Assembly (NCBI RefSeq): GCF_000003815.2
Contig: NC_049988.1
Coordinates: 12,485,516 to 12,549,515 of the forward strand
DNA: 64,000 nucleotides
Source: Branchiostoma floridae
Taxonomy: Eukaryota > Chordata > Leptocardii > Amphioxiformes > Branchiostomatidae
Direction of reading: 5' to 3'
Under the pieces are notes generated by a model. It was not told the DNA's origin, made no database searches, and saw only the letters and a program-made list of their open reading frames with translations. Made by a program: the position numbers and the translations under genes. Positions 1-64,000 of this stretch are shown here, piece by piece (within the stretch, counting starts at the first letter, position 1; each line of letters opens with the position of its first letter).

Positions 1-2183
1 TGCATACCTCTGTATTTAGCAGTGTGCCTTACCCACTTTGGTGTGGATCAGAACTTACAGTTAAAGATGCTGTCCAATATATCTAACCAAATCCACAAAT
101 AGACATACATTTTGTACATGTAACTGAAATTGTAGCAGCCAGAAGTACCTTATCCCCATCCCAGTATAAGTGGCAGTTCAAAGTGCTTTTAGTAGTAGAT
201 TGTTAATGCCCATTTCATGACCTTCTGTGATCTTTGCCTGAAATCTACGTCATCCCCAAGATATGTCAAGCCTGTGAAAGCCCTCAATAAGAGCGTAAAT
301 GTCAGGTCTGGAGACCTATTGAGTCAGGGCCAGGCCATCACTAATTTTGTTTGCCTTCCACCATGACTATCAGATGGGAGATGCTTGCAACCTTTGTAAG
401 ATCATTCAAGGGAGTGCTTCATCAGCCACAAGCATAAAAATTCAAATACCTTCCTGATCAGCCACAGTTGCCACTGTTCTCTATCCTACTTTAACTTCAT
501 TTTTACAGTCATTAAGATCTTGTTAGATTGGATAAAGTCCTATACAATTAATCAATGTTCCCATCTCCAATATTTTCATTATCAACAAATTCTCGCTGTC
601 ACTGGCTCTTCAGAATTAGCAGTAAAGTTGATAAGCAATCCAGGCATGAAGGTCATTCTGCTCAAGGATAACATCAGGCTTTTTGTGGCTGTACAATTTC
701 CAAACGTAACCTTCGGAGAGTATAACAACTCCATTTCTCCAATCTGGTGCGAGGTCGCTGATGTCCCTGTATACTAGTACATGCTAGGTTGCTGATGTCC
801 CTACATTCTCCAGTATCACTAACCAAAGATGCCGGATGGCTGTCTGAAACTTCTGACCGTTTCCAAAATCATATCCAGTTGCTTGTCAAGAGTAACTGCT
901 TTTTAACGTATCTTATTACCTGTCTAACCTTCATCGATGTATGCTGGAGGTTGATTGTGTTATAAAAGCGACCATGGCCCCATCAGAGTGCCTGCAAAGC
1001 ATCTTTCCCTCGAATGGAATCATTGAACGTGACTGAGATTAATCTAAGCTGCATCCCCGGGGTTTCAGAACTTTTGCTACTGACTGCACTAGAGCTAGCC
1101 CTAATGCACTGCAATCACACTTCAGAACTGTTAAGTGCATCACACTGTGCTTCAACTTAAATGTAGCAATCGATATTGCAACAAATTAGGGAACAAAAGG
1201 GAAGAATCTGTAATGACTATGATTAATCACATTTTACTATGATAATGGTGAACTTCTGGAGTAGCAATTATCTAAATTACAATCTTTGTCATAACCATGT
1301 TTCCCTCTGACATGGAAGGTCAAAAGAGTCAAATGTAATCCTATCCTTTTCCAGTGTAAGGCGTTTTCATGGTAGTTAAAGTCTTACTTAATAGTCACAG
1401 TCTTTAGCAGTGTATGTGCCGCTTTTCCATTAAAACGTTTGAACTTGCATAAAGTAGATTGTCTGTTCTGATATAAAACTGACCATTGATTCCTGAAAAA
1501 GTGCCAAGTGTATCTTTATACTCGGTGCACATTTGTATGCACATGCAATTGAACACTGTAGACTTGCACTGAGAATGGTGAACTCCTGCTTTCTTTATAC
1601 TGGGAGCATTGCAAAAGAAAGCATAACTTTAAGGTAGTACTGGATATTTTTTTAACGACTACCTGAGGCCTGTAATAACTTGTCTGGTATTGTATCTGTG
1701 ATATACAGGTACCGTGTGCTGGTACGTCACTCGTCAAGACAGTACTGCATTTTTTTTCTGTTCTTACTACTGTATCATCTCCAGCTTCCAGGCCTGTAAT
1801 AGCTTGTCTGGTATTGTATCTGTGATATACAGCTACTGTTTGCTGATACACCAGTTGTCAAGACAGTACTGCATTTTTTTTCTGTTCTTACTTCTGAATC
1901 ATCTCCAGGTTCCAGGCCTGTAATAGCTTGTCTGGTATTGTATCTGTGATATACAGCTACTGTTTGCTGATACACCAGTTGTCAAGACAGTACTGCATAT
2001 TTTCCTGCTCTTACTTCTGAATCATCTTCAGGTTCCAGGCCTGTAATAACTTGTCTGGTATTGTATCTGTGATCTACAGGTACTGTGTGCTGGTGCCGTC
2101 ACTCGTCAAGACAGTATTACATTTTTTTTCTCCAGCTTCCAGGCCTGTAATAACTTGTCTGGTATTGTATCTGTGATCTACAG
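1..2183 (+). other. MYO10 intron (5' end outside the window)
   Basis: I see no motor-domain exon here. The stretch holds a degenerate copy of the dispersed palindromic repeat at about 825-950 and, at its end, the tandem acceptor array 1,669-2,183. The rest is AT-rich sequence without recognisable content. Confidence 0.6.
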
Positions 2184-2210
2184 GTACCGTGTGTTGGTGC
2201 GCCTGTCGTC
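1669..2210 (+). repeat. Tandem array of acceptor plus exon start, 4 decoys + real
   Basis: The unit is about 124 bp (the fourth is about 104 bp) and starts AGGCCTGTAATA. Pseudo-acceptor CAGs end at 1,708, 1,832, 1,956 and 2,079; the real one ends at 2,183. Each unit carries the intron end (GGTATTGTATCTGTGAT) and about 35 bases related to the start of the converter exon. The first decoy still reads RYRVLVRHSS next to the real RYRVLVRLSS. Confidence 0.9.
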
Positions 2211-2298
2211 CAGCGATGAAGACATAAAGTCTCACTGCAGCGGAGTGTTACAGCTGGTGGACGACACAGGCAAGGAGTGGCAGCTGGGAAAAACTAAG
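2184..2298 (+). other. MYO10: MYO10 exon: end of the motor converter domain
   Basis: This first exon in the window encodes the converter/neck junction (RYRVLVR near its start, EWQLGKTK at its end). The motif GKTKVFLR, typical of the myosin motor-neck boundary, forms across the splice to 6,425. The exon opens with the third base of a codon, so an upstream exon must end with two bases of an Arg codon. Four decayed copies of its acceptor and first ~35 bases precede it (see the repeat entry). Confidence 0.93.
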
Positions 2299-5200
2299 GT
2301 AGGGCTTGATGTCAATTGGTTTCAGTCCAACCATAAAACTCTATGTTTGGACCATGTCAGAATCATGATTGTCTTCTTCATGTGATTTTTCAATTGGTGC
2401 AGAATATCTGACTTAGGTGAAATGCTACTTAATGATTATGATAATACAATGATAAGTTTCATGTACACGCCTTTTGATTTAAGTTCAGTGTTAAGGTAAA
2501 ATATATCAAACAAGCAGCAGCATGAATGCAAGGTAAGTCCTATACAATGTAGTTCTCAGAATCATCTCACTACATGTGAGTACTGGAGAATATTTTGTTT
2601 GTTTTTTTGAAAATGGTACAGCCTTCTTTTTTATGTCAATATTGAATAAGCAACCTAGAAAATCCATACATCCACAGGTGTTCTGAAGTGCCAATACCTT
2701 TGTTGCGCTAGCCCTAGTCTTTTATTGGGAGTTAAGGCATAGCATGAACAGATGTCGGAGCAAGGCAAGTCAATATGATACGGCCAATAATTCTTTTTAC
2801 TCACAGCATATGGCTCTCGTATGCTAGCATATTGGATTTCACAGCCGGCTGCCGTTTCCTCACATTTCCAGTTCAGGAAAAGATGTAATTGAAAAACAAT
2901 GTTACGATTAAACAGTCCGATAGGTACAACTTTCAGTATGTGAGATCAAAATTATGCATTTTAGTCACCGCGAAATACATTCTGAATTGTGGTCACGTAA
3001 TTTTAGCCTACGCAACCTAAGCAGTACCTATCCTTTAGTCTACCTCATCTCTCGGGTATTTCAATTTCGATGTGTGTAATAGCCATAGCATTGCTGTATA
3101 GAGGACCTATCATGTTCGAGGTGATATGACATACATATAAGGTACTTGTATCATTAATGATGAAACCCCCAAAGAAATGGGTCCCATTATGGAGGAATCT
3201 GATTACAAGCTGCAAATGTTCAATTAATGAGAATTATTGCACCATAAAAGTCATATAACAAGCATAAAACTGTAGCATGTTGATTACTCTGCCCTATGTG
3301 GCACAATTGCCAGATTTTTGCTGCCATTTTCATTTCACCTTTGGTGCATGTTTCCTCGAGACTCTAATAAGCACAAACTAAGAGCTCTTCAAGACAATTA
3401 AGGAGAATTAAGAACCATGCCATTAAGATGGGGTGCATGTCTTTCAGCCTTGTCTGTACTCTAAATCATTCCTTTTCCATTCCAACTAGTTTGTACCCTC
3501 TAAATTGGGCAAATGCACACTCAATTTCACATGAAGGGTAATCAGTATGGTGCCGGTAATCTCCTCTGTGTAGAATGATTTTCATCAACTGCTGGTAAGA
3601 TTCATTATCTATGCAGTCAGGAGTCTACCAGTCTGGGAACTTCCAGTTCAGATGGTTCTTATTACACTCAGTGTCTGAATGCAGTACTGTTAGCTTAGAC
3701 GGAAAAGATTTTTTTTTTCTTCAGAAAGATAAAACACAATTGTTCAGAATCATCTAAATCACCCAGGCAACCATCAGTTGAAACAGGCTCTTATTTTAAA
3801 GATTCTAAAGCAAAGCAACTTGTCAGTTTGGAAGTTCGTAAACCAGCTGCATTGACGTCTGTATATACCTGTCACCTTATATTGATATGTGCATGCCCAA
3901 ACAGTTGTACCATAATGATAATCTTATGTCAGTTTTTAGAAAACAGCATATGGCAGAACTCAATCGTTTTGAGAGTGTATTGCCATGGGTTTAATGTCTG
4001 ACTGAGAACAGATGCTAACCAAAGCCCTCAAGGATTGAAATAAATAATATGCAGCTTTTTTCCTCCTGTGTTTTTGAGGCTCACTTTGTAGGTTTGTAGC
4101 AACATGAAGTTAACAGATTTGTTAAGTGAAAATAAGATTCAAACAATTAAATATCATGATTATAACACAATGAACACCAATTGTGCATGTAAGACAGTTA
4201 TGGAATTGACAATAGAAATGGGAAACATAATAGGTCAGTAACCCCCATTTTGGCCCTCACATTTGACAAGGCATCATAAGAAACAGGTGTACTGAAACCA
4301 CTGACTCCCAGTGATTTGGACATAGTTATTGGATGGAACATCATGTTTTTTGGGCTTTCTGGCAGCACTTCGAACTACCTTATAGTCATGTAAGATGTGA
4401 AGTTAGCTCAAGTAGAGCAAAAGTCTGAGGAGGTAACTTGGTTTCTTAAGAACTTCAAGTATTAGCAAAGCCATTTGCAGTTGGAAAGACCTTGTATAAG
4501 GTAAGCATCAATGTCTAACTATGGTTGTTGACTTGAATATGAACTCATTTGAATTTGTTACTGTTACAGCAGTAATAGTATACTTCAACAGTCAAATACC
4601 ATTTTAAAAAGTGACATTACTTTTGTTCAAGCTGTCCTAAAATGTATTTCACAATGTAGTCTTTTCTCATTTAAAAGATTTTAAAAAAGATTACTGTGTA
4701 ACACTATTCTTTGATTGAAAACGTGTTTCATGAGAAAATCCAAATAGGTTGTTTTACTGAGCTAAACAAAAAATGTTGATACTATTAGTGTAATGTTCAA
4801 GCCATAATTATATTTGTCTGCTAGATTGATGACTGGGCTGATAGCATTTGAAAGCTCAATGCATGAATGTTTATTCATAGCAATTTTGAAAAGCTGCTCT
4901 GTCAGTTCAATGCATCCCCTTGTACATGATACATGAAAGCATGAAAACTTGATGAGGATGTTATTGGAAAATATGGTTATCTCTTTCTGGTATTATGGAG
5001 AGCCTGTATTAGCCACCTCTTGACCTTAACACACACAAAGTGGAACGAGAAGGCTTTTCTTCTGTCATGTTTTATTAGAATCTCCGGAGATGGGACGTGG
5101 AGATGAATAGTAATTGTAACTATCAAATAGTATTACATGATATCAGTCATTTCCCATGTTAGATAATACATGTGGAATATGTATGTATGGGATTTCTCTC

Positions 5201-8200
5201 TCCCTTGGGGGGTATTAATGTCAAACATGGCATTCCCACATGGACATGCATGACCCTTTGGATTAAATAGGAGTTTTCAATCAAATCATGGAAGAAAGAT
5301 TTTGTGATTCAATTTGAATACATGCTGATGTAGCAAAGAAACCAATGTTGATTATTACTGCAGACTGCATAGGAAATAGGAGCATTTTTATTTGCATTCA
5401 GGGTGCTTTGTGTGGTCACAAATTGCCCTTGTGTTTTCTTGGTCATGTACTGTCTTTTACAAAATTTCTTTGCAGTACTGTACTCTTTTTAACTTGCCGC
5501 CAGCAGTTATGATTATAGTAGTTGAGGGTATATATTCTTTAATTCTCACAGGTGGGGATTCTGCTGTTCATATATGATTTATCTAGTCTTTCATCCCAAG
5601 ATTAATGAATGTCATCGCTAGAAATAAGAAAAATCATAGTCTTTAATCATAGGTAGAAAGTTTGAATGTGCAGTTGATACTTGATAAGAATGATGATGCT
5701 ATTATATTTTTGGCAGTGGTATCTACATGTAGCTTGTGAGTGTATGAGTTAAAGATACATGACTATATATCATATAATACAAAACTAAATCAAGATACAT
5801 TTTTCATCACTGCATATTGGTTATCTACTAACATCTAGGAATTTTAAAAACTACCTTGAGGCTTGCAGACTGACCTACCATGTTCCATGTCGGTGTTCAC
5901 AGAAAGTTGAAAAGCTGTATGATATTGATTATGCTAACTGCAAGTACTTATTCAAGAGGCCTCACACAGTTCATCTGATTTTCGATCTGTGTCTAGATAA
6001 GTGGCACACCAGGGAAGATAACCGTAGTTGCTGCGTAAAGTAGAATCAAGGGGGAGGAATCATCAATTTGAGTCCAACTGTGTCAAACTGGTAGCGTGCG
6101 TAGTCCAGTGTTTAGCGGCCCTGTGTCTGAAACTAAACCTAGAAGCCATGAATTCAATTCCAGCTGTGTTGCTCACCCAACATGTATGCTACTGGAAAGG
6201 GTTGCAGTCCTTAGGACAGGACGTTAAGCCGTGGTCCACCGTTCATTGTGGTTGTCGAAAAGAGCCAGGGGAATTTCTCCAGCACAATTAACCTGTAAAT
6301 ATTACACATTCATGTAGCATCTGTCCTCTCTGTCATGACCAGTGGAAGCTCTTCAGTGAACTAAAAGTGGATCGAGATCACTTTCCTTTCCCTTTTTTCA
6401 AAATTTCGTATCCTTTCCTCACAGGTGTTCTTGAGAGAGCGGCTGGAGTGTGAGCTAGAGAAGAGAAGAGAGGCGGAGCTGCACCGGGTGGCAACCATCA
6501 TCCAGGCAGGGTTCAAGGGTCACCAGGCCAGGAAACAGTTCCACAGGGCCAAACAGAGCATTGTTGTCATCCAGAAGAACTACAAGGTTGGCAGGAATAT
6601 TGTTATTTTGTACCAAAAAAACTGAAGTGAATGCTGTAAACAAAATTGGAAATCCACTATCTCAAACTGGCTTTGACCATTGAGTAGACAGGATTGTTAT
6701 TGTCAGTTCAGCACTAAGGACAGGGATATCATTTATCTTAGCATAACTATTAGGGATGTTTTTGGTAGTGCAATACCAAAGAGGATGATAGTTCTGTTAG
6801 TTCAGCACCAAGGACAGGGATAGTTTTGTTAGTTCAGCACCAAGGACAGGGATAGTTTTGTTAGAGTTGAGTATACTACCAAGGACAAGGATATTTTTGT
6901 AAGATCAGCACCAAGGACAGGGAATGTTCTGTTATTGAAGCACCATGGACAATGATATGCATCCAGTACGAAAGTTTGATGATGACTTTTGAGTAGGAAA
7001 AGATACGAAAGTATGGTCTATCATAATGTCTTACTGTTTAAATGACTTCCTCCCATTTCAGGCCCATTTCTGGAGGAAGGCGTTTGTCCAGGTCCGACAG
7101 GCGACCGTTACCCTGCAGAAGTTTGAGCGCAGCCGGCGAGCGCGCCACCTGCTGGAGCGGCTGCGGGAGGAGAAACGACAGGAGGAGGAGCGGCAGCACC
7201 AGCTGCGAGAGGAGGAGAGGAGGCAGAGAGAGGAGGAGGAGAAGGTTAAAGAAGAAGAAGAACGAAGGTAAGAGATGTGTCAGATTCTTCAGTAAACAGT
7301 AGAGTGGATTCATCCCTCAAGCTACCAACATCTTGTAGTCGTCCCTCAGAAAGACATCTGGAGCCACATAGTTTAACTTTTATTCAGCCTGTCGGCCAAA
7401 CTAGTTTCGCTATGTAGATGTGTCAGATTATTTGTTGGATTAATACAAGTCTAATACACAATTATATCTATTGAGTAGGATATTGGAGATTTCTTTTGCA
7501 CAACCGGAATGGCTCTTACCTGCTGACGTTTTGATGTCTCCGAGCTTTCTGTGTGCAAAAGAAATCTCCAATATCCTATGATCTACCAACTTCATCAACT
7601 CATGCTCAAAAGTGCTTTACTAGTTGCTTACACATATACACAGGGCCAAACTTTTATACACCTCTCGCACTGTTGTCACTTTTTGTTCAGATATTGAAAC
7701 TTCTCATCATGAGGTTTCAGAAATCTAAGGAACTTCATAATACATATAAAACTAGAAAGGTAATATTTGCAAGCAAATACAGAATGTTACCTTCACATGG
7801 TTTAGTCTAGCATTTCTACCTGGAAGGGTAAACTGATTAAGTTGCAGATGTTGACACAGGATAAGTCAAGACATGCAAGAAGGTACAAATAAATTTTGAT
7901 GATTTTTTATCTGTAACGTTATACATCTTGAATAATGAACACAACGTCCAATATTGTTCCAAACAGGGTTTCTCATCATCATCTCATCACAGTAGCCATA
8001 GCTACAAGCCACAGGGGCAGTCTGTCTGTCCAAAAAGGTTATCCATTTCTGACGGTCGTCAACAGGGTTTACTCGACGACATTTAGCGTGTCGTCTGCGG
8101 GAGCGTCAAGGCCTATGATTTTTTTTCGGCTTGGGGAGGTCCAGGGAGAAATTTCTTGGCTTGCGGAGAGAGAGCCATGGAAAAAAAACTGGCTTCCTTC

Positions 8201-11200
8201 AACAATATGTATTCAAATGTTTAAAAAAATAAAGCTTTGAATCACTTGGGAAATTCATATTCTCTGTCTCTGACTTGGTGCAGAACGCGAGCCGCGAAGT
8301 TCAGTTGATAACATAAGTTTAATTTTGCGCTTTCCATCATTGTTGACGAACAAACTCGGCGCGCAAGTATAGAAAAATTTTGCAAAAATCTCTAAAAAAT
8401 CAGCGGATGTTTGCGGACGGTGCTGACTTTGATGATAATTCCTAACGCGCCGGCGGCGAGAGAGAAGCGAGAAGCGACTGGTCGAACCCAGTCGGTGCCG
8501 CGCCCCTCCCCCTAATGTTCTGGTCAGTCGCATCGTGCTAGCGCCGATGTTTTTGTTGTCATTTTCCCGGCCCCGATTAACTGTCAGTTGTTGCTACCAT
8601 AGAAGTAAAAAAAATCGAACAATATGTGAAATTAAATAAGGTACTTTCAAAATAGTCTCCGGTAAGCCGATCGGACCTCATATGCTTGCGCTCTATACGG
8701 GGGCGGGGCCCTACATGAAACGTGACAAATAGGTGTGCTTTTGATTCTTTAATTGACTGCTTATAAAATATGGACCGAATCTACCGGTGTCATCATGTTG
8801 CACCAAATTTGGGCTGACCGTCTATGAAAATTAAGATGTCGAAGATATTTCCCAAAAGGTAGGCAGAGATTTGTTGATGTTGGCGGTGTTGTTTTTTTCG
8901 TAATGATTTTCTTAGTCGGACCATCGCAAACAGTGCATTCAGTCCCTTTCCCCGTGAAAACATCAGCTAGATTTTGCTAGATACAGTCTCACATGAGGCA
9001 AGAAGTACATACAGTCACAATTTTATTGTCAAATATTATAGAATTGAATTCTCGTTTCTATCTACTTGAATTAGACTAACTTCTGAAGTGAGCAAAATTA
9101 AAACAAGCGTACCAAGTTACGGCACACTGCGTAGCACAAAATCGGAAGGTACATTCACAGCTTGAAACGTCTCACAGAGTTTGCCGCTTGTACAACGCAG
9201 CGCGAAGGGTTCTCCTCAGCATGCTCAGTCACACTTTTACGTTTTCTATGAACCATATACCCAGTGTGAAATCGAATGTTACACATATCCTGTTTATGTC
9301 GCAGTAAGAGCGCAGAGCGATCGCCGTCTAGTGGAAATTTCGAAAGGGGGCCTTACCAACTACTGTAAATCGCACAAATTCACAGAAACAACTGATTAGC
9401 GTAATCGCTAAAATTGCCACAAATCTATTATATTCGTTCACGTCCCGCAGTTGCCGGACACTCTCAGAGCAGAAATTGATATGGCTACCCATGCACACTG
9501 CAAGTGATCTTCACAGTACGCAGCACATCTCCGCTATGCTTCCTGTCACAGTCAATCTGTGTAAATTCATTATTTTGAACGGCCCAATCATTTTTTCAGA
9601 GCCCGCAATTCATATTTCATAAATTTCTTTTATTTTTAGCAAACAATTTTGATTTACGTTTGATGTACGTAGTTTGTTTATGCCCTCATTATCAATACGT
9701 GCCGCAGTCGGTACACTTCAAACCCGTCCGCCTGTCAATCATGCAAACTTCAAGGGGTTAGGTTTCTGCTACACGTAACTTTCGCGTTGGCTTATGCTGA
9801 TTGTGCCTGGGGATTTGTGCTGTGCCGGCCACTCCCACCGTGTATAAAGCTGTAAGTAGATTTATTGTAATTCACCCAGACTTCGTTTCCGTGCTCCACC
9901 GGCTTGCTGGGGACCAACGTAGCGCTGTGGTAACTTACATGATAAACAACAAGGTGAACGGAATGACCGTGACCTAACATGGGGAGGGCGTTCCACGCTG
10001 CAGCTAATCGTGTTTGTTCAGGTCAGTTTAATAGGGAAATAAACTCATCAAGTCCATCGTTTGTGTTTCACATACCTTTATGTCTCAGGCGTAAAACTTT
10101 GAGTTTGCATGACGATCGTTATGCATGTTTTTTTTTATGTAACAGCCGGCAACACGCAGTGACCTTGCGTCTAACGTAGTCATGTGTTGTTGTTTTTTTG
10201 CTCAAATGGTCTTGTTGACTCAAAAATCGGTTAACTACAACCGTGACACCAATCCGTGTTTCATTTAGACGACAGCTCTATGTATGAACTTGAAAAACGA
10301 ACAGGTCTCGCTACATTTTTATGATTAACGTTATATGCCACTTACTTATCATGTCAGGAGACATCCAAAGAAATCACCACATACACGTAACGTTACCACA
10401 GTTGTCGGCCTGTCTGAGAAAATTGCAGTAGTGCTCTGAATGCGTTTGTTCACCAAACTATCGCGTGTGTACGCACGAGTGCTGGCGTACTACACATCGT
10501 GTGTGTTCTCGATTCTACGTAACTCAAACACAACATAGAATCCGAACAATGTTTGGATGGCTCAGAGTTAAACTGACTTGTGCAGGTAGCAAAACCTTTA
10601 GCTTAAACAAAATCAAGAAAAGTATCGAAACAAATGCTTAGATTTGACTCGATATAGACCTTAACCGAGACACATTATACTTTGGGGGCATTAAATTTCA
10701 TTCTGCCTGCCCTCAATTTCATTCTACCTTCCTTGAAGTTGATATACTAGTATGCAAAAGGTGCCGATATTCGGCAAAATAAAGTCAAAGCTCTGTGAAT
10801 TTCTTGATCCGATTTATTACTTCTTGGTAAAATGAATTCCACAAATCATTCAGAAGACGGCTTCTGCCTCAATTCTTGCCGTCCAAAGCAAGATGAAGTC
10901 ATCATTTGACGGGCGGACACTTCCGTGTTGCGTAGTGGCGGTCGTTGACCTCGTTCGAACACCATGTTCCATAACTCCCGGGCGGGTTCCATAGCTACCG
11001 GTCGTTGACCTCGGGTCCTTGGAACGTGGTTCTGATGTTCTATGGGGGCTCGAAAGTTCGATTTTGTGTTAAAATTGCTAGTTTTTTCACCCTTTTTTGC
11101 CCCATAAAATCATTTTTTGGTGTCTTTGGGGGACCAAATGACCAAGGTGCAGTGTCTTATGTGCAGACCTACCAGCTTGCTGAATTACGAGATATTCCAA

Positions 11201-14200
11201 GGTCTAGTTTTGGAGATATTCATGTTTTTTATTTGTGCGGAAAAGAAGAAGAAGAAGAAGAAGAAGAAGAAGAAGAAACGATGCAAAAACAGTATGTACC
11301 TTCTGTGAAGGTAACATAACAAGAACACAACAACGTTGTGTTTGTACATATGCATATTGATTCGTGTTTCCTGAATATCATTTAGTTTCAGGACTGATTT
11401 TGCTTTCATTGCAAATTGATCATATAATGATACTGATGAAAGATTTCTGAATCGATAGTTTTCAATGTATTGTTTTGCTGGCATGCCAGTGGAATTGACG
11501 CTTGTTGTTTCCTTACTGCCATGCAAAGGCCATGTGACTGTCCACTCTGTCAATCACACAGGTACCAAAACTGGGAGTTTTGTTTTTAGTTCTTTGTTTG
11601 GCTTCATAGTAACTATTTATTCTTTGGCTTCAAAACAAACATCTTCTTGCTCTTACTTTTCTCTAGGGCATACAGTTTATACTTCACTTAGACTTCCGTT
11701 CTCATCTTATCCATTCTATCCATTCTATCAATTCTATTGTGTTGTCCTTGTCGCTTGATATTGGTTCCACTTACCAGTGTCTGTGACAGTTAGAATTAGA
11801 CTTCATCATAAGCACATGACATTATATATTTAGCTGTAGGTAACTTAAAAGTAGAAGAGTCTGTGTCCTCTGCCTGTGGTGCTTTGACTATTTTCTAAGC
11901 TTATTTTCGCTAATAACTGACAGCCTTGCTATGGGTCTTGTAGTCACAGTAGTTAGTGAAAAATTTACCAGGCATATAATGTTACATGATTTCTCAAACC
12001 CTTTGAAAATGATTCTTTCAGACTCTTGGAACAGAAGACAATTGAAGAAAAGGCCAAGTTTGAAGAGAAGAGACAAGAAGAGAAGAGACTAGAAGAGGAG
12101 AGAAAGAAGTATGTTCAATGGTTACTTGATATCTAACCAATATTTTGAATGTGATCTCCCTGTAGCTATGATTTAAAGTTCAACCTGTAAAACACTTCCA
12201 TTACATACAAGGTAAGTTAGGGTGATTTTATATTGTGGTGCTTCTCTTTTCTACTGGATGCACGTTTCCAACTATAGATCCATTCTGCTACGTGTCTACT
12301 TTGACATTGTAAGGCATTTAGACACATGTTTGTTATACTATTATGTAGCAACTGCACAATTCTTTGTAGTGCAGTATTTTTCATTTCCAATGATTGCATC
12401 TGAATGGTTTCTTTGTTTTAGATGATATTTTCTTGTACATCTATTAGTCACTTTTGTTCTTTACTTTAAGTAGTAGAGTTCTTCTAGGCTTTTCATATTC
12501 TTTTCTTTCCTTTTTCCTGTGGTGAACCAAGACCTTGCATCTGTCCCATGTGTGGCTCTAGAAGGTACAGGTGGTAGTCTGCTGCGGTTATTTCTCTCTG
12601 CTCTGCCTCGCATTCTTGTTGCATGAGATTTCCCCTTTTTTTCAAAAAGAACTAACCAATCTAAACTTTCCACTCCGATGTTTATTCAATGATAGCTTTT
12701 CTTACTACTGACTTATCAAACTCTTGGTGTAGATGTTTATAAAACCGTTCCCCTAGAGAATTATTGTAGCTGAATAAATTCTACTAACCAGTTCTAACTC
12801 TTTCAGAGGCTTAACATTCAGTTTATGCCTTTCAGATCTAGACTTCAGTTGGTGTTATTTGATATATTACAGCCTTTGACACTCTGCATGTATAAAAAGT
12901 CCTTTACTATCTACAAAATTATGTGCAAACTAACTGTTAAAGTTTTTGAATAGGAATGAGGCTAATGCACTGTTATGGCATTGGTAATAAAAGATTTATA
13001 CAAAATGGTCAATACAACGCTTACTGCGACTTGCTTTTGATAAGAAGCCCTAGATAAGTTGATGGAAGTGTTGCTTTTCAGTCTAGTTTTTTTTTTTAAA
13101 CTGTGACAGTTAACAGTAAGATGAAATTTATTCTGATTAGGAATGACTCACAACATGATGATTCATTTTCCACACAGGGAGATGGAAAAACAAGAAGAAA
13201 TCAGACAACAGGAACAAAAAGTCAAAGAGAAACAGGAGCTCAGGAAACTGGTAAGTTCTTTCTCTCTAACACTCCAAGTTACTACACAACAACCCTTTCT
13301 TATCTACAGTAAGTCTGTGGTCCCGTTAGCATGTGTTACACATGTTGGGTCATCGTGTGGCCTAAACAGTCAATCATTGATATGATGATCTTGTTATCAG
13401 TGCGGCAGGCTTCTTGCATTTGTATGAAGTTCCTGTTCTATCTTTGATGAAAGTGTGTCTGACTCTGATCTATGATATTTATGATTGCTTTCAATGATTG
13501 TAGAGATTTTCAAATATGCTGTCTGCCTCTTAAAAGGGCATTGATCATAGACTTTTTCAGTTGATTATAGAAAAATTACTTTCAGTCTTTGTCTATTATC
13601 TTTTGTCATTCTTTTGTTTGTCATACATGTTATATTTTATTTTTTCATACTTACTATCAATTTTACTTTATGATTCTATTTAGTAATTCTAACTCCACAA
13701 TTTATAATGAGGAATGGTGTGTCAAGTTTTTTCCAGCACTACTTACCCAATTCACCTTCACCGATCTGTCAACTGTCCTTCACACCCCTAATTTACAAAA
13801 TGGAACCTTCTGTGTCTGGTAATGGGGACTCTACCATAATCGAATAGGGGTGTGGCATGGTGTTTCTCTGTGTCCCTCCGTTTTGCATGGAAAATGGAAT
13901 CACCCTCATTACCCAAGTGTGGAATGTGCCATTTTGTAGACTAGGGGTGTTTTGGATAGTTGTGATAATAACAGGCATTCAACCCCTTCCTACCAACCAA
14001 CCTGCCCCCGCCTTTGTAGGAGTTTGAGGTCCTAGATGAGCTTGATAATTTGATAGAGGAATGCATGATGCTGGAGTTGGGAAGGTCGGACATTGATGAC
14101 AATTTGGACGACAAGGTATCCAGTTACCTTATACCTCTCACCACCTCTCTTTCACTCACTCTATCCTCGGACTCACCCCCACCACTATCACTAACACAAC

Positions 14201-17200
14201 TCTCTGTTCTGCCCACTCTTGGCCCTAACTCCTCTTCTCTGCTTCTCACAAGGGAGTTTTCCAGCATAGAGAATGATACTTGTACTACATCTAGTACTCC
14301 CTTGAAGTAGTTATGGGATGTTTGCATATTAGTGTGAATGTATGAATGCAAGCTTGCATGCAATTATTTGTTATAGGAATGCTGATTTTCTCTCACCTCT
14401 AATAGCTTGTGTTGAAATTTTCCTCACAAACTAAGTTTTATGAATAACTGACATAGCTGGGTAATTTTAGTATAACAAGCTATGTATTCAAATTTGATTA
14501 ATTTTGGGAACAAAAAAGTAAGATATTGTCACTGGTGAGTTGACAATTCTCTAGTTAGTATATTGATTCTATGTGCAGTTAAGAGAGAGGTTTGGGTAGA
14601 GAATGGACGCTGCTGATTAGTTCCTCCGGCCAAGGTTTGTCTCCTGGCAGAATTTATGGATAAACCATTTATCAAGTTTGATTTTCTGTCCGTAAATGCC
14701 TCGAGGTTTGCCCAATGTTCTGAACTGTACATAAAACAACTGTTCTTTTTCCAATATGATTGAGATTCAAACACAAAGATTTTCATAAATGTAGATACAT
14801 ATAACTAAATTGAAATCATTAGCTGCTGTTCTTCCTGTCATCTTTTAATCTTAAAAAACATGTCCACTAAAGCCTGAATCTCTCAAAGTTATGCTCACTT
14901 AATATTTGGTTACCATGATGATGATAGTTTTGTTCTAAATTTAGATGATGGTGTTTCAAAGCCATAAAAAATGTATAAAACATCAATCAGAAAGTCAAAT
15001 TGGAAAGTTGTCAGCAACCAAGTTATCGCCTTTACTTTCACCAGCCTCCTTGCTTTCACTCAACAATTAATCCAAAACATTAGCCCTCCCAAACATAAAC
15101 ACTTTTATCACCTGCACCATTACACCCAGACTATAGATGCCCAAACTTCACACTGTTTGTTTAATGCTCAACGCAGGCCAGTCACAGACAAATCCCCAAC
15201 TCAGTGACAGAGATAGTTCAGTCCCCACAACTCTGTATCCATAGTGATGGCAACATTTGCATATTCATGAGCATTTTTAGGAGATCAAGGAGCAGACCGT
15301 TATTTTTCTACTCTCAATCTCCCTGTTTATTCAGGGAAGTCAGTTTGATCTATTTTTGAAGTGGGTAACGTGATATCTTGTTAGTTTGCTGTGCCCTGGA
15401 AAGTTACACAAGAGATGCTTTTAGAATAGAATCAGCTAACTGTAAATGCAGAAATGTTCGCTGTGGTTTTATGTTCGCAGTTTTCGCGAGACAGTCTTAC
15501 CGCAAACTTAAAACCACCATGAACATTTTTCCATTACAGTATGTACAGTACAGTGTATGGCACTACCGCGAACTTAATACCACCGCGAACACTCCACTTT
15601 CCCGCTTACATGAAATTAAATTTACAATATCTTAACTTGTGGAAACATCTTTAACTCTCTCCCTGCTGCCTTTTGTATTTGGTATAGGATGAGGCAGCAA
15701 GGAAAGGGTTAACAGGTGGTTTAAAGAACAAGGTTGTCTGTTCAAATTACTTTCTATAATTTGCAGTATAGTAATCTCAACTAGACTAGCTATGCTGGCT
15801 ACAGAGAGTTTGCCAGAGAAGTATGGTCACTGACAATAGAAATCCATTTGCCCATTACAGTGAGAAATGTATCCGTTACCACAGGCTAGCTCTCCAGGCT
15901 AATTCCTCACCCTATTTTTGACAAATTGTGCCCCCCATGATAACACCTTGGTAAGGCCTTGATTGGAGGCTGAGAATGTAGACAGTATCAAAGCTTGATA
16001 AATTTACAGTGGAAAAAATACAAGATTCTAGATTCTAGAGCCAGATTTTAGAATTTTGTCTATTTTCTGTGCTCTCCAGAGACATCATAATCTAATTAAA
16101 GATTCAATTTGATGATTGTAGACTCAGTAATCCATAAATCTGATGGATGAAGTCAGATTCAATTAAGCACAGGGAGATTACTAATAGTCTTTGTCGTATA
16201 TTTGTTTACAGATTAGATAACGACTTAAATGGGAATCTGGGAATCTTGGTAATCCAAGAGAAAACAATATCTTCCTTCAGTTTGCATAAGAAACATATTT
16301 CTCAGTTGAGCTGAAACAAGCTCATGATAGTCATTACAAATTTTGTCTTGATCTAAAGTCCACTATGTCTTCACTTTTGATGAACAGATGTTGCTGTATT
16401 TACCCCTCTTCAACATGTCTAAAGAAGCATTATGTAGCTTCGCAAATAGAAAAGACAACATTATACTCCTCAGTGGATGGTCATGGAGAAAATAAACTCA
16501 GTGGGAGGAACATTATGCAAATTTCTCGATGTGCCAAAGAGACATTTAGGTTATAAAATGAATCATTTCTCAAGTCGTGATTTGTGAGATTTAATGGGCA
16601 TACACAAGGGCCACTTGTTGGTGACACACTTGCTAGCTGACCCCTGACATCCATCCATCCTGGGAGCAAACACCATGCTTGTACAGGCCCCAGTGATGCA
16701 TATGCAGTTATGTAGACCTGTAACGGTTCTGCTGATGGAATGTTAAAGTTTGTAGAAGCCTCAGGGCTTTGCAGGAATTAGGTAGATCAGCGAGCGGCAG
16801 ACTCTAAACATGTTGACAACTTTCCGTCCGCAGGTACTTCTTTTTTACTTTTCCACCACTTGGTCTAAACTGTGTATCGACCAGCAGGGCTAACGGCAAT
16901 GTTGACAAAGTCTGTTTTTTGTTTAGTTAGCTTAGATGCTAAAGTTTTGCAATGTGCAGTTACTCTAAACAAGAATAGCCAGCTTCCCAAGATAACAAGC
17001 TAACCAAGGATTTACCCAAAAGGATGTATCAAGTCAGACTTAATGCAGTTTCTGAGTTCTTAGAGTGTCATATACTGTGTCATTTTCAAAATGTTTTTAA
17101 AATCAACTTTATCAGTATTGCACAGTACAAACTATCCTTCAGTTCATGTGTCAAATCAGTTTTAAATTTCTACTGACAATGATAGTAATTCTTAACAGGT

Positions 17201-20200
17201 GGGCAACTGTTGGAGGCAGCCACTTAATACAACTGAATTCCAGGCTATTTTCAAAAATTCCAATTCAATATTTAATCTTTTAATTCATCAAAAATCTGTG
17301 CAACTGACCCCAAAATTGTTTTTACAAGAAACTAGGGATAAAAAAGGATAGAAAAGCTAAATGATAACCTTTTAAATCTTGTTTGTAACAAACCTTTGGT
17401 CAAAATCACGCATGGTATAAAAATGAGTAATGTACCTTTCAGTACCTTAGATTTTATTGGGGGGGTGGAGTTACTACGTGAAGCAATTAACAAGGGTATT
17501 GTGTATTGTCCAGTTGGAGGATTGGGCCAAAGCGAAGCAGGAGTTAGCCATGCTGCGGGCACAGCAGGCGGAGGAGGCACGACTGGCCGAGGAGGCCAAA
17601 CAACGGGCGCTTGAGGAGGAGAAGAGATTCGAGGAGTTTGCCAAGAAAAAGGTACTGCAATGATGATGACCTCTCTTTGCTTCCACCACTTTAGTCAATT
17701 GTTCTGTTTAACATCATTCTAGACATTGACTAAGAAATAAAAATCAAGTTGAACATGGTTTTATTTCTTAGCCACAATTCCTACAGATTATTATCAAGAA
17801 TCAAGGCAAATGTTGCAAAGTCTGCTGTATTTTTAGGCTATCCAGTGATATTTATAGCAGAAAAACCCTCAGAACTTTTTTCACGTTGCTTTTATCGCCC
17901 TTCTGGATAAATCGTATTCATCAGGGCAAAAATTACCTAATGTCTTTTATCCTCTTAATTATTTTCTTTTTTCCTTGTGATCTCTGCATTTTGTATCAAA
18001 CTGTTTTTCTCAAAGTATCATGACCTCTGATGATACTAATATGTTACAGAGTCAGCTCCCTTGTTAGCAAATGCTTTTCCTAAGAGGGACTCTTTTATTT
18101 GTAATCATGGCATTGTCTGTGATGTTGGAAACAAGAGAAGGGCACAGCTTGGATGTTTCAGCCTCATTAAAAAATTGCAGTGATTGGATTATAGTACAGG
18201 TGGCACTGTTGCTGAACCGCGAAAATTAGATAAGCACGGATTCTTATGATAATCACTGTAGAACCTCATTTGGGCACAAATTTACTAGGCTTTCTGTTAG
18301 CATTGGGAGAAACAGGTAAAATGTTGGTCAGGATCAATTTTAGTGTCATTGTCAACTTGGACATGGCCTATGACTCTGGAAAGGTTGCATCTGACTACAA
18401 ATAACAATAGGAAATTACACTGTTATGTGTTTTGAAAAGAAATGCCTGGTGAAAGCAATAATGATTTAAAATTTGTAATCCTTGCTGATATGCACTGTCA
18501 CAAAACTGGACTATATACACATGCTATTGAATCGCTTTGAAAAATTCTTCCTAGATATGCTCTAAGGGTTGTGCCTGATTGTTTTCTGAAAGCATCAAAT
18601 TACAAAACACATTTTGACATTAGAAGAGCACTTTGGAGTGTTAAGGCTCTGTAGGAGGTTAACACTACCGTTGTGCCAGGCTGCCCCTAGTGTTCCCCTC
18701 ACCACAGGTCCATCTGTGCCCCTGTCCCCAGCCATTCACATGTAAAACAGGGCTTCAGTGGTAGAGTCATGGGACTAACACGCTGTAACCAACATTACAT
18801 GTACCTCTCTTCTCTACAGGCGAAAGAAGACGCTAAAAGGATGGAGCAAGAAGCTATGTCAAGGTGAGAGGAATTTGCCAAGTTTATCACACCCGTCCAT
18901 TTTTTTCCCTTGTAGGCATTTTGACATGTTATTAACTAACTGTTAGACACACTGATAACAGGTTTCTACCCTCAGTTTTATAATAACGGTTGTCCATTTC
19001 TGTGTCCTGTAAAACTAATGATTACTGTATTGTGTGCTGTGTTAATGCTTACCATGGATAAAGACAAAACAGGCCTACCAGGCTACTCTTACAGTCCAAG
19101 GATACTAAGGAGAGAAGGTACATGTACAAGTGCACAGCTGAGTAGCTGCCAAATGTTGTCGTAGGAGATGTCATGGAGCTTTTGTTGATCCGTTTTTGTT
19201 GTGTGTGTTTCTATATGTGCATGTACAGTGACTGTACAGTGGAAGTGATTTTTTATTAATTGAAATTTGCTTTTAACTTTCATTAGGCGATAGACAATAA
19301 GTCCAGAAATTGTTAAGCTTTTAATTTTAAAAAGTGTTTTAGAGGAAAAAACTAATATGTCTCAGATACAAATTTTAATAAAAGATTGTGAAATTGAGCC
19401 ACATGTCTTTACTTTAGTCTTGCCTGGTATTCTACCATAGATTATGCTTCAGTTTACATTAATACACTGTAACAAGCTTTGGCTTCTTTCTATTATGTAA
19501 ACTAACAGTGTAGGTAAGTATTGTCTCGTCCAACCAAGCCTGAGAGTTGTCGTACCTTTCCTCAGGTTACGAGCAGAGGCTGAGCAGGAGCGCCGGCGGC
19601 AGGAGGCTCAGCGGAAGTGGAACCGCACGCTCAGCACCAAGAAGGGCGAGGAGAAGAGGGAATCAGTCGACTCCATGCTCAGCGAATCAGACGGCACACA
19701 GGAACGCTCATCTGTAAGTGGGATGGTAGATTTCGTAAACCGTATTTTGTTTGCTGCCACACTGAAAAAAGCCAGCAGTACTAACAAAATTAATATGAAA
19801 TACTGGCAATTTTTCCTATCCTTACTTTAGTACGGTAACCCTTTTAGTCTCAAATTAGTAAGATGTCAATTAAGGAGTCTGACCTGCTTAGATGTGGAGA
19901 TTTTTTAATGATTGCTTGAGATAGGCTTTTGATAAATAGATCTGAAATTATTGGCAACTAATTCTATGGTAACCTTTCCTTACTTGTTATAATGTTAAAT
20001 CCTTCCACACCCCAGTCTTAAATCAGTATCCTAATGTAACATCCATGAATTGTAATATGTCAGTCATGAAGTCTTACATGTTTAGAAGTAGAGATTTTGC
20101 AACGATTGCACGAGACAGGCTTCTCATAAATAGTCTTGCTTTTGTTGCCAGCTTGACGAGAGTGGAGATGAGTTGGACATGGACTTGGACGACGAGTCTC

Positions 20201-23200
20201 CGTCATCACCCAAGAGACACAGTCTCCTTCCCGAGGTCACGCCTTACTTCCATGCCTATCTCATGATGAAAGGTCAGCACTATATTTACTTCATTTATCT
20301 GTATCTATATAGCCGGCATAACTGCCCTTCCGCGTAACACACCAGCTTTGCAGCTTTGAACACATCAATCCTATGTTGGTAACTCAAGGCATGACTTTTT
20401 CTCGTTCTTTGTTGAGCTGGTATTAGATACCTATCAGTTGTTGAGCTGGTATTAGATACCTATCAGTCGGTACGTCCACCACTGGCTTATTGTTGCATTT
20501 TTTCCCCGGACAGGCCATCTCTTTCTATGTCTGTACACTGTTCTATGGAACATGCAAACCATTCATGAAATGGACAAAACATCAAAGTATCCCTCTACAA
20601 CGTGTTCTTAGTGTATCTGTTTTGTTGATATTCAACTTCAAGACACTAGGAATACTTAGTATCCATCCTGCCTAAGAATTACTTAGTATCCATCCTGGAT
20701 AGCCTTTGCAGTAACTATTTGAACTTGTGGCTGTGTGCACAGTTTTACACATGTTGGACTGGTTTGTTGATTTTTGTTGGATGTACGTGGTTCCTGTCCC
20801 GTTACCAGGGGAACCACATGAAAAGCCATTGATATTCAACAGTTTCTCATGCTAATTTCTCAGACTATTTCACATGGACAACATTGCTGTGAAGTTTGCA
20901 CAGTTGGCCAGTCAGGCCTTTTTTTATCATCATGGTGAAACATTATGTAGCTTGGTCTTTGGTTTGTTTTTGTGATGGGTACTCGTAGGCTTAAATTGTT
21001 TGGCCTTTTTGATATTCAGCTAAATCAAACTGCAATGTTTTAGTCAATAAAAGGAACAACAACTTATTGAAAAGAAATAAATAAAGACAGGAAACTTTCC
21101 TGTATGTTTTTAAGAGTTTATTTGTCTATCCATCAGGTGGCGTGATGAACACCTGGAAGCGCAGGTGGTGTGTGCTGAAGGATGACACCCTGATGTGGTA
21201 CAGGGGCAAACAGGTGAGGCAACATGCACACCTTTGCATCATTTACATGTCTTTCAAACATAAAACCTCTATCAACTTGTTCAACAATCATTAATAACAT
21301 TGACTGTAGAATCATGAGGACAATCATATTAGAAGGCAGTATTTAGTTCAAATTTTCATTTCTGTTGGATGGGAATACTTGCACAAGCTATTTAGGGAAC
21401 GAAATACATTCAGTAGTCACATGTCAATGAAGGTTAGACATCTAGGTAATAAGATCCGCCAAAAAGGATTTTCGAAACAGTCAAAATCCAGATGCTTGAG
21501 TAACAGCTTTTTGGCGTTCGATAGTCACACTTTAATCATCAGAAGATGACACCATACTCTAAGACTATTCTTAACAATTCCTGAAAGAGAGAACCTACCT
21601 GACACCTTCTGATCTTGCCTCCAGGCATCTATAAAGTCGGGCTGGTTGGCAAAGAAAGGCGGCGGCACCGGCACCCTGAGCAGGCGGTCCTGGAAGACGC
21701 GCTGGTTTGTTCTGCGGGGGATGACCCTCTCGTACCACGAGAACGACGAGGAGGGCGCGAAGCAGCTGGGGTCCATCGACGTGAAGTCCTGTAAGGAGAT
21801 ACTAGACAATGGGCTGAAGGAGAACGCCCTGTCTATTGTGACGGAGGCACGGACGTATCACCTGGTGGCAGAAACACCTGAAGAGGCCAGGTGGGAAGAA
21901 AAACATATTATGCAACATACTTTTGACCAAACACATACTACTAACAAAGTTAATATCCATTTAGTATATGGGAATGTCATGTAACATACTACGTGATTAA
22001 CTGGAAAAGAAATTGAAGAATGTGAATTATACATAAAAATGCATAAGAATGTGCTACCCTAATACTGTTAGGCATTTACTAAATGTAGGTTATGTTTGCT
22101 TACTAGTAATAATAACTTTAAAAGCAAAAGTTGATTTGTAAATGATGCTAACCCGCCATTCTTTCCTACAGCCAATGGTACAACGTACTGACCAGTGTGT
22201 ACTCGGCCACTGATGAAGAACTTAGGGAGATGCAGGATGAACAGGCCAACCCTAAGAACGCAGCAGTAAGTGTCATCATATTCACTATACACTGCTCAAT
22301 TAGCCTAGTAAGGCTGCAGTACCACTTTCAAACACTAGGTGGCACTATGTGATGGTCAGCAAAAAAACTGTTGCTTTGTCCTTGGTGCTGAAAGTGTTAC
22401 CAATAACAACAATTTTCCTTTGAAGTGTTATATATAGCTGTTGAATGTCCTGGGTTATTTTTCACCTCTAACTCTGTCTTATCAGCCTTTTATCTACTAT
22501 TTAATGTATGTTTTTCTCATGTTCTGTTACTGTTTCAGGGTTCCCCAGATGTAGCACTTTTTAACCACACTGACCTATGTACAATGTCATGATATTCTAT
22601 TACTGTTTCATCAGGGGACCCTTGATGTTGCCCTGATCGACTCTGTCTACGCATCTGACAACGAGTCGAAGCCGCACCAGTTTGTGATCATCACGGCCAA
22701 CCGCGTGTTCACCTGCTGTAGCGACACCGCGGAGGAGATGCACCACTGGATCAGCTGTCTACAGAGGTCAAAGGGCGACGTGCACTCTGGGGGACAGGAT
22801 TTCATCACACGAGGTAATGACGACTTGGTCTTCTAGAATCTTAAACATACCAACCTTGTAAAAGAAGAAAACTATCATTATGTTAGTCTCTTACACATTA
22901 AAAAAATTACGGTTCTTAGTGGCAAATGTTGATGTGGACGTTGGTACAACAAATCTGTGTGTGTTTTTGGACACTATTGAAATAGTAGCCAAAGAGGCTC
23001 AGTGGGTGTCACTCCACAATCAGAAAAAGTTCTGTTAAGTGTATCGAACCTGGGACCTCTAGATTCCAAGCATAACACCAGTTACACCACACACGACAGC
23101 ACATTACTTTAAATTTGCAGAAGTAATTAGATACAAATGTACATGGAGAGGTCTTTAGAGCACTCACAGCTTTAATTATCTGCTATCCATGTAGAATTTT

Positions 23201-26200
23201 CTTCTACAATATTCTCCCATCCCCAACCCCAGGTTGGCTGAGTAAGGAGACTGGCAAGCCCACAGGCACAGTTAACAAGTCCACCACCCTAAAGAAACGA
23301 TGGTTTGTCCTGACTGCCCATTCCCTGGACTACTACAAGAGCTCGGACACCAACAGCCAGAAACTGGGAACCCTCATCCTGGACAGTCTGTGTCGAGTAG
23401 TACAGGCTGATGCTGAGATGTACGAACAAACAGGTGTGTAAACTTTGGAAACTTTCAGTATTGAGCCAGTTGTCTATCAGACATTTATATCTGGGTCAGA
23501 AACAGCCAGAAACTGGGAACACTCATCCTGGACAGTCTGTGTCGAGAAGTGCAGGCTGATGCTGAGATGTACGAACAAACAGGTGTGGAACTCTCAGTAT
23601 TGTAGTCTATCAGAATCTTTGATTCTCTCTGTATTATGCAATACACCTTTTGAAGACTCTATCATATATAACTGAGAAAAGAATATTTGAAACTAAAATT
23701 TCCCCGCCCTAAATAGCTTAAGCTAAAACCGTGTCTTTAAACTTAGCTTAGTCTGCCAGCAAAATTTGCCCTTTAAAATGCAGGAAATGCAGGCCAAGAT
23801 TTCAAATTTTTAATGCTTTTAGGTGCTCCATGGGCTGAAAATATTCTCAGCAAAAGTTCGTCCTATCCATAATAAATTTGCTGCCACAGCCTCTGATATA
23901 ATAAGCAAAAAGAAATTTTTATCTACACAAGTCATGTATATTGAATTATGGTGTATACATGTGTATTTGAGAACGTGTGTGTAACACTTGATATGTGTAC
24001 AATATCAAGTTTTTGAAAGTAGCCTGTTTGCTAAGAAAAGTTTTGCATGCCCCACACAGGTTACTACATGTTCACGATCCACGGTCGTCGTCGCTCCTTC
24101 CACCTGTTTACCAAGCTCCACACAGAGGTGCAGCAGTGGGTCCAGTCTCTTCAGGAGGTCATTGACAGCAAGGTTCCCATAGTAACGCCTACACAACAGC
24201 TCATCACAGACCTCAGGTATGGTTCCATGGTAACCTTGTCTAACCAGCCAATGACAGGCCTAGGATGTGAAATCCTAAAAGAAACAATAGTTAGGTGCCA
24301 TAGCAACATCCATCTCTCTATTCATGAATTTTTAGTTATTCAAAGGGATGTACCAATGAGTCATTAGTAATTCTGGGGTATGTACACTTGAGATATTTAG
24401 GTGTTCAAGTCAATCTTGAGAAGGCCTCTGTAACAAAGTTTTTTATACGGCAACATTATGGCACCTGATAGAATTATGAGAGTCGATGCTAGACTAGCTT
24501 TCATTTTATTAATAACATAGATGGATTTAGTTTTGCTCATGTCAAATAAACTGAAATAGATTCATTTAGTATTCAGAACATTTACCATAACATTTTGCCT
24601 GATAGTTATTAAGTCTATTTTTTGCTGTGCATTTCAACATGTGTTGTTGCTCACCAGGGATGCGAGTATGAACAGTGAGGCCGTGGACCAGATCTACCAG
24701 CGGAACCCCATCCTCAGGCACACACCCCACCCCCTCAAGACACCCCTCCTCCCTCTGCCATATGGAGATGTCAATGCCAACCGTAAGTAACAGATTTTCT
24801 ATCCTTACCGCAATGTATCTGATCCACTAGCAAGGGATCCATTGAAATGACTGAAGCATCTTTATCATTAAAAGTTCCTTTTATGAAATATCTTAGCTCT
24901 GTAGTATATTTTTGAGAATAAAGTGTGGTGTTCTTTCTAATGTTGTTAATTTGTTTTTGTCCTCAGTACAAAAGGAGAAAGGCTACACCAACCTGCAGGA
25001 AGAGGCAGTCAAGATCTTCAACTCCCTTCTTCAGATTGAGACTGCAGCAGACCAGATCTCCATTGTACAGGTTAGTTTTACACACGGGCATTGTTGCCTG
25101 GAATCATACCTTAAAGACTTTGTGTACCAGGTAGCAGTACTATATAGATTCTGTATTATATCTTTGCTTCATGAACGAACTTCAAAGCAGTATTACTATA
25201 ATTAGAGATGCAGGATTTTTTTTTTCTAAACTGTTTCTTTGAGCCAAATAAATTTGCCAAAGAAAGCAAACCAATGGACTGTGGCGTTAAGTTTGCTGAA
25301 ATCTACAAGGGTATGGCCAACTCTTATATTGCATAAACTTTCTGTAGCCACCTGTGTTCTGCAAGAAATAGTTGCCAACTATTTGTTTTTTTTTCACCCA
25401 TCACCCAGAACATATTTGAGACATGCAGAGTTTCCTTAACCATTTCTTTATGCTAAATAGATTTGACAAGAAAGCAAACCAATATATTGTGGCTTACGTT
25501 TGTTGAAACAGATCAGAGCTATTACATGTCTGTGTTGTTGCCAACCAATTACTTCCCCCCCCCCCAGAACATCTTGGAGAAATGCAATGGCCTGAAGTAC
25601 TTGTGACTTTAAATTTGCTGTAATCAGCCAGCACATGGTCTACTCTTAACCCCATTCCATTCATTTAGATGTCTGTGTTCTTGAAATAAATAGTGGCCAA
25701 ACAATCGCTTTTCTTCCCTTCAGAACAGAGAGTTTTCTAAACTGTCTCTGTATGCCAAATAAACCTGCAAAGGAAGCAAACCAATGTACATTGTATTGTG
25801 GCTTTAAGTTTGCTGAAAAGGATCAGGGCAATTAGATGTCTGTGTTGTAGAAAGAAATAGTTTCCAACCAATCACTTTTCTTCATCTTAGAACATCTTGG
25901 AGACGTGCCACGACCTGAAGTACCTGAAGGACGAGGTGTACTGTCAGCTGATAAAGCAGACTATGGGCGTGGCCGACGTGGACTCCATCGGCAACCTGCG
26001 GGTGTGGCAGATCATGGCCTGCATGTGCTGCGCCTTCCAGCCAACCAGGAACGTCATCAGATACCTCAAGTTCCACCTCAAAAGGTCAGGGCTGGGTTAC
26101 TGTCTCTTATGCTCCTGGCACACAGCAGTATTGATAAGATGTACCTGATAAGTCTGAAAAGACTTAGCGTAGAGAGCTGCAGTTTTGTTTGATGGTCAAC

Positions 26201-29200
26201 AAAAAATGTTGCTTTGTCCTTGGTGCTGAAAATGTGTTCAAATAACAATTTTTATGTGTTTGGTGTAGGTGTTGAATATCCAGGGATGCTTTGGACTTCT
26301 CTATGTTTTATCAGCCCTTATATATATTTTCCTCATGGCCTGTTACTGTACATTGATTACATGTACCTGATAAGCTCTAAAGGACATTTTTGGCAGTATA
26401 CACCACGTTCCCTCGATCATTGCCCAATTCATAAAGATTGGCTGATGTTTGCCAATCCATCAGGCTTATCAAATGTGATGGGGTAGATTTCAGGTGTAAA
26501 ATGAGCTTGAGTCTTTGACAATTTTTGATTAGGCGACCTTTTGGCAATGAACAAATACAATCAAAGCTCCTGAACTGTGTAATAGGGGCTTTACATATAA
26601 ATGGAAAAGTATCCAATACAGTTACTTGGAATCTTTTACAGATACATTTTGTATCCAGATAAACTATTCTAGCTCTCTTATAGCTTAAAGTCAAGTGGTA
26701 ATTATTTTCAGACCAGGGGCTTGTAGATCAAGCAGTAATGATGTACAACTGCAGCTGATTAATGATGATATCCCCTTTCCTGTTCACAGATGTAAGGAGA
26801 AGTTCCCCAGCACAGAGATGGCAAAGTTTGCTGCCTTCTGTGGGGACAGTCTGCGCAGGTGCAAGGGGAGGGAATACGTGCCGTCACGGGATGAGGTTAT
26901 TGCTATTCTGGTACGCCCATATTTCTTTTTCTTTGTGTTGGAAAAATTGTGCATTGAAGAAATATCAGAAATTCTATATGAAGGTCAAAACTGTTAACTT
27001 TAAATCAAAGCGATGTTTGAATTAAGACAATGTAAAATTACCAGATTTTATTTCTTCTTGTCAGATTTGTGGAAACCAGCATGAGTGGTACATTCAGTGT
27101 ACATTCAGTACAGTGTTTTAGAATGATGTCTTCATAACAGCTGTTAAATAATATGCTTTTAACAACTGCTTACAAAACGTTCTTACTCTTAACAGCCAAG
27201 TTGTGCCTCATGTTTTTCAATGCTCATTATCTTCTTATTTTCCCACCCAGGGACGCCGTGACATGTACACCACTGTCCATTGCTATGGGAGCTCTTGTCG
27301 TATAAGTATCAACTCCTCCACTACAGCGTCTGAGGTTTGTTCAGCTTTTCTCTCCTTTTGACTGCTTTTACCCTTATACAGAGTTCACACAACTTGATGA
27401 GGAAGAGTTAAAAGTAGGATATATTACGACATGTTAGTATACAACGTTGTAGTTGTACATTGTCTCAAGAAATGAGATAGATATTCACACCACCTTACCT
27501 TTCTGAGAGACAAAGGGTTTGTATTTTATGAATTTTGAGCACATCTTCATACCAAGAACACAATAAAGTTACTGTGAATGTTTAGAAGAAATGCACTTTT
27601 AACTGACAGAAAATGTCAAACCTAAAACAAGTTCTCTCACCTGCCTGTTTCACTGCTCAAACTTCCCATGTTTGATAACTTCCCACCACACAGTGAAATG
27701 CACAGTTTAGTGTTGGAAGTTTGACACTGCTGCTCTTTGCTTCCTGCACATAGGTTGTGAAGCACCTGATCCAGGAGATGAAACTTAAGGTGATAATTAC
27801 AGACATGCCAGAGCTTCTGCCTGCACTCAGGGGACACTTATGTAACAACTTTGCTAACCCTTTAAACTCAAAGAACTACTCATCTAACTGAATCTGTATG
27901 GCTCTGTTACAACAACTATACCTTCTTGTTTGAGTTTTAAGCAATTTGATTTACTTTACAGCTCAAGACAGAATGCAAAACTGTTTCCCAGTATCTTCCT
28001 AGCCTCTGGCATGCACAGGAAACACTCAGAGTTCTCTTACTAATTGCTAAGAGGTGCTGCAACAATAAAAAAGAATCACATGACCACTGTATACTGTGAT
28101 TCTGTATCCATTCCAGAATTGAAAAGTTGGAGTTTCTTCAAACATGGTGCTGGTGGTGGGAAAATATGGTGGGCAATCGTGACAGCTATTCTGTTTGAAG
28201 AAACTCTGATCATTTTTATTTCTGTCAGAACTCCTGTGTAAAATGCTAACTGTCATTAGACAGCACAGGAAAAAAGACAGCAGCTGTCCCTGAGTGCTGA
28301 GGAAAGCTCTTGGCTGTCCAAAGTTGGTTGGTGGCTGTCTGTAGCTGTCAGTGTTAGAGCTGGTCCTGTGGTTGGTGTGGTGCATAGTGATGGTACAAGT
28401 CCATCTAACAAGCCTCAATACAAGTAGCCAGAAAGTGCTGCAAACAGAATGATGACCTCCAGTGCAAATTAATATCCAAAGGCTAACTGCAAGTGACAAT
28501 GTGATTGTAACAAACATTAACAGATGATGAACAAGACTGAACTATGTGTAAGAATGACTAGAATAACTGCTCATTTTGCAGCATGTTTTGGCTCAGAGGC
28601 TACAACTTACCGTTCATCAGTGTTCGACTGTGTGCTAAATCTTTATATCTCATCGTTCGCTGTTTGTCGTTTTCCATCAGGTTGTCCAGCGGCTGGTCCG
28701 AGGGATGAACCTGGAGGAGACACACAACACCTTCGCTCTTTTTGAGAGGGGCGCGGGTCAGGACAAGGCCATTGATGGAAAGGCCATAGTGGCTGACATA
28801 CTCGCCAAGTTTGAGAAGTGAGTCACTAGAATCTTCAGAAAATAAACTTAGAATTGATTCTATACTGTACTATAGAACATTTTCATTCGAACTTCATTGT
28901 ACATTTAGAAAGTTTTCACCACAGATTGTAACAGTGTGTTGTAAATCTAACTTTAAGACAATTACATATTGTATAACATTATGTGAAAGTGCAAGAATTG
29001 AAATGGCGCCTATTTTTGTCTTATTTTGTTCTCATCTTTTTAGGTTGAAAGAAGAGGAAGAAACAGACTGGAAGTTGTTCTTCAGACTCTTCTGTTTCAT
29101 GGACCCCCGTAATGTGCCCACCAACAGTTTAGAGTATGACTTCATGTTCGAGCAGGTATGAACTGTCTCTTCTTCAGTTTGGACAACAAAAACAGTTTTG

Positions 29201-32200
29201 TTGATTGTCACTGCCCTTGGTGCTGAAAACCTTGAAAAGCTGTTACTGTTGCATTGGTCTTTGATAGTTGGTTTTACAACTATAGGTAATACTCAGATGG
29301 CCTTTTGAAGTTATTATACTACTATGTGGAGATTGACAGCTTTTTTGGTCATATGTATCTAGGATTTTAGAAACTAATGTACATTGTATACAGAATTAAT
29401 TCTGAGTAAATTACTTAAAATCAAGTACATAGATGCATTATCAAATTCATTTGATAAAGTTTGTGTTCCAAGCACACAATACTAAAGGCTATTTAGATGT
29501 TACCAATGAGAGTAGTGTAGACAATTGGATCAGCATCTTTTTGTCTGTCTTATGTAGGCCCACGAAGACGTTATCCACAACAGATTCCCGAGCTCCGAGG
29601 AAACTCTACAATACCTGGCTGCCTACAGGTTACAGTATAAGGAAGGAGACTTCAGCAAGAGTGGATGGATGTAAGTCTGCACAGTGCTGTGCTTTTTATT
29701 TTGTTTGAAACAGAAATAAGTTCTTCTAAAAATGGAAAGTTGCCCACATCAAATAGTGCTCTTTTACAGCACTCAAGAATTATTATAATTTTGATTAAAA
29801 ATTTAAGTTTTGGATGATGACCATATCGATATATGCTCCAATTCAGTCTGTAGATAAGAGTATTATGGTATGATGATTAAAGTAGTTGACGTTTTTTAAT
29901 ATCTTTATAGAATAAATTTTTTTTTAGCGTTATTTTGCTATATGTACAGGGCAAACATACAGTTTTGAAATGTAAGTGATGAAGCACAGCAACATATTAA
30001 CGATTACACTTTTGAAGAACTATTGTGATATGCACTTGTAATTTAATAGTTCATAGCAACCTTTCATTTCCTCATCCATAGCAATGACCTTGGCCAAGTG
30101 TACCCCATGGAGAGGTTACGCAGGCGGGTCAAGTCCACCAAGGAGAACATTGCACCTGTCAGCGACAAGACAGAGAGACCAACTACAACTAAGAGGAAGT
30201 CCAACTTCTTAGAAGTAAGAACCAATTACAACGGGCTTATTGTAAGCACAACAATCACAATTCACATCTATAATCGTTGTGATTTTTTTATTCGTACATG
30301 ACGCATTGACTAAACTGTGGTATTTTTATGTCACAGGGAACCTTAAGAAGAAGTTTTGGCAAAGGAGGCCACAAGAAAGCAAGACAACAAGGTAACTTTC
30401 AATTCACTTCATTTTCCTTAGAAAGAGAATGATTCTATGCTAGGTATGTCTATTGATACCATTGGGGAGTGATCAAATGCAACTGGGCATACCCTGCCAG
30501 GGTAAAAGCACTTGCATACATGTAAACGTCACTGGCAATCCTTGAATATGCCAAAACAGTATAGGACCCACATACAAAGAAAGACAAAGATGAACTGGAA
30601 ATGGTACAGAGTGCAAGATTCAGCACAAATAACTACAACTTGGATGCTAGTACTAGTGTTACCAAAATGAAAACAGACCTGCACTCAATATGGCACTACC
30701 ATGTACTACTGGCTTTCTGGTTTAGGGTTAACTTCATGCATTTCCCATCTGTGTTTCAGTGCTGGGTGAGGATGCCCAGCTGATCCACCTGCTGAAGGAG
30801 GAGGAGTCCAGCACCACCTCAGCTGTCATTGCCAAGTGGAAGATGCTGAAGGTACGGTACAGAGGACTACTTTGTAACATACTATGAAAATTAATGAAGT
30901 TATCTGGAGTTATCTTTCATAAGTATATACTTAATGACCTCAAATGCTTATTACTCTCGTCTTGACATTTTAGAAAATCCAGATTATATTTCGACAATGT
31001 ACATGTGAGGGCTTTTGGTGTCTTCATGACAGACCTTCTGAACTGAAGTCATTGTCAGAAATTGCAGTCTGTTAGTTCATGTAGTTAATAGCGCAAGGCA
31101 ATGTAGAAACTAACTCTAGTTCACCATTACCTGAAGCGTATTCTATATTTTTTCATTTTAGAGACTCCAGAGATGTCAAGTTGACGGACAGTGGTTTAAA
31201 CTGCAATACTTTGAAAATACTGGAATTCGAAACCACCTCGATCCGACTTGATATCTTTAAATACACTATTTTTTTAAACAAACGATATAGCATTACATGA
31301 TAGTCCAGAATTTGTGAACACTTGAAAAGTTGAGATTTTCCCCTCTGCAGGGTTTAACAAAGGAGGAAGCCCAGCAGAGGTACATGCGGGCAGTGATGGA
31401 CTGGTCTGGCTATGGCGCTACACTGTTTGATGTGGAGGTGGGTACTGGTTTAAACTCTCCTGTTCTACCAAACATAGACTTAAAAATGAACAGCCTTGCA
31501 GGTGTCCTTGTCACTTTAGGCTTTGTGTCTTCAAACAATAAAGTCTGTGATATGTATCCCATTTACTAGAATAAAGTATGCACTTTTTAAACTTTTCAAA
31601 ATTGAAAAGGGGCTACAAGTTGTTGCCATAGTTGGAGTGAATTTGAATTATCCAGTTCAAGGTCTGTTCAAAATTGGCGGAGGAGGGATGCATGTTTTAT
31701 TTGAGTTTTTCCATTTTACCTTTCGTTCCCACAGATTTGCCCCAAATCAGTGGTGCATATTTTAATCGGAGTGCATACTTTGTTCAAGAAAACATGGTAC
31801 TGTTAACAAAGCAACTAGCTGCACCAATAGCACATTCAATCATTATGGCTTGTTGTGTTAGGCATACATTGCAGTATCTGTACATTATCATGTTGTACAT
31901 TCCTTCACAGTGTATCCCAGGGAAAATACCCCGAGACGTTCTCTCTGCTGTGAGTTTTATGTTTTAGTTGGAAGGAACGGTGATGGAACCAGTGTCCCAT
32001 GTTCCCTAACCCCACTGTTATCCACTGTCACAGCATGCCACCAAGTTTTACCACTCATCCTGCATCCACTTCCCTGTGTTTCCAAGTTTGGGGTGTTTCA
32101 GGTCTTATGTTATGTTAACGCACTCTGTTTTGATATTGTCAGCATGAAGCTCTCACTCTTCATTTTATTCCAGTCTCCCAGTTTGGGTTACTTGGGGTTT

Positions 32201-33541
32201 TTATGGTGGATTTTATTTAACCCACTGTTTTAGTTTTATGTCTGTCTGATATATCCTTATATCATGATCATAACCATAGTTGAATTTGAAATATGGCTTT
32301 TGAATTTCAAGCAAAACTACAATTTGGAAGCTGTTATCTGATAAATTGTGCATCTCTGAAAGCCATATTTTTTTCACCTTAGTATTTTTCTCTTATATTT
32401 CAACATTTTTTTTCCTTCCAGTTTTTATTTGATTTCTACTTTGAACATGGGGATGGCACTTTCTTTACCCTTACCCAACACTAAACTCCTCCCATCCCTC
32501 CACAGTGTAAGGACAGACAGCACCCTGTAGACCTGTGGCTGGCTGTCAGTGTAGATGAGATCGCTCTGTACAAGAGAGGAGAGGAGAGACCGCTCGCATC
32601 ATATGCCTACGATAGGTAAGTACTGATGTCCCATTAAGCTTTGGAATTTTAATTCCAATATACAGTGTGTCAATGATGGTTAGACAACCAGGTAATAAGA
32701 TACACCGAAAAGCAGTTACTCATTGACAAGCAACTGGATTCCAGAATCATATCCCGATGCTTGAGTAACTGCATTTTGGTGTAATATATAGTACGTTGTG
32801 CTTTGGAATTTTGTTTGGATTTCACCACTTATACATGTTTTTGTCTCCCTTACAGCATCCTGTCTTTTGGAGCGCCTGTACCCAACACCTACAAGATCGT
32901 GGTGGAAGACAAGGAGCCCATGATGTTTGAGACCAGCCAGGTAGGGAAAAACTCAAGACATTCATTGATAATCCCTTTAAAATTTTATTCTGAATTTAAT
33001 GGCATTCAGAAAATTTTGACTACTAGTAATTTATGTAAAGGATGTTCTTTTATCATAGCTAAAAAAATTCTTTTCCATGAAAAAATCCTCTGGTCAAAAG
33101 GTCTTTAGTTCAGTTTATCCATCCAAGGGCTGTCTTCAGCTTATTTTTTTTCTGTCCCACTAGTTGTTTGGGAGCCTATGTTGTTGATTTTCCTGGTCAA
33201 ATATGTCATTTTAGCTTATCAACGTACATTTGGAACAGTTTCATGTCATTTTCTGTCCCAACAAACAAATTTCCGCCCTGGAACGGAAGGACAGGTCCTG
33301 GAGACAGTCCTGATCTATCATATATGTCCACCTTTTGTTATCAGATCACCAGCTACATGTCCTAACTGCTCAACACCTTACCTTTCTTCCCTCACAGGTT
33401 GTTGAGATTGCAAAGCTGATGAAGGCCTACATCAACTCCCTGGTGAAGAAGCGGTACAGCTGGCGAACCTCCTACCACAGCTACAGGAAGAGTGTGGACA
33501 GTGATGACATCCTCCTGTCTCCGACAGTCACACAGTCGTAA
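2184..33541 (+). CDS. MYO10: Unconventional myosin X, 3' part (31 exons)
   Basis: Myosin X is an actin motor that walks to filopodial tips; its tail binds PIP3 (PH), microtubules and integrins (MyTH4-FERM). Exons that join in phase with GT/AG borders: 2184-2298, 6425-6586, 7062-7267, 12022-12108, 13178-13250, 14020-14115, 17514-17651, 18820-18863, 19566-19713, 20152-20272, 21137-21213, 21625-21890, 22172-22265, 22615-22813, 23233-23433, 24060-24216, 24658-24782, 24967-25070, 25891-26084, 26790-26910, 27251-27334, 28681-28817, 29044-29155, 29558-29670, 30082-30214, 30337-30391, 30760-30851, 31351-31437, 32506-32615, 32856-32940, 33398-33541. They give about 1,292 residues, close to the matching part of vertebrate MYO10. 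The motor ATPase exons lie upstream of the window. The exon at 18,820 is only 44 nt. Orthology rests on the domain order converter-IQ-charged helix-PH1N-PH2-PH1C-PH3-MyTH4-FERM, which is specific to myosin X, and on residue similarity throughout. Confidence 0.96.
2299..6424 (+). other. MYO10 4.1-kb intron
   Basis: The intron lies between the converter and IQ exons. Apart from a tRNA-derived SINE at 6,091-6,285, I see no coding signal, RNA gene or strong repeat. Confidence 0.6.
6091..6285 (+). repeat. tRNA-derived SINE
   Basis: A decayed A-box region (TAGTCCAGTGTTTAGCGG) is followed by a degenerate B box (CATGAATTCAATTCC at 6,148). The body carries GGACGTTAAGCCGTGGTCC near 6,220, a motif I associate with a widespread invertebrate SINE tail. 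It is inactive, judging by the decayed promoter boxes. Confidence 0.65.
6700..6960 (+). repeat. Minisatellite, ~36-bp unit
   Basis: About five to six degenerate units are built on TTCAGCACCAAGGACAGGGA followed by TAGTTTTGTTAG. The two units at about 6,797-6,870 are nearly identical. The array sits in the intron between the two IQ exons. Confidence 0.8.
7477..7577. repeat. Short foldback element with perfect 25-bp arms
   Basis: Positions 7,477-7,501 and 7,553-7,577 are perfect reverse complements (outer part AGGATATTGGAGATTTC), with a ~51-base spacer. Its size and structure fit a MITE-like insertion. Confidence 0.8.
11243..11277 (+). repeat. (GAA)n microsatellite
   Basis: About 12 uninterrupted AAG/GAA triplets lie in the third resolved intron of MYO10. 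Poly-Glu and poly-Phe open frames across it are artefacts of the repeat. Confidence 0.95.
14116..17513 (+). other. MYO10 3.4-kb intron
   Basis: The intron holds one copy of a dispersed foldback MITE at about 15,439-15,605, with TGTAAATGCAGAAA at the left and CGCGAAC repeats inside. Nothing else is recognisable. Confidence 0.5.
15439..15605. mobile_element. Foldback MITE in a MYO10 intron
   Basis: ACTGTAAATGCAGAAATG and repeated CCGCGAACTTAA / ACCACCGCGAACA blocks match the element at 43,792. The right terminal repeat has decayed, so the end is approximate. Confidence 0.55.
19842..20151 (+). repeat. Tandem duplication ending at a MYO10 acceptor
   Basis: About 19,842-19,967 and 20,021-20,151 are diverged copies. 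They share GTAGAGATTTT-like and ATTGC(T/A)(T/C)GAGA(T/C)AGGCTT blocks and TTTGTTGCCAGC versus TTATTGGCAACT at the ends. The second copy ends in the real acceptor of the exon at 20,152. Confidence 0.6.
20409..20466 (+). repeat. Perfect 29-bp tandem duplication
   Basis: Two identical adjacent 29-base copies (starting TTGTTGAGCTGG, ending CCTATCAG) at 20,409-20,437 and 20,438-20,466 lie inside a MYO10 intron. Confidence 0.9.
22517..22640 (+). repeat. Duplicated acceptor and exon start (PH1C exon)
   Basis: GTTCTGTTACTGTTTCAGGG with about 25 following bases resembles ATTCTATTACTGTTTC-ATCAGGGG and the start of the exon at 22,615. The decoy CAG ends at 22,538, 76 bases upstream of the real one at 22,614. 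The coding part has decayed. Confidence 0.6.
23352..23587 (+). repeat. Duplicated exon end with donor (PH3 exon)
   Basis: Bases 23,352-23,438 (3' end of the PH3 exon plus donor) recur at 23,501-23,587 with about three mismatches in 87, so the copy is recent. The offset is 149 bases. The copied donor reads CAG|GTGTGG. Confidence 0.95.
24405..24480 (+). repeat. Fragment of the foldback MITE found at 38,152
   Basis: CAATCTTGAGAAGGCCTC, TTATGGCACCTGATAGAATT and the intervening spacing match the right half of the element at 38,152-38,358. Confidence 0.7.
25215..25905 (+). repeat. Tandem array of MyTH4 exon acceptor and start, 3 decoys + real
   Basis: Units of 156-167 bases carry GCAAACCAAT, AAGTTTGCTG and GTTGCCAAC-type blocks and end in a pseudo-acceptor. 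Decoy CAG/AG ends are at 25,408, 25,567 and 25,723; the real one is at 25,890. The middle decoy still reads NILEKCNGLKYL and then stops, against the real NILETCHDLKYL. Confidence 0.92.
27754..27891 (+). pseudogene. Decoy or alternative exon resembling the FERM-F1 exon start
   Basis: After a CACATAG acceptor the sequence reads VVKHLIQEMKLK, clearly related to VVQRLVRGMNLE at the start of the true exon 28,681-28,817 and in the same phase. The frame then diverges and ends at a TGA at 27,889-27,891, 45 codons in. It is either a decayed exon copy or a rarely used terminal exon that would truncate the FERM domain. Confidence 0.6.
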
Positions 33542-33695
33542 CCCATCACACATTACTGTAGACTATAGGAACAATAGACTGGTCCAAACTGTCTCCTACA
33601 GTCACACAGTCTTAACACTGACCTGGCTGGCATTACTGTAGACTAATCCAACCTGTCCATCAACAATAGCACTCCTACAGTCACACAGTCTTAAC
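33515..33695 (+). repeat. Tandem copies of the MYO10 stop-codon region
   Basis: The last coding bases and stop (33,515-33,542, containing ACAGTCACACAGTCGTAAC) recur at 33,589-33,616 and 33,672-33,695 with TCTTAAC in place of TCGTAAC. Spacing is 74 and about 80 bases. Flanking ATTACTGTAGACTA blocks repeat as well. Confidence 0.9.
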
Positions 33696-35400
33696 CCTCA
33701 CCTGGCAAGGATTGCTGAAGACTAGAAACGACGGACTGATCCAAACGGTCCATCAAAAATAGCACTCCAGTCAGTCAGAGGTCAAAGCCTCCACAAAGTT
33801 TGATTTTCTATGTTTTTGAGTTGCGTTTATGTGTCATGACCGAGTTAGATAGCTCATTTAGGATCAGTCTATTCATTACAACTACTAAGACTCAGGCGTC
33901 TGTCTGCAGGCTTCTGCTGATATTAGCTTTGCTATATGCAAGAGCTGGTTGCTAAGGGAAAAGTCTGTTTCTACATGTATGGGCTTAACCCTAGTTCTCA
34001 TCAAGGTGACAAAGTTTTCATCCTGTCACTATGATGGTACATGAAAAACAATGGTCGCAACTTATCCTTTTGGCTTATGCAGTCACCTACAATGTATTTT
34101 GCTTAATGGATGAGCTGGTAGCTAGAGTTAAACCATCTGCTTCACTGTAAACTTGCTGGAAGAGTCAGACCAGTGATGTCATCATGTTTCAATGACTATC
34201 ACACAAAACTGTTGCATACCTACATGCCATATATACAATGAACTTGGAAGTGTTTGATTTCTGTCTTATGTATAAAGAATGTAGAGCAAAGAGTATCATG
34301 AACACAACTTGCCGTTGCTTTGATTATGTCAAGATGCCATGTGATGTAAAAACGTGTCATAATTTTCTGGTAATGACATAACAATGTGTAGTATGTGTAG
34401 GTTAACTCATTTTAAAGCGTGCTTCGCTTCCTGATTTTAAGATTTTGTTTGATGATGTTTTTTACTCTGCTGGTCAGAAGAATTGACCCTTGGGTGTGTG
34501 GTACTGGTTGTAAGAATGTAGATAGTCAAAGACTGTACAGAACTAGTACTTACATTGCGATTTTTTTATTCTGTTTATAAATCATGCACATCACGTAGAG
34601 TAGCTATGTTCTAACCAAGCATCACCAATAGCAAACAATTTTACTAATACATAGTTCTGTTCTTGTGTCATTTAACAATTGCCAAAGGAAATTCATGTGA
34701 CCATAATCATGCATTGTTAATGTAGACTATTCTATTGACAATTCTTAATGAACTGTGTATACAATTTTTTATACTTTGAAATTTTTGTGTATCATATTTA
34801 ATAATCTTTCTGCTGTCATGAAAGTTGCTGCAAGACAAAAATCAAGTTGTGACATTCCTGGCCATGTAGTTTGTAGTGCTAATTAAGTTATTAATAGTAA
34901 TAATCATGTATAATTTATTCAGAAGTAGATTAGCAATATTATTGTAGTTAGCTTGTGTAGCCAAGCCTTGAACACCAAAATGTGCCAGTAAAGAGAATGT
35001 TAACTTGTGCTATAAGATTCATCACCAGACTCTATGTTCTATTTACATCAACATGAAAAAAGAAAATAGGAAACTTAAAGATGCCAAGTTTAAGTACTTC
35101 TCCATCAGCCATTTAGACAAGTGATACTGACAGTAACTAATGAAATAACAGACTTCAGTGGCAAGAAGTGCAACAATTTGTCAAATTTGAACTAGCCATT
35201 GATATGCTTTCACAAAAGTTGCTGTGTCATCACGTTAGATTACTGTGTCTATAGATAATGACATCAGACTATGAAGCCTCCTTGTACTATACTGTATCTG
35301 ATCTGTCACTAATGTGTGGTAAAACTGAGTCTACTTAATATAGAATGTTTGTTCAGACATGGTTTGTGTCAATAAAGTTGGCATGACTGCAGGAAGATTA
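33542..35400 (+). other. MYO10: MYO10 3' UTR
   Basis: An AT-rich stretch of about 1.85 kb without exon-like coding follows the TAA stop at 33,539-33,541. Its first ~150 bases repeat the sequence around the stop codon twice (see the repeat at 33,515). The AATAAA at 35,371-35,376 is the best-placed poly(A) signal, so transcripts should end near 35,390-35,400. Confidence 0.75.
35371..35376 (+). promoter_or_regulatory. MYO10 poly(A) signal
   Basis: A canonical AATAAA lies about 1.83 kb after the MYO10 stop. A TG-containing stretch (GTTGGCATGACTG) follows within 20 bases, as expected for a downstream cleavage element. Confidence 0.7.
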
Positions 35401-36523
35401 CTGAAAACAGACGTGTTTTATTACGAATCACTGTCCTTTACTGTGTAAACAATTGGGTGTAAAATGCATTTACAATATGTCCACATAGTGTCCCAAACAT
35501 TGAAAAGAAAAAAAACAGAAAGGTGCAAATTTATGGTAAATGAACCTGTGGATTTGAAGTCCCCATAGGCCCATATAGGAACTTTTCTGACATGAATGTC
35601 TCACATTAGTAGTAAATACGGACGAAACTGCCCATTCCTGATATGTAGGCTGTCGGAGAGGTGAAGAACATGACAAGGAAAGAGAAAAAAAAACATTAGA
35701 TCCCATTCCGTTTCACCAATCGCAAAATGAGCACATCTAGTAGCCTACATAGCAGGCACTTTGGGCTATTTTTCGTTTTTTTGGGGGGGGGGTCATTATT
35801 ATGAGCCCGCCAAAAACACGCAACTTTTGCTGGACATTTCTTTTAGTACTTTATCACTTGTGCCGCCCGCCCGTAGTGCCTTGAAGGCTATGACTTGGCG
35901 TTTCATGGCCGAATAAAAAAAAACGCTTAAGCCTAGGTCACAACCCGCCCTATAAGTTTTTTTTTGTCAGTAGTACGATCGCGAGGGTTGATCAATAAGT
36001 TCTCAGCCTCACCTCAAATAATAAGCACAACTCAGATTTCGAAGCATAGGTGTCAAGTATAACTATAAAGTCTTATATGAATGTGCACCAAAATGCGCCC
36101 TGAGGTGTGCGGGTCAATGCAACTTGCGCTGCTGAAAGTCCGACACCCACTTCTTTCTGCTTGAAGTAGGAAGAGAATCATTATCAATTATTTTGACAAT
36201 GTCTTTTGACAATGACAAAGAACTTACGGCATGGGGAATTCGACCCACATATATCTGATCACAATTCGCCCTTGTTTTTCTCGCCACTTACCTACTGATT
36301 TTCAAAAAGACATTGCCTAGAAAGTAATGACTGCAATGATTTGAAATTTGGAGGATATTGATAAAAGGCTTCATACCAAGAAGATGTGCCTCGAAATTTG
36401 AGTTGTGCTTATCATTTCTGGGTGAGGCAGAGAACTTACTCCTTCGACGTCAACGCACGTCATTCGCACGGTTGCGCAAGGTGTAAAAGAAAATACGTTG
36501 TCTGCACGCCACGCCTACCATTC
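35401..36523. other. Intergenic, between convergent MYO10 and MADF genes
   Basis: I see no gene. A minus-strand AATAAA (plus TTTATT at about 35,417) could end the MADF transcript. GC-poor sequence with a G-run near 35,784 makes up the rest. Confidence 0.4.
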
Positions 36524-38938
36524 TCATTTTTGGCTGGGCAGTGCAATGGACGATGTGTTCGGGTTGGCTCGGGGCCTGCTGTAGTCCTGTATCAGGCGCA
36601 TCACATCCAACTGGAAGTCATCCCACCTATCCTGGGGGATCCCTGGCACCCTGGCCGCGATCCACTGGGCAAACGCCGTGCGCTCGTCTGGCTGTGGGGG
36701 TACAAACACACAGACACGTAAAAGCAGGTACGTTTTAACCTCCTTGGTAAAAGTAATCATATACATATAAACACCAACATCATACACATCATGATCAAAT
36801 CTATATACACTACATCGATTTACTGTGAAGCAAAGTACAAAATGAATACTGCAAGATGAATAAAGCAAAGTACAGTTGCAAAAATACAACATCCAATGCG
36901 CATTTCACATCAAGAGTATCAAGTATAAATACCGGTTTACTCGGGACCTCCTTCGGCCTGGGCCTCTCCAAGAACTTTGTACAGACTTTAAGGTCGTCCC
37001 CTCTCAACTTCTTCCTGGGCGGAGGCTTGTTCTTGACCAAGTTGATGGCGGAGTTGGAGTTGCAGTGCAGTGCTCCCCCCTCCCCACTTTGCTCCTCCAG
37101 CTAAAAATAAGTTTTACACATTAACGACTTTCCTTTCTTCAAATCAAATGTTGGGTGGCCTGTAATACCAGCCAAACGAATGAATAAAATACTGTCAAAT
37201 AAATAAATACAATTTACTTGTTCTGAAATGTACAAATGAATTAATTATTATATTACATATTCGTACCATGATATATGATATGTAATTGTATTGTTATGTT
37301 TACAAATTAGAAATGTCCATCCATGTGATATCTCTGCAGAAAATCCTTACCTGCGTGGTCTCTACACTATAGGTGCGTGGGACAATGTGGGGCTTCAGGA
37401 AGGCGAGCTTCTGGAGTTGCCATTTCTTCCTTGCTGTGAGATATTGTGGAGCCTGTCTTGACGTGGTCTTAAGAAGTTTTCCCACTGCAGTCCGCATGTG
37501 TTTGAACCAGCCATGGATCTGTCTACCTGCGGAACAGGAATAAGTAGTGCAGTAGAAGCCGTTTAACTGCACAGTCTATTTGCCAGAGTATTTGGTGCAA
37601 TTATCCGGCTGGTGCAATAATGCGAAGTTATCCAGCTGGACCGCACCGTTTTGGGACTTTGGAATTCCGTGTGCGTTAATCCGTTGTGCAATTAAATGGC
37701 TTCTACTTACACAATTGTTGACAATACCCACTTAAGCTAAGGGCAAAACCCGTCGTACGTGTCCGTACATTTTGGGGGAGGGCACGTCCGCCACGTATCT
37801 TTCTGAAAACGTGCCCGGGAACGACTGGAGGGAGTACGTCAACACGTCAACACAAAGTTTGCCTGCACATTAAGTTCAACGGCGTGTCTGCGTGCTCCAA
37901 AATCCGTCGGATTCCCTACGAGTTTATACGAAGGCGGTACTTACCACTTACGGGTCCCCAAAGATTGCCCGTGGCACGTTTTGGCAAGTAGACAGCACAT
38001 ATTTGCACGCACGGCGGGTTGTGCCCTTGGCTTTAGAGTGGATCGACAGCCCAGGGCATATATCATCTACCTCTCTTTTGTAACAATCGGCAAAAGTCGG
38101 TAAAGTATATTTGAAAATGTTTCAAATTAACAGGTAAGTTAACATCGACTATCATAATTCCACCGGGTGCCACTATACCGCCACCTCAAAGAAATTACGT
38201 TAGTATAGAGGTCTTCCAAAGATTGTCTTTAACGCCGAATGTTAAATGTCTTAAATGTAATACAATTCATATTTCTAAGTGTTAAAGACAATCTTGAGAA
38301 GGCCTCCATAATAACAATTTTTGAGGTGGTGGTATAATGACACCTGGTGGAATTATGAGAACATATGTTAGATTAGAAAAAAATTCACGTTATTTTGTTA
38401 AATTAATTTGCTTGCTTTATCAAAATAATAATGCCATAATTTATTTGTTACAAATGAAACTAGCAGACATGAACGTTGGATTCTTACTGGTTGTTTGGAG
38501 GTCTTCGGCCAGCTGGTCCATGAGATTATCCTTAAGTTGCTGGTTCCGGTACTTTGGGTGTGACTTGTCGTAGAAGATCGGGTTGGCCGAGAAGAACTCA
38601 GCAAGGCGCTCTTCCTTATCCGCCGAGAACGAGCATTTGGCCTTCCACTTTTTCACACCCCCTTCTTCATGTGACCCCCTCTCCGATCCTCCAGTAGCAC
38701 CCTCCCCGTGGTCAAGCTCTCTGTCGTCATCATCTGATTCTTCTAACCACATCCTCTCCTCATCATCTTCACTAAACCTGTCATCTTCAGCGATCCGTTT
38801 CTTTTGGTCCTCTCTATTCGAGAGAGAGAGATCCGTAGCTGATAGCTTCTTCTGAAACTGCGCCTTCCTACGCATCTTGGAGACGAGTAGGTAGTCGCGA
38901 TCGTCCGTCGACTCGGCTTTGTATACTGTAGAAGTCAT
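36524..38938 (-). CDS. MADF-domain (Myb/SANT-like) protein
   Basis: Four exons, read right to left: 38,488-38,938, 37,351-37,526, 36,933-37,100 and 36,524-36,691. They join in phase to 320 residues, starting MTSTVYKAES and ending ALPSQK. Residues ~1-85 are charged with an acidic run (EDDEERMWLEESDDDD). Residues ~105-170 form a MADF-type DNA-binding fold: LAEFFSANPIFYDKSHPKYRN, then QLAEDLQTT, then IHGWFKHMRTAVGKLLK. A basic linker (KNKPPPRKKLRGDD) leads to a C-terminal segment, TAFAQWIAARVPGIPQDRW, of the kind that follows MADF domains in metazoan families. The third donor (CCG|GTATTT) was chosen because it keeps frame; GTAAAC eight bases upstream would not. MADF proteins act as transcription factors or as accessory proteins of Harbinger transposons. 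I cannot assign an orthologue. Confidence 0.82.
37735..38032. mobile_element. Harbinger-like MITE, TTA target duplication
   Basis: The 298-bp element lies in intron 1 of the MADF gene. Ends AGCTAAGGGCAAAACCCG and CGGGTTGTGCCCTTGGCT are inverted repeats, flanked by TTA at 37,732-37,734 and 38,033-38,035. A 3-bp TTA duplication is typical of PIF/Harbinger elements. It encodes no protein. A sister copy is at 39,703. Confidence 0.85.
38152..38358. mobile_element. 207-bp foldback MITE
   Basis: TCATAATTCCACCGGGTGCC at the left pairs with GACACCTGGTGGAATTATGA at the right. Inner blocks (CCGCCACCTCAAA / TTTGAGGTGGTGG and GATTGTCTTTAAC / GTTAAAGACAATC) pair too, so the whole element can fold back. 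A partial relative is at 24,405. Confidence 0.85.
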
Positions 38939-39600
38939 GAGCGTTGTAAGAACGGAGCTCAGTCGTCAAAGTGCAGGTGTATTCTGAGCGGGCACTGAAC
39001 AGGTGAACTGGGGAAATGCGGGATAAGCACGGAACACGCAATCACAACGTGCGCAGCACTAACTTGCTACGTGCGCCGGAGTCAGGTGAGTTGTGCGCTC
39101 CGATATTCAGTGGTTGAACAGGTCACGCGCGTCGCCCCTACTGGCTCGTACGTGGGGTGAATCCACAGCCCACAATGAACGCAGAGAAAGTTCTGCTTAC
39201 ACTATATGGCGTGTCTGCGCCCTCACAAGTCCGTTGGATTCCGTAGGATTTCGTACTTACCATTTACGGGTCCAAAGATTTGCCCACATTCCTGCACGTA
39301 GACAGCACGCAGTTCGGCACGTCCGACGGGTTGTCACCTTAAGGGCGATTCACTCGGAGGTGTGGATTTCCTGCCTCCAATAGACCATACTACACGTACG
39401 TCCACCGAACAGTCCTCCGATCGGACTCCAGGCTCTGCTCGCGTGTTTCCCGATCTCTCGGAATGACGCACGTTCACGCAATGTCACGTAGCGCACGTAA
39501 CAAAAGCACGCCGGAAGAAATTCCCGGCGCCGAGAACGCAGCACTTAAATATGGCGGCGTTACGCCAAATACGTGAGCTGCCAAATACGTGTCGCAGAGC
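38939..39600 (-). promoter_or_regulatory. CpG-rich upstream region of the MADF gene
   Basis: The ~600 bases before the MADF start are richer in CpG than the surroundings and contain no coding exon. AAATATGGCGGCG near 39,546 resembles a YY1/initiator site, although a truncated MITE lies between it and the start codon. The transcription start cannot be placed from sequence. Confidence 0.4.
39204..39345. mobile_element. Truncated Harbinger-like MITE
   Basis: Blocks ATGGCGTGTCTGCGC, TTACCATTTACGGGTCC and CGACGGGTTGTCACCTTAAG match the right half of the elements at 37,735 and 39,703. The left end is missing. Confidence 0.7.
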
Positions 39601-39702
39601 TAGAGGTCAGGCACTGAGGCTGCGCACTAGGGGAAAAGCAATTATTTGGCAGGGAAGATTACTATGGCAACGGCCTTCATGGAAGCAAACAGATATTTGT
39701 TA

Positions 39703-39975
39703 AGCTAAGGGCACAACCTGCCGTACGTGCAATTTGTCCGTACTGTGTTTTGGGGAGGCCACGTATTTCTGAAAACGTTCAGGCTGTACAGGGAAGGGGC
39801 GTCGCCCGTAATGGCACGTACGCCGATGGCGTGTCTGCGCGCGTGCTCCAAAATCCGTCGGAGTTCGTAGGGAGGCGGTACATACCACTTACGGATCCCA
39901 AAAGATTGCCCACGTTTTGGTGCGTAGACAGTTTTGGGGGTGTATTTGCACGTACGTCGGGTTGTGCCCTTAGCT
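39703..39975. mobile_element. Harbinger-like MITE, TTA target duplication
   Basis: The 273-bp element starts AGCTAAGGGCACAACC and ends GGTTGTGCCCTTAGCT, with TTA at 39,700-39,702 and 39,976-39,978. It is nearly full length relative to the intronic copy at 37,735. Confidence 0.88.
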
Positions 39976-40068
39976 TTAGTAGCCGATTCGACAATACTGT
40001 ACAAAAATGACCGGCTTTTCTTTAAAAGCTTTCGTTGTTCAAAATTTAACTGGCTATTTCACCATTGG

Positions 40069-40215
40069 CCAACAATAGTTACTCAAGCAACTGGATATGG
40101 TTTTGAAACGGTCAGACGTTTCGGATAGAATCCACTGTCCTTCGTGACACTGAGTATCCAGTTGCTTGAGTAACTATTGTTGGCGTATCTTATTACCTGG
40201 ATGTCTAACCTACAT
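40069..40215. repeat. Dispersed palindromic repeat
   Basis: CAACAATAGTTACTCAAGC...GGAT at 40,069-40,096 is the near-perfect reverse complement of 40,149-40,176. A non-palindromic tail follows (GCGTATCTTATTACCTGGAT then GTCTAACCTACATCGA). Relatives lie at about 825-950, 21,450-21,510, 32,675-32,795, 56,533-56,595 and 58,065-58,340 in this window. Confidence 0.85.
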
Positions 40216-40433
40216 CGACGTATTTCACCATTGAATACAATATGAGCAAGCTGCTAGGGGCCTTAACATGCACCACTTCTTCTTTACTTTACAAACTACT
40301 TGCCGCACCAAATATCAAGACCATAGCATGTCCCAGTCAAAAGATATAGAAACGGAAGTGCTGCTGCAGTACCAAGGTCACACACCAGGGGGCCGAAAAT
40401 CGACCTTGACCTTCGTCTTCTCGACACCTCAGG

Positions 40434-40815
40434 GTGTGTCAATTGGTGTATCAATAGGAGTTTTGGGTGTGACAATAGGAGTGTCAAGATTCATTACGAG
40501 TTTTGCTAGTGTCAACAGATGTGTCTATCTGGAATGTCAATACGAGTGTCATTAGGAGTTTTGGGAGTGTCAATAGGTGATTTGGGGGTGTCCATAGGAG
40601 TGTCGATAGCAGTGTTAATAGAAGTTTTGGGAATGCCAATAGATGTGTCAATAGGAGTGTCAATAGCAGTGTCGACAGGAGTGTCAATTGGAGTTTTGGG
40701 AATGTCAATAGAAGTGTCATTATGTGTGTCAATAGAAGTGTGTCGGACGTGGTCCTCAGATGCTATGGGAGTGGCAATACCAGTGTCTGGAGTGTCAATA
40801 GGAGTGTTGGGAGTG
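40434..40815 (+). repeat. Minisatellite on GTGTCAATAGGA
   Basis: Roughly 25 degenerate 12-base units (GTGTCAATAGGA) alternate with GTTTTGGGA spacers. The 99-residue open frame over it (VSIGVLG repeats) follows from a period divisible by three and is not a gene. Confidence 0.9.
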
Positions 40816-41091
40816 TGAAGTCATCAGATACTATGGGAGTTTCAGTCCCTCTGACATAGCCTCAATGACTCATCTGTTCACAGTGTACTGTCATATAAGT
40901 AGCATGTGCCAACAGTTCTGTGGTATTGGTTCCTTTTATTCATGAGCAATACAGTCCATCATACTTCTTTTCTATGTCAAACCATATACTTAAATACGAA
41001 AGTCCCAATATCTACGTTAATCAAAATACACGTCCCCCTATGTCAACTGTAAAAACAAAGAGTTGGGGGTTGGGAAAACCTAAAAAGTTGT

Positions 41092-41097
41092 TTTATT
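41092..41097 (-). promoter_or_regulatory. PSMC3IP poly(A) signal
   Basis: AATAAA on the minus strand lies about 215 bases beyond the PSMC3IP stop. A second AATAAA lies near 40,936. Confidence 0.6.
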
Positions 41098-41312
41098 TTT
41101 CTACTACTCAGTTGTAATCAGGAAATATGGTAGGCACTTTATATCTTTCTTTTCTTTTCGTATATACAGCATCTTTTTTTTTTCAAGGATATCAATTAGG
41201 ATTTTACTACGGTCAATATTGACTGAAAGAGGCCATATACATATATCTATCTACAGTCAATTAGGGGAATTCCAACTCAACAATTCTATGTGACTTTAGT
41301 TTAAACTTTTTT

Positions 41313-44300
41313 TCAGCTCTGAGGGATTTTCACATTGCACTCTTCATCTGTCTCTATGCCAATCTCCTCCTGAAATAAAGGAAAACACACATCTCACGTC
41401 AAACTTATGTACGAGAATACTGACACAAGGTGATTATATTGTAAAATGGCTCCGAAAGACAGAAGAAAGAATCAAGTACATGAAGTGATTACAACATAAT
41501 CATACTTACAAATAGATCCTTCTTCCTCTTGGGGTATCCCTCCAAGATTGCATCCAGCATTTCAGTAGCCTGTGACAGTTGCAAGGAATATATTACGATT
41601 TGTATATGGGTATGATGTAATCGGAAGCATGAATGAATGAAAGAGAGGGACCTGACTTACCATTCTCTTTCTCTTGCGCCACTGTTTAACCATTGCTTCA
41701 TGTTCCTTGTATACCTAGAGATAAATATAAAGCAATCCATTATCATTACTGATCATAGCAAATTGGACCTACATGTAGAGCTTCTACGAACAAAATGGCG
41801 TCTCATTTATAGTATCTTATCAATTCAAAGGTATTGAAGAGGTGGCAGAGATATTGAAGGAAATTAGGAAACATTCCACATACCTTTTCTTTTTCTTCCT
41901 TGGTGATGGTTTTACCACCTGACTTCAGCTTGTCTAGTTTCTCCTGGTACTGGGAACACTGTGAGGACAAAACAGTGCTGTTGTAATGAACATGATAAAC
42001 AAGGTCACAAGAGTGATTTATGGTGACAGTAGATGGTCCAAACCTTGACCTTTATCTTTCTACACACATATCATATATCCTTAAAATCCATCCAAAGGTT
42101 CCTAAGCTCTGCTGACCACACGTAGCTGGAAACACACACACATAGACACACAAAGCAAAACCTCCATTCTTATGGAGGTAATGAGTCTACTAATAACATA
42201 CATTTTTTTTTGGTAAAAAAAACAACACACTGTATGGTAAAATCAAATACCAGAACTGGTAGCATATTTGAATTCTTGAGCACTGGTTCTGTGAAAGATC
42301 AATACAAACAATTCCAATACGAGTAAATGATGATCTATAAGAAAACAGACCTTCTTAGTAAGTTCTGCCAGTTGAGCCTTTGCCTCCTGTGTGGTGATTG
42401 AGCTGGTCAGATCTCTCAACTCTAAAAGCATGAATCAAGTGAAGACAACAAAATAAGATGAAGACAAATCAATAGACATGTTAGTTAAGAAATAAGCTGG
42501 TCTTTAATTTTGACAAAAAAATTAAAGACAAATATTCCAAAGAATAAATCATTAATTCATGGAATTTCCCAAGCACAGTCCTTAACTCTAATACAGTTGA
42601 CATCTGATTCTGGATCTTCTTGTAGAACAAGTTTCTTCTAGTTTCCCCATCCAACTCATAACTTGATAGTCATTGAGATGAATGGCAGAATATTAGTGAT
42701 TGACAGCTACTGCAAAAGTTGAAATTTTGGTGTTGGTTTAAATGGTTTTTCTGGTGTCCTCTTCATGGCGAATTTAAAATCTTTTCGAAAATTCTCGTTC
42801 TGTCAACTGCCTGCCACCTTTTTTTCAACCACAACTGTAAAACTACTATGAACACTCATTTTTCTAGCTACCACAAAGTGAAATCCTCCAGAATGTAAAA
42901 AGATACTAGTATATTTCCATTACCTGTCTCCCTCCCCTTGCAGGCTGCCTGTGTGTTCCGCACCTTATCAGTCAGTTCTGAGATCTGCTGGTCCATGTCC
43001 TTCATTTCTGTGTCTTTCACATCAGGAAAAACACTCTGTGAAACAAGAACAAACTGGTAAACACTAATATCAGGGCTGTCTCCAGCTTTAATTCTTAAAA
43101 AATGTTAAATTATCTGGCTGTATTTGCAGCCAGTATGTACCCAATGTGTTGAGTAATGAGGCTATTAAACATGGTCGGGGAGCCTCCTCGAGCATGGGAG
43201 AAAGCGGGTTTTACGACCCTCCTGGAAGACGATTTCGTGGAATGCTTCATGAGGCTACAGCATCCGGTCGTCCTTGGGTGGCCTCCCATCGAAGAAAAAA
43301 AACGGATCACGCGTTGCTTAACTTCCGAGATTGAAGTTTTTTTCATTCCAGTGTTTCCACTCATTGTTTGGGAGGCAATTGGTGTTTAAAAACATCTAAA
43401 TTTAACCTCATGAAAATAGCTTTTCAATAGTTTTAGGTCATGAAGTCCAGATTTTGGGATGGATGGGGTACCGGTAATATTTTTTCCATCCCAACAAGCA
43501 AATTTCAGTCCTTAGGGATGGGTCCTGGAGACAGCTCTGACAACTACACACATCTTTTATTTGCAGCATATGCAATCTCCTTAATCTAATCTATAGCAAC
43601 TAGAAACAAACATTTGTGAACACATTTGTGAAAAGAACAGATATTTTCACTTCTGAAGTGAAAACAAATCCTTTACCTGGTCTGCACAGTACACCTTCTG
43701 TTTGCCGTACACCTTTTCTTTTATCTTCCCCTTCTGAGCCAGCTCCTCAAGTACCCTGGTTACAGCCTGCAGAAATATAGCCCTGGTGGTTACTGTAAAT
43801 GCAGAAACTTTCGCGGTGGTTTAATAATGTTCGCGGCTCTTGCGGTGGCCACTTCAAAACCTCCGCAAACATTTTAAAGTGGCAATAAGAGACTACAGTG
43901 CATGGTGCTGTCACGAACTTAAAACTGCCGGAAAAAGTCGTTCTTTCCGCCACCGCAAAATTAAATTCCTGCAAACTTAAATGCATTTAGAGCATTGCAT
44001 TTACAGCATTGATTGTGAAAGCTCCTTGATTGTATTTGGAATGAATAAAATAAATAAACACAGGCTATGGCTAGGCAATGTGTAGCCATAAACCATTGAT
44101 TATGTGATGGTAAAAATCTTTAATCATACATAATTCAACTAATGGAAACTGTCATCTAAGCAACAAAAATCATTTAGATATTCGCCACCTACTGTTTTGC
44201 CATACTCCTTGTGCAGGTTACTGAACACATCTGTGGCTGAGTAGGGCCGGTTCTGCTTCTTCAGATACTCCAGGACTGCAGAGGCAGCTGTAGGAAAATA

Positions 44301-44438
44301 CACAAGGAAACACTGCATATCTCCTGGAATTTTCAACTAGAAGTTTTTGTTGTTGTACACAACTCAAACAAATCTTTATTCACCTCATCAGGGGAATAGA
44401 AAAGAATACGAACCTGCTGCCTCTTTGGACTTGCTCAT
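41313..44438 (-). CDS. PSMC3IP: Homologous-pairing protein 2 (HOP2)
   Basis: HOP2 pairs with MND1 and stimulates RAD51/DMC1 strand invasion in the nucleus, mainly in meiosis. Nine exons (44,414-44,438; 44,193-44,287; 43,677-43,766; 42,924-43,035; 42,351-42,421; 41,884-41,958; 41,661-41,714; 41,510-41,569; 41,313-41,369) join in phase to 212 residues; the vertebrate protein is 217. Residues ~8-70 form the DNA-binding winged helix (LEYLKKQNRPYSATDVFSNL, VTRVLEELAQKGKIKEK, YGKQKVY). Residues ~75-150 form the MND1-binding coiled coil (MDQQISELTDKVRNTQAACK). The C-terminal helices follow (KQWRKRKRM, ATEMLDAILEGYPKRKKDLF, EEIGIETDEECNVKIPQS). The gene is complete and head to head with SMARCAL1. Confidence 0.97.
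43792..44006. mobile_element. Foldback MITE in a PSMC3IP intron
   Basis: The left end CTGTAAATGCAGAAAC mirrors GCATTTACAG at the right, with inner TTCGCGGTGG / CCGCAAA and AACTTAAA blocks paired. A related copy lies at about 15,439-15,605 in MYO10. Borders are approximate. Confidence 0.65.
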
Positions 44439-44867
44439 GGTGTTGTCTTCTTAGATTTGGCTTTGCGGTGTTTCAAATTTTCGGTCACGTTCTGCATAAA
44501 CTACCAAAGATTTCTTGCGGAAGAGTCAGCCACATCCTGACATCTTGAAAATGGCGCTAAAATAGAAGGGTTAAAGGTCAAAGTTACCGAGAAAATTTTT
44601 AGAGATAGTGATAGATAACTTTGTTTATGCTTCAGTCACGATGAAAGCTAAAATTATAATATTTCAAATTTTTCGTGGTAGAATTAATGTTCATATTTTT
44701 GATAGGAAATGAGTATTGTGACGTCATTTGAGGTCATGGGTCATAGAAAAATGGCGGCCAAGTCGAATTTGTTTTCTACGTTCCCAACGTTTCCTTCAAT
44801 TTCTCGTCTACCGTTTACTGAAGCGGGTTGATTTTACCAGTGTTCTTCGGAGGAAATACCACCGTAG
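44439..44867. promoter_or_regulatory. Divergent promoter of PSMC3IP and SMARCAL1
   Basis: A perfect CRE palindrome TGACGTCA lies at 44,719-44,726 and a YY1-type AAAATGGCGGCC at about 44,748-44,759. A second AAAATGGCG lies near 44,547, closer to PSMC3IP. A likely SMARCAL1 5' UTR exon ends at 44,867 (CCGTAG|GTATGC) and splices to 45,569. Transcription-start positions are inferred. Confidence 0.6.
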
Positions 44868-45568
44868 GTATGCAGTAACATTTAGTGTAACAGTTGTCTA
44901 CATTTCAGTCTTGATATATAAGAACGTAGAGCTGTCAACATATCATCGGTTAACTATCGTTTATTTTTAGGGGAGGGCATGCCTGGGCAGGTCTTAGTGT
45001 TTGCTTGGTGTTTGTGATCATAACAAAAACGACGCGGTGACCTGCACACATTTAGGTGCTATATTCCTGTGAGTTAACTGTTTTTCATGGTAACTGCCTC
45101 TAGAGGTATTCCTTTCGTGTTTGTTGATATATGTATATACAGCAGATTCATCGGCTCGTCGATGTTGGTCACCTATCCCCATAGAAGCTGATACCAAGTT
45201 AGATATAACGTTAATGTTAAATTTTCAACTCTTTTTATCTATTTATTTTTGCATTACATATCAAACGGTTCTAGTGTCATTCTAGACAGTTTACGGTGGC
45301 TTCCATAGAAAGATAAGCAGGATGACACTCAAAAGAACTGTAACGATAGTCGATACATCTGTAGCACACATAGTAGTCGCCAGTTGGACATGACTGTGTA
45401 TATAGTATGTACAGGTTCAAATATTTTGTCATGGATCTTAGAAATGGATTTATTATTTATTGATCTTACATTTTAGCCTAGTTCTAACAAATCTTTACAC
45501 TGAGTAGGTTGAACTTTCATTTCTTGGACATGGGAGTTGTAATGACAGTTGTCTCTTTATTCTTTTAG

Positions 45569-45622
45569 GTGCATCATCACTCATCAGTGCTCCTCCAATA
45601 AAATTGCAGCAAATTCATCACC
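45569..45622 (+). other. SMARCAL1 5' UTR, second exon part
   Basis: The acceptor TTCTTTTAG ends at 45,568 and 54 untranslated bases lead to ATCACCATGG, a good Kozak context. The upstream UTR exon would end at 44,867. Confidence 0.6.
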
Positions 45623-48600
45623 ATGGCAACATCACTAACAGCTGAGCAGATCCGTCGTATGGAGGAGAACAAGAGGCGAGCCCTCGCACTCCGCGCCCAG
45701 AGGCAGGCTCAGCAAACTTCTGGGCGGGACAACTCAAGCAGGAACACCAACGCCTTATTACCACAGAAACAGAATGTAAACCATAAGGTGTCCAGCTTAG
45801 GACAAAGTAAAGAGTCATGGAATAGCAAAGCCACTAAAATTGCACAGACATGTACTAGTAATATTGATACAGGCAGATTTGGTAATGGCCATAGTAAAAC
45901 TGCCATAGGGAAGCAAAATGTACCAGCAGTAACAAATCCTGTTGCCAGTAATCAACACGAAAGCTCCACAGAAACCAGAAGGTTCTACGGTTCTTCAAGT
46001 AAACTAACAGTTGGAAACAACACGGGAAAGACACAGAACTCAGGTTCAACTTTCTTCAAACAGAAAGGAACAAATTATGGGAATGCTAAGTCATCATCCA
46101 CAGGGTTTTCTAACCAGAGGGGCACAAGTTTTGCACCAAGCAAAGAGGGGAAACTCTTGCCAAGGTACGGAGAGGGAGGAACTGGAACATGTGTGCTAGT
46201 GTCCAAGGAGAGATTTGAAGTACAGGTTGGATACTGTGCACCGCTCATTGAGGTGTTCAAGCAGATGCCTACAAAAAACTATGGTAGGTCGTTGATCAAT
46301 TGCATTGTAGTTAACTTAAGTTGACTTGCACAGTTCTTCTTTTAAGACAAGCCTTGTCCATTGTATTTCATCAGTGTAGCAATTCAACTAACAGTCTGTT
46401 ACTGTTAGTAACTGGACTAATTTTGTATCATTATAAAGGTCATCAATCAATTGTAAGTTCAGCACTGCACTTTAGCGAGGATAATGCATTTCAAAACTAC
46501 TTTACATAGAGACTTGTTTTTGGATATACATTGTATTTATTCACAGAACATGTTTGTTTTCTAATTCCAGATATGCAGACAAGGGTGTGGAGTTTTGAGT
46601 TGAAAGACTATGAGAAACTGAGTAAGTACATGTAAACTAGTCCTAATTGTTGACTTGGAATTGGATTAGAGTTTGCATGCACATTATCTGTACTTAGATC
46701 TAGTCATCATTAGGATTAGGATACTAGTAGGTTAGTTACTGCATGTAACTAAAACCAATAGTTATCTAATGTAAAATAAATGTGACATTTTCTTCTCAGT
46801 GCAGAGAATCCAGAAAGCCCAGCTGCCCGTACAGTTGACCCCCCTGCCGAAGACAGTCCTGACCACCTTTAGGAACCAGCTGAAAGGAAACATGCCAGAG
46901 GAGTTGGAGAGGAGAGTTCCAGAGGCAGACCTCAGTGGCGTGGAACCCAGACTAGTCAACACACTTATGCCCTTTCAAAGGAGGGGGGTTAAGTAAGGAC
47001 TCTGTCTGTTTTCTTGTTTTAACAATATTGTTTCTCTTCATGCATAAAAGGCATCTAGTATAGATGGCATTGTTAAAGGTAGGCACTGGAAGAACCTGCT
47101 AGGCTTAGTGAGGACAGACCTAAAAGATAGAGGACTAGGACCATTGCGGTCAGAAAGAAAACTATGGGAGCTAAGGAAGCTCGCGACGAACAGGAAGAAG
47201 TTAAGAGAGTTGAAGAAAGACTGATTGAAAGCAGGGCTCTAGCCAGCTTCCGTTTTTCCGTCAATTGACGGAAATTTGCTGCATGTAACAGAAATTTTAA
47301 CCAATCCGTCAACCTTGACGGACAAAAATTCTTGGTGGAAGCTACAGGCGGCTTGGGGACGCTGTCCACGGCCGTAAAAGCCACACACTGTTTGTCTTGC
47401 TATTGTTATGATTGTTGACAATGTGTGTCGGCGCCCTTTCGCATACGATAATCTCATTAAAAACCCGTTTTTCAAGGTCTCATTTCCGTCTATCTAACTT
47501 AATTTTCGCGGTTTTCGCGACAACGGGAATTGGCTGACGGAAAAAAATTTCGAGCTGGCTAGAGCCCTGATTGAAAGTGTCCAGACCAACTCAGAAGCAG
47601 CACACAGTGGACTGCTACTACGATACAGATGACAAGTCTCTCGTTATCACACAAAAAATATGGATTACTAAATTCAAACCTTTAACCTTATGATATCTAT
47701 GACTTAGAGTCTGGTGCTTACAAGTTTTAGATGAGACCCGTATCGAGGTTTGTGATTGGTTGATGTGATGTTTACATCTCTACAGTTTTGCCATTTGGAG
47801 GAATGGTCGTGTACTGATTGCGGATGACATGGGTCTGGGTAAGACCGTACAGGCCCTGTGTGTGGCAGCTTACTACAGGAAGGAGTGGCCTCTTCTCATC
47901 GTCACACCCTCCTCTCTCAGGCTCACATGGGCAGAGGTACAGCCAGGTTTAGGATATTTGTGATTATGCAAAGAAAAGGATGGGGGATATTCTCTTTCTT
48001 TCATAGAATCCTTTTTTTATTTATGTTACACTATCTGTCACAAACATTAAGGTTTACCTGTTCTGACTTCTGTATCAGTGTATAAATCTGTACAATTTAC
48101 TAACCTTAACAACTGTACTTTCACGGTAAGGCAAGGCAAGGCTCAGACTTCTTAAATGGATATTAATTGTAGGTTTGTGATAGGATTATTTCATGTTGAG
48201 AGCTTGATATTTTGTTACTGTTGCCTAAAGTTAGTCAAATAGACACCAAACAATGGTTGATGTTTCAAGATCAAGATGAACTTGATTGGTTTGTGACAGT
48301 TAAAAAAACTGAATTGAAAACCATTGCACAGACATAATAAAGACTTTATCATGACACTTAAAACAGACACTCAGATACTAGTAGATATTATCCTGGTATC
48401 CAGCCATATCATAGCTCCCGAGTCTCTTCTGTCCTCTCCGCAAATATGTCTCCTTTGTCCTCTCCGCAAATATATATTTGCGGAGAGGACAGAAGAAACT
48501 CTTGAGCTATTATACGGCCTACCAGGCTAAATAGATGTACAAAAGATGTATGTTGTGTCATGTTTCCAGGCGTTTCATCGGTGGCTGCCCCGTGTAGATT

Positions 48601-51600
48601 CCATTACTGTGATGCTGACAGGGATGGACAACCCTGTGCAATTTTTGCCGTTTTTTAAAACAAAGTTGTGTCATGTTTCCAGGCGTTTCACCGGTGGCTG
48701 CCCAGTGTGGATGCCCAGTCCATTACTGTGATGCTGACGGGGAAGGACAACCCTGCGTCAGGTCAGGTCACCATCACCAGCTACGACCTCATGGTCAGGT
48801 GCAGTCAGCAGATCAGGGCCAGGGGGTACAGAGTCATCATCATGGTAGGGAGAGTTCCGCAGCTTATAGTTTGAACATGTAACATTTGCTGCATCTTTTG
48901 TAGCATACATGGCATAGGATGATTATCATGTAAAAGCACTTAATACCCATATATTGAAGTGGTAGTAATTTATGATATGATGCTTTAGACTCCACCTTGT
49001 CAACTACAAACTGTCTCCTGCATCCTCTAAGTCCTTGGGTAACAGTCAGACTTTCATTCTTTGACTCTGTTAAATGAATATGAGTTGATTGTTTCTCTTT
49101 GCAGGATGAGTCTCATGTGTTGAAAAACTTCAAGACAGCCAGGACAAAGGCAGCATTACCACTTCTAAAGGTAAGAGGAGTAGTATCCAGTATTTAATTA
49201 TACTGCCGCTGGGATCCCTGACACGGGTACGCAGCAGTTGGCTAGTCTTCACACCACGCTTGAACATATCATTAAATGTTGACCTTGAATGTGAATGAAC
49301 TTTCTGAAGATTTTACTATCTTGTCACATACATTGTACTATAGTATTCCATCAGGATATAACAGCAAATCTGTTGTAACAATTCTGCCCCCCTCCCCAGG
49401 CTGCCTCCCGAGTGCTCCTGTTGTCAGGCACCCCTGCCCTGTCCCGCCCCTCAGAACTCTTCACCCAGCTGTCAGCTGTGGAGCCCAGACTCTTCAGCAG
49501 CTTCCATGAGTTCGGCATCAGGTACTGCGAGGGGAAACAGGTATTTACTAATAGTCTTCTCGTTGCGTTGCAATAATTAGTCCTTAACTTCTTGTTTGAT
49601 TTTGCCTGTCTTCATGTCTAAAACATTGTATGAATACCTGCTGTACAAAGTAAAAATATAATGTGTTTTACAATCCACTAGTATCAAATACTTCTTGCAT
49701 TGCAGCGTGCAAAATATCCACTTGCACACTTGCACATTGCAACCACTTTTTGCTTGGTGCAACTTCTAAACTCAGGTTGCACAGGGTGCAACTTAGATTT
49801 TGATCCTTAGATCTCGATTTTGTTGTCAATTAATACTTGGAAGAAATAAATGGACTGAGGCAGCTCCGTTTCATATCAGCCAAACATGTACTATTATGTA
49901 TGTACATTTTTGTATGTATTCCAGAAATTAGTGAACTGTAGGTGATGCAACTTGAAATACAGTTGTGCAACCTATTTTTGCCCCAGGTTGCACACTTTGC
50001 AACCTGGCTTAGAAAAGTATTTTGTACACTGCATTGTTAGTGTAGTATGCTACTACATGTAATATCTTATGTCTGAAGATTTTTTATCTGTGTGTTAAAT
50101 TTGACTTGGATCCTACATAGACAGCCTTCTGCTGGGACTACAGTGGTTCCTGTAACATGAAGGAGCTACAGTTGGTCCTGGAGGAAAGGGTTATGATCAG
50201 GTAAACCTTTATCATTAATCTTTCATAATATAAAAAAATGAATGATTTGTTGGCATACAGCCCTGTTGGCATGAACTAGATGCAGTTGTTGATTGCTATA
50301 TTTTAGCATGATTGTTGTTGACATTGTGTGAAATTCTGACCAGTTCCTCTTTTTATCCCCTGGGTTCTGACAGACGTCTGAAGAAGGATGTCCTCTCTCA
50401 GCTGCCTGCCAAGCAGAGACAAGTGGTGAGAGCTTTTCTAATGATTATAGGCAAAAGTACTTCTATACACACAGGAGAGACACTCTAGAACCATTATTTC
50501 TACTTTTCCTTCAACAAAGAGTTCTGTTTTTATCTTCACACTCTTACTATTTCATCTCAGTTTTAGACATGAGACAACAAAAGCATTAGACTTATAATCC
50601 AGAAAAGACCTTTAACATTAATCTGAAGTATCGAACAATATTTCTATTTGTAGGTGGTGATGGAGCCAGGAGCAGTCAACACAAAGAGTTTCAATGCAGC
50701 TGCCAATGAAATGACCAAGAAACACAAAAATGTAAGATGGAATTATCACATCTCAACTGACAGTTTACTCATCACAAAGTCACCATTTTTGCATGCATGA
50801 TGTATTTTAATCAATTGCTAGTTTGAAGAATCTTATGATTGGTATTCCCAAAAAAATTTGTATCTCAATTGATATATGCTGATTATGTTAATTGTTGTTT
50901 CTTCCAGAATGCAGAACAGAGAGGAGCCCTGCTACAGTACTTCAATGAGACTGCCCTGGTCAAGATCCCTCACATCAAGTTAGTTTACTTCTTCATCCTA
51001 GATTTACATTGAATATTTTTACAGTAGTTCTATTATAGTACTAGTTGTAGCCAAGTGCCTTCTTGTGATTTTGTTGATACATATGATGAATATGAAAATC
51101 TCAATTAAAAATCTTTTTGTGTGTTAAATGACAGAGATTATGTCTTGGACCTGCTGGAGGCTGACAGGAAGTTCTTGGTCTTTGCTCATCACCAGATTGT
51201 GCTGGACTCACTTAGAGATGCTCTTGACAAGAAGGTAAGCATCAAGATGCAGAATCAGAAAAATGTTTTTGTCATCACAGTTATTGTGTAAAACAATATG
51301 AACACTCACTCACTTCACGGATTACTGTCTGCATGCTATTCCGTTTTGCAAGGGATAGATGTGCTTATACATACTGGTAGATGTCTTGGCTTGTGCCTCT
51401 ATATATCTTTCCCTAAACACTGTATAGTCTGAGGAGGTGAAAGTCTTCCCTCAATTTGTCTATTGATCTCTTACCTTGGTCATCTCCCTGGATTTTGTCC
51501 TCAATGAAACCTGTTTTTCCTCTGAAAGAACTTAATATACATGACATATACAATAAGTTCTGCAGAATGTGATATATTTTGGAGCATTGCACTAATTTTA

Positions 51601-53022
51601 CAATTTCAATTCCCTTCAACTGGTGGAATTTTTTTTACTTAGTCCAGTATGATATGATTGCTAAACAATTTGCAAGACTCTCAGAATGAGTAACCCTGTG
51701 TTTCCTCCCCTGCAGGGTTATGGCTACATCAGAATAGATGGTAAGACCCCTTCTGACATTAGGCAGCAGCTGTGTGACAGGTACCAGACCCAGGACAGCT
51801 GCCAGGTGGCGCTGCTGTCCATCACTGCAGCCAGCACAGGTCTGACTCTCACAGCTGCCTCGCTGGTGGTGTTCACTGAGCTCTTCTGGAACCCTGGGGT
51901 AAGGGACTTGTTCAAGAAAAAGCACAGACTGTACCATGGCATATTGGTTTCCTCCATAGGCTTTAAACAGATTTCATGATATTAAGTGCCTTCCAGTGAT
52001 TTACATCATTCACCCGGAAGGGAAACCTGGCACATCCCAGTTTTGTATTCAGCTAGAAGAAAGGGTATGCAAGGGGCGGTAGAACCCCAACAGTGCCATA
52101 ATACACCATATGACTCTACTGTTATCTCTACTCTCAGTCCCTATGATTTAATTTTGTCTGTACCTCTTTACAAACTTGGTATACATGTTTGAAGCTGTGC
52201 TTATTTTTATTTGTTTGAGTCCAGGTGTTGGTGCAGGCTGAGGACCGAGCTCACAGGATTGGTCAGCAGGACTGTGTCAATGTCCACTACCTTGTTGCAA
52301 GGGGGACAGCAGATGACTACATATGGTAAGACTCAACCTGTTTTACATTATGTTGCCAGATGTTATGCAAACACTTTGTCATACTCGTGTGTGATAGTGC
52401 AGGAATGTAGATGTTCGAAATTACAAATGTTATGTTTTTAAACCTGATGTTACATTCTGGTTCCTACAGGCCTTTGGTACAGGGCAAGCTGGATGTCCTG
52501 AGTAAAGCAGGCCTGACCAAAGATGACTTCTCCACAGCTGACACAACCAGTTTCAAGGACCCCAACCAGGAGACCATCCTCTCCTACCTGGAGCAGTCCT
52601 TCTCAGGAGATGACCCTGAGGATGATCTGGCACTTCTGGAAGCCATGGAGGATTATGGGATGCAGGATGATGTCGGGGGTCAAAGTTCGGGACATAACGA
52701 TTTCAAGAAGGAAAGTTTCGTTGGAGTGACAGGTAAACAAAGTGATATTTCTAGAGGAGCTACTAAATCAACATATAGAGGGACAGAGCAAGCAACAATG
52801 GACAAGTTTGTTGTGCAGCAACCTGATGCTATGGCACAAGGTACCACGGACAATGATAGGAAAGCAAAGCATGACGGTATTGAGACTGATGAATTTGGTC
52901 TCAATGACAGCATGGATGATGTGTACATGAACGACCATCTGTGGCTGGATGATTTAGGGGAGGAAGACTTTGACCAAGTAGACATACTACAGCCAGAGAG
53001 CAAAAGGCAAAGAAAGGCATGA
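45623..53022 (+). CDS. SMARCAL1: SMARCAL1 annealing helicase (HARP)
   Basis: SMARCAL1 is an SNF2-family ATPase that rewinds RPA-coated DNA and remodels stalled forks. Coding exons 45,623-46,283; 46,571-46,621; 46,800-46,992; 47,786-47,936; 48,683-48,844; 49,105-49,170; 49,400-49,540; 50,121-50,200; 50,374-50,425; 50,654-50,731; 50,908-50,978; 51,135-51,234; 51,716-51,898; 52,225-52,325; 52,470-53,022 join in phase to 880 residues. Residues ~5-25 ([20 protein letters not shown]) are the RPA2-binding motif. A low-complexity S/N/K/Q region follows. One HARP domain spans the first three exons ([34 protein letters not shown]), where vertebrates have two. Walker A is DDMGLGKT, motif II is DESH, motif [15 protein letters not shown], motif [10 protein letters not shown], motif [12 protein letters not shown]. 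The acidic C-terminal tail is poorly conserved. All catalytic residues are present. Confidence 0.97.
47232..47569. mobile_element. hAT-type MITE, 8-bp target duplication
   Basis: The ends CAGGGCTCTAGCCAGC and GCTGGCTAGAGCCCTG are perfect inverted repeats, and ATTGAAAG flanks both sides (47,224-47,231; 47,570-47,577). An 8-bp duplication with a CAGGG terminus is diagnostic of hAT. CCGTCAA/TTGACGG motifs repeat near the ends, like transposase-binding sites. No coding capacity. It sits in a SMARCAL1 intron. Confidence 0.93.
48391..48531. mobile_element. Foldback element, likely 9-bp target duplication
   Basis: Arms pair over about 55 bases: CCTGGTATCCAGCCATATCA with its counterpart, then CTTCTGTCCTCTCCGCAAAT with the mirrored ATTTGCGGAGAGGACAGAAG. 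Flanks AGTAGATAT and AATAGATGT match at 7 of 9. An inner 26-base direct repeat (TGTCCTCTCCGCAAATAT) lies at the left of the loop. Confidence 0.75.
48553..48660 (+). repeat. Decoy copy of a SMARCAL1 acceptor and exon start
   Basis: TTGTGTCATGTTTCCAG and 74 bases of coding sequence precede the true exon by 113 bases. The copy (from 48,570) reads [18 protein letters not shown] against the real [20 protein letters not shown], with an in-frame 6-base difference, and lacks a donor. Use of the decoy acceptor would shift the frame of the real exon. Confidence 0.93.
49685..50010. repeat. TGCAAC/TTGCAC-rich intronic repeat
   Basis: Many TGCACA, GTTGCAC and TGCAACC words occur in both orientations in a SMARCAL1 intron. 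This pattern resembles hAT subterminal repeats, but I could not find paired ends or a target duplication. Confidence 0.4.
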
Positions 53023-53228
53023 TCAGAAAAAAAACATGGCCATATGAAGACTATATTATCTCTTTTTAGCACTCAACCATTAGAGACAGATCTATAAAAA
53101 TATCAATCAACTACGTCGTTCTATGTTCTAAAAGAGTATTGAAGCCAATTCATTATTCTGTAATACATTTTTATTAGTCATCTGATATATTCATACATTT
53201 GTGTTGCAGTGATTTGAATGTACATTGA

Positions 53229-53234
53229 AATAAA
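53229..53234 (+). promoter_or_regulatory. SMARCAL1 poly(A) signal
   Basis: AATAAA lies 207 bases after the SMARCAL1 stop. The convergent ZNF622 stop is at 53,817, so the two 3' ends are separated by less than about 600 bases. Confidence 0.75.
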
Positions 53235-53816
53235 GATACTGAATGTCTCAAATATGTTACTCTCATTTTTGTACCCTCTGTATATGTTGTAGAGATCTGG
53301 CTGGTATTAAAGTTATGTTTCAAAAATCTTTACATTGTGCCTGAGTATACTTAACAGTATGATGCAACATTATAATGCCTATGATTCTTTAAACCCGATA
53401 AAGTTAACTTTAGTTAACTAGACGATTGCTACTTGTATGAACTTGGCATTCTGTAAACTTGACATCCCCAATATTTGTACCAGTTTCATCAAATTTCACT
53501 CCATCACAATTTGAATTTTTTAGTCAAGCATCTCACAATAGAGCAAGATGTTTTATATTTTCTTTATATTTTCTACCTTTTTATAGCTGGCAGTGTATAC
53601 TGGTACTTCATATTTTCTAAACTTCACTTACAAGAAAAAGAACACTCAGTCAAATATCTTGAACTTCTAACTCTTCACAATGTACATTAATACATTTTGT
53701 ACATAGGCAGTTGCTAGCCTGATCAAGTGAGGCTTGCTGAAGGGTTTTGCATAGCATCCCAGGCAAGACGTCACATAGAGAAGATTAGTGTATCCGTCCA
53801 GTCCAATGTAGTTAGC

Positions 53817-56800
53817 TCAGAACACAACTTGTGGTCTGAAGTGTGTTTGGAACTTGTTGCTCCTGACGCCCATCTGCATACGTTGTTTGGACTTGAGTTT
53901 CTGAACAAACTGCATGTCACGAACCTTCTTCTGTGCAGCCTCTCCTGAAAAGAACAAAACAACTTTGTTTACACTTTATTTCAAGGAAAATGCAGGCAAA
54001 CACTAGTCACTACCTACTATTGGACAAGGGAATTAGAAAGAAATCAACCACTTTTATGTACCAGAAATAACCTGTCCTGAACTTGTGGAGTCTTCAATGT
54101 TTTCAACCAACTTTGTAATGCCACAACAGATATGCATTTGGTGGAGAAGCAAAGGACAAATGTTAACCTTAACCAGTTACCTCCTGAAAATGTTTTATGG
54201 TGTTCCTCATTAAAAGTAACACAGTCAGCATAATTGGCCGAGTGTGGGTTGCAGCAGAGGAGTCAATCTTGCACAAAAACGAACCACCAAGTCACAATGA
54301 AGACTCGCAGTTGCCAACTGTGCATAAGCAGCATTCACACAAAATTTAATTCTCTCTTTATAAGCCTTCTCAGTTCTGGTAATCCTACATATGTTCTACA
54401 GCATACACATCAAGGACTTTTGAAACATACATTAAAATGTTTGAAACATGTGCTTTCAATTCACATTTTTCAATAAATGGAACTAAGACATGTGTTTACC
54501 AAATAGTACGGTGTAACCTTCAACCTGCCGCGCCTTCTGGTACCAATGGTCACAAGAGTTAAGTATGATATTTCAAGGAGCAATCTACAGTTTACAATGA
54601 CTGTGTATGTCTTACCATAGTCTCCCTTCCATCCCAGTGCCTTGTACTGTGCCATGAGTCTGCCCACTGCCTCCCTACCCGAGGTCCTGTGGCTCATGGA
54701 TGGTATCAGGTTCTGTCTCCAGTATCTCTGCAGGGCCCGATGGCCAATTCTGGATCCTACAGTAGAACAAAATCATCTGATCAGAGTCTAATAACTACAC
54801 TTTCTCAACAAGGAAAATGTATATTAAACTGACACTGTATATGTGTAAAAAGGCAGACAAGAGAAAAGCATTTTTACTAAGTTTCTACACTCAAAACGTG
54901 GTCTAAGGATTTTAAAATGCCAGTAGACGTTGGATACTCCATCAAAAAGATTTCTTTGTGGACCATTGTTTTCACCTATTCACATCTTTTCACAAACAAT
55001 TAGGTCCAGGTTCTGGTCTGGACCTGGACTGTACCTGGATTTTCTGTTCAGGTAACCACTCCTAGTGTTCACACGTTTTCTAACACTATGCTATATAAAC
55101 ATACACTGACCTGAAGGAAGTACAAGCTGTGTTTCGTCATCTGTGACTCGGAGTTCCTCCTTCTCCACTGGTTCTTCCTCCTCCTCCTCTCCTCCTGCTG
55201 CTCCCTCTGCCTGGTAGTCAGGGTAACTCTTCCTGTAAGAGTAACAGTTTTGTGTTTGGTCAATGATGAAAGGTTCTAACAGTGTTCTAGTTTTATTGTC
55301 CTGAATTGGAGTGACACTGCTACTGTGAATGGTACATGAAAAACTCTCTTTACTTAAAACAAGGAAAGAATGGAAGGAAGTACAGACAAGAATTTGGTTG
55401 TACTTTGATATGAATGACTGATGTTGTTCCTCATTAAAAGTAACACAGTCAGTATTGTAGGCTGATTGTGGGTTGCAGCAGAGGAGTCAATCTTGCACAA
55501 AAACGAACCACCAAGTCACAATGTAGACTGGCAGTTGCCAACTGTGCAGAAGTTACAACTGTTTATTCCTACACTTTTAACCAAAAATGCAAGCCAATGT
55601 AATGTCTGAATACTGTATCTGTTAAAGCACTTTTGATAAGAATTTCTCACAGCCTCTCACCTGAAGTCATAGAAGTCAGCATACTCCAGCATGGCCTCCC
55701 CCTCCATCAGCATCTTGGTATGACCCTTGTCCCTCATGTGGCCCTGTGCTGCCTCCAGACTGTAGAAGGTTCTCCCCTTCTCATTACAGTATAGGCAGAA
55801 AAAAGCACCTCCCACCTTCTCTCCTGTTGATACATGCAATTGGAAATACAATTTCCACATGGCTACATACTGATTTAAGGGCAAAAACTTTGTGTAAATG
55901 TACATGCTTATTGCAAAGTTACTTTTCTGTCTTCAGTGTAACAGGGCTCGAAATTCATTTTTGGGATTAGGTGCACTGGTGCACCCAGCTTAAAAGATTG
56001 GGTGCACCAAAAAAATTTTGGGTGCACCACTTAAATTTAAGTAGAATGTCAAAAAACCTAATAGCAAAACTTAGTTATAAGCTATCAAATGCTGAAACAA
56101 GTAACATGACAGACATTTTTATCATCTTTCTAACACTTAGATGTCAAGAATATGATGTATACTAGTATACTCGATATCTTTCCATACATAAACCTAAGAA
56201 AATATTTGGGTGCACCCTGTGCACCCACTGAAAAAAATTGGGTGCACAGTTCCAATTTTGGGTGCACCTGGGTGCACATGCACCCAGTATTTCGAGCCCT
56301 GGTGTAATCATAGTGACTTCGTATACATGCTACAGTTAAGATACTTATTCTGCCATCAATGTAATCATACATTTTTAAGTTCAACAGGATGGGGTGAGTA
56401 GACAGGCAGGACTATGCTTTGTTTTTCCTAATAAGAATCCTACATTCATAATAAAACCAGATCCCCAACATAATAATTTCTTCAATAATAACTTCTTCAG
56501 TGTCAAAGACGAAAGATAATGGATGTTATCTGAAATGTCTTGATCATTTCCAAAATCATACCCAGTTGCTTGAGTAACCGCTTTTTGGCGTATAACATAT
56601 ATCTTCACATGCATCACTATAGCTGGAGCCAATTAAAATAGACTTTTACAAGTATGTTTCTTGTTTAAATGATAGCTGAAGATCTTACCCAGATATCTGA
56701 TGAGTCCTTCCAGATCTGCTAAGTACTCCACATCTGGTATGTAGAAACTGTGCTCCACCGTCATGTGCTGCATGTTGTTGTCTAAGCTGTCCCCCTCCCG

Positions 56801-58588
56801 TGCACAGAACAGACACTGTTTCTCTGTCAGAGGAGTGCCGGGGTAGTCCACTTCCTCCTCAGAGGAATCCTCTATCTCCATCTCCTCGTCTCCTCCTATA
56901 ACTTCCTCCTCATCTTCATCTTCCCATTCTCCTGATAAAACAATGATTATACCATCAATAAGGATAGTAATAACTTAGCGACGTAGTTAATGATGTGGGG
57001 TTGTGGGCCAAGGACGTTATGGGGGACAGAGATGTCTGGAAAGAGAGAGTGGACTCGCCTGTGATGATGATGATGTATATGTGTAGTACATTTGTTTGTA
57101 ACTTTGTATGTAAACCACCATGAAGTAAATTTGATAATCATGTAAAATTGCAATCGACTTCCTTTAAGTAATACATGATGAAGGTTGATGAAGAAATCAC
57201 TTTTCAGGCATACCTTCATCTTCATCATCAGGTTGAGATCTTGACCTCTGTGATGACCTGTGACCTCTGCCCCTGAGCTGCCTGATTGCCTCCACCTTGG
57301 CAGGGTCCAGACTGTTGACCTTCCTCTTGACCGGGCCTGGGGACTTTCTGGCCTCAGCTAAGGCCTTGTTTACTGTGTCCTTCTGGGCTCGCTCATGGGC
57401 TACGTCATAACCCTTCTCTCTGTTCTTCTGATTTTGTTTCTCCACCTCTGATTGGATCTGACAAACAGATGTATGGGAAACTTTTAGTACAAGACTACTA
57501 TATAAGTATGAATCATTGAGATGCTTACAGGCTGTATCAACGAGCACCAACTTCAAATATTGATTGTTCTTGGTGGACTAGCAAGGAATAGAAAAACTAG
57601 CTGTAGCTCCAGCCAACTCCTTGATAAATGTTTAATGATATGGTGTTCCTCATTAAAAGTAACACAGTCAGCATTATAGGCCGATTGTGGGTTGCAGCAG
57701 AGGAGTCAATCTTGCACAAAAACGAACCACCAAGTCACAATGTAGACTGGCAGTTGCCAACTGTGCAAAAAGCTATTTGATGTCTCAAACTATTTGAATA
57801 TGTTATATAGTCTCACCTTCTGCACCTGTTTAGCCTCAGTTTCCTTGTGCTTTTTGGATTTCATGTGGTTTTCAAAGGCATTCTGGGTGTTGAAGAACTT
57901 CTTACAGATAGCACACTGAGAACAAGTCTCCCTCTCTGACTCTGCAACCTGGGAATGCAGAGTAGCATACAGAACTTTTCACCAGTATGGTATTGGCCCC
58001 ATCTATTTATACATTTAAATGTGAAAGATTTGCTCAATGTATTCTTCTCATCAATGCCAAAAAGCAGTTACTCAAGCAACAAAATCAGACGTTGCCGATA
58101 GTATCCATTGAGTACTATCTGAAATGTCCGACCATTTCCAAAACCATATCCAATTGCTTGAGTAACTGCTTTTTGGCATATCTTATTACCTGGATGTTTA
58201 TAGACTGGGTACCATCCGATTTCTTACGGGGTTCCTTGCACTTGCTTCCCTAAAAAATCTTAAGGGTACCAAGTGCAAGGAGCCCGGTAGAAATCGGATG
58301 GTATGGTACCCAGGCTAGGATGTCGAACCTTCATTGATGTAATACTTTTCATCATTTCCCACAAGATAAAGGGGGAATCATCCTACGCTTGTCTACAAAT
58401 GTTGGCCTTTAGTTTACCTGTGCTTTCTGTGCCATCACTCTCTGCTGAAAGTTTTCAGCGGTGACTGGCGGCAGTTCCGCCACCTTTCTCTTCAGGTTGT
58501 ACCTGTGCCAGTCGGACTTGTAGTGAGCACGCTGCAGGTCCGCTGACGCAAACGCCACACGGCACGATATACAGGTGAATGAAGACAT
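53817..58588 (-). CDS. ZNF622: Zinc finger protein 622 (REI1/REH1 family)
   Basis: The yeast homologue REI1 is a cytoplasmic 60S maturation factor that helps recycle ARX1; ZNF622 also interacts with MELK/ASK1 in mammals. Eight exons (58,418-58,588; 57,817-57,948; 57,214-57,457; 56,689-56,931; 55,661-55,823; 55,111-55,232; 54,616-54,756; 53,817-53,944) join in phase to 447 residues (human 477). Finger 1 is CISC..RAHYKSDWHRYNLKRK at the N terminus; finger 2 CAIC..FENHMKSKKH; an acidic stretch (EWEDEDEEE) follows; finger 3 CLFC..MQHMTVEHSFYIPD; finger 4 CLYCNEKG..GHMRDKGH. The conserved tail has ADFYDFR, GSRIGHRALQRYWRQN, LMAQYKALGWKGD and FRPQVVF. The order of all four C2H2 fingers and the tail matches the family. 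Confidence 0.97.
54198..54324 (-). ncRNA. Candidate H/ACA snoRNA, copy A (ZNF622 intron 7)
   Basis: The 127-nt element is read on the host strand. Hairpin 1 closes TGCACA/TGTGCA with an upper stem CGAGTC/GACTTG. A hinge AGATTG follows (one base off ANANNA). Hairpin 2 closes TCCTC/GAGGA with an upper stem related to AACCCACA/TGTGTT. ACA then lies three bases from the 3' end (GAGGA-ACA-CCA). The change of C to G in the hairpin 1 stem, relative to the other copies, keeps pairing through G-U. Confidence 0.75.
55422..55548 (-). ncRNA. Candidate H/ACA snoRNA, copy B (ZNF622 intron 5)
   Basis: It has the same 127-nt length and layout as copies A and C, ending GAGGA-ACA-ACA. The hairpin 1 upper stem is CCAGTC/GACTTGG with one bulged T. 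Differences from copy C lie mainly in the hairpin 2 apical loop and the base after the ACA box. Confidence 0.75.
55942..56301. mobile_element. hAT-like MITE with GGGTGCAC subterminal repeats
   Basis: The ends CAGGGCTCGAAATTC and ATTTCGAGCCCTG are inverted repeats. GTGTAA occurs directly outside both ends (six exact bases, perhaps an eroded 8-bp duplication). About ten GGGTGCAC/GTGCACCC words cluster within 120 bases of the two ends. It lies in ZNF622 intron 4 and encodes nothing. Confidence 0.8.
57641..57767 (-). ncRNA. Candidate H/ACA snoRNA, copy C (ZNF622 intron 2)
   Basis: 127 nt, sense to the host. From the top of the hairpin 1 pocket to the hinge is 16 nt, and from hairpin 2 (after GACTGTGTT) to the ACA box is 14 nt, both within the 14-16 nt spacing rule for H/ACA guides. 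The pocket strands GTTGGCAACT/GGTTCGTTTT and TGCTGC/ACTTTTAAT are the predicted guide segments. Confidence 0.78.
58065..58345. repeat. Palindromic repeat interrupted by a foldback element
   Basis: The dispersed repeat (AAAAAGCAGTTACTCAAGCA to TTGCTTGAGTAACTGCTTTT) continues as TTATTACCTGGATGT, is broken, and resumes as GATGTCGAACCTTCATTGATG. The break is the hairpin element at 58,203-58,316. Structure matches the intact copy at 40,069. Confidence 0.8.
58203..58316. mobile_element. Nested foldback element (TAGCCTGGGTACCATCC)
   Basis: TAGACTGGGTACCATCCGAT at the left mirrors ATCGGATGGTATGGTACCCA-GGCTA at the right. Inner blocks TCCTTGCACTTG / CAAGTGCAAGGA pair as well. Flanks GGATGTTTA and GGATGTCGA match at 7 of 9, suggesting a 9-bp duplication. 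Confidence 0.8.
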
Positions 58589-58600
58589 GCTTTCAACTGG

Positions 58601-59230
58601 AGGTACAAGAAGACACTAATTAGAAAAAGATGTCGGTGTTAATTCTCACCAAACTCCCAGACATGCTGTAGTATCGAGGTGTGGTTTGTCTTCTTAACAT
58701 AACATCAAGCAAGCAAGTTCTACAGATATATATACAGTGGTCAAACTTTCCTGCGCTTTCAATCTACCACTTTCTTGTGTGCAAAACTGACTTTCAGTAA
58801 ACGCTATAATTTATTGATTTTTATCATCTCATAACTGTGCTGAACAAAGGAAGCAAAAAGGAAAGAAAGGTAAGAAAGACATGCAGGTGTGTTGCATCAT
58901 AACTACGACAATTAGAATACAGGATATATGATGCCCTACAAGACGTCTTCGTGGGGCAAAAAGCACAGAAGTTTTGCAAAATTACTGAGTATGTTCTCCC
59001 AACGAGCCATGGTTCTCCACACGTGTGCATAAATTATTTACTGAACACTACAGGCCAGGCCTCTCTATAAATAGCCTTAAGATGAAAACCTGTTCACCCT
59101 TTAGTATCTCTAGAACCTTAAACGATGTCCTACCACTTACCGTCTTCCTTAGGTTTTGATAAATTTAGCCGTAACTTCTTATTTTAGTCCACACCTCCTT
59201 CTTGCAGTCATTTGCGCAACTTTGCCCCTT
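58601..59230 (-). other. ZNF622 5' UTR intron and first exon (inferred)
   Basis: On the minus strand a donor GACG|GTAAGT at about 59,140 and an acceptor ACCTCCAG|TTGAAAGC ending at about 58,601 would splice a UTR exon 13 bases before the ATG. The UTR exon probably begins near 59,200-59,240. This is inferred from splice motifs only. Confidence 0.5.
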
Positions 59231-59239
59231 TTACCCAGA

Positions 59240-59499
59240 GTTCCTTTCGCTAGGTTGAAACCACTATCTGATGATGGGGGAGAAAGATTCTACATCTTTT
59301 TTCTACCTGCGGCCAATTTTAAATGAAAGGTTCAAAACTAACAATTAGATATTACTAATATCTTATAGATAATAGATCAGATGATAACTCTTACAAAGCA
59401 TATCTTACGCCCATCATCCAAACGCCCCTTAAAAATCCATGGCCTATGCCAATCCTGCTCATGCCCTCTTCCTCCCTTTTGATCGCCAACACCAAGATG
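59240..59499 (+). promoter_or_regulatory. RPL37A: RPL37A promoter side and TOP-like first exon
   Basis: The pyrimidine tract CTCTTCCTCCCTTTT (59,466-59,480) resembles a 5' TOP start. It is followed by ATCGCCAACACCAAG and ATG at 59,497-59,499, directly before a donor GTGGGT. Ribosomal protein genes commonly place the start codon at the end of a short first exon. Assigning this exon to RPL37A is inference from position and signals. Confidence 0.5.
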
Positions 59500-59732
59500 G
59501 TGGGTACAAAATTTTAACAGTTGTGAAACTCACTAACTATCCGTCGTAATCCTCTTCCCTATGAGCATAAAATAGCATGGTTGTTAGCTATGATCTTTGT
59601 TGAGAAAGTTTTTTACTGTAAGAAGTACGTTTTGCCAGTGTAAGGTGGATATAATAGCCTATATATTGTAGATAAATAGAAGGGTTTTGGGGGAGACTGA
59701 CAGCAACATGTTCAGACTCGGAGAGTCCGCTT

Positions 59733-59832
59733 NNNNNNNNNNNNNNNNNNNNNNNNNNNNNNNNNNNNNNNNNNNNNNNNNNNNNNNNNNNNNNNNNNNN
59801 NNNNNNNNNNNNNNNNNNNNNNNNNNNNNNNN
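59733..59832. other. Assembly gap (100 N)
   Basis: Exactly 100 N, the usual placeholder for a gap of unknown size. It ends inside the RPL37A first intron as inferred. Confidence 0.99.
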
Positions 59833-59853
59833 TGATACAGTACATGACAGAAT

Positions 59854-62602
59854 TTTTATCATCTTTCTAACACTTAGATGTCAAGAATATGATGTATACT
59901 AGTATACTCGATATCTTTCCATACATAAACCTAAGAAAATATTTGGGTGCACCCTGTGCACCCACTGAAAAAAATTGGGTGCACAGTTCCAATTTTGGGT
60001 GCACCTGGGTGCACATGCACCCAGTATTTCGAGCCCTGGTGTAATCATAGTGACTTCGTATACATGCTACAGTTAAGATACTTATTCTGCCATCAATGTA
60101 ATCATACATTTTTAAGTTCAACAGGATGGGGTGAGTAGACAGGCAGGACTATGCTTTGTTTTTCCTAATAAGAATCCTACATTCATAATAAAACCAGATC
60201 CCCAACATAATAATTTCTTCAATAATAACTTCTTCAGTGTCAAAGACGAAAGATAATGGATGTTATCTGAAATGTCTTGATCATTTCCAAAATCATACCC
60301 AGTTGCTTGAGTAACCGCTTTTTGGCGTATAACATATATCTTCACATGCATCACTATAGCTGGAGCCAATTAAAATAGACTTTTACAAGTATGTTTCTTG
60401 TTTAAATGATAGCTGAAGATCTTACCCAGATATCTGATGAGTCCTTCCAGATCTGCTAAGTACTCCACATCTGGTATGTAGAAACTGTGCTCCACCGTCA
60501 TGTGCTGCATGTTGTTGTCTAAGCTGTCCCCCTCCCGTGCACAGAACAGACACTGTTTCTCTGTCAGAGGAGTGCCGGGGTAGTCCACTTCCTCCTCAGA
60601 GGAATCCTCTATCTCCATCTCCTCGTCTCCTCCTATAACTTCCTCCTCATCTTCATCTTCCCATTCTCCTGATAAAACAATGATTATACCATCAATAAGG
60701 ATAGTAATAACTTAGCGACGTAGTTAATGATGTGGGGTTGTGGGCCAAGGACGTTATGGGGGACAGAGATGTCTGGAAAGAGAGAGTGGACTCGCCTGTG
60801 ATGATGATGATGTATATGTGTAGTACATTTGTTTGTAACTTTGTATGTAAACCACCATGAAGTAAATTTGATAATCATGTAAAATTGCAATCGACTTCCT
60901 TTAAGTAATACATGATGAAGGTTGATGAAGAAATCACTTTTCAGGCATACCTTCATCTTCATCATCAGGTTGAGATCTTGACCTCTGTGATGACCTGTGA
61001 CCTCTGCCCCTGAGCTGCCTGATTGCCTCCACCTTGGCAGGGTCCAGACTGTTGACCTTCCTCTTGACCGGGCCTGGGGACTTTCTGGCCTCAGCTAAGG
61101 CCTTGTTTACTGTGTCCTTCTGGGCTCGCTCATGGGCTACGTCATAACCCTTCTCTCTGTTCTTCTGATTTTGTTTCTCCACCTCTGATTGGATCTGACA
61201 AACAGATGTATGGGAAACTTTTAGTACAAGACTACTATATAAGTATGAATCATTGAGATGCTTACAGGCTGTATCAACGAGCACCAACTTCAAATATTGA
61301 TTGTTCTTGGTGGACTAGCAAGGAATAGAAAAACTAGCTGTAGCTCCAGCCAACTCCTTGATAAATGTTTAATGATATGGTGTTCCTCATTAAAAGTAAC
61401 ACAGTCAGCATTATAGGCCGATTGTGGGTTGCAGCAGAGGAGTCAATCTTGCACAAAAACGAACCACCAAGTCACAATGTAGACTGGCAGTTGCCAACTG
61501 TGCAAAAAGCTATTTGATGTCTCAAACTATTTGAATATGTTATATAGTCTCACCTTCTGCACCTGTTTAGCCTCAGTTTCCTTGTGCTTTTTGGATTTCA
61601 TGTGGTTTTCAAAGGCATTCTGGGTGTTGAAGAACTTCTTACAGATAGCACACTGAGAACAAGTCTCCCTCTCTGACTCTGCAACCTGGGAATGCAGAGT
61701 AGCATACAGAACTTTTCACCAGTATGGTATTGGCCCCATCTATTTATACATTTAAATGTGAAAGATTTGCTCAATGTATTCTTCTCATCAATGCCAAAAA
61801 GCAGTTACTCAAGCAACAAAATCAGACGTTGCCGATAGTATCCATTGAGTACTATCTGAAATGTCCGACCATTTCCAAAACCATATCCAATTGCTTGAGT
61901 AACTGCTTTTTGGCATATCTTATTACCTGGATGTTTATAGACTGGGTACCATCCGATTTCTTACGGGGTTCCTTGCACTTGCTTCCCTAAAAAATCTTAA
62001 GGGTACCAAGTGCAAGGAGCCCGGTAGAAATCGGATGGTATGGTACCCAGGCTAGGATGTCGAACCTTCATTGATGTAATACTTTTCATCATTTCCCACA
62101 AGATAAAGGGGGAATCATCCTACGCTTGTCTACAAATGTTGGCCTTTAGTTTACCTGTGCTTTCTGTGCCATCACTCTCTGCTGAAAGTTTTCAGCGGTG
62201 ACTGGCGGCAGTTCCGCCACCTTTCTCTTCAGGTTGTACCTGTGCCAGTCGGACTTGTAGTGAGCACGCTGCAGGTCCGCTGACGCAAACGCCACACGGC
62301 ACGATATACAGGTGAATGAAGACATGCTTTCAACTGGAGGTACAAGAAGACACTAATTAGAAAAAGATGTCGGTGTTAATTCTCACCAAACTCCCAGACA
62401 TGCTGTAGTATCGAGGTGTGGTTTGTCTTCCTAACATAACATCAAGCAAGCAAGTTCTACAGATATATATACAGTGGTCAAACTTTCCTGCGCTTTCAAT
62501 CTACCACTTTTCTGTGTGCAAAACTGACTTTCAGTAAACGCTATAAATTTAATGATTTTTATCAACCCCAAAACTGGGCTGGAACAAAGGAAGCCAAAAA
62601 GG
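59854..62602 (-). pseudogene. Second copy of ZNF622 exons 1-4 (probable assembly duplicate)
   Basis: The contig between two 100-N gaps matches 56,117-58,865 at a constant offset of 3,737, introns and MITEs included. Copied exons are at 62,155-62,325, 61,554-61,685, 60,951-61,194 and 60,426-60,668, all open and identical in frame. Exons 5-8 are absent. Mismatches concentrate in the last ~100 bases before the right gap. It is more likely an unmerged haplotype contig than a real paralogue, so no separate gene should be inferred. Confidence 0.85.
61378..61504 (-). ncRNA. H/ACA snoRNA copy C in the duplicated contig
   Basis: This matches 57,641-57,767 at a constant offset of 3,737. It belongs to the probable assembly duplicate and should not be counted as a fourth locus. 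Confidence 0.6.
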
Positions 62603-62702
62603 NNNNNNNNNNNNNNNNNNNNNNNNNNNNNNNNNNNNNNNNNNNNNNNNNNNNNNNNNNNNNNNNNNNNNNNNNNNNNNNNNNNNNNNNNNNNNNNNNN
62701 NN
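62603..62702. other. Assembly gap (100 N)
   Basis: Exactly 100 N. It, or the gap at 59,733, must hide the middle RPL37A exon or exons. Confidence 0.99.
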
Positions 62703-63023
62703 TATATGTTATGTCATGTATCGCCTGTCCTGTTTAACTTTAAGAAAATGATTTTAGGCCCCCCTGGCAGCTTTGCTAAGAACGACAGCAAAACGTCTGC
62801 TTTTACATCTCGTGTTCTGATTTTTGGATTCGAGATAGCTCTTGTACTTGTTGATTTTTGATTAGGTAACACAACTTATGTTATTTCGATTTCATGGTAC
62901 ATGTAGGTGTTTGTGCTTGCTTCCACAGTAGTATTATAAGTTGCATTTTTATTAATATTTAGCACAGATGTAATAGAAGACTTTTGAGGTATAATATGTG
63001 TGTTTGCTTGTTTCTATTATTAG

Positions 63024-63292
63024 GAAAACATGAAGAGGAAGTCTGTTGGAATCTGGTCCTGCAAGAGCTGTAGGAAGACCATTGCCGGCGGGGCCTGGGT
63101 GTACAGGTAATCTGACTTGTCTTGTTGAGCTTGCAAAGATTTCATTTTGCTTAGTGCTTCAAAGCTAAAATGAGTAGACTCAAAGTATCTTGGATATGAA
63201 AGGGTTTTTATTGTATCTTACATTACAGCACAACAGCAGCAGCCACAGTACGGTCAGCGGTGAGACGTCTGCGTGAGTTGAAGGAGCAGTAA
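63024..63292 (+). CDS. RPL37A: 60S ribosomal protein L37a (eL43), last two exons
   Basis: eL43 is a small zinc-ribbon protein of the large ribosomal subunit. Exons 63,024-63,106 and 63,229-63,292 join in phase to the last 48 residues: ENMKRKSVGIWSCKSC, then RKTIAGGAWVYS, then TTAAATVRSAVRRLRELKEQ and stop. CKSC is the second half of the zinc-binding cysteine set; the first pair lies in the missing part. The family protein is 92 residues, so about 44 N-terminal residues are absent because of the assembly gaps, not gene decay. An AATAAA follows at 63,414-63,419. Confidence 0.95.
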
Positions 63293-63413
63293 GCTATTGG
63301 ATTGTCACTAAGGACGTCTGATCGATCAAACCTCCCAACAACTACCCTTCCTCACTACACCTGGACTACCTGCGGTTGTTGGAACATTCTGAAGTCTGAT
63401 CCCGGTATTTCTG

Positions 63414-63419
63414 AATAAA
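63414..63419 (+). promoter_or_regulatory. RPL37A poly(A) signal
   Basis: AATAAA lies 122 bases after the stop, a short 3' UTR as usual for ribosomal protein genes. Confidence 0.8.
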
Positions 63420-63429
63420 ACGTTGACTG

Positions 63430-64000
63430 TAGACTTCTGACATGCATTTTGTGTTCATTTGATGTCCAGCAGGTTTCAGGCTTAATAATTAATTACTTGC
63501 AGTGACAAGGAGATCAACGTAGTAGATCTAACATTTACTATGTCAATATGCCTGAGTATGATATGAGGCTCCACATCAGACCAGAGTCACTGAATACTGT
63601 ATTACTGCATACTCATTGCCCATGAAGACCTTATGACTTCTCAGATTAAAAAATATTCATGTATTTGCTGGAAATATGTTAATGTCTGATTCGAGGGAAA
63701 AATTTAACTGTTTTAGGCATGGCACAAGTGAGAAGGCTAAAGACGAATAAGACATCAGTGAAAAAAATAAAACATACACGATTCGGGAGTACACTGATAA
63801 AGATTTAATCCTCAGTAAATCCATTTAGTTCATATAATGCATCTTTTAGTAGTTGAAAAGTATTAACATTCATAAATAATCTTGTGTACATTGAACACAT
63901 TAGACTTTACCTCTGATGATGAAGTTACTAACCATAATACCATCCCTGTAGCACACAAAAGTGGCTGTTGTTAATGACACCAAAACTTTTGCATGCCTTT
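63430..64000. other. Sequence downstream of RPL37A
   Basis: AT-rich, with no exon, RNA gene or repeat that I can support. It may be intergenic or the 3' UTR of a gene beyond the window. Confidence 0.4.

Follow-up and report, generated by a model that had tools for sequence, protein, structure and literature searches.

The introns of the ZNF622 gene of the amphioxus Branchiostoma floridae very likely encode divergent homologues of the box H/ACA RNA SNORA40, copied within ZNF622 and once elsewhere in the genome, which are predicted to guide two rRNA pseudouridines. We describe these RNAs by their sequence, fold, Rfam similarity, genomic location and guide-target fit, starting from the window, that is, the whole 64,000-nucleotide stretch of contig NC_049988.1 that was analyzed.

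The three 127-nt elements that the original prediction had assigned to the host strand, one per ZNF622 intron, are all present (copies A, B and C in the table), lying in sense orientation within three different introns. Relative to copy A, identity is 93% for copy B and 96% for copy C. The introns around them are unrelated, as had also been claimed, since BLAST homology among the three ends after 129-136 bp. The identity of the host was borne out by the joined exons, which match ZNF622 in the PDB (E 2.9e-120), and zinc-finger Pfam domains were found above the cut-off in three of the five exon translations scanned. The proposed RPL37A neighbor was recovered as an RPL37A-like gene at 63027-63289, placed with a query sequence that we take to be that of RPL37A. 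The count of three copies stands for A, B and C, but the window holds a fourth, copy D, which had been overlooked. Copy D is identical to copy C and lies within a 2770-bp segment (59833-62602) bounded by 100-N gaps (59733-59832 and 62603-62702), which makes assembly duplication the probable explanation; the segment is 99.4% identical to 56093-58861. In a search of 513 Mb the element was found at five genomic places (all five candidates were scored), repeat counts being lower bounds that strongly diverged copies would escape, and a SINE or dispersed repeat with hundreds of copies is therefore ruled out. The proposed class of paralogous, intronic, non-SINE H/ACA guide RNAs is supported.

Table. 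Host gene, element copies and guide features (window coordinates unless another contig is named)
Feature	Position	Strand	Description
ZNF622 host gene	53817..58588	-	Start-to-stop coding limits, one set of eight exons; ATG and stop read
Copy A	54198..54324	-	SNORA40-like H/ACA RNA, ZNF622 intron 7 (~53945-54615, splice-site reading)
Copy B	55422..55548	-	SNORA40-like H/ACA RNA, ZNF622 intron 5 (~55233-55660, splice-site reading)
Copy C	57641..57767	-	SNORA40-like H/ACA RNA, ZNF622 intron 2 (~57458-57816, splice-site reading)
ACA box, copy C	57644..57646	-	RNA positions 122-124
3' guide arm UACUUUU, 3' pocket, copy C	57655..57661	-	RNA positions 107-113; first base 15 nt from ACA
5' guide arm UGCAAC, 3' pocket, copy C	57691..57696	-	RNA positions 72-77
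Copy D	61378..61504	-	Letters identical to copy C; probable assembly duplicate
Fifth copy	contig C6:6545726-6545844		87% identical, outside the window contig

On the minus strand, the minimum-energy folds of copies A, B, C and D comprise a hairpin with a terminal stem, then a hinge, a further hairpin that carries an internal loop, and an ACA tail, which agrees with the hairpin-hinge-hairpin architecture predicted for each element on the host strand. Fold z-scores were -1.73 for copy A (10 of 200 shuffles folding at least equally well), -1.86 for copy B (8 of 200) and -2.80 for copy C (1 of 200); the fold energies alone are modest evidence, and the z-scores of copies A and B are weak. When copies A and B were folded on the plus strand, copy A folded poorly (z -0.13) and copy B well (z -2.16); fold energy thus does not decide the matter, and the plus-strand reading was rejected because of the orientation of the host, the place of the ACA and the Rfam matches. 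The ACA stands three nucleotides from the 3' end in all five copies, as predicted, and the 3' pocket lies 15 nt from it, inside the range of about 14-16 nt expected of box H/ACA snoRNAs. The hinge reads AGAUUG in each of the five copies, none of which has the H box consensus ANANNA there; it is one base off, the final A being G, just as had been noted. Deviant H boxes occur among accepted snoRNAs.

The top Rfam family for all four window copies, on the host strand, is SNORA40 (ACA40, RF00561), with 29.4 bits for copy A, 31.3 for copy B and 32.9 for both copy C and copy D. All four matches span the full length of the model (positions 1-128 of 128); in searches of 221 bases, E was 0.0016 for copy A and 0.00026 for copy C. 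Since the scores fall below the curated gathering score of 51 bits for SNORA40, a scan of the elements at Rfam cut-offs reported no family. A genome-wide family search gave no better than E 0.33 for one copy, with the threshold set where 5 of 14 control genomes also produced a hit.

The 3' pocket is predicted, by complementarity only, to guide 18S U1107. Across 413 uridines of this genome's 18S and nine pocket registers, U1107 was the best site, with 6+7 pairs, and the Rfam SNORA40 consensus, scanned in 16 registers, also placed it first in 18S (9+3 pairs). The same site is present in all three 18S copies examined, among nine 18S places found. In the chosen register, 77/107, itself the best of the nine, a fit of at least 3 pairs per side occurred at 2 of 535 scanned uridines, namely 18S U1107 and one uridine of a 28S fragment. 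The runner-up 18S site in the nine-register scan, U595, scored 26 (7+5 pairs, register 76/108) vs 28 for U1107. With the register fixed, none of 1000 dinucleotide shuffles of 18S matched the U1107 score; in the nine-register scan, 4 of 300 plain shuffles did. Reversed and antisense 18S gave at most 16 and 14, respectively, against 28, and none of 20000 guide shuffles reached the observed fit. We take U1107 to correspond to human U1174 (offset 67).

Among 122 uridines scanned in the 28S fragment, the 3' pocket fits a single one, the U in GAAGUG-U-UGUUGC; most likely, we assume, it is human U4546, an identity that depends on the numbering used. The 28S sequences are fragments, and six places were found, all from the second fragment query and none from the first; in the 4 distinct places examined GATGAAGTGTTGT is present, one of them (L023) with a one-base difference inside the guide-paired part. 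The published targets of SNORA40 are 18S U1174 and 28S U4546. U1174 is listed as such in PMC8881200, and in PMC2653536 the 3' pocket of a chicken counterpart of ACA40 is directed to 18S-1132, equated here with U1174, an 18S site alone being given in the passages on ACA40.

For the 5' pocket the highest 18S score was 23, at U244, closely followed by sites scoring 22 and 20, and the highest in the 28S stretch was 25, with lopsided arms (3+9), so that no distinct target was found for it in the scanned 18S and 28S stretch; the 5' hairpin probably serves as a scaffold.

The original prediction had suggested that the family may be undescribed. We do not favor this, as SNORA40 is the best match in Rfam and its 18S target is ranked first by the 3' pocket among the 18S uridines scanned; the family has probably been described already. 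A new H/ACA family confined to amphioxus, with no relationship to SNORA40 and alike in architecture by chance, would accommodate the score under the Rfam cut-off, the location in ZNF622, which is not the vertebrate SNORA40 host, and a 5' hairpin largely unlike the SNORA40 consensus, but is improbable in view of the full-length match, the conserved terminal stem (UGCAC/GUGCA), the shared GCAACCCA around the 5' guide arm of the 3' pocket, and the same 18S uridine being put first by consensus and amphioxus copies alike. SNORA40 and the amphioxus RNAs further agree in length, in their hairpin-hinge-hairpin-ACA layout, in their fit to the U1174 equivalent and probably in a second fit in 28S, whereas the amphioxus copies differ in their lower score, in the H box AGAUUG and in a 3' guide arm reading UACUU in place of UACAU. 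JOSD3, the human SNORA40 host, also goes by the name TAF1D. Unlike the amphioxus copies, three of which sit in introns of the single gene ZNF622, SNORA40 has another host in vertebrates, given as JOSD3 for human in PMC2653536. Among the matches listed in mainly open literature on amphioxus snoRNAs, SNORA40/ACA40 and ZNF622 snoRNAs, titles and abstract openings held no account of these amphioxus RNAs that we recognized.

For divergent SNORA40 homologues, we infer expression, processing, RNP assembly and rRNA modification itself along the following lines. The RNA would have been copied inside ZNF622 and once to another genomic place; each RNA would be released from the spliced ZNF622 intron and bound by dyskerin, NHP2, NOP10 and GAR1, and its 3'-hairpin pocket (UGCAAC/UACUUUU) would pair with rRNA around one uridine, either of the two predicted sites. 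The ribosome-linked role that had been suggested is supported through the predicted rRNA targets, but not through ZNF622 as host. One base of the guide seems to have changed in step with the 28S base that it targets: we propose that vertebrate UACAU pairs with 28S AUGUG and amphioxus UACUU with 28S AAGUG, and that the amphioxus arm also fits 18S AAGUA, with more pairs. On balance we lean toward a history in which one H/ACA pocket has retained two targets, one per ribosomal subunit, from a time before amphioxus and vertebrates diverged, its 3' arm co-evolved with the rRNA, and the RNA changed host gene and was triplicated in ZNF622. If true, the SNORA40 family would extend to a chordate outside the vertebrates, with two specific rRNA sites that can be tested, curated family cut-offs would be shown to overlook real homologues at such distance, and the arm would illustrate on a small scale how a guide and its rRNA target change together. 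This is no new kind of system.

The G-U rescue proposed for a stem change in copy A was not reproduced, the change in column 19 breaking a pair in the counted structure. Pair 86-98 is variable, reading G-U in two sequences and A-U and G-C in one each, and a two-sided change occurs in one of 35 pairs (C-G to U-A, in the fifth copy); covariation is at chance, 128 of 500 shuffles reaching the observed level, and is uninformative. In the fifth copy the U at guide position 110 is missing and the guide fits less well (6+3). Its minimum-energy fold is not H/ACA-like, and SNORA40 did not match it even with E values of up to 1 allowed; exon-like stretches examined for its host had no Pfam match above the cut-off (one reached Spectrin_5 at E 0.063) and no convincing PDB match. 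The existence of several copies, one of them with disrupted stem pairs and a poorer guide, could suggest that the copies are non-functional snoRNAs or belong to a mobile repeat. We consider this highly improbable, as the element occupies five genomic places and copies A, B and C have all preserved their guide arms, ACA and sense orientation despite unrelated flanks. Homology to SNORA35 (RF00566), the runner-up, which shares the H/ACA architecture and matches weakly end to end (23.8 bits for copy A, 21.6 for copy C), can be dismissed almost entirely, as SNORA40 scores higher by 5.6 and 11.3 bits, respectively, and the 18S target that the pocket fits is that of SNORA40.

The elements in the ZNF622 introns are a real feature, which the original prediction classed correctly as H/ACA-type snoRNAs, and they are most likely homologues of the described family SNORA40 (ACA40; Rfam RF00561) rather than of an undescribed one, as had been suggested. 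Reading the letters confirmed the three 127-nt elements on the minus strand (copies A, B and C), and a DNA search of the whole 513-Mb genome with copy A returned five places: these three, a further copy in the window (copy D) and one on contig C6 with 87% identity. The introns around A, B and C are indeed unrelated, with BLAST homology stopping at 129-136 bp, and each has its 3' splice site ~180-255 nt downstream of the element. The proposed host also holds, as the joined exon translations match PDB ZNF622 at E 2.9e-120 (REI1 at E 1e-46 in the same search); three of the five exon translations scanned contain zinc-finger Pfam domains that pass the cut-off, and the expected RPL37A-like gene adjoins ZNF622. 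Such an arrangement, with one host gene carrying copies in more than one of its introns, is described in PMC2653536 as cis-duplication.

Positions of the elements and neighboring features (window coordinates unless a contig or stretch is named; introns from splice sites read from sequence; L005 and L025 are other stretches of the same genome)
Feature	Position	Strand	Place	SNORA40 bits	Fold z
Copy A	54198-54324	minus	ZNF622 intron 7, sense	29.4	-1.73
Copy B	55422-55548	minus	ZNF622 intron 5, sense	31.3	-1.86
Copy C	57641-57767	minus	ZNF622 intron 2, sense	32.9	-2.80
Copy D	61378-61504	minus	second segment	32.9	-2.80
C6 copy	C6:6545726-6545844 (L005 1493-1619)				
First segment	56093-58861				
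Second segment	59833-62602				
Inverted repeat	58210-58303, 61947-62040				
67-bp repeat	56527-56593, 58116-58181		two ZNF622 introns		
Stretch rich in GGGTGCACC	55955-56300		intronic		
28S fragment with 18S-like piece	L025 5993-8501 (piece 7874-8173)		C4		

Copy D does not differ from copy C in any letter, and it lies in a segment that is 99.4% identical to the first (2.77 kb) and flanked exactly by two 100-N gaps. Because this segment also repeats the first four ZNF622 exons, present in both segments by exon translation, copy D is probably a duplicated contig, that is, an assembly duplication and not an additional gene copy.

All four window copies have the anticipated predicted fold, a hairpin-hinge-hairpin-tail in which the ACA lies three bases before the 3' end, and their energies are modestly better than those of shuffles. 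Folding the plus strand left copy A unstructured (z -0.13) and gave structure for copy B (z -2.16); because copy B folds on this strand too, energy alone leaves the strand unsettled. A count of base pairs across the four copies that differ in sequence gave no covariation signal, with one two-sided change in 35 pairs, matched by 128 of 500 shuffles. That change, C-G to U-A in the lower stem, is carried by the C6 copy, which keeps the ACA; some of its other pairs are broken, and its minimum-energy fold is not the same. Its 3' guide arm is altered to UACCUCU.

The covariance-model search gave a divided answer, with no match in the window at Rfam curated cut-offs and SNORA40 as best family at an E-value threshold. 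These host-strand matches span the whole model, with E 0.0016 for copy A and 0.00026 for copy C in searches of 221 bases. All window copies score below the SNORA40 gathering score of 51; SNORA35 (RF00566) came second (23.8 bits for A, 21.6 for C), and SNORA40 did not match the C6 copy even when values up to E 1 were allowed. A family search of the whole genome, in which 48 of 95459 candidates were scored, listed copy B alone (E 0.33), at a threshold loose enough that 5 of 14 control genomes also rang. Further SNORA40 may therefore exist elsewhere in the amphioxus genome. As the SNORA40 match is sub-threshold, independent support was needed.

Such support comes from the 3' pocket, scanned against a full-length 18S of the same genome (1795 nt; 413 of its 420 U far enough from the ends). 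Over nine registers U1107 ranks first for copy C, with 6+7 pairs (2 of 13 G-U) and a score of 28 vs 16 for reversed and 14 for antisense 18S. Plain shuffles reached this score in 4 of 300 cases in the nine-register scan, and dinucleotide shuffles in 0 of 1000 at register 77/107 (5' arm ending at RNA position 77, 3' arm starting at 107), itself picked by that scan. U595 follows closely in the nine-register scan of the 18S in L018 (26; 7+5 pairs, one-base-shifted register 76/108) and is a possible additional target. The Rfam SNORA40 consensus also places U1107 first (9+3 pairs, 16 registers), and the site is identical in all three 18S copies examined, out of nine places found. U1107 is presumably human U1174, since the human position of the hypermodified U1248 sets the offset between the two numberings at 67. 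SNORA40 targets are listed in PMC8881200 as 18S U1174 and 28S U4546, with helix 27 named as its 18S site region, and a section of PMC2653536 assigns two chicken ACA40 counterparts to 18S-1132, one via the 3' pocket (7+4 pairs), the 28S site not being among those given there.

The sequence after 18S reads N in both L018 and L019, and the search for 28S yielded a fragment as its best place. Within 500 nt of this fragment, GAUGAAGUG-U-U-GUUGC holds the one uridine of 122 scanned that fits register 77/107 (6+6 pairs, three G-U), and it is also first over nine registers in the 1200-nt stretch around the site. GATGAAGTGTTGT is present in all four distinct 28S places examined, out of six found; one (L023) differs at the next base. 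Counted on the sequence, 77 nt separate the uridine from the upstream G in the A-loop UUGUUC. We take this G to be 4469 in the older human numbering, which makes the uridine 4546 and so the site published for SNORA40. In human the sequence here is presumably GAUGAUGUGUUGUUGCC, and substituting the human letter lowers the amphioxus guide from 25 to 20 and raises the SNORA40 consensus from 22 to 26. This swap is of the kind expected of a compensatory change in guide and target, but it depends on one base and on the presumed human sequence.

The rRNA scan favored the 3' pocket, with 18S U1107 and one 28S uridine, and not the 5' pocket, for which 18S and the incomplete 28S offered several weak, near-equal sites, none standing out. 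The 5' hairpin is probably without a target, or its 28S target may lie outside the incomplete 28S sequence. The RNA would be freed from the intron after splicing, assemble with the dyskerin complex and direct pseudouridylation of U1107 (helix 27) and the 28S uridine. Because the scores fall below the Rfam cut-off and the copies have no exact H box, we file the elements as a SNORA40-like homologue that is predicted to work as SNORA40 does, and do not count them as certified by Rfam.

Several other features were noted. The 28S fragment in L025 contains a piece matching 18S (70.5 bits) and is scrambled rDNA at a distance from the complete 18S genes. The imperfect inverted repeat (84%) resembles a hairpin of the MITE type; its Rfam matches, to MIR7504 and mir-3116, are weak and do not reach the cut-off. 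The 67-bp repeat (88% identical) is possibly part of a mobile element. The stretch rich in GGGTGCACC resembles, by eye, an element with terminal inverted repeats.
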